Part shown: piece after piece, positions 1-64,000 of the stretch | How positions within the stretch are numbered: the first letter of the stretch is position 1 | How the letters are laid out: the number at the start of each line of letters is the position of its first letter | Source of the DNA: Rubellicoccus peritrichatus | Lineage (GTDB): Bacteria; Verrucomicrobiota; Verrucomicrobiia; Opitutales; Cerasicoccaceae | Assembly (NCBI RefSeq): GCF_033100135.1 | Contig: NZ_CP136920.1 | Location: 3,343,001 to 3,407,000 of the forward strand | Reading direction: 5' to 3' | Length of the DNA stretch: 64,000 nt | The notes under the pieces: model-generated | Told to the model about the DNA's origin: nothing | Databases searched by the model: none | What the model saw: only the letters and a program-made list of their open reading frames with translations | Translations under genes and position numbers: made by a program

Positions 1-1
1 C

Positions 2-1207
2 ACCGTTGATTTTACGGGTGGTCTAGGCGAAATTGGCCATGTCAACGGAGTTCGTTTTGGGAACTACTGGGCCGATATCATCGACTCTGTCAACCAAGAC
101 TCTGTCGAAGAGAGTGGTGCAGAAACGGCGTTCGCGCCCCTAGCATTGTCTTCGACAGATAGCGTCGCTTCGCTAAATACCATCAGCAGCGCAGGGCTGA
201 ATGACATTCAAAGTCTTATCCTTTCGGTGTCGACCCAAGAGGCCCTGCAAAGCCTCTATGATGGCTATGTTGTAGACGAAGCCGCAGTACCCGTGCTTTC
301 CGGTATCCAGAGCATGCTGGACTTAATGGACACGATGCATAGTCGTCCGCAGTTGTCGATGGACCCGGATCACTTTCTACGTTTGCGAGAGCGCACTACT
401 TTACAGACCATTGGCGGATACACAGATCGAGATAACACTGCAAACAATGGTGGTTATAATCAAAACAACTACGGTGTGACCGGTTCAATACAGCAGGAGA
501 TCGGTAACGGTTTGTTTTATGAGTTCGGTGGAATTTTCGAGTCGGTGCAGATTTCCGGTAACAACTACTCCCAGGATGGCGAGCGCTATCAACTGGCTTT
601 GGCCCTCAAGTACGAAGACGGCCCTTTGACTGTGTCGGGCAACGTGGGCGGAGGTTACTATGACTTGGACTATGACCGCAATTACTTCAGTGTCTCGGGC
701 AACCAAAGTGCATCGGCAAATATTACCGGTGGCTATATCGCTGCTGAAACTCGCGTCTCCTACCTCATTCAGCAGAATGGTTATTACCTCCGGCCGATTG
801 GCGCGCTGACAGTAACACACAACATGCAAGACGGATTTACTGAAACAGGCTCTGGCCCGATCAACTGGAACGTTGATAGCATTGCTGAAACCGATGCTTT
901 CGCCCGCTTCATGCTTGAACTGGGCGGTTCCTTCGAGATCAGCGGGCTGCCGACTCTCGCATTCATTCGTCCGGGTCTAACCACTTACCTTACGAATCGT
1001 GACGTGGGTATCGACGCCACTCTAAGTGGTTTAAGTACGAACTCCTTGTCCAGTAACTTCAAGGACGACCAGTTGTTTGGCGAGCTCACCCTGGGGATCG
1101 AAACTGATATAAACTCATCCCTGTCGGTTGCTTTAGAAGCTGACGGCGCTATCTCCGAAAACATCAACGCTATTGGCGGAACCTTCAGAGTCTCCTATGG
1201 ATTTTGA
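2..1207 (+). CDS. Autotransporter-type outer-membrane beta-barrel protein, 3' part only
   Basis: The frame is open from base 2 with no stop, so the gene begins before the window and about 401 C-terminal residues are visible. The last ~270 residues alternate polar and hydrophobic/aromatic positions with many Gly, Asn and Tyr, as in transmembrane beta-strands, and the protein ends in Phe (VSYGF), the usual C-terminal signature of outer-membrane barrels recognised by the BAM machinery. The region before the barrel is Ser/Asp-rich and may be the end of a passenger domain. An autotransporter with a passenger upstream is likely, but the passenger type cannot be told. Its end overlaps the convergent ABC ATPase gene by 13 bases. 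A start inside the window (a TTG at 146) is unlikely because the frame continues upstream. Confidence 0.75.
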   Translation, partial: TVDFTGGLGEIGHVNGVRFGNYWADIIDSVNQDSVEESGAETAFAPLALSSTDSVASLNTISSAGLNDIQSLILSVSTQEALQSLYDGYVVDEAAVPVLSGIQSMLDLMDTMHSRPQLSMDPDHFLRLRERTTLQTIGGYTDRDNTANNGGYNQNNYGVTGSIQQEIGNGLFYEFGGIFESVQISGNNYSQDGERYQLALALKYEDGPLTVSGNVGGGYYDLDYDRNYFSVSGNQSASANITGGYIAAETRVSYLIQQNGYYLRPIGALTVTHNMQDGFTETGSGPINWNVDSIAETDAFARFMLELGGSFEISGLPTLAFIRPGLTTYLTNRDVGIDATLSGLSTNSLSSNFKDDQLFGELTLGIETDINSSLSVALEADGAISENINAIGGTFRVSYGF

Positions 1208-1971
1208 TCAGTCTTAGGTACTTGCTGGCTGAGTCCAGGCAGCACGGAAGCCCCGGCATGGAGGAAGAGTTGTGCGCAGTATTCGTTGGCTGGACGCTGA
1301 ACGATTAAGTTCGGTTTGCCGACTTGCTGTAGATTGCCTTTACGCATTACAGCAACACGATCGCCGAAGTTCATCGCATCACTTATGTCATGCGTGACAA
1401 GGATACAGGTCGTTTTAACTTCACGGAGAATGCCGCTAAGGTCCTTGCGAAGGCGTTCACGCAGGTAGGGATCGAGATTACTGAAAGGCTCATCCAGAAG
1501 AATCGCACTTGGCTTTGGGGCAAGGGCACGGGCAATGGCGACTCGCTGACGTTCTCCGCCGGACAATTCATGAGGATATCGCTTTTGAGCATCCGGCAGG
1601 CCGATGAGTTTCAACATGTCCTCGACGACAGACTTGCGCTCATTCCTGGATTTACGATGGAGGCCGTATGCGATATTCGCAGCAACATCCAGATGTGGAA
1701 AAAGAGCACCACCCTGGAAGACAAGGCCGATGCCTCGCTTTTCAGCAGGAACCCAGCTTACTTCACTTGCAACCTCCTTGTCTCCAATATGGATACTTCC
1801 GGCATCCGGTGCTTCCAGCCCAACGAGTAAACGCAGGAGAGTCGTTTTGCCACAACCACTTTCTCCAACCAATGCCATATGCTCACCTTCATCAATGGAC
1901 AAGCTCACCGCATTGACCGCGGCATGTTCGCCTCGGGCATAGCTTTTGGTGATTTGTTCCAGTCTGAGCAT
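1195..1971 (-). CDS. fbpC: Ferric iron ABC transporter, ATP-binding subunit (FbpC/PotA-type)
   Basis: 258 residues. This cytoplasmic ATPase energises the importer encoded by the two genes upstream. Walker A GESGCGKTT lies at 36-44, a Q-loop (VFQGG) near 84, the ABC signature LSGGERQR near 136, Walker B with ILLDEP near 157 and the switch His in VTHD near 195. A short C-terminal extension follows, shorter than the TOBE-containing tails of many FbpC proteins. The start lies 14 bases after the permease stop, giving the order binding protein, permease, ATPase on the minus strand. The Fe3+ assignment rests mainly on the binding protein; a thiamine or putrescine importer ATPase would look similar in isolation. 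Confidence 0.85.
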   Translation of the reverse strand: MLRLEQITKSYARGEHAAVNAVSLSIDEGEHMALVGESGCGKTTLLRLLVGLEAPDAGSIHIGDKEVASEVSWVPAEKRGIGLVFQGGALFPHLDVAANIAYGLHRKSRNERKSVVEDMLKLIGLPDAQKRYPHELSGGERQRVAIARALAPKPSAILLDEPFSNLDPYLRERLRKDLSGILREVKTTCILVTHDISDAMNFGDRVAVMRKGNLQQVGKPNLIVQRPANEYCAQLFLHAGASVLPGLSQQVPKTDQNP

Positions 1972-1985
1972 TGGTTTTCTTGTTT

Positions 1986-3626
1986 CTAATGGTTCGTTTG
2001 AGATTCTTCTGTAAATCTTCCCATGATCACAAGTCCGACCATTCCGACAAGCACAATGATGAGGGATGGCAGAGCGGATTCAAGGTAACGTCCTTCTTTG
2101 GCAAAGCCAAAGGCAAGCGTGGAGAGTGTTTCAAAGTCGGCTGGACGCAGAACCAACGTCAGTGGGAGCTCTTTAATGATATCGATGAAAACCAGTATCG
2201 AAGCGCAGATCAGTGGTCCCTTTAGCAAACGCAGGTTGACACGCCAGAAGGTCTTGGCAGGACCGTGACCCAGTGTGCGGGATGCTTCGTCGAGATTGCC
2301 GCAGACCTGTGTCATGCCAGCGTGGATGTTTTGGAAGCCGATCGTAAAAAAGCGAACGACGTAAGCGAAACCAAGTGCTAATAAAGTTCCACTTAATATC
2401 GGCAGCCAGGTGAAGCCACGATCAAGAGTGCCGAGTAGTGTCATTACGCCGATTGCAATGGCTGCTCCGGGAACAGCATAGCCCAGTGTCGCAGCACGTG
2501 TTGTCAATCGTAGCCAGCGATTACTGTGCAGGCGCCAGGCATAGGCAAAGAGGAGCGCGAAGGCGCAGATGACAACCATCACGATCAAGGATAACAAAAG
2601 GCTGTTGCCAATTTGCAAGAGACCGGATGATGAATTGCCATTGCCACCGTAGCTTAGTATCGCCCAGTAGGTGAGACGTGTCGCTGGTATGATAAAGCCC
2701 AGTGTCAATGGAATCATACATATGACAACGGCAAGTGCGGCGCGCCCACTTGACAATTTTCTTCGTGCAGATGTTGCTGCGCGTTCCTGACTCTGTGTGT
2801 AGCGCGCTTTTCCGCGTAGATAGTATTCCACTGAGAGTATCACGAACATGATTGCAATCATGACGCCGGCCAATCGGATTCCCGAGGCTTGATCACTCAA
2901 TCCAAACCAGGTGCGAAACAATCCTTCAGTCAATGTTGGTACGCCGAAGAAGTTGACCGCACCGTAGTCATTCATTACCTCCATCGCGATGAGGCTCAAT
3001 CCGGCAACGAGGGCAGGGCGAGAAAGGGGAAGGGCGATCTTCCAAAAGATACTCCATGGTCCGCGCCCCAAGGTTCTTGCCGCCTCAATGAAAACACCTT
3101 GTTGCCCGCTGAAGGAAGCACGCAGTCCAAGATAGACATAGGGATACAATACGGCGCTCATTAATACTGCTAGCATACCGTAGCGCAGAATTTGTTCGGC
3201 CAGTAGATAGGTGTCTATGCCGAAACTTTTGCGGATCTGAATCAGAGCCGGAATGGCTGCATTCAGTGTGTCATAATAAACTGTGGCAGCGACATAAGTG
3301 GGGATCGCAAGGGGAGCACCCAGCGCCCAACTGAATAGTTTTCTCCCGGGGAAATCGTACATCGAAACGATCCATGCCGACGGTATCGCGAGCATGAGCG
3401 AAAGGAGACAGACAAGGACAAGGACGATGAGTGTGTTGCTGATGTAACCGCCAAGAACCGTCTCGGAGATGTGCCCCCATTCGGGGCCAGTTTCGAAACC
3501 ACCAATAAATACTGCGACCAGAGGTGCCAGTAACACCACCGCCAGCAAGACAGCGAAAACCGACCATGCATCGACCTCTGATTTCCAGAGTCGACGGAGT
3601 GAAGGTGATGGTCGGGCTATTCCCAT
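1986..3626 (-). CDS. fbpB: Ferric iron ABC transporter, fused double permease (FbpB-type)
   Basis: 546 residues with about 12 hydrophobic segments arranged as two homologous halves, the architecture of FbpB/SfuB/ThiP permeases where both transmembrane domains are on one chain. Each half carries an EAA-type loop for contact with the ATPase (EAARTLGRGPWSIFWKIALP near 180 and EASRTLGHGPAKTFWRVNLR near 450). The protein would move the ligand from the periplasm across the inner membrane. Its ATG lies inside the 3' end of the binding-protein gene (10-base overlap), which suggests translational coupling. Family membership is clear; the ligand is inferred from the neighbour. Confidence 0.87.
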   Translation of the reverse strand: MGIARPSPSLRRLWKSEVDAWSVFAVLLAVVLLAPLVAVFIGGFETGPEWGHISETVLGGYISNTLIVLVLVCLLSLMLAIPSAWIVSMYDFPGRKLFSWALGAPLAIPTYVAATVYYDTLNAAIPALIQIRKSFGIDTYLLAEQILRYGMLAVLMSAVLYPYVYLGLRASFSGQQGVFIEAARTLGRGPWSIFWKIALPLSRPALVAGLSLIAMEVMNDYGAVNFFGVPTLTEGLFRTWFGLSDQASGIRLAGVMIAIMFVILSVEYYLRGKARYTQSQERAATSARRKLSSGRAALAVVICMIPLTLGFIIPATRLTYWAILSYGGNGNSSSGLLQIGNSLLLSLIVMVVICAFALLFAYAWRLHSNRWLRLTTRAATLGYAVPGAAIAIGVMTLLGTLDRGFTWLPILSGTLLALGFAYVVRFFTIGFQNIHAGMTQVCGNLDEASRTLGHGPAKTFWRVNLRLLKGPLICASILVFIDIIKELPLTLVLRPADFETLSTLAFGFAKEGRYLESALPSLIIVLVGMVGLVIMGRFTEESQTNH

Positions 3627-4639
3627 CCAGCACGATTAAACACGCGGATTGCTTCGGCGTTTAATGCCCCCAGTTCGGACAAACTCAAGTCGTCTTGTTT
3701 GAACTGCCCCCAGCTTTCAAGAAGTGGAGACCATTGAATTCCTTCAACGGCGGGATACTCATAAGAGCTCTCCGGAAAACTTTCTTGTGCTTGATCTGAA
3801 GCCAGGAACTCCAGAAAGCGCTTTCCGCCATCAGGATTGGATGCGTTGGCCACAACACCAGCTCCACTGATATTAATATGAGTACCACGTCCTTTTTGAT
3901 TCGGAAAGAAAACACCAAGAGATTCACCAACCTTTTTATCCTTTGGGTTGTCGGAATTCAACAGTAGGCCGAGATAATAAGTGTTCACAATTGCTACATC
4001 CCCAAGACCAGCTGCGACGGCACGCATCTGATCACGATCACTGCCTTGTGGCGGGCGGGCCATGTTTTTGCGAACGCCACTTGCCCATTTGTAAGCTTCC
4101 TTTTCGCCATCAGCAGCAATGATCGAAGCGAGTAGGGACTGGTTGTAAATATTGGATGATGAGCGTGCTAGAACACGACCCCGCCATTGTGGTTCGGCGA
4201 GTGCCTCGTAGGTGCTCAGCTCTTCTGGTTTTACGCGATCCTTCGCATATGCAATGATGCGTGCGCGCTCGGTAAAGCCGAACCAATTGTTATCCGGATC
4301 CCGGAGATTAGCAGGGATGCGCTCAATCAAAACTTCTGACTCGACTGGCTGCAGTAGTCCTTGCTCTTTGGCCTTATGAAGCCGTCCAGCATCGGCCGTG
4401 ATTAGGACATCCGCAGGCGTGTTTCCGCCTTCAGCTTTTAAGCGTTCCATCAAACTATCTGCACTGGCCTTAACGACTTTAACGTCAATACCTGTCTCCT
4501 TTTCGAATTGCTCAAAAAGCGCCTGGTCAGACTCATAATGCCGGTGCGTGTAGAGGGTGATTTCCTCGTTGGCGCTGGCACCCGATAGGAATGCCAAGAC
4601 AGTGAATAAACATATGATTTTTCTGAAACAACACTTCAT
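3617..4639 (-). CDS. fbpA: Periplasmic Fe(III)-binding protein of an ABC importer (FbpA/FutA-like)
   Basis: About 340 residues. The start chosen is the ATG at 4639, because MKCCFRKIICLFTVLAFLSGASA is a good signal peptide; an in-frame ATG at 4672 would add 11 charged residues in front of it. The mature protein begins NEEITLYTHRHY, the usual FbpA/FutA opening, and contains the NTYYLG segment whose tyrosines contribute to Fe3+ binding in this family, and a GSDRDQMRAVAAGLGDVAIV stretch typical of family 1 iron-binding proteins. It delivers ferric iron to the FbpB/FbpC pair encoded immediately downstream. No clear Fur-box was recognised upstream. Confidence 0.87.
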   Translation of the reverse strand: MKCCFRKIICLFTVLAFLSGASANEEITLYTHRHYESDQALFEQFEKETGIDVKVVKASADSLMERLKAEGGNTPADVLITADAGRLHKAKEQGLLQPVESEVLIERIPANLRDPDNNWFGFTERARIIAYAKDRVKPEELSTYEALAEPQWRGRVLARSSSNIYNQSLLASIIAADGEKEAYKWASGVRKNMARPPQGSDRDQMRAVAAGLGDVAIVNTYYLGLLLNSDNPKDKKVGESLGVFFPNQKGRGTHINISGAGVVANASNPDGGKRFLEFLASDQAQESFPESSYEYPAVEGIQWSPLLESWGQFKQDDLSLSELGALNAEAIRVFNRAGWE

Positions 4640-4701
4640 AATAATATATCTTTTAGCCGCGGCTAACTCCATTTCTATGATAAGAGAGACTTGATTGTTT
4701 C

Positions 4702-5211
4702 CTAGTTCGTCTCAACGTCTTTGAAAAGAAAATTGAGACTGGCGATCATACAACTCGAATAGATGACCTTTCCGTGACCTAGTGGCTGCGCTTTTCGTTT
4801 TATGACATATATGCCTGAGAATTTATCTCTTATCATTTGGCGCTTTTCGTCGCTTGTAACCCAGATAATATCAATGATGAAAAAGAGCGAACCCAAAACG
4901 AAAAGAGAACTTCGAACGAGCATTGAATAAATAGATGGTCGTTTTCCTGATACATCGATCAGGCGTGTCCTTGTAACAATATTACCAATAGTTCCGTATC
5001 TCCTTTTCATTTCAATAAAGTATAAAAAGAGAAATACCACGATTATGGTATCGTACTGTCCAGAGGTGAGGCTTGCCGATTCCGCTACTGCATCAAGGGC
5101 AAAACCAAACCCAGCAGATAGTGCCAAGTCGATAATCAGTGTCGATAGGCGCAAGGCGAAATTAGCATAATCAGATTTCTGATAGTAAACACCTGACGCG
5201 TTGCTTTCCAT
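4702..5211 (-). CDS. RDD family membrane protein
   Basis: 169 residues. The N-terminal third holds an RDD-like signature (YANFALRLSTLIIDLALSAGFGF, with conserved Arg and Asp in the first membrane segment). A second hydrophobic segment lies near 50-65, followed by the basic GTIGNIVTRTRLIDVSGKRPS loop that matches the family's 'GKxxxGLRVVDxxG' region, and a third segment near 105-125. The role of RDD proteins is mostly unknown; some act as Na+/H+ antiporters. It lies between the thioredoxin gene and the iron transporter on the same strand, 62 bases after the former's stop codon and 62 before the fbpA ATG at 4639. Function is not inferable. Confidence 0.7.
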   Translation of the reverse strand: MESNASGVYYQKSDYANFALRLSTLIIDLALSAGFGFALDAVAESASLTSGQYDTIIVVFLFLYFIEMKRRYGTIGNIVTRTRLIDVSGKRPSIYSMLVRSSLFVLGSLFFIIDIIWVTSDEKRQMIRDKFSGIYVIKRKAQPLGHGKVIYSSCMIASLNFLFKDVETN

Positions 5212-5274
5212 AATTACAGGGAACGGTTGAGTAATAAAATGATTAACGGTGACAGTCTTAGGTTTACCTTCCTC

Positions 5275-5592
5275 CTAGGAATCGATCCACTTGTAGAAAG
5301 CTATTTTCGTTTTCGTGCCTGATTCTCGTTTTTGTTTTTCACCATTATCAAATAACATGAAGGTTGGGACAGTTGTAACTCCATGCTCGGCTGCTAATTT
5401 GTATGATTGAGTCGCGTCGACCTTCACAAACTTCACTTCATTTGCATATTCATCAGCAAGCTCATCCAGAAGAGGTACCATCGTTTGGCAGGGGCCGCAC
5501 TTTGGTCCATAAAAGTCGACAACGACTTTACCTGCGAAATCGATTACTTCGCTTTTAAACTGATTGGGTTGAATATCTAAAACTTTACTCAT
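5275..5592 (-). CDS. trxA: Thioredoxin
   Basis: 105 residues, the usual size for a stand-alone cytoplasmic thioredoxin. The redox motif CGPC is at 32-35, and the cis-proline loop TTVPTF lies near 75. It reduces protein disulfides with electrons from thioredoxin reductase. The residue before the first cysteine is Lys (PKCGPC), whereas Trp is normal in thioredoxin 1; this could change redox potential or partner choice. There is no signal peptide. It begins 24 bases after gltX on the same strand and is probably co-transcribed. Confidence 0.9.
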   Translation of the reverse strand: MSKVLDIQPNQFKSEVIDFAGKVVVDFYGPKCGPCQTMVPLLDELADEYANEVKFVKVDATQSYKLAAEHGVTTVPTFMLFDNGEKQKRESGTKTKIAFYKWIDS

Positions 5593-5616
5593 TACTCTTT
5601 CCTGTATCCTTTCTTT

Positions 5617-6978
5617 TTACCCAAACCCCTTGCAGCGCGAAACGACTCGTCCTTTACCGAGGACTTCCAACATTGCCAGAAGATCGGGGCCACCGGATTG
5701 ACCTGAGGTGGCCAGGCGCAGGATGGGAAAGTAGGCGAACTTCTTTTGTCCCTTTTCTTCGGCCAGGGTTTCAAGAGACTGCTCGATCGCTTCTTTGTTC
5801 CATTCAGTGACTGCTTCCAGGGCTTCGGTGGCTTCTGCAAGGCGGTCGAGAGGATCACCTTTTTTGAAAACACGTTCTCTTGCACTTGGATCGATGATGA
5901 AATTATCGTTGAAGAAGAAACCGACCAGTTCGGGCAGGCCTGTCAGGTCTTTTGCTTTTTCCTGAGCCACGGATAGTACGGCCTGAAGGTAATCTTCGTC
6001 GAGACTGTCATCAATCAAACCGGCTTCGGTCAGGATTGGTGCAGCCATCCAGGCGAAGGTTTCCAGATTGAGGGCGCGGAGATACTCGGTGTTGATATGC
6101 GATAGCTTCTGCTCATCAAAACGGGCACCGTCTTTTTGGATAGCCGGGAAGTCAAAGCGTTCGATGATTTCCTCAATGGGCATGACTTCGCTTTCATCCT
6201 TTGGATTCCAGCCAAGGAGGCAAAGGAAGTTGCGAACTGCCTGAGGAAGGAAGTGCCTTTGGCGGTATTCTTCGATCAGGGCGCCACTTTCCCGCTTGCT
6301 CATCTTGCCCTTTCCGTCGCTTTTGAGAATTAATGGGATGTGTGCAAACACTGGTGGCGTTGCACCCAAGGCACGGTAAAGCTCCACATGGCGTGCGGTA
6401 TTGGAGAGATGGTCTTCGCCGCGGATGACATGCGTGATCTGCATCGTGATGTCATCGACGACATTGACGAAATGAAAGCCGAAGTCTCCGTTGGAGCGGC
6501 GAATGACAAAATCCTGCTCGACTGCTTTTTCGACGCGACCGCGAACGGCGTCTTCGATTACTACCGGCTCGCTGCGGACTTTTTCCAGATCGGCATTCTT
6601 GTATTTGTCGAACTCAACATATCGCTCACCTAGCAGTTTAAAGAAAACAGCGCCGTCTTTTTCGTAAGTGCGGCCATCGTCACTCAGTTTTTTGAGATAT
6701 GCTTCGTAGATGGATTGGCGTTCGCTTTGGAAGTAGGGGCCAAATTCACCACCGGCTTCCGGGCCTTCGTCCCAGTCAAGACCGAGCCAGCGCATGCCAT
6801 CCAGTAAAGCGGCTAGTGCTTCTGGAGTATTGCGCTCCTTGTCAGTGTCTTCAATGCGCAGCACGAAGGTGCCATTTGTGTGGCGGGCATACAGCCAGTT
6901 GAAGAGCGCGGTCCGGGCGCTCCCGATATGGAAGAAGCCCGTCGGGCTTGGTGCGAATCTGACACGAACTTTGGACAT
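5617..6978 (-). CDS. gltX: Glutamate-tRNA ligase
   Basis: 453 residues when started at the ATG at 6978 ([14 protein letters not shown]). The frame extends 25 residues further upstream to 7053, but that stretch is not conserved in character and the family begins at the start chosen here. It charges tRNA-Glu with glutamate. Class I signatures are visible: the HIGH-type HIGS at 17-20 and KMSKR near 245. Glu and tRNA-binding segments such as [12 protein letters not shown] lie between them. The C-terminal anticodon-binding domain is complete. Whether it is discriminating or also makes Glu-tRNA-Gln cannot be decided here. Confidence 0.95.
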
Positions 6979-7054
6979 GCGGAGTAGAGAATAGGGAAAA
7001 TGAAGCAGGGAAAAGGGTAAATTTGTGGCTATTGAACTTAAGAAAGTCTGCATA

Positions 7055-7160
7055 AGACCACAAAGAGCTCAAAGGGTGCACAAAGCACACGAAGTTTTTT
7101 GTCGATATATCTGAGCAAGTCTTTGTGATCTTTGGGCATCCTTTGAGTCCTTTGTGACCT
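7055..7160. repeat. Imperfect inverted repeat of the ACAAAG/CTTTGTG class
   Basis: The intergenic space between the divergent gltX and nth genes carries a left arm rich in CACAAAG/CTCAAAGG and a right arm made of CTTTGTG/CCTTTGAG words, the approximate reverse complement. A related element lies at 7838-7982 and a partial one at 9566-9652. Such words look like a dispersed non-coding repeat family rather than a promoter. Confidence 0.6.
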
Positions 7161-7170
7161 AAAATATATT

Positions 7171-7824
7171 ATGATTAAGACCCAGCGTGCCGCCTACGTC
7201 CAGAAACGACTGGCTGAATTGTATCCGAACCCGCCAATCCCTTTGGATCACAAGGATCCATATACGCTGTTGGTGGCAGTGTTGCTTTCGGCGCAGTGCA
7301 CAGATGTTCGCGTGAATCAGATCACGCCATCGTTGTTTGCTGTCGCTGATAACCCGGCTGACATGCAAAAGGTCCCAGTTGAAGAGATTCAGGAGATCAT
7401 TCGCCCTTGTGGGCTTTCGCCAATGAAATCGAAGGGGATATCCGGGCTTTCGAAAATCATAATGGATGAGCATGGCGGAGAGGTTCCGGCTGATATGGCG
7501 GCATTGGAGAAACTCCCAGGGGTGGGACACAAAACGGCTTCCGTAGTGATGTCGCAGGCTTTTGGCGTGCCAGCATTCCCTGTTGATACTCACATCCATC
7601 GCCTTGCCCAACGCTGGGGCTTGAGTAGCGGAAAAAACGTCACCGAAACGGAGAAAGATCTGAAGCGACTTTTCCCGAAAGAGACCTGGAATGACCTGCA
7701 TCTTCAAATTATCTATTATGGTCGTGAGCATTGTAGCGCCCGAGGCTGTGATGGTACCGTTTGCGAGATCTGCCAGACGGTTTATCCTGATCGCAAACGT
7801 GCCAAGAAGACGAAAAAGGCGTGA
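7171..7824 (+). CDS. nth: Endonuclease III (DNA glycosylase/AP lyase)
   Basis: 217 residues. It excises oxidised pyrimidines and nicks the abasic site. The helix-hairpin-helix LPGVGHKTA places the Schiff-base lysine at K121, and the catalytic Asp is D139 in PVDTHIHR. The C-terminus carries four cysteines (C188, C193, C198, C201) expected to bind a [4Fe-4S] cluster, but the spacing C-x4-C-x4-C-x2-C differs from the classical C-x6-C-x2-C-x5-C. A Lys/Arg-rich tail follows. It starts at an ATG 11 bases after the inverted repeat. Confidence 0.92.
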   Translation: MIKTQRAAYVQKRLAELYPNPPIPLDHKDPYTLLVAVLLSAQCTDVRVNQITPSLFAVADNPADMQKVPVEEIQEIIRPCGLSPMKSKGISGLSKIIMDEHGGEVPADMAALEKLPGVGHKTASVVMSQAFGVPAFPVDTHIHRLAQRWGLSSGKNVTETEKDLKRLFPKETWNDLHLQIIYYGREHCSARGCDGTVCEICQTVYPDRKRAKKTKKA

Positions 7825-7837
7825 TGTTCGTGATGAC

Positions 7838-7982
7838 GAATTTGCCACAGAGTCACAGAGGGCACAGAGAAATTGGACCTAATGCCAAATGCAATTAATC
7901 CGCTGATTATCCAGATTTTCCCAGATTAGTGGACTTTGGATACAACCCTGTTTCCGTTAATCTGTGCCTCTGTGGCAAATTC
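7838..7982. repeat. Palindromic intergenic element with 15-bp perfect terminal arms
   Basis: GAATTTGCCACAGAG at 7838-7852 is repeated as its exact reverse complement at 7968-7982. Inside the arms are further CACAGAG words and a CCAGATT/CAGATTAG motif that recurs at 9571-9599. No ORF with coding character is inside. It separates nth from the SUI1 gene and looks like a small non-autonomous repeat. Confidence 0.7.
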
Positions 7983-8040
7983 AGTTCATCCAGAATTCTG
8001 TCTTCTCACTTATACATTTTCTCTTTTTACTTCCCTTAAA

Positions 8041-8445
8041 ATGGGAAAAAGGAAAGACAGAATTTCGACAAGCGGCTCTACTGACAGTTTGGGCTCAAAT
8101 CCTTTTGGTGGACTCGATGGGTCAGGGTTGCCTCAGGCCCCCAAAGTGGTCTCAAAACCAGAGGTTAGTCCAGTCAAACCTGAGAAGAAGAAAAGTCGTG
8201 GGCGCATTGATGTGCGTCGGGAGAAGGCTGGCCGAGGAGGCAAGACGGTCACTGTTTTGTCAGGCGAGGGGTTGAACAATCAATGTCCTGCCGTCATTGA
8301 GAAGATTGCCAAGACTTTGAAGGGAAGATTTGCAACGGGAGGTGTTGCCAAGGGAAAAACAGTCGAGCTGCAAGGAGATCACCGTGAGGCGGTCAAAGTC
8401 TACCTTGAGAATGAAGGATATCGAGTCGTCTTTACGGGAGGCTGA
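8041..8445 (+). CDS. SUI1/eIF1-family translation factor (YciH-like)
   Basis: 134 residues from the ATG at 8041. The frame runs up to 7936, but those codons lie in the palindromic repeat, so the internal ATG is preferred. The first ~55 residues are a basic/proline-rich, probably unstructured leader. The rest is a SUI1 domain: RIDVRREKAGRGGKTVTVLSG, then KTLKGRFATGGVAKGKTVELQGDHREAVKVYL. SUI1 proteins in bacteria resemble eukaryotic eIF1, which monitors start-codon choice; the bacterial role is poorly defined. Identity of the fold is confident, function is not. Confidence 0.85.
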   Translation: MGKRKDRISTSGSTDSLGSNPFGGLDGSGLPQAPKVVSKPEVSPVKPEKKKSRGRIDVRREKAGRGGKTVTVLSGEGLNNQCPAVIEKIAKTLKGRFATGGVAKGKTVELQGDHREAVKVYLENEGYRVVFTGG

Positions 8446-8447
8446 AT

Positions 8448-26762: not shown

Positions 26763-27200
26763 ATGCAAGAAATCCTAGACTCCATACCGCACCGTCCGCC
26801 GTTTCTGTTTGTTGATGAAATCATCGAATCGACCGAGGCGAGCATGACGGGCCGCCGTACCTGGCGAGCTGATGAAGGCTTTTACGAAGGACATTATCCG
26901 GGGAATCCAATTACACCGGGTGTCCTGCTTTGTGAAGCAGTGTTTCAAACTGCCGCTGTTTTTCTTTCAAAAAAACTGGCTGCCGAAATGGCAGAGGGAG
27001 AGCGCACACCGGTTCTTTCGAGAATTCAAGATGCCAAATTCAAACGTATGGTGAAGCCGGGTGACGTTGTGGACATTGAAGTAACTTATAAGGAGACAGC
27101 CAAAGGCTTCCATTTTATGCGTGGTCGCGTGCTGAAGGACGGAAAGCCTTGTGTGGCATTGGATTTCGTTCTCGCCATGGTGGACGAGAGTAAGGTTTAA
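26763..27200 (+). CDS. fabZ: 3-hydroxyacyl-ACP dehydratase
   Basis: 145 residues with a hotdog fold. It dehydrates (3R)-hydroxyacyl-ACP to trans-2-enoyl-ACP in fatty-acid elongation. The catalytic His is H44 in YEGHYPGNPITPG and the Glu is E58 in CEAVFQ. The N-terminus IPHRPPFLFVDEI is typical. It is the first gene of fabZ-fabI-oleA-oleB with gaps of 9, 6 and 13 bases, so a single transcript is likely. A second housekeeping fabZ may exist elsewhere; this copy may be specialised. Confidence 0.93.
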   Translation: MQEILDSIPHRPPFLFVDEIIESTEASMTGRRTWRADEGFYEGHYPGNPITPGVLLCEAVFQTAAVFLSKKLAAEMAEGERTPVLSRIQDAKFKRMVKPGDVVDIEVTYKETAKGFHFMRGRVLKDGKPCVALDFVLAMVDESKV

Positions 27201-27209
27201 ACGACCGAG

Positions 27210-28007
27210 ATGTCTTTGTTAGATTTAAAAGACCGCAAATACCTCATATTCGGGGTGGCAAATCGCAAGTCTGTTGCCTGGGCAATTGCCAAGGCACTTG
27301 AGGCTGAGGGGGCTGAGGTCGTCTTTAGTGTTCGCTCTGAGGCTCGGAAGGAGAGTTTGGGTAAACTGTTGGGAGATCGCTCGTGTCATATATGCGATGT
27401 TGAGTTTCCTGATCAAATCAAGACTCTGGCTGATTCAATTGGTGAAAAGGAAGGTCCATTCGACGGTATCGTTCATTCAATTGCTTTTGCTAATTTTGAG
27501 GCAGGCTTTCTTCCTTTTCATGAGACTCGCCGACAGGATTATCTGCAAGCCACTGCAATTTCCAGTTTTTCACTGGCTGAGATAGCGAATGCATTTAAGT
27601 CTTCTTTAAAACAGGATGCTTCCGTTGTCTCGATCAGCATTTCCTCTCAGGTCACTGCAGAAAACTACGGTTATCTGTCACCGATTAAGGCTGCGTTAGA
27701 CAGCACATCCCGATTTTTGGCCAAATCCTTTAGTGCAGATTCGCAAGTTAGATTTAACACCGTGAATGCAGGTCCTTTGAAAACCAGTGCCTCCGCAGGC
27801 ATCCCGGGCTATTTGGAAAACTATCTTTTTGCTGAGAAACTGACCTTGCGGAAGCAGGCCATCACCACACAGGAGGTTGCCAACACAGCAGTATTTCTGC
27901 TGAGTCCCGCATCAAGCGGGATCAATGGTCAGGGGATTGTTGTCAATCAGGGCATGGATCTGAACTACTTCGATAAGGAAGTCGTCAAGGCTGCTACTCG
28001 GCCATAG
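27210..28007 (+). CDS. fabI: Enoyl-ACP reductase (FabI-type SDR)
   Basis: 265 residues of the short-chain dehydrogenase fold. It reduces enoyl-ACP with NAD(P)H, the last step of the elongation cycle. The start IFGVANRKSVAWAIAKAL is the FabI cofactor loop, and the catalytic pair is Y153 and K160 (NYGYLSPIKAALDS, Tyr-x6-Lys). The substrate-binding end SGINGQGIVVNQGMDL is conserved. Some related proteins (e.g. in lipid-modifying clusters) reduce other substrates, but the FabI assignment fits best, and fabZ lies directly upstream. Confidence 0.88.
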   Translation: MSLLDLKDRKYLIFGVANRKSVAWAIAKALEAEGAEVVFSVRSEARKESLGKLLGDRSCHICDVEFPDQIKTLADSIGEKEGPFDGIVHSIAFANFEAGFLPFHETRRQDYLQATAISSFSLAEIANAFKSSLKQDASVVSISISSQVTAENYGYLSPIKAALDSTSRFLAKSFSADSQVRFNTVNAGPLKTSASAGIPGYLENYLFAEKLTLRKQAITTQEVANTAVFLLSPASSGINGQGIVVNQGMDLNYFDKEVVKAATRP

Positions 28008-28013
28008 AACGCT

Positions 28014-29054
28014 ATGCATTTTTCCTTAGAAGGTATATCCATTGAATCACTTGCTTATGCGGAACCGCCAGATGTGGTTACGTCTGAGGAGATCGAGAAT
28101 CGGTTGGCATCTGTTTACGAAAGACTGAAGCTCCCCGCTGGGCGTTTGGAGTTGATGACGGGGATTCTGGAACGTCGTTTTTGGCCGGCTGGGACCCTTC
28201 CTTCGGCGGCTTCTGCAGCAGCGGGTGAAAAAGCTTTGGCGGTATCAGATATAAAACGAGACCACGTTGATGTGTTGATTCACTGTGGTGTTTGTCGCGA
28301 TCGCCTGGAGCCAGCAACAGCAAGTTCTGTTCATAGATTACTCGGGCTTTCGCAATCCTGCCAAACCTTCGATCTGTCTAACGCTTGTCTCGGTATGCTG
28401 AACGGATTTCTGGTTGCCGGCAGTATGATCAGGAGTGGCATGGCAAAATGTGCGATGGTTGTGTCCGGTGAGAATGGTCGACCGCTCCTCGAACGTACGA
28501 TTCGAACTCTGTTGGAGTCGAATCTAAGTCGACGTGAAATTAAGCCTTACTTTGCAAATTTGACAATTGGTGCTGGCGCATGCGCCGCGTTACTTTGTAG
28601 TGCAGATATGGTTAACGATGGTAAGCTTCGCCTTGGAAAAGGCGTTGTGATGTCAGACTCGTCTGCGAGTGAGTTGTGCCAGGGCGAGTCAGCTGGAGAT
28701 GAACTTGCAATGATGACGGATTCCGAGGCTTTGCTTGAAGCCGGTGTCGCCCTGGCTAGTAAAACCTGGTCAGGCTTTGCCGGGGAAACCGGTTGGACTA
28801 CGGATACTCCGGATCATGTTATTTGCCATCAAGTGGGACGGCGGCATCAGATGGCGCTTTTCGAAGCCCTTGACTTGGACTTGAGTAAAGATTTTTCGAG
28901 TTATGAAACTTGGGGCAATGTGGGTTCCGTCTCGCTTCCTTTGACTTTGGCAAAAGCGAAAGAATCAGGTGCGCTGCAAACCGGCCAGAAGGCGGCATTA
29001 CTTGGTATCGGCAGTGGATTGGTTTGTATGATGCTGGAAACGACTCTTCTATAG
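28014..29054 (+). CDS. oleA: OleA: head-to-head acyl-CoA condensing thiolase (annotated commonly as FabH-like)
   Basis: 346 residues of the thiolase superfamily. OleA condenses two acyl-thioesters head to head to a 2-alkyl-3-ketoalkanoate, the first step of long-chain olefin or beta-lactone biosynthesis. The catalytic set is E99 (RLEPATAS), C125 (SNACLGMLNG), H272 (CHQVGRRH) and N302 (WGNVGSVSLPLT). The spacings E-C 26 and H-N 30 equal those of Xanthomonas OleA (E117/C143, H285/N315), whereas FabH lacks the E-P-A/S-T glutamate. It is followed by the OleB-like hydrolase. OleC and OleD are not seen in the window. Confidence 0.82.
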   Translation: MHFSLEGISIESLAYAEPPDVVTSEEIENRLASVYERLKLPAGRLELMTGILERRFWPAGTLPSAASAAAGEKALAVSDIKRDHVDVLIHCGVCRDRLEPATASSVHRLLGLSQSCQTFDLSNACLGMLNGFLVAGSMIRSGMAKCAMVVSGENGRPLLERTIRTLLESNLSRREIKPYFANLTIGAGACAALLCSADMVNDGKLRLGKGVVMSDSSASELCQGESAGDELAMMTDSEALLEAGVALASKTWSGFAGETGWTTDTPDHVICHQVGRRHQMALFEALDLDLSKDFSSYETWGNVGSVSLPLTLAKAKESGALQTGQKAALLGIGSGLVCMMLETTLL

Positions 29055-29067
29055 AAAGTTACTTTGC

Positions 29068-29940
29068 GTGGAAAAGTTACCTGATCATTTGAAGAAACTG
29101 TATCCTTTCACTTCAAACTGGATTGATACTCCTGGAGGGAAGCAGCATTATGTTGATGAAGGCGAGGGCGAGGTTGTGGTTATGCTGCATGGCAACCCGA
29201 CATGGTCATTTTTTTATCGAAATCTGATTAAGGAATTATCCCAAAACTATCGTTGCATAGTTCCAGACCATATTGGAATGGGACTTTCAGATAAACCCCA
29301 GAAAGGTTTCAACTATCAGTTAAGCGATCATATCGAAAATGTTGTTCGTTTGCTTGAGCATCTTAAAGTAGAGCGTTTCAACCTTATCGTGCATGATTGG
29401 GGTGGTGCGATTGGAATGGGCTTGGCCGAGCGATTCCCGAATCGTGTCGGCAAAATCGTGGTAATGAATACTGCCGCCTTCCGCTCTCAAAACATTCCAA
29501 AGCGTATTGCGATTTGTAAACTGCCCATTATCGGCGAGTTTATTGTTCGCGGTTTCAATGGTTTTGCCTGGCCGGCGACTTGGATGGCGTCTCGTAAAAA
29601 GCTGTCACTTCAAGTAAAAGCAGGTTATCTTTTTCCCTACCATGACTGGAAGAGCCGCATTGCAACGCATCGTTTTGTGCAGGATATTCCATTATCCGAA
29701 AAACATCCAAGCTATGCGACTTTGCTGAAAGTCGAACAAAGCCTAAGCAAATTTCAAAATAATCGAATGCTGCTGCTATGGGGTATCCAGGACTTTTGCT
29801 TTGACGATACATTTTTACGCGAATGGCAAAAGCGTTTTCCCAAGGCCGAGACTGTTGAGTTATCCAATGCAGGCCATTACCTGTTGGAAGATGCTCCTGA
29901 TGAGACTTTAGAGAGAATTCAGGCTTTTCTGGCGCAGTGA
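29068..29940 (+). CDS. oleB: OleB-like alpha/beta hydrolase (haloalkane-dehalogenase fold)
   Basis: 290 residues from a GTG. Nucleophile Asp D110 (VHDWGG), oxyanion loop HGNPTWSFFYR (41-51) and base H270 (NAGHYLLED) show the aspartate-nucleophile haloalkane-dehalogenase-type subgroup to which OleB belongs. OleB is a beta-lactone decarboxylase that forms the olefin; a dehalogenase is the main alternative. The position directly behind oleA (13 bases) is what supports OleB. No signal peptide, so it is cytoplasmic or loosely membrane-bound as in Ole complexes. The next gene, a response regulator, is 69 bases on and not related. Confidence 0.75.
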   Translation: MEKLPDHLKKLYPFTSNWIDTPGGKQHYVDEGEGEVVVMLHGNPTWSFFYRNLIKELSQNYRCIVPDHIGMGLSDKPQKGFNYQLSDHIENVVRLLEHLKVERFNLIVHDWGGAIGMGLAERFPNRVGKIVVMNTAAFRSQNIPKRIAICKLPIIGEFIVRGFNGFAWPATWMASRKKLSLQVKAGYLFPYHDWKSRIATHRFVQDIPLSEKHPSYATLLKVEQSLSKFQNNRMLLLWGIQDFCFDDTFLREWQKRFPKAETVELSNAGHYLLEDAPDETLERIQAFLAQ

Positions 29941-30009
29941 GTATTTCTGCTCAAAAGTTGTGGGATCTAAACGATTTACACTAATGATTTAAAGAACTAC
30001 ATTCGCACT

Positions 30010-30645
30010 ATGTCACTGTGCCGTGTTGTTGTTATTGAAGACCAGACTTTGTTTCGTGATTTGCTGGTAAAAGCTTTGGAAGCTGATGGGCAGTTTTCTT
30101 TGACTGGAGAAGCAATGTCAGCTGCGGACGGGCTTGCTCTTTGCTGTTCTGCTAAGCCTGATTTGGTTTTATTGGATGTGCAGCTTCCTGATAGAGACGG
30201 ATTGGAGATCGCAGCTGATTTACTCAAAGACTTTCCTGATATTCGGATCCTTGCTCTCACTTCACTGAAGGATGATTTTACAATTCGCCGTGTTTTGGAA
30301 TATGGATTGGCAGGCTATGTGGAGAAGGATCAGCCGCTTCCAGTGCTCCTCGAGGCGATTCGTGCTGTTGCTGGCGGTAAGACTTACTTTACGCAAACAT
30401 TCGATGATCTTCGTCGAGAAATGGTAACGAATCCTGGTGCATATTATAAAATTCTAAGCATTCGGGAGCAGCAGATTTTGAGCCTGGTTGCCGAAGGGTT
30501 TTCTAGTCCGGAGATCGCTGAACAGCTGAAATTGAGTCCACGCACAGCAGAGAATCATCGCTATAACATTATGAAGAAGCTCGATCTTGATAGCGCTACT
30601 GAGCTGGTTGCTTTTGCTATTAAGCATGGGATTCGTAAGCTTTAG
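30010..30645 (+). CDS. NarL/FixJ-type response regulator
   Basis: 211 residues. Receiver domain (1-120) with acidic pair E10/D11, phosphoacceptor D56 in LVLLDVQLPD, and switch residue T/S in LALTSLK and conserved Lys in VEKDQP. The C-terminal LuxR-type HTH spans ~140-205 (LSIREQQILSLVAEGFSSPEIAEQLKLSPRTAENHRYNIMKKL). It binds DNA after phosphorylation. Its 3' end overlaps that of the convergent histidine kinase gene by 26 bases, but the two families are not usual partners (see findings). Target genes cannot be stated. Confidence 0.93.
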   Translation: MSLCRVVVIEDQTLFRDLLVKALEADGQFSLTGEAMSAADGLALCCSAKPDLVLLDVQLPDRDGLEIAADLLKDFPDIRILALTSLKDDFTIRRVLEYGLAGYVEKDQPLPVLLEAIRAVAGGKTYFTQTFDDLRREMVTNPGAYYKILSIREQQILSLVAEGFSSPEIAEQLKLSPRTAENHRYNIMKKLDLDSATELVAFAIKHGIRKL

Positions 30646-32035
30646 TGTCGTTCGGAAATGTCATTGATGCATTGGTTCCTCCAGCTGCATCGATGGAAAG
30701 CACAAGTTTGATTCCTGCTCGTTTAGCGATATCCATGCATAGTAATAAGCCGAGCCCTGTGCCTTGTTCTTGATCCGTTCCAGGATTCGATTGGCTTAGT
30801 TTATTTTGGATTAAGCTATCAAGTACGGATTGTGGTATGCCACGACCGGAATCGATGATTTGAAAAGACAATTCACCACCTTCTTCCTTTGAGGTTATGC
30901 GAATATGACCTTTCTTTGGAGTGAATTTTACTGCATTGGATAACAGGTTTCTTAAAATGGTTTGTGTTGCTTTGCGATCGATTCGAATTTGCCTCTCGCT
31001 ATCTGTTTCTATGGATAAAGTAATCGCCTTCGCGGTGATTGCTGGACGCAGCATTTGGATTACCGGGTCAATCAATGCGTTAACGGAGTACTCGCGTGGA
31101 GTCATTTCCATCTGTCCAGTGCGGTATTGCGCCCAGGCCAGGAGATTGTCCAATAGTTCACGGAGATTTTGTGATGTGTTATGAATCTCACTGGCATAAC
31201 GCCTAATTTCTTCCGCCGAAAATTTCTCAGGAGCATTTGCCATTAACTCAGAAAGCCCACTTACGCCATTGAGAGGAGTCCGTAAGTCATGCCCAAGAAT
31301 TGATAACAAATGGTCTTTTTGCCAGATGACCTCTTCGGCTTTAGCTTTTTCTTGTGTGGTGGAGATTAGTTTTTCGAGGGTAGAAGTCTGAATTTGATGA
31401 CTGTCGATCAGTTCGTTTAAGAGTAAACGCATCTTCTTTACGATAAATGCGGCGATCATTGTTGCTATGATTATGACAAAGATGCGCCCAAATAACAAAC
31501 GCAGTTCCAAATTGGTAAATAGATTTTCCGCCTCATTTGAAGATAGAAAAAGTAGCAGAATAATAAAGTAAGACAGACTTTCGATAACTCCGATGAGTAT
31601 AGTAATTCTACTTTCCATTCTGAGCATCGAAATGATAATAATCATAAAGTAACCAAGGAGTGGAGGGCTACTGATTGCCACATCCCAAGTCGATGCGCTC
31701 AAAATCATGAATATACCCAGAGTGGGCAAAAAGGCTTCGCCAATTGAACTCAGATAGCGTGAAAGTCCAAGAGTTCCGGTGCAGTGATTGATACAGTGTT
31801 TGATCCTTTTAGCATTATAGAATTCCAACCATGCCAATGCTGCCGTGATCAAGGGGAGCAGTAAGAAACGTTCAACTTGAAGGTCTTGTCCAGTATCTGT
31901 GAAAACGAATAAGGATCCAATGAAGGCAATTTGGATGATGACCAACAGGATGCAGAAAGAACCCATCAACAAGGCAGCACTGCGCTGGCTTTGAAGGAGA
32001 AAAGTTTGGAGTTCGCGATTCATGAGTAGATCCAC
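30620..32035 (-). CDS. Membrane sensor histidine kinase (HisKA/HATPase_c)
   Basis: 471 residues. Residues ~20-205 hold six or seven hydrophobic segments without a periplasmic sensor domain, so the signal is probably sensed in the membrane. A short coiled linker (210-240) precedes the HisKA dimerisation domain with the phospho-His H249 in SILGHDLRTPLNG. The ATPase domain has the N box (TILRNLLSNAVKF), G1 (DSGRGIP) and G2 (GTGLGLLLC). An ATG at 32023 is a second start option. It is transcribed toward the response regulator and away from the next gene, with 49 bases between starts if that gene begins at 32085. Confidence 0.92.
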   Translation of the reverse strand: MDLLMNRELQTFLLQSQRSAALLMGSFCILLVIIQIAFIGSLFVFTDTGQDLQVERFLLLPLITAALAWLEFYNAKRIKHCINHCTGTLGLSRYLSSIGEAFLPTLGIFMILSASTWDVAISSPPLLGYFMIIIISMLRMESRITILIGVIESLSYFIILLLFLSSNEAENLFTNLELRLLFGRIFVIIIATMIAAFIVKKMRLLLNELIDSHQIQTSTLEKLISTTQEKAKAEEVIWQKDHLLSILGHDLRTPLNGVSGLSELMANAPEKFSAEEIRRYASEIHNTSQNLRELLDNLLAWAQYRTGQMEMTPREYSVNALIDPVIQMLRPAITAKAITLSIETDSERQIRIDRKATQTILRNLLSNAVKFTPKKGHIRITSKEEGGELSFQIIDSGRGIPQSVLDSLIQNKLSQSNPGTDQEQGTGLGLLLCMDIAKRAGIKLVLSIDAAGGTNASMTFPNDTKAYESHA

Positions 32036-32084
32036 TCAATTCAAAATCTCGTTGATACAGCCTGAATGGTATAGTTTTATCATT

Positions 32085-32987
32085 ATGAGAGAAGCTTTCA
32101 GTTCATGTCCAGATATGTCCCCAAAAAATGCTGATACCATGGCAAGCAGTAGTGCTAAAAAAGCTTATCAATCGAGCGAAAAGGAAAATTGGCCTCCAGG
32201 TATGAAAATTGTCAATGGCCATCTGGCGCACAGCATCCGAGAGCAAGGGATGATTCAAGAGCCCAATCGCTATGGCTACATCCATCTGGCAGGTGAGTTT
32301 GAGCGTCCGTCGCCAATTCGTAGCAACAGTGCCGAAAAACGTAAACTGCTCGATGAGCTTAAAACTGCAGCGACTCGGCTTCAATCAGGAGAGAATGATG
32401 TCAACCGCGCTGATGTCTTTGATGCATTCATTATCCCTCCGGGTTCCAAGGAAGGCCGAAAAGTATTAAACGAGGGTAACTACAAGGTGCATGTTGCGGA
32501 ATTTGATGTCGTTGTCCTGGTCGAATGCATAAGTCCTGAGGCAGCAATGGAGGTTCGCGGGTCAAAGTTGTTTCTTCAATTGAAGGGAATTCTGGAAAAG
32601 GCTACGAAAATTGTTCATTGCATAACAGCAAAGAATGCAAAACGGATTGCCGAGGTTGATCATGACCGTAATGGCGTTTTTCTTTTCAATTACTTTTTTG
32701 CTGCAGATGTTGAGAGTGAAGGTGCTGAAGGAATCGAGATCCTGTTGGGTGTTTGGGAATACACAGCGGGGTGGTGGACTGCCAAGGCGAACTTGACAAA
32801 CTCGACGCCGATACAACCTTTGAAGGGAGAAAAATCCTCCTACAGTCTGATCAATCACTGCCGCTGGGATCGTCTGATCGATGTTTTACCATCGCTGCTC
32901 TTCAAGCCTTCATTGCACAAGTTTGTACTAAAGAATTTTACGGCAAACGACATCATAGCGATGCCAATACTGTATCGTTTGGCCTAG
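32085..32987 (+). CDS. Conserved protein of unknown function
   Basis: About 300 residues from the ATG at 32085; 32022 would overlap the divergent kinase gene and 32139 is also possible. No family recognised. It appears soluble and alpha/beta. The N-terminus is polar (HSIREQGMIQEPNRYGYIHLAGEFERPSPIR). Two stretches resemble beta-alpha units of a ferredoxin-like or dimeric barrel domain (FDVVVLVECISPEAAMEVRGSKLFLQLKG and GVFLFNYFFAADVESEGAEGIEILLGVWEYTAGWW), and it ends KNFTANDIIAMPILYRLA. The C-terminal part looks well conserved in style (WDRLIDVLPSLLF). No signal peptide. Confidence 0.75.
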   Translation: MREAFSSCPDMSPKNADTMASSSAKKAYQSSEKENWPPGMKIVNGHLAHSIREQGMIQEPNRYGYIHLAGEFERPSPIRSNSAEKRKLLDELKTAATRLQSGENDVNRADVFDAFIIPPGSKEGRKVLNEGNYKVHVAEFDVVVLVECISPEAAMEVRGSKLFLQLKGILEKATKIVHCITAKNAKRIAEVDHDRNGVFLFNYFFAADVESEGAEGIEILLGVWEYTAGWWTAKANLTNSTPIQPLKGEKSSYSLINHCRWDRLIDVLPSLLFKPSLHKFVLKNFTANDIIAMPILYRLA

Positions 32988-34526
32988 CTAATTCGTCTCA
33001 GTGCGTCCGTAGAGTTCACCAAGTTCCTTAAGATATGCTGCGCTTTCGCACCAGAGCTGATCGAGCTGCTCTGCCCGATAACGCCATTGCCAGTTGCCTG
33101 CAGCTTCACCAGGGAGATTCATGCGGGCTTCTGAGTCTAGGTTAAGCAGGTCCTGCAAGGGTATGATTGCGAGTCTTCCAGGGGATTTGTAGGCAGCGCG
33201 TGTCAGGTCCCATTGAGGTGCTGATCCATCGACACCAAAGTAACGTCGAAACAAGTCCTTTAACGCTTGGCTCAGATCTTTGTACCATCCGAGTGTTGTG
33301 TTGTTGTCATGAGACCCGGGATAGACTGCGAGATTTGGGTGATTATTATGTGGGAAATGTATGCTTGTAGATTCACTGCCAAAGCCGAATTGCAATACCG
33401 CCATTCCTGGCAGTCCTGTTTCTTTGAGGAGCTCAATGACATCAGGTGTGATGTCGCCCAGGTCTTCGGCAATTAGTTTGGCATTACCAAATTCATCTTT
33501 TAACGCTTTGAAGAAATCCAAGCCAGGGCCTGGAGTCCACTTGCCAGGGCGTGCATCCGGAGCATCTGCTGGTATGGACCAGTAGCTGGCAAAGCCACGA
33601 AAGTGGTCGAGTCGTATGATGTCGTAGAGCTCAAAGTTGGCGTGAAGGCGCTTTTTCCACCATTTGTAGTCGTCAGCTGCCATTGCTTCCCAATTGTACA
33701 GAGGATTCCCCCAGAGTTGTCCAGTGGGTGCAAAATAGTCTGGTGGACAACCAGCAACTGCACTTGGCGAACCATCACTTTTCAATTGAAAGAACTCAGG
33801 GTATGCCCAGACATCGGCACTATCATAGGCAACAAAGATGGGTGCATCGCCAATGATGGATACACCCTTACTTTTTGCATACTCGCGTAGGGCATTCCAC
33901 TGCTCAAAGAAGAGGAACTGGATGAAACAGACAGACTCCATTTCCTGGGTCAACTTCTTGGGCAGGTCGGACTTTTGAAAAAATTGGTAGCTGCGATACT
34001 TCTTTGGCCATGAATTCCAGGGCTTGCCTCCAAAGTGCTTTTTCGCTGCACTAAAGGCTGCATAAGGTTGAAGCCATTCCTCATGAGTTGCCTTGAATGC
34101 TTTGTAATCACCAAAGCCTGACAATGCTGTTGGGTTTTCAGAGTATCTTGAGCAAACAGCATTTAAGATAGGCCATAGATGTTCATAAATCCCACCAAAG
34201 TCTACCGAGTCAGTTGGTAGGCGTTCGAGTGAAGCAATTTCTTCATTGGTAACTAAACCACAGCCCAGGAGTGGTTCAAGGTCGATCAGATAAGGATTTC
34301 CTGCAAAAGCAGAAAAACATTGATAGGGAGAATCGCCATAGCCTGTTGGGCCTAGTGGGCATACTTGCCAAAGTGACATGCCGGATGCTTCCAGAAAGTC
34401 TACAAAGCGTCTGGCCTCTCGCCCGAATTTACCAATTCCCTGGCTGCCGGGCAGAGAGGTAGGATGAAGTAATACTCCAGCGGCACGCGTGTCCAGCCAG
34501 TCGAAAAGTGGTTCGGTGTTAGGCAT
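32988..34526 (-). CDS. malQ: 4-alpha-glucanotransferase (amylomaltase)
   Basis: 512 residues, a GH77 enzyme that transfers alpha-1,4-glucan segments between maltodextrins. Motifs: AAGVLLHPTSLPGSQGIGKFG at the start, GDSPYQCFSAFAGNPYLID, the nucleophile Asp in IRLDHFRGFASYW near 305, acid Glu in AEDLGDIT near 352 and GSHDNNTTLGWY near 405. No starch-binding extension, so it resembles the short bacterial (not plant D-enzyme) type. It begins opposite to the unknown gene and its stop adjoins it (32987/32988). Role: glycogen/maltodextrin recycling. Confidence 0.95.
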   Translation of the reverse strand: MPNTEPLFDWLDTRAAGVLLHPTSLPGSQGIGKFGREARRFVDFLEASGMSLWQVCPLGPTGYGDSPYQCFSAFAGNPYLIDLEPLLGCGLVTNEEIASLERLPTDSVDFGGIYEHLWPILNAVCSRYSENPTALSGFGDYKAFKATHEEWLQPYAAFSAAKKHFGGKPWNSWPKKYRSYQFFQKSDLPKKLTQEMESVCFIQFLFFEQWNALREYAKSKGVSIIGDAPIFVAYDSADVWAYPEFFQLKSDGSPSAVAGCPPDYFAPTGQLWGNPLYNWEAMAADDYKWWKKRLHANFELYDIIRLDHFRGFASYWSIPADAPDARPGKWTPGPGLDFFKALKDEFGNAKLIAEDLGDITPDVIELLKETGLPGMAVLQFGFGSESTSIHFPHNNHPNLAVYPGSHDNNTTLGWYKDLSQALKDLFRRYFGVDGSAPQWDLTRAAYKSPGRLAIIPLQDLLNLDSEARMNLPGEAAGNWQWRYRAEQLDQLWCESAAYLKELGELYGRTETN

Positions 34527-34591
34527 CTCTCAGCAGTCAGTCTTATCTAACTCAGATGTCAAAGAAAAGGCGGTTTGAACTATTTGACAGT

Positions 34592-37500
34592 TTAGCTGAC
34601 TGCAGCGTTGCGTCGTTTTCTAACAGTCCAGGCGATGACTCCCAAACCGACCAAAAGCAGTGCGTAGGTTTCTGGTTCCGGGACGGGTTGAAAATTGGTC
34701 AAGCTGACTTCGAACTGACTGTAGAAAATGTTGAATTGACCGAGGAGGTTTTCATCAAGGTCGTATATGTTGACCAGGCTTCCGTTAGTAAGGCCTGCGA
34801 AGAGACCAACGAGTTCACCGCCATCCAGGCCTTCCAGGATTGGAAAGAAGTCGGATGAAGTGAGTAAACTTGCCACATCATTAGGGCTTTCAATATTCAA
34901 GGTGGCATTATTGATATTGAATGTTCCAGATGTCTGAATCTGATCAAATTCTCCATCTGAAGGTCCAAGGATTTTTAAGGTCACTTCAGCAGTGGAGTCG
35001 AGGTCGACATTTCCTGCAAAGAAAAGAGTGGCTCCATAACCTAAAATGTAATTTTGGGGTCCAAAATCAGTAGAAGCATCTTCGAGAGAAAAGAAATCAC
35101 TGAAAGGTTCGATCTCGGTATTACTAATCGTTAGGTCGCCTTCGATCTCTCCATCACCAGTAATGCGTCCCGAACTGAACGTGGCACCTTGATTAAAAAC
35201 GATCGTTGCGCCATTCGCAACTGAAGTCTGCTGAGAATCGTCAATCATGTAATAGTCGCTTTCTATATCGAAGACATTTGATTCCTGGGAGTAAGTGCCA
35301 TCAAAGACAAGAAATCCGCTATTGGCATAGACTCGACCATGATTCACGAAATCCGGGCTGATATTGACACCAGATACACCAGCAGGGGCAAAATCGGATC
35401 CTGCGGTCGTCGGGAGGATGCTACCGGCGGCATAGATTTCTCCGAAATTGATAAAGTCACTCTCTCCTGAATCAGTGATATATGATCCGATTGAGAAGTT
35501 CCATTGCCCATAGTTCTGTATTTGGGCACCGCTTAATTGGAGTGTAGAGCTTTGTTGGTAGATGTTACCAAAGTTCTCCATTGTGCGATTCGTCAGCTTC
35601 TTGTCTCCAGAACCGCTGATGAATAAACTGGAAGTCCTGCCATCCACGGCAAATGGTCCAAATTCCTGTCCATCTCCGGCAATTTCACCTTCTGCCCAGG
35701 TGCCGCCTTGAATGACAAGCGTGCCTTTACCATTGATGATGGGGGATGAGACGCTTGCAGCATTTATGTCCAAGGTCTTTGTTGATCCAAGCTGCAGATT
35801 GGTAACGGATGCGTGAGTGCCATCGGGGACGAGGTCGATTGTGAGCACACTGTCATCATCAACGCTCAGTGTTCCCTCTGTCATTAGCTTACCACTGATT
35901 AGAACATCTGCGTTGGCGATTTCTATGACTGAGTTGGATGTGCCAACCAGAGTGGAATAATTCGTTGTGTTTCCGGCAAAGGTGTAATCACCATTTACAA
36001 AACCAAGTGACGGCGAACCGTCATCTGAACCTACAAAAACATCTGAGAACTCATCAATGTAGCCTCCGCCTTGCAGCTCAAAATTGCCGCTCTCAACAAG
36101 GAGGGTGCCACCTTGGCTATCATAGTAGGCTCCAAGGCTGGTGGTGTCAGGATCCGTGTTATTTACAGTAAGGATACCTGTGTTAGTGAAGACACTGACG
36201 GCATCACTGCTAATGGTGGAATTGTTAATGAACCAGTTGCCATTATTAGTAATCTTGGAATTCGTCAGCTGTAGAGTACCGTCCGATTGAACTACCCGAT
36301 CGTTGTTCACCAGCTCGTGGCTTGTGAGGCTCTTGTCTTCGCTTGTGGAAATATTAAAAGTGTTGGACGTTTCTGCTCCCAGTTGAACTACAGTTTGCCC
36401 GAATGTCGTGGGTGTTGGTACTGTAGCGCCTGCAGTGGCCGCTGAGACAGAAGCCGGCAGGTCTGGTAGATCAGGTGGAACCGTGGTAAACCCCTGGATG
36501 GTTCCGTCGGTCCATTCACCTCCCTGAATGGTGTGAACTCCGGAGACTTGAACCGTACTCCCATTGTCAATGGCCAGGAAATGTGAATTAGAACTCTCAT
36601 TGGCTAAAACCAAGGTGGAATTGTCGGTTAGCTTTGTGTTTCCCCGATTGTCAAAGGTTCCGGCGACTAAAACATCGGCTCCGCCGGTGATTGCGATTTC
36701 GCCTTCACTATTAAGATTCTGGATCGTTGATCCTGAAGCAAAAGAATATGATTCGTTGCGAAACTCGATTCTTGGGTTTGAGACGGTGGCGGCTGTTATA
36801 GTGTCGAGAAATATGATTGGAGTTTCAATTTTCGTGACGCTGTCAGCACCAAATGAACCGCCTTTCTCCAGTGCTAATGATCCTGATTGAACAACGATCT
36901 GACCACCTGTTGTCTGTTGGACATTGACGCCGATGACAGTTTCATTGCTGTCGGAATCATTAATGATCGTGCCAGCGTTAAACAGGGTCGAAGTTTGAGT
37001 GGTTGAATTGTCTTTGATCGTTGTCGTGCCATTAAACTCAATGGATCCGGTTGTGTTGTTCAGGATGTTGGTCGATGATGAGGAATCCCCCAGGTCGACT
37101 TGTGGTTCGTTACTGAAAACAATCGAGCCTTCGTTTAGTAAGCCGGTCCCGCTAATCGTTCTTGTTTTTGTTCCGGTGACATTGACTTGGCCACCATCAG
37201 CCACCGCGAGTCCTTCACCTGCGATGTGGCCGGATTCCCAGGTTACTTCGTTGGTTACCCCCCCCGTACTGACATCAAGGAAAAGTGTTCCGCTAGTCTC
37301 GGAATCTGAAAGATCAAGTGTGCCTCCAGACCAGACGAAGTTGTCGAAAACATTAACCGTTCCAGTAGTCGTTAAATTGCCACCACTCCACTGAAGACCG
37401 GATCCGTCTCCACCGTCTATTCCGAAGGTATAGTCAGATGTCCCTGTGATTTCACCGCCCTGGAAAGCAGAAAAACCAGTTGCGACAAAAGTTGTCGTGA

Positions 37501-37765
37501 CGCCTGTGAGTAAGCCGTCGCTCATATTGAGACTGGTTATCTGGACTGGGGATGCAAATTGGGCCGAGTCAGTTGAGCCGGATATAATCGCGGTGTCACT
37601 TGAGCCAGGCGTTACATTACCGTCCCAGTTTGCCGCAGTAAACCAGTCGTCACTGGTTTCACCGTTCCATGTGATATCGGCGCCTCTAATGCCTCCCTGC
37701 CAGGAAAGGAAAAGTAGCGTAGTGAGCAAGTATTTGAGGAGAGTAAGACCAGAGCAAAGTCTCAT
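34592..37765 (-). CDS. Large PEP-CTERM autotransporter-associated-repeat protein
   Basis: 1057 residues. Signal peptide MRLCSGLTLLKYLLTTLLFLSWQGGIRG, then the ADITWNGETSDDWFTAANWDGNVTPG opening seen in beta-helix repeat proteins of this phylum. The body is a long run of Asn/Thr/Ser/Gly-rich beta-strand repeats (e.g. VNVTGTKTRTISGTGLLNEGSIVF, INNSTISSDAVSVFTNTGILTV), suggesting a right-handed beta-helix. The C-terminus is PVPEPETYALLLVGLGVIAWTVRKRRNAAVS, a PEP-CTERM signal. It is secreted and surface-sorted. It lies divergent from the sigma-54 activator gene; the 132-base gap holds a TATAAT box on its strand. Confidence 0.88.
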   Translation of the reverse strand: MRLCSGLTLLKYLLTTLLFLSWQGGIRGADITWNGETSDDWFTAANWDGNVTPGSSDTAIISGSTDSAQFASPVQITSLNMSDGLLTGVTTTFVATGFSAFQGGEITGTSDYTFGIDGGDGSGLQWSGGNLTTTGTVNVFDNFVWSGGTLDLSDSETSGTLFLDVSTGGVTNEVTWESGHIAGEGLAVADGGQVNVTGTKTRTISGTGLLNEGSIVFSNEPQVDLGDSSSSTNILNNTTGSIEFNGTTTIKDNSTTQTSTLFNAGTIINDSDSNETVIGVNVQQTTGGQIVVQSGSLALEKGGSFGADSVTKIETPIIFLDTITAATVSNPRIEFRNESYSFASGSTIQNLNSEGEIAITGGADVLVAGTFDNRGNTKLTDNSTLVLANESSNSHFLAIDNGSTVQVSGVHTIQGGEWTDGTIQGFTTVPPDLPDLPASVSAATAGATVPTPTTFGQTVVQLGAETSNTFNISTSEDKSLTSHELVNNDRVVQSDGTLQLTNSKITNNGNWFINNSTISSDAVSVFTNTGILTVNNTDPDTTSLGAYYDSQGGTLLVESGNFELQGGGYIDEFSDVFVGSDDGSPSLGFVNGDYTFAGNTTNYSTLVGTSNSVIEIANADVLISGKLMTEGTLSVDDDSVLTIDLVPDGTHASVTNLQLGSTKTLDINAASVSSPIINGKGTLVIQGGTWAEGEIAGDGQEFGPFAVDGRTSSLFISGSGDKKLTNRTMENFGNIYQQSSTLQLSGAQIQNYGQWNFSIGSYITDSGESDFINFGEIYAAGSILPTTAGSDFAPAGVSGVNISPDFVNHGRVYANSGFLVFDGTYSQESNVFDIESDYYMIDDSQQTSVANGATIVFNQGATFSSGRITGDGEIEGDLTISNTEIEPFSDFFSLEDASTDFGPQNYILGYGATLFFAGNVDLDSTAEVTLKILGPSDGEFDQIQTSGTFNINNATLNIESPNDVASLLTSSDFFPILEGLDGGELVGLFAGLTNGSLVNIYDLDENLLGQFNIFYSQFEVSLTNFQPVPEPETYALLLVGLGVIAWTVRKRRNAAVS

Positions 37766-37838
37766 AACAGATTGGCAACATAGAGTAGGTAAGCATGAGT
37801 GGCAAAGCTAAAGTTCTCTAATAGACTGAAGGTATGGG

Positions 37839-37844
37839 ATTATA
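37839..37844 (-). promoter_or_regulatory. Candidate -10 box (TATAAT) for the PEP-CTERM gene
   Basis: On the minus strand the sequence TATAAT lies 73 bases upstream of the 37765 start codon. No good -35 hexamer is seen at 16-18 bp. A sigma-70-type promoter is plausible; no sigma-54 -24/-12 pair was found in the gap. Confidence 0.4.
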
Positions 37845-37897
37845 CTCGACCACTCCCTTGTTTAAGCGTGAAATGCACAGATACTGACGAAAATTGT

Positions 37898-39391
37898 ATG
37901 GCAGCAGGTAAGATTTTTTCGGAAAAAGATAGTAAACTGGCCCTTGATGTTGTCCAGCTGGTCTGGGCAAATCCCTTTTCTGGTGAGCGTATTGAGATTG
38001 AGCGCCGTCTTTTGGGCCTTGGTTCTGGCTCCCGTTTGTCGATGGAAGAGTTTTCCAGACTGCTTGAACTTCCTGCGCAACTTCTTGACAGGGGCAGACG
38101 GCGCTTGGCCGAGGCAGGCGGAAAGTCAGCAAGCGACTTCGACATTTATCAGCAGATCGCCTTTTTTGAGCTTTTTCATCAGTTTGCGCCGGATTTCGAT
38201 CGATTGATCAATGATGCGCATGAGCGCGGTTCAGCCGGGCGGCGGATAACATTCTACGATCGATTCGAAAAGTTACTCGATTATTGGGTTCCGGCCGGTT
38301 TGGGAGGCGAATATCAGGGATTTCCAGCCTCCCGTTTGTTCGCGGTATATTTTCAGGTCCGCCGGGCGTATTATCATATTGTCCACTATATTGTTGGTGA
38401 ATCTGACGCTGCACGGCAACTTCGCTCCCGTGTCTGGCAGTCCATATTCACGCACGATATGGAACGCTACCAGCGGGTGCTGACGGAGAGGCTGGGTGAT
38501 GTCATTACGTTGATTACCGGGCCATCAGGTTCTGGTAAAGAACTCGTCGCAAGGGGCATTGGTCTTTCGCGATTCATTCCTTTTGATGCGACCAACCGCC
38601 AGTTTGAAGAAGATTTTGTGCGTGCCTTTTATCCGGTTAATCTTTCGGCTTTATCGACAAACCTGATTGAGTCTGAATTGTTTGGGCATCGTAAAGGTGC
38701 TTTTACCGGTGCCTTGAAAGATCGAAAAGGATATCTGGAAACGTGTGGCCCCTACGGAACGGTTTTCCTGGATGAAATCGGTGAAACCGAAGTAGCAATT
38801 CAAGTAAAGTTGCTGCGTCTTTTGCAGACACGTGTCTTTTCGCCAATTGGTGATACTGAGTCATTGCATTTTCGAGGCAAGATCATGGCTGCGACAAATC
38901 GTGACCTTGCCGAAGAAATTGATTCAGGTCGTTTTCGAGAAGACTTCTACTTCAGGCTCAACGCGGATCGTATCCACACGCCATCATTGAAAGACATTCT
39001 GGCAAACAACGCAAGTGAGCTCGAGCGGTTGGTCGGATTTATCGCCAGACGTGTGGCCGGGCCGGAAGGTTCTTCTTTAACCGCTGAGGTTTGCGATTTT
39101 ATTCGTAAAGAGATGCCCGCAGAGTATCCATGGCCGGGGAATTTCCGCGAGCTTGAGCAATGTGTTCGCAATGTCCTGATTCACGGTGATTACACAGCGG
39201 AGGAATTCCATTCGAAACGCAAAGTCCCAGAGTGGCAACGTCGTTTTGAGCAAGGTGAATTTACTGCTGATGAATTACTCTCCGAATATGTGACCCGTTT
39301 ATACAAGGAGACACCCAATTACGAGGCCCTAGGTCGCCGTCTGGATCTGGATCGTCGCACGGTCAAGAAATACGTCAAAGCAGATAGCTGA
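37898..39391 (+). CDS. Sigma-54-dependent transcriptional activator (no receiver domain)
   Basis: 497 residues from the ATG at 37898 (MAAGKIFSEKDSKLAL); the frame extends 33 residues to 37799 with little coding character. Residues ~1-190 form a unique helical N-terminus without a REC or PAS domain and with no recognisable ligand domain. The AAA+ core has Walker A TGPSGSGKE (207-215), the sigma-54-contacting GAFTGA loop (267-272), Walker B TVFLDEIGE (288-296) and a sensor I region with ATNRDL. A Fis-type helix-turn-helix (YEALGRRLDLDRRTVKKYV) ends the protein. It activates RpoN promoters; the signal is unknown. Confidence 0.88.
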   Translation: MAAGKIFSEKDSKLALDVVQLVWANPFSGERIEIERRLLGLGSGSRLSMEEFSRLLELPAQLLDRGRRRLAEAGGKSASDFDIYQQIAFFELFHQFAPDFDRLINDAHERGSAGRRITFYDRFEKLLDYWVPAGLGGEYQGFPASRLFAVYFQVRRAYYHIVHYIVGESDAARQLRSRVWQSIFTHDMERYQRVLTERLGDVITLITGPSGSGKELVARGIGLSRFIPFDATNRQFEEDFVRAFYPVNLSALSTNLIESELFGHRKGAFTGALKDRKGYLETCGPYGTVFLDEIGETEVAIQVKLLRLLQTRVFSPIGDTESLHFRGKIMAATNRDLAEEIDSGRFREDFYFRLNADRIHTPSLKDILANNASELERLVGFIARRVAGPEGSSLTAEVCDFIRKEMPAEYPWPGNFRELEQCVRNVLIHGDYTAEEFHSKRKVPEWQRRFEQGEFTADELLSEYVTRLYKETPNYEALGRRLDLDRRTVKKYVKADS

Positions 39392-39402
39392 TCTGCCTTA
39401 GC

Positions 39403-41913
39403 TCAGTGTGAGCGCAAAGTGTCGTTCATCCGGTTCAACGCGGTTTCCTGATGCTTCGCCCTATGGTCCAATAAGCGGTAAAGCATAACTTTAACCACGT
39501 CCAGGCCGATGAACCATACGAGATTATAGAGCCAGATGTAGCCAATCCAGGACCAGGCAATTTGGGGAACAAGCCAACCCATTCCGCAGATCAGCATTGC
39601 GACAATCTGAGTTGCTGCAATTGCACTGAAGAGCTGCCAGGATGGTAGGGGCGGAGCAAAAAAGAACTTCGCCGTTCGAGTGACAAAGAGCAGTAGATGA
39701 CCAGCGACTACAAGTTGCAAAAAGAGCATCGTCTGTAAATGTGCAGGATCTTTGTCGAGCTGGAATACATTCATCGCCAGCCAGAGAAGACCAAAGGTTT
39801 GCACCACGGAGAGGCCTCCAAGTGTTGATGCAATCGTCAGCACCTTAGGCATTTCCCAGCGCACTGGCTTGGGGTCGATCCGTGTTTTGTCATAAGCGAT
39901 AGTCATGATGGGGATATCATCAAGTAGCGCCAGGAGGATGATCATGATTGGAGTCAAAGGATAAAAACTGTGACCCGCTACAGTTGGGAAAATGAGCATT
40001 GAGAGGACAACGAAAACCATGATGTCGATGGTCATCGCGACTCGATAAATAGTATAGCTCATCATGCGCTCAAAGATCTGTCGTGCGATCTCAACTGCCT
40101 TGATAATGACGGATAGTCCGGGTGCAGTGAGAATAAGTGCAGCAGCCCCTCGGGCGGCGTCTGTTGCTCCTGATACCGCAATGCCAACTTCTGCCTGTTT
40201 CAGGGCTGGCGCGTCGTTGACTCCATCACCTGTCATTCCAACGATTCGTCCGCGCTCTTGCAGGGCTTTTACGATACCGTATTTATGCTCAGGGAAAACC
40301 TCGGCGAAGCCATCCGCTGTTTCAATTGCAGCTGCTTTATCGGGTGGTAGATTTCCGGGATCATCACCTTCATTGAAGAAATCTCCTGCCGGTTGAATGT
40401 GCGTGCCCATGCCAAGTTGGCCGGATATCTCGCTCGCGATTGCGGTATTATCGCCGGTGACCATTTTGACTGCAATGCCATGTTCCTTTGCCTGGGCTAT
40501 GGTTTCTGCTGAGTCTTCACGTGGTGGATCAAAGAGAGAAAGAATGCCAAGAAAGCGCCATCGAGAGTTGTCTTTTTGAGCAACACCCAATGTACGGAAT
40601 CCTTTGCCAGCCAGTTCGTTGACGTTTTGTTCTGCTCGCTTAAGTGTCTCACCATCCAATCCGCAAAGATCAAAAATAACTTGAGGTGCACCTTTACTGA
40701 CTTCCGTGGTTTTGCCGTCTGCAGTTTTCAGGCGAGCTTCCGTGCGTTTGCTGACAGGATCAAATGGTGTGAACTTCACCAACGTATATTCAGCCAGTAT
40801 TTCTTTGGACGGCAGGCCAGCAATGACGGCGAGGTCGATGGCGTCGTTGTTCTCTTCCTTTGAGGCAAGCGCACCTGCCAGAGTCAATTCATTGGCGTCT
40901 TTGGTATCGAAGAGGACCGGTTCGCCCAGTTTGATTTTGTTCTGAGTCAGCGTCCCTGTTTTGTCAGAACACAAAATGTCGATACCGGCCATTTCTTCGA
41001 TCGCCTGCAGGCGTGAGACGATCGCTTTTTTCTTCGATAACTCAAGTGCACCCAGTGCCATCGTAATCGAAAGCACAGCGGGCATCGCAACAGGTATGGA
41101 AGCCACGGCAAGGATCAAAACAAATTGAAGTACTTCGATGAAGCTTTCACCACGGCCTAATTGCACAACGACCAGCAGGGCGCAGAGCACCAGTGCCACG
41201 ATGATGAGAAAGTTTCCGATGTGAAGGACTGCTTTCTGAAAGTGAGAAACAGCTCCTGCGGACTCCACCAGCTTGGCCGTTTTGGCAAAAAACGTATTCG
41301 CCCCAGTTGCCGTAACCAGAGCTTCCATCTCGCCCTGTTTTACGACTGAGCCAGAATAACCAATATCGCCTGTTTTGCGATTAACGGGCAGCGATTCTCC
41401 TGTCAGCGCAGCCTGGTCAATGCTGAGATAGTCTCCTTCGATTAGTTTGACATCCGCAGGTATGACATCACCGAGTCGGATCCGAATGATGTCACCAGGA
41501 ACGAGCTCACGGGCAGGGATGTCAGCGTAACTACCATCGCGCTTCACACGAGCTTTGAGGGCCAATTGGCTTTTCAGTGCATCAAGGGCATTGGACGCCT
41601 TGTGCTCCTGCCAGAATCCGATCACACCATTGATCAATAGCAGGGCGAGTATGATTACAAAATCTGCCCAGTCTTTATTGATCAGGGAAAGTATGGCCGC
41701 AATTTCAATCATCCAGGGAATTGGTCCCCAGAAGTAGCCAAGTATTTGTTTGAGGGCACTTTGCTTGTTCAGCTCAAGCTCATTTGGTCCGCAGTCCTTG
41801 ATCCGATTGGCCACCTCTTCATTGGTAAGGCCGTTCGAACTCGTCTTTAGCTTTTCAAAAAGATCATCAATCGATTGGTCTTTTTCCGACTTACCGGATG
41901 GATTATCATTCAT
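39403..41913 (-). CDS. Plasma-membrane P-type proton-efflux ATPase (type IIIA)
   Basis: 836 residues. It pumps H+ out of the cell at the cost of ATP, as in fungal/plant PM-ATPases. Motifs are TGES (actuator domain, near 172), the phosphorylated Asp in CSDKTGTLTQN near 316, MVTGDNTAIA near 450 and MTGDGVNDAPALKQAEVGIAV near 520. About ten membrane segments are visible. The N-terminus has the GLTNEEVANRIKDCGPNEL start of the family. No long C-terminal autoinhibitory tail is present. Role: pH homeostasis or membrane energisation. Confidence 0.93.
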   Translation of the reverse strand: MNDNPSGKSEKDQSIDDLFEKLKTSSNGLTNEEVANRIKDCGPNELELNKQSALKQILGYFWGPIPWMIEIAAILSLINKDWADFVIILALLLINGVIGFWQEHKASNALDALKSQLALKARVKRDGSYADIPARELVPGDIIRIRLGDVIPADVKLIEGDYLSIDQAALTGESLPVNRKTGDIGYSGSVVKQGEMEALVTATGANTFFAKTAKLVESAGAVSHFQKAVLHIGNFLIIVALVLCALLVVVQLGRGESFIEVLQFVLILAVASIPVAMPAVLSITMALGALELSKKKAIVSRLQAIEEMAGIDILCSDKTGTLTQNKIKLGEPVLFDTKDANELTLAGALASKEENNDAIDLAVIAGLPSKEILAEYTLVKFTPFDPVSKRTEARLKTADGKTTEVSKGAPQVIFDLCGLDGETLKRAEQNVNELAGKGFRTLGVAQKDNSRWRFLGILSLFDPPREDSAETIAQAKEHGIAVKMVTGDNTAIASEISGQLGMGTHIQPAGDFFNEGDDPGNLPPDKAAAIETADGFAEVFPEHKYGIVKALQERGRIVGMTGDGVNDAPALKQAEVGIAVSGATDAARGAAALILTAPGLSVIIKAVEIARQIFERMMSYTIYRVAMTIDIMVFVVLSMLIFPTVAGHSFYPLTPIMIILLALLDDIPIMTIAYDKTRIDPKPVRWEMPKVLTIASTLGGLSVVQTFGLLWLAMNVFQLDKDPAHLQTMLFLQLVVAGHLLLFVTRTAKFFFAPPLPSWQLFSAIAATQIVAMLICGMGWLVPQIAWSWIGYIWLYNLVWFIGLDVVKVMLYRLLDHRAKHQETALNRMNDTLRSH

Positions 41914-41973
41914 GATACAAATGTCAGGATAAACTAAGGTTCTTATCCAAACTTAATCCATTTGTATTGAATG

Positions 41974-43008
41974 TCACGTCTCTACTTTTTTCGTGAAATA
42001 GGGTCTGGCCAGATAAAGTGTTAAACCTGTCAGGAAAATCAATGGGACGATACCATCGACTATGCCTGCGCCTCCCCACCAGATACGTGCTTCATCATGA
42101 TGAATCCTGAATGACTTGCTGTAGCTCAGCATGATGAAGACGGTGCCACCATGATAACCGATTGCGCTCATGAGTGAGCGTGTTCGGATCAAGGCAAGGC
42201 AGAGTATGTTGCCGAGCATGAAAAGGTTCATGAACTGCACCCAGTTGAAGCTCTTGAATATGCCAAAGAGCGTCCAGAAGGCGACCTCCCAGCCGGCGGC
42301 AAAGTCAGCCGTTTCGTTGGCATGGGCAAAGAGGGCATCGGGGTGGCGAAAGTGCGTATAAGCAAAAAATGCAGAAGTGAGAAGCACGGCTGCTAATGGT
42401 TTTACAGCTGAATAGAAGCAGCGAAAAATAACTCCGCGGAAAATGATCTCTTCGAAAAAGCCGAGGGCCAATCCACTGGCAAATGCACCGATAATGACCT
42501 TGAAAAAACGTCCAACTGAGTAGTCTGGTTTGAGATCAGTTAGCGTGAAAATGAGTTGGGCGATAACGGCCCCGGCGGTTACCTGCATACCGAGTGCAAA
42601 CCATCGGCCGTAATTGCCCCAACCCTTGCGCCCACATGAGATGCCAAGTCTGTGAAAGCCAACGGCCAGTGCTCCAAGGAAAGCACGAACCCTGCCGGCT
42701 TTAGGCGATAAACGGCGGATTTTGCCATAGGGCAGGAAACCGCAAACTTTAAAAAAGAAGGGAAGGATGAGGATGGCAAAGACCCAGCGTGCGCGGTCAA
42801 AGTAGGTTTCAAAGTCCTTGCCTACCAAATAGGTGTTAAGCTCGTTTGGGGCGGATTCGTTCCAGGCTCGAACTGCATTGTAGGCTGGAGCCACCATAAT
42901 CGCCCCGAATATAATCGCACCGACATAAAACAGGGCCAGCCATGCGACACCCTTCCACGAATATCGGTCGCGGTTCAGGCCAAAGAGCAAAAGGAATCGT
43001 TCGCGCAT
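41974..43008 (-). CDS. CPBP-family intramembrane metalloprotease
   Basis: 344 residues from the ATG at 43008 (a TTG at 43011 adds one). About eight membrane segments. The ABI/CPBP motifs are E186-E187-x3-R191 (FFEEIIFRG), a phenylalanine-His element in FFAYTHFRHPD, and the His in AIGYHGGTVF. Members cleave within the membrane (Rce1-like) or are linked to bacteriocin immunity. It lies 60 bases upstream of the proton ATPase gene on the same strand and 66 bases after the small secreted gene. Substrate unknown. Confidence 0.87.
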   Translation of the reverse strand: MRERFLLLFGLNRDRYSWKGVAWLALFYVGAIIFGAIMVAPAYNAVRAWNESAPNELNTYLVGKDFETYFDRARWVFAILILPFFFKVCGFLPYGKIRRLSPKAGRVRAFLGALAVGFHRLGISCGRKGWGNYGRWFALGMQVTAGAVIAQLIFTLTDLKPDYSVGRFFKVIIGAFASGLALGFFEEIIFRGVIFRCFYSAVKPLAAVLLTSAFFAYTHFRHPDALFAHANETADFAAGWEVAFWTLFGIFKSFNWVQFMNLFMLGNILCLALIRTRSLMSAIGYHGGTVFIMLSYSKSFRIHHDEARIWWGGAGIVDGIVPLIFLTGLTLYLARPYFTKKVET

Positions 43009-43074
43009 CAAGAGTTCAGTCGTCTTTTAAAAAGACAAACGCTGATGGCGAGAAGGGCAGGGTGCAATAAGGAT

Positions 43075-43656
43075 TTATCTTTGGAGAAGCAAAATTGGGT
43101 AGTCGAATCCAGGGAAGACCCAAAGACCATCGTCAGTAGGGTTGAGGAATGCCCAGCCTGCTCCGGATGGTAAATCGATGTAAGCCCATGGCCATGGGCC
43201 ATAGTAAAGCCATTCGCCGATGGCGGTGCCTGGGACAATCGTGGCATAGCCAAAATCATTTGGAATCGCTGCCGTAAAGGTTCCAGTTTGGAACCCGCCC
43301 AGGCTTGGCAGGCTGAAAGTGTAGGTTCCGGAAGATACAGTTTCGAAGGTGAGCACTCCAGTGAAGCTTGTTGCCTCTGCGGTGTCTGTGATGACGAGAT
43401 CGGCGGTGTTATCGCCGATTCTTGTATAGGAGAACGTGCCGGTTGAATCTCCAACTCCGGCTTCTCCTGTTTTGACGTAGGAATTACCATCCTTTGAAAC
43501 AACAACATAGAAATAGCCACTTGAGGCAAAGGCCGTACCATCGCCCGTACTGATGACCATTTTCAGGCGTCCGTCATCGGCATCTGCAGGAGCTTGGCCG
43601 AACATCGGGATGATACAGAGAGATAAATAGAGCAGAGTAACTACTATTGTTTTCAT
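43075..43656 (-). CDS. Secreted small protein with an aromatic-rich C-terminal tail
   Basis: 193 residues. Signal peptide MKTIVVTLLYLSLCIIPMFGQA. The middle is a beta-rich lipocalin-like region (LKMVISTGDGTAFASSGYFYVVVSKDGNSYVKTG ... DLVITDTAEATSFTGVLTFETV) with no clear family. The last ~55 residues are unusually rich in Trp, Tyr, Phe and Pro (GEWLYYGPWPWAYIDLP, GWAFLNP, LWVFPGFDYP). An overlapping 177-residue frame (43008-43541) is a shadow. Related tails occur at the ends of the spondin-like and sulfotransferase proteins. Function unknown. Confidence 0.72.
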   Translation of the reverse strand: MKTIVVTLLYLSLCIIPMFGQAPADADDGRLKMVISTGDGTAFASSGYFYVVVSKDGNSYVKTGEAGVGDSTGTFSYTRIGDNTADLVITDTAEATSFTGVLTFETVSSGTYTFSLPSLGGFQTGTFTAAIPNDFGYATIVPGTAIGEWLYYGPWPWAYIDLPSGAGWAFLNPTDDGLWVFPGFDYPILLLQR

Positions 43657-43713
43657 AGTATGAATACTCTTAATGTTAAAGAGTTATTATACAATAGTAT
43701 TTCTTCAAAACTC

Positions 43714-45045
43714 TTAAGAGGTTACTTTTCGCAAAACAAACTTAGCGACAATGATCAGTGCGATTACGGTCAGGATGTAATATAATGGTGTCCAGGCGAT
43801 GATGTCTGCAAAGACAGTATTGACCTTGCCGATTTCACTTTCATCGGGTTTGTCTTCCGCTTTGCGCAACGCAGCAGTGATTCCCATATAGAGTAGGCCA
43901 ACGGTTCCGTAGGCTAAGTTAGTCGCCAAGCTTCGGAAACTCAGAACCGTTGCCCGACGATTGGAGTCTTCCACACTTTGGTTGAGGTAATGACTGACAA
44001 AGAAACCAAGCAGCATCATGGTCAGCCCAATGCCCATGACTGGTATGACACCCCAATAAGGCACAGCGAAGGCCATTCCACAGAGTGACACGAGTAGAAT
44101 GACTGCGACCAGCGACCAGTTGAACAAAGGGCTCTTTCTTTCAACCAGCTTTCGGGCATAAATTGGAGCGATGATACCTATCGCTCCAAAGAGGGCTCCC
44201 AAAACACCAAAGGCAACATCGGGAATTTGAATCAGGCGGTAGTATTCACTGGCGAGGGTGATGATTGTTCTGGCGGTACTGTCAAAGGTCAGTGCTGCAG
44301 CAATGATTATCAACACCGTCGGTGTCTTCAAAATCCAACGACCGGTTTGAAAGACCAGTTTGAAGGCAGCACTGGCAGATTTGGGCCCATCGTCACCGTC
44401 ACTGGCTTTTGCTTCCCGCATTTTTAAAGCAATAAAGAGTACGGCTAGGGCGGTAATCAAATTGAGATAAAGCGGGAAACGCAGCGAGGTTGCTTTGTGA
44501 ATTTCTCCTTCGAAGCCAACCAGACCTGCGACCATGGTCATGAAGTCTGCATCGTAGACCCCGGCCCCCAGGAGCATTGCCACGACAAAGGCAGCGGACT
44601 GGCAACGCATTTGTAAATCCAGAACCTTGGGCCATTGATCCTCTTCACCTTCCTGTTTCAAGGTGTCAAAGGCCAGAGCTTCGTCGGCGCCACTTGCGAA
44701 GGCTTCGGCGCCGCCACTGATGACTCGGTTAATCAGTAGGGCCCAGAAGATGATAATATTGTTGCCGATTGGGACGAAACAGAGGATCAGCATTTCGACG
44801 ACCATACAACAACCGGCCAGGACAACGAGATTCCGTCGGCCGAAGGTATCAGCAAAGGCGCCAGAGGGAACTTCCAGCAGGACAATTGAGACGGCCCAGA
44901 CCGCATTGAGTAAGAAGAACTGCTCCAAGGTCAGCCCCATGTCCAGAAAGAGGACGGTAAAGATTGGATAGTAAAAGCGTGCGTTGAAGAGCACGCGGAA
45001 AAATATAAAGAGCCGAATATTCGGCAGGCGCAGTGGACCTGTCAT
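43714..45045 (-). CDS. MFS transporter
   Basis: 443 residues with about 12 membrane segments. The N-terminal half has the loop 2-3 signature GAFADTFGRRN. The ligand cannot be told. It sits between the small secreted protein and a palindromic repeat; no catabolic gene is adjacent. The frame and the length are normal for the family. Confidence 0.85.
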   Translation of the reverse strand: MTGPLRLPNIRLFIFFRVLFNARFYYPIFTVLFLDMGLTLEQFFLLNAVWAVSIVLLEVPSGAFADTFGRRNLVVLAGCCMVVEMLILCFVPIGNNIIIFWALLINRVISGGAEAFASGADEALAFDTLKQEGEEDQWPKVLDLQMRCQSAAFVVAMLLGAGVYDADFMTMVAGLVGFEGEIHKATSLRFPLYLNLITALAVLFIALKMREAKASDGDDGPKSASAAFKLVFQTGRWILKTPTVLIIIAAALTFDSTARTIITLASEYYRLIQIPDVAFGVLGALFGAIGIIAPIYARKLVERKSPLFNWSLVAVILLVSLCGMAFAVPYWGVIPVMGIGLTMMLLGFFVSHYLNQSVEDSNRRATVLSFRSLATNLAYGTVGLLYMGITAALRKAEDKPDESEIGKVNTVFADIIAWTPLYYILTVIALIIVAKFVLRKVTS

Positions 45046-45109
45046 AAGCCATCAAAGGGAGCGCTTAATGTGCCAAAGCGCAAGGCATTAGCAGAATTAA
45101 TGCTTTTAG

Positions 45110-45193
45110 GGTAGGGCGTAGTCTCCTGACAAGCCGAGCGTTGCGCAAAGCTTCACGTCGCGGTGGCGGTTTGTCAGGAGACTACGCCCTACC
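45110..45193. repeat. Palindromic repeat with 23-bp perfect arms
   Basis: Positions 45110-45132 (starting GGTAGGGCGTAGTCTCCTG) are the exact reverse complement of 45171-45193; 38 bases of GC-rich, partly self-complementary sequence lie between. It fits a REP/MITE-type dispersed element. Length 84 bp, located between the MFS gene and the proline-rich gene, outside any ORF. It would fold as a strong hairpin in RNA and may act as terminator for either side. Confidence 0.85.
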
Positions 45194-45199
45194 GAATAC

Positions 45200-45721
45200 T
45201 CACTCCGACTTCTTCAATCGCTTGAAGGTTACATCATATTTCTGCCCTGTTGTTCCAACCGTGTAACGTCCTTTTAACGCCGGTCCGTTGGAGTCATAGA
45301 AAAGCAGATATTTGGAGCCATCATAGCCTTTGTCTCGAAGGATAACCGTCATGACCCACTTGCCATCTTTTTTGACAAAACGTGTGGACTCCACATTGAT
45401 TGGGTTGGGGTTGAAATACTTTACCTGGGCGGTGTTGTCGTCCTTGATTTCGCCAACTTCCAGAGTGTAATCCCCATCGGTTCGTTTCCATTTTCCTCGA
45501 AAGCTTTCCTTGCCTGCCAGACGAACCTTTGAGCCACTGGAATTATCGGAGTCATGTATTATGACTGGAGGTGGAGTTGCTGGACCAGGGTTGGGTTGCG
45601 GAGTGGGTGCTGGCGGTTTGGGAGGACCTCCAGGGCTAGGAGGAGGCGGTCCAAAGAGTAGACTCATAGGACCTAAGCCTAAGATTATCAATATGACGGG
45701 GTAGGGTAGATTATTTCGCAT
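45200..45721 (-). CDS. Membrane-anchored proline-rich protein of unknown function
   Basis: 173 residues from the ATG at 45721 (MRNNLPYPVILIILGLG); the longer frame to 45781 adds non-conserved residues. One N-terminal membrane segment is followed by a proline-rich linker (FGPPPPSPGGPPKPPAPTP). The last ~100 residues form a beta-rich domain (RGKWKRTDGDYTLEVGEIKDDNTAQVKYFNP ... ESTRFVKKDGKWVMTVILRDKGYDGSKYLLFY) of unknown family. It is probably periplasmic. It stands downstream of the sulfatase gene on the same strand. Confidence 0.7.
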   Translation of the reverse strand: MRNNLPYPVILIILGLGPMSLLFGPPPPSPGGPPKPPAPTPQPNPGPATPPPVIIHDSDNSSGSKVRLAGKESFRGKWKRTDGDYTLEVGEIKDDNTAQVKYFNPNPINVESTRFVKKDGKWVMTVILRDKGYDGSKYLLFYDSNGPALKGRYTVGTTGQKYDVTFKRLKKSE

Positions 45722-45841
45722 GACGAGATGATAGGCCCAAGATTTTACTTGAGGCAAACGTGTATTGTTGTCCACATCCACGCCTTCATCCTTATTGATG
45801 TTTCCAACTTCAGAGATTCAATTACAGTGATCAGATTATGT

Positions 45842-47662
45842 TCAAACCGGCATCACATCCAGATAATAGGCCCCACGTTCGTTGTTTTCGTCATCAATGA
45901 AAGTTGTCAAAATACGATACAAGCCGGTATCCAGATGGACTTGAAATGCTGCATAGCACATCTGCTCACCAACTGCGACTGATTCATCTACTACCAAATT
46001 ACCTGACGGATGGCTTTCGACATGAAACTTGGCTGTGTGAATTTTCAAAGCCAAGCCAGGTTCAAAGTCGGATACATAGGGGACACCGGATCGTCCTGTT
46101 ACTCCGGAGCGAATGGGTGTGTCAATTTCCTTGGGCCATCGCCGAAGACGAAATTCAAAACGACTTTTCTGTTCAATTTCAATCAATAGATAACCATTAT
46201 GGATTTCACCCGTTCGACAATGAGACTGGGCATAAATACCATCTCGCCTCGTGATGCTATGCCATGCATGAGCAGTCATCGTCACAATCTCTGAATTCAA
46301 TCCAAGATAGAAAGGCCAGCTTTGATTGAAACCCTTGCTGATCTCGCTCCACCATTCTTCATAAGATCGTTTCAGTTCGTTGGCAATATCACCATGTGAT
46401 TCCAGTAAATTATGTCTCTGGCCAGGGTCATTTCTTTTGTCGGTTAACTCTAAAGTGCCTTCGCCCCATTCCGAACTTTGAGCCAAACGCCAATCTTCGG
46501 TTAAGACTTCATAGTCTTTGAATTTTACCGGATTGTCTTTTTGCTGATTGTGCACGACCAAAGTTCTTCCAGCGTAATAAGCGGAATCATCTCCTCTCAA
46601 TAGGTCAGCCAGTGACCATCCATCCAATAGTGATTCCGTTTCGTCAGACGATTGATCAGATGACGTAATGTTGCAAAGATCCAGCAGGGTTGGCAGTAAG
46701 TCTATATGCGCTGTGAGGCGATCGACATCCTGGCTTGGTCCTTGGGCCAACCCACCATTCGGCCAGCGAATTATGCAGAGGTTTCGGTGGCCTCCATCGT
46801 AAGCCCAGCACTTTTTACCACGCATTCCCGCATTAAAGCCTGATGTCATGTGGCCAGCGGAATCAACACTTGCGCCTGCGTCGGTTCCATTATCGCCCAT
46901 GAACAGGAGAATCGTATTCTGGTCGAGATCTTTGCTTTTTAGGTAGGTGTTTAACCGGCCAAAGTTCTCATCGATATTGGCAATCATGCCATAGAATTTG
47001 GCTCGAGATTCCGGTAATCCCTGTTCGAGATAATAGTTGCTGTAATTCTCATGAACATCATGGGGCCAGTGTGGGGCATTGGTCGACAAATAGCAGAAAA
47101 ACGGTTTGTCCGGAGAGGCGGTAGTATGACGCTCGATAAAGGATATGGTTTCGTCGAACCAGATATCGGTACAATACTTGTCCGTAAATACTTCCGAATT
47201 ACCATTACGCATCAGGGTAGAATTGAAATAGTCGTTGTCCCAGTAATCGGGTATTTCACCAATGACGCCACCTCCATGATAAAGTGCTTCATCAAAACCG
47301 CGGTCATGAGGAAGGTAGCGATCCGAGTCGCCCATATGCCATTTGCCAAACATACCTGTTCGGTATCCCGCAGTTTTGAAATGATCGGCCATGGTCGGGA
47401 TATCGCGATTCAGAAAATAACGGCCGGATAGCGTACTCCAAACACCGGCTTTGGCAGAGTATTTTCCTGTCAGCAATGCAGCCCGACTTGGCGCACACAT
47501 GGGATCGAGATGAAAATCATGAAGCCGCACACTTTCTGAATACAACTTGTCCAGATTTGGAGTTCTCAACCATGGGTTACCTGTGCAACTGTAATCACCA
47601 TAGCCCTGGTCATCTGTCAGGATCAAGAGGACGTTGGGTTTTTGAGAGCTTCCTGCTGGCAT
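45842..47662 (-). CDS. Type I sulfatase
   Basis: 606 residues. Hydrolyses sulfate esters using formylglycine. The FGly precursor is C56 in [14 protein letters not shown] (C-x-P-S-R). The metal-binding N-terminal [13 protein letters not shown] and [12 protein letters not shown] are present. No signal peptide precedes the domain ([15 protein letters not shown]), so the enzyme may be cytoplasmic. The last ~130 residues are a separate beta-rich module ([16 protein letters not shown]). The substrate is unknown. An AraC regulator gene lies upstream on the same strand. Confidence 0.92.
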
Positions 47663-47814
47663 AAGAGGTACTTATAGTGAGAGCATGCTAATGAACGCGG
47701 AGTGCGTTATGGGAATATGGTCATCTATTTGAATACCTGTGAAAGGGAGTCAAAGATAAACAATGCATCCTCACCGTGACTGAATCCAAGACTCATATTG
47801 GGGCATAGGCCGTT

Positions 47815-48639
47815 TCATTGAGCTTGTCTTGAAATCTCTTTGTAATGCTCCGAAGGGGAAGCTCCCATTTGCTGGGTAAAGACTCGATGGAACTGCGCGT
47901 AGCTGCCGAAGCCAGCCTCCAATGCTGCTTCCAGCATGCTTTTGGTTTTTCCGAATTGGAACAGCTCAGTGAAGCGTTGGAGTCGCTGTTGATTACGGTA
48001 ATCGGTCAGGCTCATTCCAATCTGCGCATGAAACAACCGGCTGAGGTGAGACTCGCTTAAGCCAGCGTTCTTACTGATGGTTGAAATGTCTTCATCTCCT
48101 TCGCCTTCTTTTAAGAGCATCGCGGTGCGAAAGATGGCTGGATGCAGGGTTTCGTGCAAAGGCTGGTGCAATACTGACTGAAAGCTTTGCCAGGCTTTTA
48201 ATAGCAGGAAACGCAAACTCGCGTTGAATAAATCGATTTGGTCTTCCTGGCACAAGGTTTCTTCACAGAGTGTGTTCAGGGAAATACCATCAACCGGTTT
48301 TACCGTCCGGATTATTTCTTCGGGTGCGGATGAGTTGAGTAGGGGAAGATTACCAATTTCCTTACAGGCGGCTTGCAGCATGGACTGTTTGAAAACAACG
48401 ATCCACATATTGAAATCATCAGAAACGTCATAAAGTATATGCTCTTCGTCCGGGAACAACCATATTAATGAGAAAGGCTGAAGTCGGTATTTTCGACCAG
48501 AGACCAGGTAGTGCCCCTGTCCTTTGAGTGCCAGATTGAATTCCAATTCGTCATGGGTGTGGGGGAGGCCTGGCTTGAGGCCGGAGAAAGAAAACAACAT
48601 GCCATCTTTATCAACGCCTATGTCGAGATCGTGCTTCAT
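47815..48639 (-). CDS. AraC-family transcriptional regulator
   Basis: 274 residues. A cupin-like N-terminus (PHTHDELEFNLALKGQGHYLVSGRKYRL, ~25-60, with the His pair) senses a small molecule. The C-terminal HTH pair spans ~170-270 (ISTISKNAGLSESHLSRLFHAQIGMSLTDYRNQQRLQ and the second helix near LEAALEAGFGSYAQFHRVFTQQMGASPSEHY). It is divergent from the PhyH gene at 48741 (101 bases apart) and same-strand upstream of the sulfatase, so it may control either. Confidence 0.9.
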   Translation of the reverse strand: MKHDLDIGVDKDGMLFSFSGLKPGLPHTHDELEFNLALKGQGHYLVSGRKYRLQPFSLIWLFPDEEHILYDVSDDFNMWIVVFKQSMLQAACKEIGNLPLLNSSAPEEIIRTVKPVDGISLNTLCEETLCQEDQIDLFNASLRFLLLKAWQSFQSVLHQPLHETLHPAIFRTAMLLKEGEGDEDISTISKNAGLSESHLSRLFHAQIGMSLTDYRNQQRLQRFTELFQFGKTKSMLEAALEAGFGSYAQFHRVFTQQMGASPSEHYKEISRQAQ

Positions 48640-48740
48640 GCAGCATCAAATGATAACATAAGGATGTCATCTAAGAAGCTTTTTCTTCTTCGTTTTGATA
48701 TATTGATGCTCATTCAACGATTAACCCAAACACATTACTT

Positions 48741-49535
48741 ATGATTACAACCAACAATGCTATTGTTACCGATGACATGATCCGCCAATTCAAAGAAGAG
48801 GGTTATTTCATTATTGAGAAGGCACTCGCTGAAGAGCAAATCGAAGCCATGCGTGGAGAGTTAGGTGGTTTCATGGATGCCATCCATCAAAAAATGGATG
48901 AGGAGGGAACTGATTCGCTAGGCATCACGCATCGCAATAAGCGCTACTTCATTCCGCATACTTACAATCGCAGTCAGATCATGCATGACTTTATTTTTGG
49001 TCCGATCATGCAGGAGATCTGTCGTGCGACGCTGGGGGACAATGTGAATTTCTTTCTCGATCAATGGGTGGTCAAATCCGCAGAGAAGGGGATGAGCTTT
49101 TCATGGCATCAGGATTCTGGCTACATTGGTTTTGACCATAATCCATATTTGACCTGCTGGACTCCATTGGATGATGTAAATGAGGAAAACGGAACGGTCT
49201 ATCTCCTGCCTTACAGCCACATCGGTGTCAAAACACGTGTGACACACATCTGGGATGAAGTAACCAATGACATGATCGGCTACTTTGGTGATGATCCAGG
49301 CATTCCAGTTATTGTTCCTGCTGGCAGCATTGCCTGTTTTTCAAGCGTTTGCTTCCATCGCAGTGGCGTGAATACCAGCCCAAATATGCGCCGCGTCATG
49401 CTCACACAATATTCGGCCGATCGTATCATTGATCCTCTCACCAAGAAGCCTCAGATAAGTGCAATCCCCTTTATCAAGGACGGAGAAGTCATCAACGAGT
49501 GTTATCCGATCAAAGACCCTCACGATATTGGTTAA
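48741..49535 (+). CDS. Phytanoyl-CoA dioxygenase (PhyH) family protein 1
   Basis: 264 residues. Fe(II)/2-oxoglutarate oxygenase fold. The iron triad is His-x-Asp in SWHQDSGYIG and a distal His in SVCFHRSGVN; the following Arg (RRVML) would bind 2-oxoglutarate. Substrates of bacterial PhyH proteins vary (lipids, ectoine, aminophosphonates, sulfonated or methylated compounds) and cannot be chosen. Its 3' end overlaps the convergent second PhyH gene by 4 bases (TTAA). Confidence 0.88.
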   Translation: MITTNNAIVTDDMIRQFKEEGYFIIEKALAEEQIEAMRGELGGFMDAIHQKMDEEGTDSLGITHRNKRYFIPHTYNRSQIMHDFIFGPIMQEICRATLGDNVNFFLDQWVVKSAEKGMSFSWHQDSGYIGFDHNPYLTCWTPLDDVNEENGTVYLLPYSHIGVKTRVTHIWDEVTNDMIGYFGDDPGIPVIVPAGSIACFSSVCFHRSGVNTSPNMRRVMLTQYSADRIIDPLTKKPQISAIPFIKDGEVINECYPIKDPHDIG

Positions 49536-50359
49536 GCCTCTTCAGCATAGAGCACTGGGTTGAGCGGACTATCAACAACTTCACCAATCTTGACGCCTGG
49601 CATCCAGCCGTTCCAGTCATTTTTCTGATTCTGATTCTTGGGCTCAACCAGCTTGATGTCTTTGTCCATATAGATGATGGTCATGACTTCGCGGGCTTTG
49701 TCAGTTGTATTGGGACCTGCGCGATGGAAAGTGAATCCATAGTGAAAACTGACTTCTCCCAGGTCAAACGGGCCTCGATCAATTGGCAGATCGGTAAGCT
49801 TTAGATGCTTATCGATCTTTTCCTGGCTTTCGTCGCTGATCGCCAGGTCTCTTCCGAATTTAATATTCTGACTGCCAATAGAGAATTCAAGTGGTCCCAT
49901 TTCCAAAGGGAGTTCCAGCAGGGGAATCCAGGCAGTGACGGTGTTGTTATTGGATAGCGGCCAATAATACTGGTCAACATGCCATGGAGTGTAACCGCCG
50001 CCAGGCTCTTTATAAAGCGCCTGATCATGATACATCCTGACGCCGGTTGTGCCCATCAGTTCGGTTGCGATCCGAGCCAGTCGCTTGCTAAAGGCAAACT
50101 CCTTGGCTACTTCACTCTTTGGCCAGATATTGCTGACTTGGAGAAAGGCTTTACCATAGGTAGAGCGCTCTTCGAGCGGTTGGTCCTGCCAATTCAGTTC
50201 CTTGACCATACGGGTGATCTCTTTGCCGTAATAGGCAATGGTCTCAGCATTAAGAACATCCTTAAGCTTGATGTAGCCATCTTTGCGGAAACGGTCGATT
50301 TGTTCCTGCGTGAGAGGGTAGTGGGTGTCGAGATCGATAGTTGATGCTGTTGCTGTCAT
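49532..50359 (-). CDS. Phytanoyl-CoA dioxygenase (PhyH) family protein 2
   Basis: 275 residues. A paralogue of the PhyH gene it converges with. The iron motif is PWHVDQYYW, the distal His lies in FTFHRAGPN and the Arg in REVMTI. The N-terminus LTQEQIDRFRKDGYIKLKDVLN is the typical PhyH opening. It is divergent from the AraC gene at 50488 with 128 bases between starts. Confidence 0.88.
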   Translation of the reverse strand: MTATASTIDLDTHYPLTQEQIDRFRKDGYIKLKDVLNAETIAYYGKEITRMVKELNWQDQPLEERSTYGKAFLQVSNIWPKSEVAKEFAFSKRLARIATELMGTTGVRMYHDQALYKEPGGGYTPWHVDQYYWPLSNNNTVTAWIPLLELPLEMGPLEFSIGSQNIKFGRDLAISDESQEKIDKHLKLTDLPIDRGPFDLGEVSFHYGFTFHRAGPNTTDKAREVMTIIYMDKDIKLVEPKNQNQKNDWNGWMPGVKIGEVVDSPLNPVLYAEEA

Positions 50360-50487
50360 AATTGAGATAAGTCTCCCTCAAGTATAACAGGGAAGCTTAT
50401 TGGATTCATCAGCTATTCTTGCAAAAACTGATACTTTTTTAACCGATTGAGTTGCTTTAGGTCATATTTACAGGTTGGTTTCGTCTT

Positions 50488-51354
50488 ATTAAAGCGATAT
50501 TCGAGAGAATTGAACCCAGACCCGATGACTCGATTCATTGTCGGGAGAGTGTTGATACCTCGTTCAATCATCCCTTTCATTTTCATCCCGAGATTGAGAT
50601 CACGCATATCATGTCCAGCAATGGAATCAGGTTTGTGGGGGATCACATAGAGCCATTTTTTCCTGGCGATTTTGCAATTCTCGGGGGCAATCTTCCGCAT
50701 CTTTACATGAACAGCATGCCACCGGCTCCCAAATCTGATTGGGCGCAATCGAGGGTCATTCAGTTTCGGCGGGATTGCTTTGGCGAAGGTTTTTTTGATG
50801 TTCCTGAGATGAAGGATGTCGCACAGCTTTTCAGGCGTGCCGGGCGTGGTTTGAAATTTACAGGTGATAGTGCAGCAGCTGCGATTAAAGTGATGGAGCG
50901 CCTGTTTAAAACAAACAGGGCGTCACGTATTTCGTGCTTTATTGAGTTGTTGGAGTTGATGGCTGACGCACCGGATGTTGAATCTCTAGCGTCACCAAAC
51001 TATGCGCCATCGCTCAGTAGTTGGAATGGCGAACGACTTGATCAGGTATGCAATCTTGTTAGAGAACGCTTTGCCGAACCGCTCAGTCAGGCTGAGGTTG
51101 CCAAGGCGGTCAATATGAGCCCGCCGGCCTTTAGCCGCTATTTTGGCAAGCGAACAGGGCGGACTTTTGTCAGTTTCCTCAATGAAGTTCGCATTGGCCA
51201 TGCTTGTCGGCAACTTCAAGAATCGGACAAGACCATCCTTGAGATTTGTTACGAAAGTGGTTTTTCCAATCTCTCCAATTTTAATCGCCGTTTTCGGGAT
51301 ATTAGGTCAATGACCCCCTCCGAGTATCGAAAGTGTTTCGCTGAGTATTCGTGA
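50488..51354 (+). CDS. AraC-family transcriptional regulator starting at ATT
   Basis: 288 residues if translation begins at the ATT at 50488. The frame is open from a stop at 50458-50460, and the N-terminus IKAIFERIEPRPDDSIHC...FNHPFHFHPEIEITHI is a conserved AraC cupin with the H-x-H-P-E motif. The first ATG is at 50611, past most of this conserved region, so a shorter protein would lack it. There is no ATG, GTG or TTG before it. The HTH pair lies at the end (PLSQAEVAKAVNMSPPAFSRYFGKRTGRTF ... ICYESGFSNLSNFNRRFRDIRSMTPSEYRK). It is either a rare-start gene or a start-loss pseudogene. Confidence 0.8.
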   Translation: MKAIFERIEPRPDDSIHCRESVDTSFNHPFHFHPEIEITHIMSSNGIRFVGDHIEPFFPGDFAILGGNLPHLYMNSMPPAPKSDWAQSRVIQFRRDCFGEGFFDVPEMKDVAQLFRRAGRGLKFTGDSAAAAIKVMERLFKTNRASRISCFIELLELMADAPDVESLASPNYAPSLSSWNGERLDQVCNLVRERFAEPLSQAEVAKAVNMSPPAFSRYFGKRTGRTFVSFLNEVRIGHACRQLQESDKTILEICYESGFSNLSNFNRRFRDIRSMTPSEYRKCFAEYS

Positions 51355-51548
51355 TTAAGACCGTACTCAAGTGTGAGTATGGCACTTGATTGATATGGCG
51401 AGGGTATTGAAGGAATCGATCAAGATTCTTGCTGCTTGGAGGTGAATTTTACTCCGGTTCATCTCCTGTTCAGTTTCAGTAGTGTATAATACAGAAACAC
51501 TCACTTAAAATAATTCTTATAGGAATTTTAATACTTAACCTTAAAGCT

Positions 51549-53609
51549 ATGTCCTATCACTTCGTAAGAACTCAAATTGCTACCCCGACTCTGCTTTCTC
51601 GCTTTTCCACGGCGCTGCTCCTAGCCGTCTCTTTCCTGATCAGAGTCGACGCTAGTAGCGTCGACTCTGTTTCACCTATTTATGGGACGCAGGGCAGTGG
51701 TAGCGTGACCGTAACGGTAACCCTTGGCGAGGATGACTTACTTGATGCAGATCAAAACGCTGTACCTGTTTCGGTGAATTTGGGCGATTTGTCCGGGACC
51801 TCGATTGCAAGAACGGATACGACGACCGTTACAGCAGATTTCACAATTGATGCGGATGAAACCCTTGGAGCTTTGGACCTTGAAGTCACTTTTTCAAATC
51901 TGAATGGTGCTGCAGCAATTTATTCCAAAGTAAACGCATTTTGGGTGACCGAGGATGAAGATGTTTCGGACGGTTACGTCCTTTATGCTCCAGTCGGTGA
52001 GACGACCACTTATCTCGTTGATAATGACGGTGAGACACAAAAGACCTGGGAGAGCGACTATGAGCCCGGGCTATCTGTTTATCTGATGGATGATGGCACT
52101 TTGATAAGGACTGGACAGGCAGATAATGATGTCTTTGGTCATGAAGGTGGTCATGGTGGAATTGTTGAAAATTATGACTGGGATGGAGATTTGTTGTGGA
52201 CGATTGAATACTCCAGCGATACCTATTGCGCTCACCATGATATTGAGGTTCTTCCAAACGGGAACGTTTTATTAATCGCATGGCAATTAATATCAGAAGA
52301 TGACGCGATTGCCGCTGGCAGGGATCCTTCAAGTGTTGCAGATGATGGTCTTTGGGCAGACTCAATTATCGAGATGGATACTGACGGCAATATCGTCTGG
52401 GAATGGTATATCTGGGACCACATTGTTCAGGATTTTGATTCTACCAAAGACAATTACGTAGATGATGTTTCTGAGTATCCAGGACTCATCGATGTGAACT
52501 ATGAGCTGACATCTTCAGATCTGAACGAGGAAGATTGGACTCACATAAACTCGATTGATTATAATGAAGAATTGAATCAAATTCTTGTCTCCGTTCATAA
52601 TTTTTCTGAAGTCTGGATTATAGATCACAGCACGACAACAGAAGAAGCCGCCAGTAGTTCAGGTGGCAACAGTGGCATGGGCGGGCAACTTTTATACCGT
52701 TGGGGTAATCCTCAGGCCTTCAGTGCGGGAACGGAAGACGATCAAATACTCTATCAACAACATGATGCAACCTGGATTCCTGAAGGTTATCCAGGGGAAG
52801 GAAACATCCTCATTTATAATAATAAAGCCGGTAAGCTTGACGATGATCAAGATTATACAACCGTGGTTGAATTCACCCCGGCTTTAAATGACGATGGGCT
52901 TTATGACTTCGATGATGATCTTGGTTATTACGGTCCTGAGTCTGTGATATGGACTTGGCAGGATGATCCTCCTACAGACTTTTACGTATCCAGTATTTCC
53001 GGCGCTCAGCGTCAATCAAATGGTAACACGATTATCACGAACGGACAGGAAACCTATGTGATCGAGGTCAACAGTGATGGCGATCAAGTCAATGGTGATG
53101 ATGGTGAACCCTGGGAGTATGAATATGAAGGTGATAGCAACATCATTTTTCGATTCGAGCGCTATACATCGGATTTTGCCGGTTTTGACGGGACCGAACT
53201 GGATGACGAATCGGCAGCAGAACAATACTTTGGTGTGACTATCGACGATGACGAGTGTATCATTGATGTCCCAGGATTCGGGTTTGTCTATATTTGCGAA
53301 TGGCCATATGTTTTTATCTATGACCAGCAGAGCTGGGTCTGTATCTCTGATACGTCCACATCAGTTGATGCATCAAGCTTCTCACTGAGTACTTTGACTG
53401 TTAGAGATCACTGGGTATATGATTTTATCCTGGGTTGGTATTGGACTAGAGACGATGTCTACCCCTGGATGTTTATTGTTGAGGTCGAACCAGATCGCAA
53501 TCCACATTGGACTTACTTCGCTGACGTAATCGGTGAGCGTCGTTACTTCTATTATGTAACTCCAGACCAGTGGAGAGGACATGGAAGAAGCGGCCTTGAT
53601 GAGGAGTGA
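51549..53609 (+). CDS. Aryl-sulfate sulfotransferase-like secreted protein with aromatic-rich tail
   Basis: 686 residues. A signal peptide-like start (TALLLAVSFLIRVDA) precedes an Ig-like region (SVSPIYGTQGSGSVTVTV, ~35-135). The arylsulfotransferase beta-propeller (~140-540) includes PVGETTTYLVDNDGETQKTWESDYEPGLSVYLMDDGTLIRTG, CAHHDIEVLPNGNVLLI and QQHDATWIPEG; it would move sulfate between phenols without PAPS. The last ~130 residues (from ~555) are rich in Trp and Tyr (GFVYICEWPYVFIYDQQSWVC, HWVYDFILGWYWTRDDVYPWMF), an unknown module also seen in other proteins here. Catalytic activity was not verified. Confidence 0.8.
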   Translation: MSYHFVRTQIATPTLLSRFSTALLLAVSFLIRVDASSVDSVSPIYGTQGSGSVTVTVTLGEDDLLDADQNAVPVSVNLGDLSGTSIARTDTTTVTADFTIDADETLGALDLEVTFSNLNGAAAIYSKVNAFWVTEDEDVSDGYVLYAPVGETTTYLVDNDGETQKTWESDYEPGLSVYLMDDGTLIRTGQADNDVFGHEGGHGGIVENYDWDGDLLWTIEYSSDTYCAHHDIEVLPNGNVLLIAWQLISEDDAIAAGRDPSSVADDGLWADSIIEMDTDGNIVWEWYIWDHIVQDFDSTKDNYVDDVSEYPGLIDVNYELTSSDLNEEDWTHINSIDYNEELNQILVSVHNFSEVWIIDHSTTTEEAASSSGGNSGMGGQLLYRWGNPQAFSAGTEDDQILYQQHDATWIPEGYPGEGNILIYNNKAGKLDDDQDYTTVVEFTPALNDDGLYDFDDDLGYYGPESVIWTWQDDPPTDFYVSSISGAQRQSNGNTIITNGQETYVIEVNSDGDQVNGDDGEPWEYEYEGDSNIIFRFERYTSDFAGFDGTELDDESAAEQYFGVTIDDDECIIDVPGFGFVYICEWPYVFIYDQQSWVCISDTSTSVDASSFSLSTLTVRDHWVYDFILGWYWTRDDVYPWMFIVEVEPDRNPHWTYFADVIGERRYFYYVTPDQWRGHGRSGLDEE

Positions 53610-53655
53610 TTCGCCTGCGTTAATGGTATCAATGAGGATACCTAAGGCCTAAAGA

Positions 53656-54954
53656 CTACTGATAAGCAATTGCTTTAGTGTGATATTCTTCCACACCTTC
53701 AACCAGGCGGTTTGGTATATTCCCTTTGATCAGGACGCCTTCGTCGGTGATTTCTTTACTTGATATAGCTCCTGCTTCGTGCAGACGATTGATTACATCA
53801 TAGCGCTCGTGCGGGATTAGCAAAACCATAGGGCGGGCAAAGGATTCCAGTTTCTTTTCGCATCGAGTGAGTAGGTCTTCAATGCCTTCGCCTGACTTGA
53901 CGCTGACGAAGAGACAATCCGGATACTCGGATTTGAGAATTGCAAGTCGGGTAGGGTCGCTGACCATATCGATTTTGTTGAAAACGACGAGGATATCCTT
54001 TTTCTCGGCATTCAACTCGGTCAGCACCTTCATAGTGGTGGCGTAATGTGCCTCTGCATCAGGACTTGATGCGTCAATCAGGTGGATCAGGAAAGTGGAA
54101 ACAATCGCTTCTTCAAGTGTTGCCTTAAAGGCTTCGACCAGGCGGTGGGGCAGTCTTCGAATAAAACCAACAGTATCTGTCAGGAGTAAAGTCTGCCCGG
54201 AGGGCAGATCCATTCGCCGGGTGGTTGGATCGAGTGTGGCAAAAAGTTTATCTTCTGCCATCACATCTGCGTCACTGAGTAAATTGAGGAGCGAGGATTT
54301 TCCGGCATTGGTGTAGCCGACGATGGCAGCGCTTGGTAGAGGCACCTTCATTCGGCGCTTTCTTTGCGTATCGCGGTGACGCACCACTTCGACCAATTCC
54401 TTCTTTAATTTGGAAATACGGCCTCGAATCATGCGTTGGTCCATCTCGAGCTGAGTTTCACCAGCATCACGTTGAACAGCGCCACCACCACGTTGCCGGT
54501 CAAGGTGGGTCCAGGCGCGCTTCATCCTGGGAAGCTCGTATTCCAGTCGTGCGAGTTCCACCTGTAGCGAAGCCTCTTTGGTTGCCGCCCGGCTGTTGAA
54601 AATGTCCAGGATGATCTCTTGCCGATCGATGATCAGTAACTTTCCGCCGGCTTCCCGGTCCCAGTTCCGCTGTTGAGCTGGAGAAAGCGGTTCGTCGAAG
54701 ATGATTGAGTCAGCTTTCAGTTTTACTGCGAGATCGAGAATTTCCTGGACCTTTCCCTTGCCGAAAAGCAATGCCGGGTTTGGGTCTCGTGCTTTGGCGA
54801 TTTCCTTGCCGACGACTCCGATACCGAGATTGGCAACGAGTTCTTCCAGTTCTTCCAGCAGAGCCTTTGCTTCGGGGCGTTTTGTTTTTGGAGTCTCAGC
54901 ACCCAGTAAGAGGGCGCGCTCGATCATTGGATTCAGGTCTGCGGTGTTGTGCAT
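53656..54954 (-). CDS. hflX: GTPase HflX
   Basis: 432 residues. HflX binds ribosomes and helps rescue stalled or heat-damaged ones. The N-terminal domain carries the conserved GKGKVQEILDLAVKLKADSIIFDEPLSPAQQRNW and the glycine-rich HLDRQRGGGAVQRDAGETQLEMDQR. The G domain has G1 GYTNAGKSS near 213, G3 DTVGFIRRLP and G4 NKID. The length matches bacterial HflX. It seems to have its own promoter, since a terminator lies immediately upstream on its strand. Confidence 0.94.
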   Translation of the reverse strand: MHNTADLNPMIERALLLGAETPKTKRPEAKALLEELEELVANLGIGVVGKEIAKARDPNPALLFGKGKVQEILDLAVKLKADSIIFDEPLSPAQQRNWDREAGGKLLIIDRQEIILDIFNSRAATKEASLQVELARLEYELPRMKRAWTHLDRQRGGGAVQRDAGETQLEMDQRMIRGRISKLKKELVEVVRHRDTQRKRRMKVPLPSAAIVGYTNAGKSSLLNLLSDADVMAEDKLFATLDPTTRRMDLPSGQTLLLTDTVGFIRRLPHRLVEAFKATLEEAIVSTFLIHLIDASSPDAEAHYATTMKVLTELNAEKKDILVVFNKIDMVSDPTRLAILKSEYPDCLFVSVKSGEGIEDLLTRCEKKLESFARPMVLLIPHERYDVINRLHEAGAISSKEITDEGVLIKGNIPNRLVEGVEEYHTKAIAYQ

Positions 54955-55021
54955 TCTATTTTTGTTGTCTGACAGGATATTTTCGCTACCTCATCAAATT
55001 TATTACAACTGGGCAAACACA

Positions 55022-55050
55022 GAAAAAGCCCCCGCCATACGGCGGAGGCT
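55022..55050 (-). terminator. Rho-independent terminator of the thioredoxin-like gene
   Basis: Minus strand: AGCCTCCGCC, loop GTAT, GGCGGGGGCT (one G-U wobble) and then TTTTT. It lies ~45 bases after the 55095 stop and ~70 bases before hflX. Confidence 0.8.
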
Positions 55051-55056
55051 CCTCTG

Positions 55057-55084
55057 CTATACTACTGCTACTATACTACTGCTA
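55057..55084. repeat. Perfect tandem duplication of a 14-mer
   Basis: CTATACTACTGCTA occurs twice in direct succession at 55057-55070 and 55071-55084, between the stop of the thioredoxin-like gene and its terminator. Confidence 0.8.
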
Positions 55085-55094
55085 TTATAGGCTA

Positions 55095-55511
55095 CTAACC
55101 TAAAGTCTTATTGATCGCATCCCGGAAGTTTTGTTCCGAGTTTTTCTTAAAAAGTTTTTGTGTCTGGCCTTGGTCCTTGGCTGGGAAGACAAGAACGACG
55201 CCTGTTTTTCCATTGTTTTTGTAAACGTTTGTAAGTCCTTTGCTATCAGCAAGCTTCTTGCTGGCAGCTTTGGTTTTGTCATTGGTTAAGTCAAAAGTTA
55301 CGAATTCAACATCCTTGCCTTTAAATTCCTGTTTCAGCGCTTCAATTCTTGGTTCAAGTGCTCTGCATGTGCCACACCAATCGGCATGAACTTTCACTAC
55401 ATAAGCCTTTGGTTCTTTTTTTTCCGTGGCTGCTGATTGCGCATCATTTACGGCATGGGCTGCAACAGAACCGAGGATCGAAAAGATAAGTGAAGCAATT
55501 AGGTATCTCAT
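55095..55511 (-). CDS. Exported thioredoxin-fold protein
   Basis: 138 residues from the ATG at 55511 (MRYLIASLIFSILGSVAAHA, a signal peptide); ATGs at 55529 and a longer frame to 55553 are alternatives. The redox motif is WCGTC in VHADWCGTCRALEPR, near residue 38. It lies in the periplasm. Family: thioredoxin-like of the Trx/TlpA type with a non-standard central dipeptide GT. It may act in cytochrome or secreted protein disulfide handling. It is separated from ppdK by a terminator. Confidence 0.8.
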   Translation of the reverse strand: MRYLIASLIFSILGSVAAHAVNDAQSAATEKKEPKAYVVKVHADWCGTCRALEPRIEALKQEFKGKDVEFVTFDLTNDKTKAASKKLADSKGLTNVYKNNGKTGVVLVFPAKDQGQTQKLFKKNSEQNFRDAINKTLG

Positions 55512-55636
55512 AATGATTATGTTGTTCATTAGGTGAGACGCACTTGCCTGCAAATCCTTTCACGAAATCTGGAAAATATTTTCAGCATGGTTTTGAGTAT
55601 ATAAGTATTATCGGTAGATCTGCTTATTTATTAATA

Positions 55637-55669
55637 TAAAAGCCCCCGCTGCAGATTGCAACGGGAGCT
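55637..55669 (-). terminator. Rho-independent terminator of ppdK
   Basis: Minus strand: AGCTCCCGTTGC, loop AATCT, GCAGCGGGGGCT (two G-U wobbles), then TTTT. It lies ~35 bases past the ppdK stop. Confidence 0.8.
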
Positions 55670-55703
55670 CGAAAGTTTTTAGATGATTTCTAGTAAACCG
55701 CCT

Positions 55704-58436
55704 TTACGCCAATGCTGCCTGAGCTGCTGCCAGGCGGGCAACCGGAACGCGAGGAGGTGAGCAGGAAACGTAGTTCAAACCAACACCGTGGAAGAACTTG
55801 ATCGATGCAGGATCACCACCGTGCTCGCCGCAGACACCAAGTTTGATGTTCTTACGGGTTGAGCGGCCACCTTCGACGCCGAGTTCCACGAGCTTGCCAA
55901 CGCCGGCCTGATCAATGCTGGCGAATGGATTTTGTGGAAGGATGTCGAGTTCCTTGTAATCACCGAGGAAAGCGCCAGCGTCGTCACGGCTCATACCAAG
56001 TGTGGTCTGAGTGAGGTCGTTGGTGCCAAAGCTGAAGAATTCAGCCGTTTCAGCGATTTCTGCAGAACGGACTGCCGCACGTGGGATTTCAACCATGGTT
56101 CCGACCAGATACTTGATCTTAACCTTCTTGGCTTCCATCACTTCGGCTGCAACCTTGTGGATCAAGTCCGACTGGAGCTTCAGTTCCTTGGCGAAACCAA
56201 CGAGTGGGACCATAACCTCGACATTGACGTCGACTTTCTTCTTGGCATTGAGGCAGGCTGCTGCCGCTTCGAAGATCGCACGTGCCTGCATTTCGGTGAT
56301 TTCCGGATAAGAAATACCGAGGCGGCAACCGCGGTGGCCGAGCATTGGGTTCTCCTCGTGAAGGCTGGCGATACGTGCCGTCAGAACTTCCGGCGTTATA
56401 TTCAGAGCCTCGGCGACTGCACGGCGTGCCGCATCATCATTTGGCAGGAATTCGTGCAAAGGTGGATCGAGCAAACGAACGGTTACAGGGCGGCCACCCA
56501 TGGCCTTGAAGAGACCGGTGAAATCCTTGCGCTGGAACGGCAGGAGCTTTTTCAGTGCCTTGCGGCGCTCAGTTTCGTCTCCAGCCAGGATCATTTGACG
56601 CATAAATGTAATGCGGTCACCTTCGAAGAACATGTGCTCCGTGCGGCAAAGACCGATACCTTCAGCACCGAATGCCACAGCTGAAGTAGCCTGTGCAGGA
56701 GTATCCGCGTTGGTGCGAACACCGAGCTTACGATACTTGTCTGCCCACTTCATCACAGAATCGAACATCTGGAAGGTGTAGCTCTTGGCTGGCTTCAGCT
56801 TGCCATTGAGCACCTGATCGACTTCGGATGGAGCTGTTGGAATCTGACCTGCGAAGATTTCACCGGTGGTTCCGTCAATCGAGATGTAATCATCTTCCTT
56901 GAGGACGGTCTTGCCGACTCTGAGAGTCTTTTTCGCGTAATCAATTTCAACATCGGCTGCGCCACAGACGCAAACCTTGCCCATTTGGCGGGCAACGAGA
57001 GCAGCGTGAGAGGATACTCCACCGCGGCTGGTGAGAATACCTTCCGAAGCAATCATGCCGCGTAGGTCTTCCGGTGAGGTTTCAACACGGCAAAGAACGC
57101 ACTTAACGCCGTCTTCGGCGTGACGTTCAGCTGCTGCGGCTGAGAAAACAATATGACCGGTTGCTGCACCTGGACCTGCTGGGAGACCAACAGTTAGCGG
57201 TTTGGCCTTCTTCGCTGCAGCTGCATCAAAAACAGGAACCAACAGGCTGCTGATTGAATCAGCAGGAATGCGCTGGACTGCAGTCTTCTCGTTGATGAGT
57301 CTTTCCTTGACCATTTCCGCAGCGATACGAACAGCGGCGAGGCCGGTGCGCTTACCATTACGAGTCTGGAGCATGTAAAGAACGGTGTCTTCGATTGTGA
57401 ATTCGAAGTCCTGCATGTCCTTAAAGTGCTTCTCCAGCTTGGCGCAGACTTTGACGAGTTCCGCGTGAGACTTGGGCATCTCATCTGCGAGCATTGCGAT
57501 CGGATTTGGTGTGCGAACACCAGCGACGACGTCTTCGCCCTGGGCATTGATCAGATATTCGCCGTAGAATACCTTTTCACCATTGGCTGGGTCACGTGTG
57601 AACGCCACACCAGTTGCGCAGCTGTCGCCCATGTTACCAAAGACCATGGCCTGGACATTAACAGCGGTGCCCCATTCGGCAGAGATGTTATATTTCTGGC
57701 GGTAGATGGTCGCGCGCTCGTTCTGCCATGAGGAGAAAACGGCTCCGACTGCGCCCCAAAGCTGCTCGTAGACATCCTGAGGGAAAGCTCCCTTGGTCTT
57801 TTTCTTAATGAGAGCCTTGTAGCGTTTGATCAATTCCTTCAGGTCGTCAACAGTGAGGTCGTTATCCTCTGAAGCTTTAACCTCTTTCTTGAGCTGCGAC
57901 ATGACTTCGTCGAAAGGCTCATGGTCGTTTTCAGACTCAGGCTGAACACCCATGACAACGTCACCATACATCTGGATAAAGCGACGGTAGCAATCGTAGG
58001 CGAAACGCTCGTTGCCGGACTTTTGGGCCAGGGCTTCAACGGTTTCGTCATTCAGGCCAAGATTCAAAATTGTGTCCATCATACCAGGCATCGATTCGCG
58101 AGCACCGGAACGAACGGAAAAGAGAAGTGGGTTTTTGGTATCACCAAATTTCTTCCCAAGCTGTTTCTCAACAGTGGTAACAGCCGCCTTGACTTCTTTG
58201 GCAAGAGTCTTCGGGTAGCTGCGCTTGTGGTCGTAGAAGTATGTGCATACTTCTGTAGTGATGGTGAAGCCAGGAGGCACCGGTAGTCCGATGCGCGCCA
58301 TTTCGGCTAGGTTGGCACCTTTTCCGCCGAGTAACTCCTTCATTTTGGAATCACCGTCGGTCTTCTTGCCGAATTCGTAAACGTATTGAATTTTACCTGC
58401 ACGTTTCTTTGCAGATTTTTTAGCTTTCGTAGCCAT
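55704..58436 (-). CDS. ppdK: Pyruvate, phosphate dikinase
   Basis: 910 residues, the usual length. Interconverts pyruvate, ATP and Pi with PEP, AMP and PPi. N-terminal ATP-grasp domain ([28 protein letters not shown]), the phospho-His loop [19 protein letters not shown] near 475 and the TIM-barrel with ends [15 protein letters not shown] and [13 protein letters not shown]. The N-terminus [15 protein letters not shown] is a short basic leader. It lies in a 440-base-gap region at its 5' side, containing a TTGACA on its strand (58552-58557) that may be a -35 box. Role: glycolysis/gluconeogenesis balance. Confidence 0.96.
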
Positions 58437-58876
58437 CCTGTTTTATTCGATTTTGGTTTTCTGTTAATTGGGCTTTCGGATTTTGTTTCCGATTGCCCGC
58501 GGGGCGCGTCCCATTGAGAAAGCGGAATAGGAAAGGTATAGGTTTTTTCGTTGTCAATGTGCAAAAGCACTTTCCACGGTCATAAATCGAATAAATCTTT
58601 CGAACATTCGAAATTAATCGAAAACTGTGCATCAAGCGGCGCTGAGAAATTTGATTGAATGGCAAATCGATTCTGATCGCAAAGCGACTCAAAGTGGGCG
58701 AGATTCTAGCTTTTAACAGGGTTTACTTAAGATGATTTCAAATGACGTACGCGACATCGGTTGTTTTTTGTAAGCTCGGTCCAGTCAATTTAGGAGCATT
58801 TGAATTGTCTACTGCCCCATTATTTAAAAATATCGATTCAGCATTCCTTTGTTAGTTCTCTTAATGGTTGGTAGTC
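58437..58876. other. 440-base intergenic region between ppdK and the PfkB kinase
   Basis: Divergent promoter region. On the minus strand TTGACA (58552-58557) is seen, but the -10 box 16-19 bases on is weak. AT-rich with several TTCGAA-type words near 58590-58620; no tRNA, ORF or clear riboswitch seen. Confidence 0.4.
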
Positions 58877-59899
58877 ATGGATAAACGTAGCGGAATACTG
58901 GCGGCTGGAAACTGGATCATCGATCATGTAAAGGTTATTGATCGATGGCCTGAGCAGGATGGTATTGCTTGTATTATCGAACAATCAGAAGGCAATGGTG
59001 GTTTTCCTTATAACATCCTTAAAGATTTGGCGAAGCTCGAGCCAGCGTTGCCATTAGCTGCCGCTGGTCTTTTGGGAGATGACGCCAATGGCCGTCATAT
59101 CATCCGTGATTGCCAAAAAGATGGGATTGATACCTCTCGCTTTCAATTTTCAGTGGATACACCGACCTCTTATACTGATGTCATGACAGTTCGGGAGAGT
59201 GGGCGACGGACGTTTTTCCACCAGCGAGGCTCGAATGCTTTATTATCTTCCGAGCATATCGATCTTGAGACCAGTTCAGCGAAAATCTTCGCCATGGGCT
59301 ACTTTGGGCTTCTCGATTCCCTTGATGCTTTGGACGAAAATGGCAAAAATGGACATGTTGCTATTTTTGAACAAGCCTCCAACCTTGGGATGATTACCTG
59401 TGCGGATCTCACAAGTGTGCATTGCGATTTTCCTCCTATTGTGAATCCAAGTCTGCCTCATATCGACATTTTGATGTTAAACGAGTGGGAGGCGACGCAA
59501 TTGACGGGCATGGAATCAGGATCTAATGATTTGATCAGCATTTCCCATATTGAATTGCAAGCCAGAGAAATACTGACACGTGGCGTCCGTAGGGCGGTAG
59601 CGATCCATTTCAGTACAGGCGTTGTGGTTGTATCTGCCTCGGGTAAATGCCATCTTCAGGGAGCTTTGAATGTTCCCTCCGATTGCATACGAGGAGCTGC
59701 CGGGGCTGGAGATGCATTCTGCGCAGGTTTCCTCTACGGTATTCACGAGGATTGGTCTTTGCCAGAATGTTCACGTCTGGGCGTCTGCACGGCCGGGGCA
59801 TCGTTAGGAGCCGCGACATGCTCCGATACGGTGCGTCCATGGGATGCATGTCTTGAGTTGGGCGAGAGATGGGGATACAAGGTAGTCTGTGAAGAATGA
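58877..59899 (+). CDS. PfkB-family carbohydrate kinase
   Basis: 340 residues from the ATG at 58877 (MDKRSGILAAGNWIID); a TTG at 58868 is possible. Ribokinase fold: GNGGFPYNILKDLA near 40, AAGLLGDDANGRHIIRDC near 65, and the catalytic Asp D279 in GAAGAGDAFCAGFLYG (anion hole). The substrate sugar (ribose, fructose, adenosine or a sugar acid) is not defined. It is cytoplasmic. It is convergent with the secreted protein gene, 9 bases apart. Confidence 0.9.
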   Translation: MDKRSGILAAGNWIIDHVKVIDRWPEQDGIACIIEQSEGNGGFPYNILKDLAKLEPALPLAAAGLLGDDANGRHIIRDCQKDGIDTSRFQFSVDTPTSYTDVMTVRESGRRTFFHQRGSNALLSSEHIDLETSSAKIFAMGYFGLLDSLDALDENGKNGHVAIFEQASNLGMITCADLTSVHCDFPPIVNPSLPHIDILMLNEWEATQLTGMESGSNDLISISHIELQAREILTRGVRRAVAIHFSTGVVVVSASGKCHLQGALNVPSDCIRGAAGAGDAFCAGFLYGIHEDWSLPECSRLGVCTAGASLGAATCSDTVRPWDACLELGERWGYKVVCEE

Positions 59900-59908
59900 G
59901 CCAATGCC

Positions 59909-60673
59909 CTAATCATCACAGTCACTGCTGCCGCAGTTGTCGATGTAAGCGTAGAGTACGGCAGAAAGAGCATCCCAATCACTGTCGCTGAAGCGACTCT
60001 CATCATTTTTATCAGGGTCAAAGTACTGTTGTATGTCGGATACTACATCGCATAAGTCTTCGCAGACGTCGATAACATCAGCAGAAAGATGAAAGTTAAC
60101 GACCCAAATATCACCTGCATCATCTGAGCCATCCATATCTGTTTTCCATTTTCTATCAGAATAATTGCCATCGGAGTCTGTTACTAATCCAAAGCTGGAA
60201 AGATCAACACCACTGGTTATACCAATAAAAGCGAGATTGGCACCACTGTCGTAGCCTTGATCAAGGTGTATATGAGTTATTGAGGCATTTTCTACAGGAA
60301 GTTTGAGTGAAATGTACTCTGTGTCTTCGTATGAGTAATAAACTGTATCGAATTTTACGGTTGTTTCAGCGCTTTCACCATTATCATGATCTTCCATATA
60401 TCCCCTGTGTTTTTTATATTTTTGGGTGGAGCCATTATTTAAATAAAGATCAAGCTCTCCTGAGTTATTCGTATAATAATAAGAGTCTGAAGACCCTTTT
60501 TTCTTACCTCTACTTTCCATATTGCTGGTCTTGATACTCCCATAGAAATATAATACAAAATAATCTCCGATTTGATAAAGCTTAATGTAGACATCGTCAT
60601 TGCCATGCGCAAAATTGCTGAATAGGCCAAGCTTGAAGACGAGTAGAGCAATGAGTAACTTTGGTAATTTCAT
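59909..60673 (-). CDS. Secreted protein of unknown function
   Basis: 254 residues. Signal peptide MKLPKLLIALLVFKLGLFSNFAHG. The first half is Tyr- and charged-residue-rich (YQIGDYFVLYFYGSIKTSNMESRGKKKGSSDSYYYTNNSGELDLYLNNGSTQKYKKH). The second half is acidic (VDLSSFGLVTDSDGNYSDRKWKTDMDGSDDAGDIWVVNFHLSADVIDVCEDLCDV) with two Cys pairs near the end that may form disulfides. No family recognised. Composition suggests a cell-surface or calcium-binding role, but that is only a guess. Confidence 0.7.
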   Translation of the reverse strand: MKLPKLLIALLVFKLGLFSNFAHGNDDVYIKLYQIGDYFVLYFYGSIKTSNMESRGKKKGSSDSYYYTNNSGELDLYLNNGSTQKYKKHRGYMEDHDNGESAETTVKFDTVYYSYEDTEYISLKLPVENASITHIHLDQGYDSGANLAFIGITSGVDLSSFGLVTDSDGNYSDRKWKTDMDGSDDAGDIWVVNFHLSADVIDVCEDLCDVVSDIQQYFDPDKNDESRFSDSDWDALSAVLYAYIDNCGSSDCDD

Positions 60674-61063
60674 GAGAAGGGGTAGGGTTGATTGCGGCTA
60701 AAGAAACTTTGTATTCACTGTATATTATCCTGGGCTTGGCTATCAAGTAAATTCGGTTATTTTTTCTTAATTTTACGTTTTATTCATCTTATATTCATCT
60801 GGGAGTAGGCCGAGTTTTACCTTATCGGACTGGACTGATTTTTGTGCTAAAGTAGACGATTTTTTTAGTAAAAAAATCGCAACTGACGCCAAAAACCAGC
60901 CAGTTGTTAAAGGTGAGATTCAGGTGTCAGTTTGCTTCGTCAGAAATCGGATCGTGGACCTGAGGTCCGTTTATCAAATTGCCTCTTTTTCTTTCGCTCT
61001 TCAGGTTTCAGAGTCCATGTTTGCAATAGGCTCTTATTGTGACTTATGGGGTGATCAGAATAT
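60674..61063. other. 390-base intergenic region with short palindromes
   Basis: No ORF. It contains an AT palindrome at 60857-60879 (11-bp arms), an inverted CAACTG...CAGTTG pair just after it, and a GGACCTGAGGTCC near 60957. These may be operators or an AraC terminator. No promoter is clearly identified. Confidence 0.5.
60857..60879. repeat. AT-rich perfect palindrome
   Basis: CGATTTTTTTA (60857-60867), a single G and its reverse complement TAAAAAAATCG (60869-60879). Between the AraC gene and the secreted-protein gene; it could be an operator or a bidirectional terminator. Confidence 0.6.
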
Positions 61064-61843
61064 CTAAGGTTTGCGCAAGAGTCTTGGAGCCTTTCCCCAA
61101 TAGCGCTTTACGGTTTTATTGAAAAGATGAAGATCAGGGATGCCCACTTCGCAGGCTATTTCTTTCACTGGAAGATTGGTTCCTTGAAGGAGATGAATTG
61201 CATGCTCCATCCGGCGTTGCCGAATATACCCAACAATTGTTGAACTTGCATGAGTGCGAAACATGCGCCGCAGGCTGCGTTCTGAACTTCCGGATATGCT
61301 AACGATTTCGGAGATAGAGATGCTATTTGTGAGGTTTAGCTCGATCCATTCCATTGCTCGTTTAAGTGAGGGGTGAATCACCTCTGGGCTTTCGCTTTGG
61401 CTATCAACTGCCTTGAGTTCATCGAATTTAAGTAGGAGTTGCCATAGGGTAACACTCGCAAGAAGTGGATTGCGTGCCTGGCAGCGAATCATTGATAGGA
61501 ATGGCTCTTCCATTGCTGTTGCCTGATCTCCAGCCGCTCGGAAAAGAGGATACCTTTTCGGTAAATCGTTCAACCCCTTTGGGTAGAGGAAGTGGGTGAA
61601 CAGGTGGTGTGATTTTCCATAATATTGAAAGTATCGTTTAACGCCTGGAGGAATCAAACCGATGATTCCATTTGATAGCTGAAAAGCGGTTTCGTCCAGA
61701 TGGAGTTGCCCGGGATATTTAAAAAAGAGCAACGACCAGTGGTCCGGCATGAGGAAGGTCTTAGGCTTGTCTGTGAAGGGAGCGAACCCCGACATTATAT
61801 CCCGAGGGAGGGAATCAAAATGATGATTTTCAGAAAATTCCAT
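61064..61843 (-). CDS. AraC-family transcriptional regulator
   Basis: 259 residues. The first ~150 residues are a ligand-sensing domain of the AraC/cupin class (PDHWSLLFFKYPGQLHLDETAFQLSNGIIGLIPPGVKRYFQYYGKSHHLF). The C-terminal HTH pair is ~165-258 (ISISEIVSISGSSERSLRRMFRTHASSTIVGYIRQRRMEHAIHLL ... EIACEVGIPDLHLFNKTVKRYWGKAPRLL). It is divergent from the sulfatase gene at 61966 (122 bases), so it probably controls it. Confidence 0.9.
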   Translation of the reverse strand: MEFSENHHFDSLPRDIMSGFAPFTDKPKTFLMPDHWSLLFFKYPGQLHLDETAFQLSNGIIGLIPPGVKRYFQYYGKSHHLFTHFLYPKGLNDLPKRYPLFRAAGDQATAMEEPFLSMIRCQARNPLLASVTLWQLLLKFDELKAVDSQSESPEVIHPSLKRAMEWIELNLTNSISISEIVSISGSSERSLRRMFRTHASSTIVGYIRQRRMEHAIHLLQGTNLPVKEIACEVGIPDLHLFNKTVKRYWGKAPRLLRKP

Positions 61844-61965
61844 GGCCGATATATACCAATAAATATAAATGTGGGCAATTGATATATAGCGATGGGTTTG
61901 CTACACTTTCTTTATCATGACGATATGTCCTGATTTTTAACTCCTATTGGAACGAGTAAACTTGA

Positions 61966-63474
61966 ATGAAGAAACCAAACATAGTTTATATTCTAGCTGA
62001 TGACCTTGGTTACGGTGATATCTCCGTCAATAATCCTGGTTCAAAGATAAACACTTCACATATCGATACTGTGGCTGAGGCTGGAATTCGTTTTACAGAG
62101 GCGCATTCAAGCTCGGCAGTATGCACGCCAACGCGTTACAGTATTTTAACAGGACGCTATTGCTGGCGAACAATGCTGAAACAGGGCGTGGTTGGCGGCT
62201 ACTGCCCTCATTTGATTGATCCTGAAAGAACAACGGTAGCGTCGTTCTTGAAAGCACAAGGTTATGACACGGCGTGCATTGGCAAGTGGCATCTAGGTAT
62301 GGATTGGGTCAAGAAAGGGGATGAATACTGGAGTGTCGATTTTGGACAAGCTATTAGCAATGGGCCCAATAGCGTTGGCTTTGATTATTATTACGGTATA
62401 AGTGCATCACTGGACATGCCACCGTATGCTTACATTGAAAATGATAGGGTGACTGAAATTCCGGATCAGCTTTCTAAAAATGATGACTCCAAAGAGTTCT
62501 GGCGAGAGGGTATGTGTGCGCCCGGATTTAGCCACATTGAGGTATTGCCGCATATCACTGAAAAGGCATGTAAATTTATTCAAGAGCATGAAAACGCAGA
62601 TCGACCTTACTTTCTGTATTTTCCTTTACCTGCGCCACATGGTCCGATTCTTCCACTTGAACAATTCGTTGGAAAAAGTAATACGAACTCTTATGGAGAC
62701 TTTGTTCTTCAGGTCGATGCTGTTGTGGGGCAGATTGTTCAAACTTTAAAGGACACCAATCAGTTTGAGAATACGATCGTGGTTTTTACCAGCGATAATG
62801 GCTGTTCACCTGTGGCTGACTTTGAGGAATTGAAAGAAGCGGGTCATCATCCAAGTTACCATTTTCGTGGTCATAAGGCAGACATATTTGAAGGCGGGCA
62901 TCACGTTCCGCTTGTAATGTCATGGCCGGAAGGGATCAAAGCCAATTCACTTTCCCATGAAATTGTTTGTTTGAGTGATCTTCTTGCAACGTGCGCAGGG
63001 ATTCTCGATGTTACTTTGCCGGACAATGCTGGGGAGGATAGTTTCGATTTGAGTCCGATTTTTAGAGGAGAATCTGAAAACATTCGAACTCGTTCATCCG
63101 TAATCACTCATTCTGTTAATGGTTCGTTTGCAATTCAACGTGGCAGATGGAAGTTGGAGATGTGCCCGGACTCTGGTGGTTGGAGTGACCCGCGACCAGG
63201 CTGTGAAGAGAGTGATACTTTACCTGCCATTCAGCTCTATGATTTGGAGCAGGATGTCGGTGAGCGAAATAATATCTACACAGATCATCCGGATGTGGTT
63301 TTGTCTTTGCGGAATGAGTTGACTGAGATTATTCGGCGGGGGCGTAGTACATCTGGCTCCAAGCAGGCAAACGACGGCGAAGTCTGGTGGGAACAATTGA
63401 ATTGGATTGAAGCTGATCAATCACAAATGCCTAAGCAAGGCTGGGGCGCGACGGTCGTGAAGGGTTGCTTTTGA
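61966..63474 (+). CDS. Type I sulfatase (arylsulfatase family)
   Basis: 502 residues. The FGly precursor is C53 in SAVCTPTRYSILTGRYCWRT (C-x-P-T-R; Thr replaces the usual Ser). The N-terminal metal motif is PNIVYILADDLGYGD, with GKWHLG near 105 and FTSDNGCSP later. It lacks a signal peptide. The domain fits family S1; the substrate is unknown (possibly a polysaccharide sulfate or aryl sulfate). It lies next to a divergent AraC regulator. Confidence 0.92.
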   Translation: MKKPNIVYILADDLGYGDISVNNPGSKINTSHIDTVAEAGIRFTEAHSSSAVCTPTRYSILTGRYCWRTMLKQGVVGGYCPHLIDPERTTVASFLKAQGYDTACIGKWHLGMDWVKKGDEYWSVDFGQAISNGPNSVGFDYYYGISASLDMPPYAYIENDRVTEIPDQLSKNDDSKEFWREGMCAPGFSHIEVLPHITEKACKFIQEHENADRPYFLYFPLPAPHGPILPLEQFVGKSNTNSYGDFVLQVDAVVGQIVQTLKDTNQFENTIVVFTSDNGCSPVADFEELKEAGHHPSYHFRGHKADIFEGGHHVPLVMSWPEGIKANSLSHEIVCLSDLLATCAGILDVTLPDNAGEDSFDLSPIFRGESENIRTRSSVITHSVNGSFAIQRGRWKLEMCPDSGGWSDPRPGCEESDTLPAIQLYDLEQDVGERNNIYTDHPDVVLSLRNELTEIIRRGRSTSGSKQANDGEVWWEQLNWIEADQSQMPKQGWGATVVKGCF

Positions 63475-63494
63475 TCAAGTGATTCAAAATCTAG

Positions 63495-63597
63495 TACCAA
63501 GGGAGATATTTGAACTTCCGACCAAAAGCTTATGAGTCCTTCGGTTGATGTGATCTAGTTCTTTCCTGTTCTGCCCTTGGTATTTCTTTTTTTCTTA
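63495..63597 (+). terminator. Long stem-loop and T-tract after the sulfatase
   Basis: TACCAAGGG (63495-63503) pairs with CCCTTGGTA (63574-63582) across ~70 bases, followed by TTTCTTTTTTTCTT. It may terminate the plus-strand sulfatase transcript before the convergent fragment at 63728. Confidence 0.4.
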
Positions 63598-63727
63598 AAG
63601 TCTTTCTATCTCAGAACCAAATTGGGGGCAAATATGCGGCCTCGATTAGTTGGATCACCTAGCGGTAGAAAGAAGTTAATGATTCCTCAGGTTTCCCAAC
63701 ATTGGCTACTTTGGCAGGATTCGTTTT

Positions 63728-64000
63728 TCACATGGCTTGGTAAGCTGTTATCTCATGCTGAGGAATGTCTCCTATCTGAAGCATGTGCTGCTCGAGTCTT
63801 CGTTGCATTCGATCCACAACCTTACTGTAATCTAGATCTTCGTATAAATTAAAGAGTTCAAGCGGGTCTTTTTCGAGGTCGAACAGCTCCCACTCTTTTC
63901 GTTTGTCACCTTCGCATGCGCCAGGCTCGTCTAGACTCTCGTTATACCAATATACGATCTTGTACCGCTTATCGCGGATGCCGTAGTGCGCCGCAACATT
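63728..64000 (-). CDS. Sulfatase, 3' end only (gene extends past the window)
   Basis: On the minus strand the frame from 64000 to a TGA at 63728-63730 is open for 90 codons with no start, so the gene continues beyond the window. The C-terminal residues include RDKRYKIVYWYNESL, KRKEWELFDLEKDPLELFNLYED, the typical type I sulfatase end (YDLxxDPxExxNLY). The catalytic cysteine lies outside the window. It is convergent with the 61966 sulfatase, ~250 bases apart. This is at least a third sulfatase of the region. Confidence 0.85.
   Translation of the reverse strand, partial: NVAAHYGIRDKRYKIVYWYNESLDEPGACEGDKRKEWELFDLEKDPLELFNLYEDLDYSKVVDRMQRRLEQHMLQIGDIPQHEITAYQAM

Follow-up and report, generated by a model that had tools for sequence, protein, structure and literature searches.

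Where does translation of an AraC-type regulator gene begin when the codon at the position from which its family starts is ATT, and is that codon used at all? The question arises in a 64,000-nucleotide stretch of the Rubellicoccus peritrichatus genome, here called the window, where the following features make up the locus:

49532 to 50359, minus strand: divergent PhyH-family dioxygenase gene (PF05721, E 9e-25), the likely target of the regulator
50423 to 50443, plus strand: conserved motif AAAAACTGATACTTTTTTAAC in the araC-PhyH intergenic region, also present upstream of close homologues
50461 to 50487, plus strand: short in-frame extension from TAG to ATT, which lacks a start codon and contains ATA 50464 (direct reading)
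50488 to 51354, plus strand: gene for an AraC/XylS-type regulator, 288 codons from ATT 50488 (Pfam HTH, AlphaFold2, 67 homologous frames)
50488 to 50490, plus strand: ATT codon at the homologous start position (in 67 homologous frames the column holds ATG 34, GTG 9 and TTG 4 times)
50611 to 50613, plus strand: first canonical in-frame start, an ATG at residue 42 whose Met is unconserved (ORF scan and homologue alignment)

Direct reading bore out the first-pass annotation, which had the frame opening after the TAG at 50458-50460 with its first ATG at 50611; the frame stays open for 297 codons up to the TGA at 51352-51354, and an ORF scan found, as had also been claimed, no ATG, GTG or TTG between that TAG and 50611. 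ATT 50488-50490 opens the peptide IKAIFERIEP, and the segment FHFHPEIEITH likewise lies 5′ of ATG 50611. Two further near-cognate codons that the earlier annotation did not list, ATA 50464 and ATA 50497, occur in the same frame. The start-less stretch alone is unremarkable, since by our own estimate 50 codons without a start would arise by chance in about 9% of cases, if about 4.7% of codons are starts. What goes beyond chance, judging from the homologues, is that a family-conserved N-terminus lies 5′ of the first canonical start.

Homologues came from two sources, whole genomes within the organism's own family, order and class, and a general genome collection; 68 frames, the window's araC included, were aligned, so that 67 others could be counted. 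The first-pass annotation had placed ATT 50488 at the expected start position and had proposed to look for ATG at this codon in orthologues. The alignment agrees with it: 47 of the 67 frames have a start codon in that column (34 ATG, 9 GTG, 4 TTG), the sister gene L002 being among those with ATG. In 15 more frames a start codon lies at most 8 codons upstream of the column, while the remaining five consist of L089 and L009, which have longer N-termini, L041, which is frameshifted, and L081 and L082, whose mis-trimmed rows give no start information. Orthologues beginning at the counterpart of ATG 50611, which had been named as evidence against an ATT start, were looked for and none was found among the 67 frames; nor did any other of these homologues have ATT in the start column. 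The extension between TAG and ATT (50461 to 50487) lies outside the alignment with the homologues. The nearest relative, L002, is 48% identical, has ATG in the start column and has the same divergent PhyH neighbour; the window araC is its sister in the tree (support 100/90), with L071 on the next branch, and since both carry ATG, one base change from ATG is the simplest history. Other close relatives use TTG (L070, L072, L073) or GTG (L116, L117) at the same position.

The Niabella ginsengisoli homologue L041 was considered as a second start-less case and rejected, because its MKPELIV lies in another frame, which amounts to a frameshift. Its N-terminus, MKPELIVDAPILGQKK, is found in that different frame at 4950-5060, through either mutation or a sequencing error.

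A second line of evidence comes from the intergenic region. The motif at 50423-50443 also precedes other genes of this AraC clade, which are spread over a class of bacteria and 39-48% identical at the protein level. A matrix trained on 11 homologous sites gave a match (shuffled p <= 0.02) upstream of 38 out of 65 homologues, and 27 of these 38 were not among the training sites. When the PhyH-araC intergenic region of the window was compared with that of L002, the score was 39 against a maximum of 34 in 1000 shuffles. From the motif end it is 44 nt to ATT and 167 nt to ATG 50611; the distance to the start codon is 41-45 nt in L070, L072, L073, L116, L117 and L123, 36 nt in L002 and 33 nt in L071. 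Since this gap varies from 2 to 158 nt in remoter homologues, the spacing supports the start position but does not prove it. Taken together, the homologue start column and the motif spacing are two independent lines by which we judge that ATT stands at the true start position of araC, 50488. The motif itself is probably an operator or promoter element, and probably the operator of a local regulator. The whole genome of the organism holds a single match to the 19-base motif core within 2 mismatches, and a reversed-pattern control gave 4. In the literature searched, neither the motif nor its core TGATACTTT was found as an AraC-family operator, and scanning the intergenic region for promoters and repeats yielded no hit better than expected by chance.

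The frame read from ATT encodes an AraC/XylS-type regulator. Pfam matches to HTH_18 (PF12833, E 5.4e-24) and HTH_AraC (PF00165, E 4.6e-14), together with helices at 178-287 in an AlphaFold2 model (49-sequence alignment, mean pLDDT 93), give the C-terminal double helix-turn-helix of the AraC/XylS family. It follows an N-terminal domain that is beta-rich in the model (pLDDT mostly >90), conserves H31, H33, E35 and E37 and has no Pfam cupin match at 1e-3. There is neither frameshift nor internal stop in the 297 open codons, and 43 of the 45 positions conserved in at least 80% of sequences are kept. Identity to L002 is 0.55 in the N-terminal part versus 0.47 in the rest, and the terminal branch measures 0.62 for the window araC versus 0.83 for L002. 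By these measures the gene body is without decay, so that function, if lost, can have been lost only recently.

The dioxygenase gene is a conserved partner: at 7 homologous loci (L002, L071, L003, L004, L081, L006, L084) a PhyH gene 57-69% identical to this one stands divergent from araC. From this divergent arrangement PhyH is likely under the control of the AraC-type regulator, and the remark in the first-pass annotation that a lost start might leave the facing dioxygenase mis-regulated is reasonable, given that the partner is conserved. Next to this pair, at 47815-49535, lies another AraC gene that is likewise divergent from a PhyH gene of its own; the two divergent pairs thus stand in tandem, and their PhyH copies are only 23% identical.

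We put at roughly 0.5 the probability that the ancestral start codon became ATT, most simply from ATG, and that a full-length regulator is still made from AUU at a low level. Under this reading one base change at 50488 would have occurred in the organism's own lineage, translation would still begin at AUU with fMet at a much reduced rate, and little of the full-length AraC-type sensor/activator would be available for the divergent PhyH gene. It presupposes that the base, known from one assembly, is real. Changes of this kind are very rare, AUG having switched to AUU across close relatives in 1 of 61,358 ancestral AUG starts (PMC5622118); bias in annotation would tend to push this figure down.

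Reduced initiation from AUU may in fact be negligible, since the genome hardly uses Shine-Dalgarno sequences (median dG 0.2 over 114 genes, weaker than random) and the upstream context of ATT 50488 is poor, at the 8th percentile relative to ATG genes. A less likely competitor is a recent start-loss null allele: the base would be real but would yield no useful regulator, leaving this strain with a nascent pseudogene and an unregulated PhyH. No candidate codon has a good ribosome-binding context, and ATT was the weakest of three start codons tested in Listeria (PMC13068326). The coding-statistics score of the frame is also low (0.023 per codon, where frames of similar size have a median of 0.09), as is that of the second AraC in the window (0.046). 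Against it, the 288 codons contain no second lesion and the conserved residues are kept, which shows only that a null mutation here would have to be young. As to the wider region, positions 3093001-3493000 (L093-L112) show almost no Shine-Dalgarno signal, with leaders that are A-rich and G-poor.

An assembly or base-calling error, with ATG at 50488 in the real genome, is rather unlikely. It would fit the fact that a single base distinguishes ATT from the sister gene's ATG while the rest of the gene looks normal, and no second assembly of the species was found. But the genome is a single contig at 97.5% completeness, and long-read errors more commonly take other forms than a single G-to-T change away from any homopolymer. 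Control frames from the organism's own genome also count against it: in 400 kb around the window, comprising 291 non-overlapping frames, 20 others had their first start 25-54 codons in, and when these were scanned with Pfam, 0 of 20 had a domain beginning 5′ of the first start codon, with 6 of the 20 uninformative for want of any Pfam match. A coding-statistics survey of the 400 kb is invalid as a control, the araC frame itself falling below its threshold.

If the base is real and used, it is improbable, though conceivable, that AUU is a selected throttle which holds a local dioxygenase regulator very low, possibly under IF3 control. The setting for it would be a genome with hardly any Shine-Dalgarno use; some close relatives already have TTG or GTG at the same position.

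Translation from ATG 50611, the first canonical start in the frame, would give a truncated regulator of 247 residues, its HTH domain intact and its sensor domain damaged. We rejected it as very improbable, since no homologue begins there and conserved residues would go: its Met is unconserved, and such a start would remove strand 17-23, most of strand 36-43, and H31, H33, E35 and E37. Its upstream context is also poor (6th percentile), and the N-terminal 40 residues do not show relaxed constraint. Hardly credible, finally, is initiation at ATA 50464 or ATA 50497, or entry by frameshift from another frame, for although both ATA codons are present, ATA did better than ATT in Listeria (PMC13068326) and a TTG-started ORF (50447-50650) overlaps in another frame, both of them fall outside the start column of the homologues, and a programmed frameshift from that ORF was rejected because inspection by eye showed no slippery heptamer and because the scores of the other frames are far lower than that of araC.

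Low-level initiation at AUU, our preferred reading, has known counterparts. The gene pcnB starts with AUU and so shares this initiation codon with araC. Unlike infC and pcnB, araC encodes neither a translation factor nor a poly(A) polymerase, and its ATT stands in one gene copy of one genome. Escherichia coli infC, in the part of PMC5472188 that cites it, likewise has an AUU start and is subject to IF3 autoregulation; the infC frame of the present organism appears to open with ATG, which leaves its genome without another known AUU start. A further likeness is to the ATG-to-ATT and ATG-to-ATA mutants of Listeria monocytogenes rsbW (PMC13068326), where a regulatory gene also went from ATG to ATT with its body intact. 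There translation was measured as reduced: with ATT, fluorescence was undetectable and a weak protein was seen by Western blot, which means strongly lowered but not abolished. Those mutants arose in laboratory selection, in contrast to the present case, which we infer from one genome of another phylum and which concerns a DNA-binding regulator. The Streptomyces sigR gene, too, encodes a transcriptional regulator, whose level is kept low by a non-canonical start codon (PMC5472188). It differs in that its start codon is GTC and that IF3 was shown to repress it.

Rare AUU starts and ATG-to-ATT mutations are thus already known, and araC adds a case. Since gene callers normally take only ATG, GTG or TTG, they would probably choose ATG 50611 here, which would make the annotated gene 41 residues too short and lead to a misreading of its sensor domain. 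Should the ATT be real and in use, this would be a rare natural transcriptional regulator with an ATT start, and its setting would be a Shine-Dalgarno-poor genome, where the identity of the start codon should matter most.
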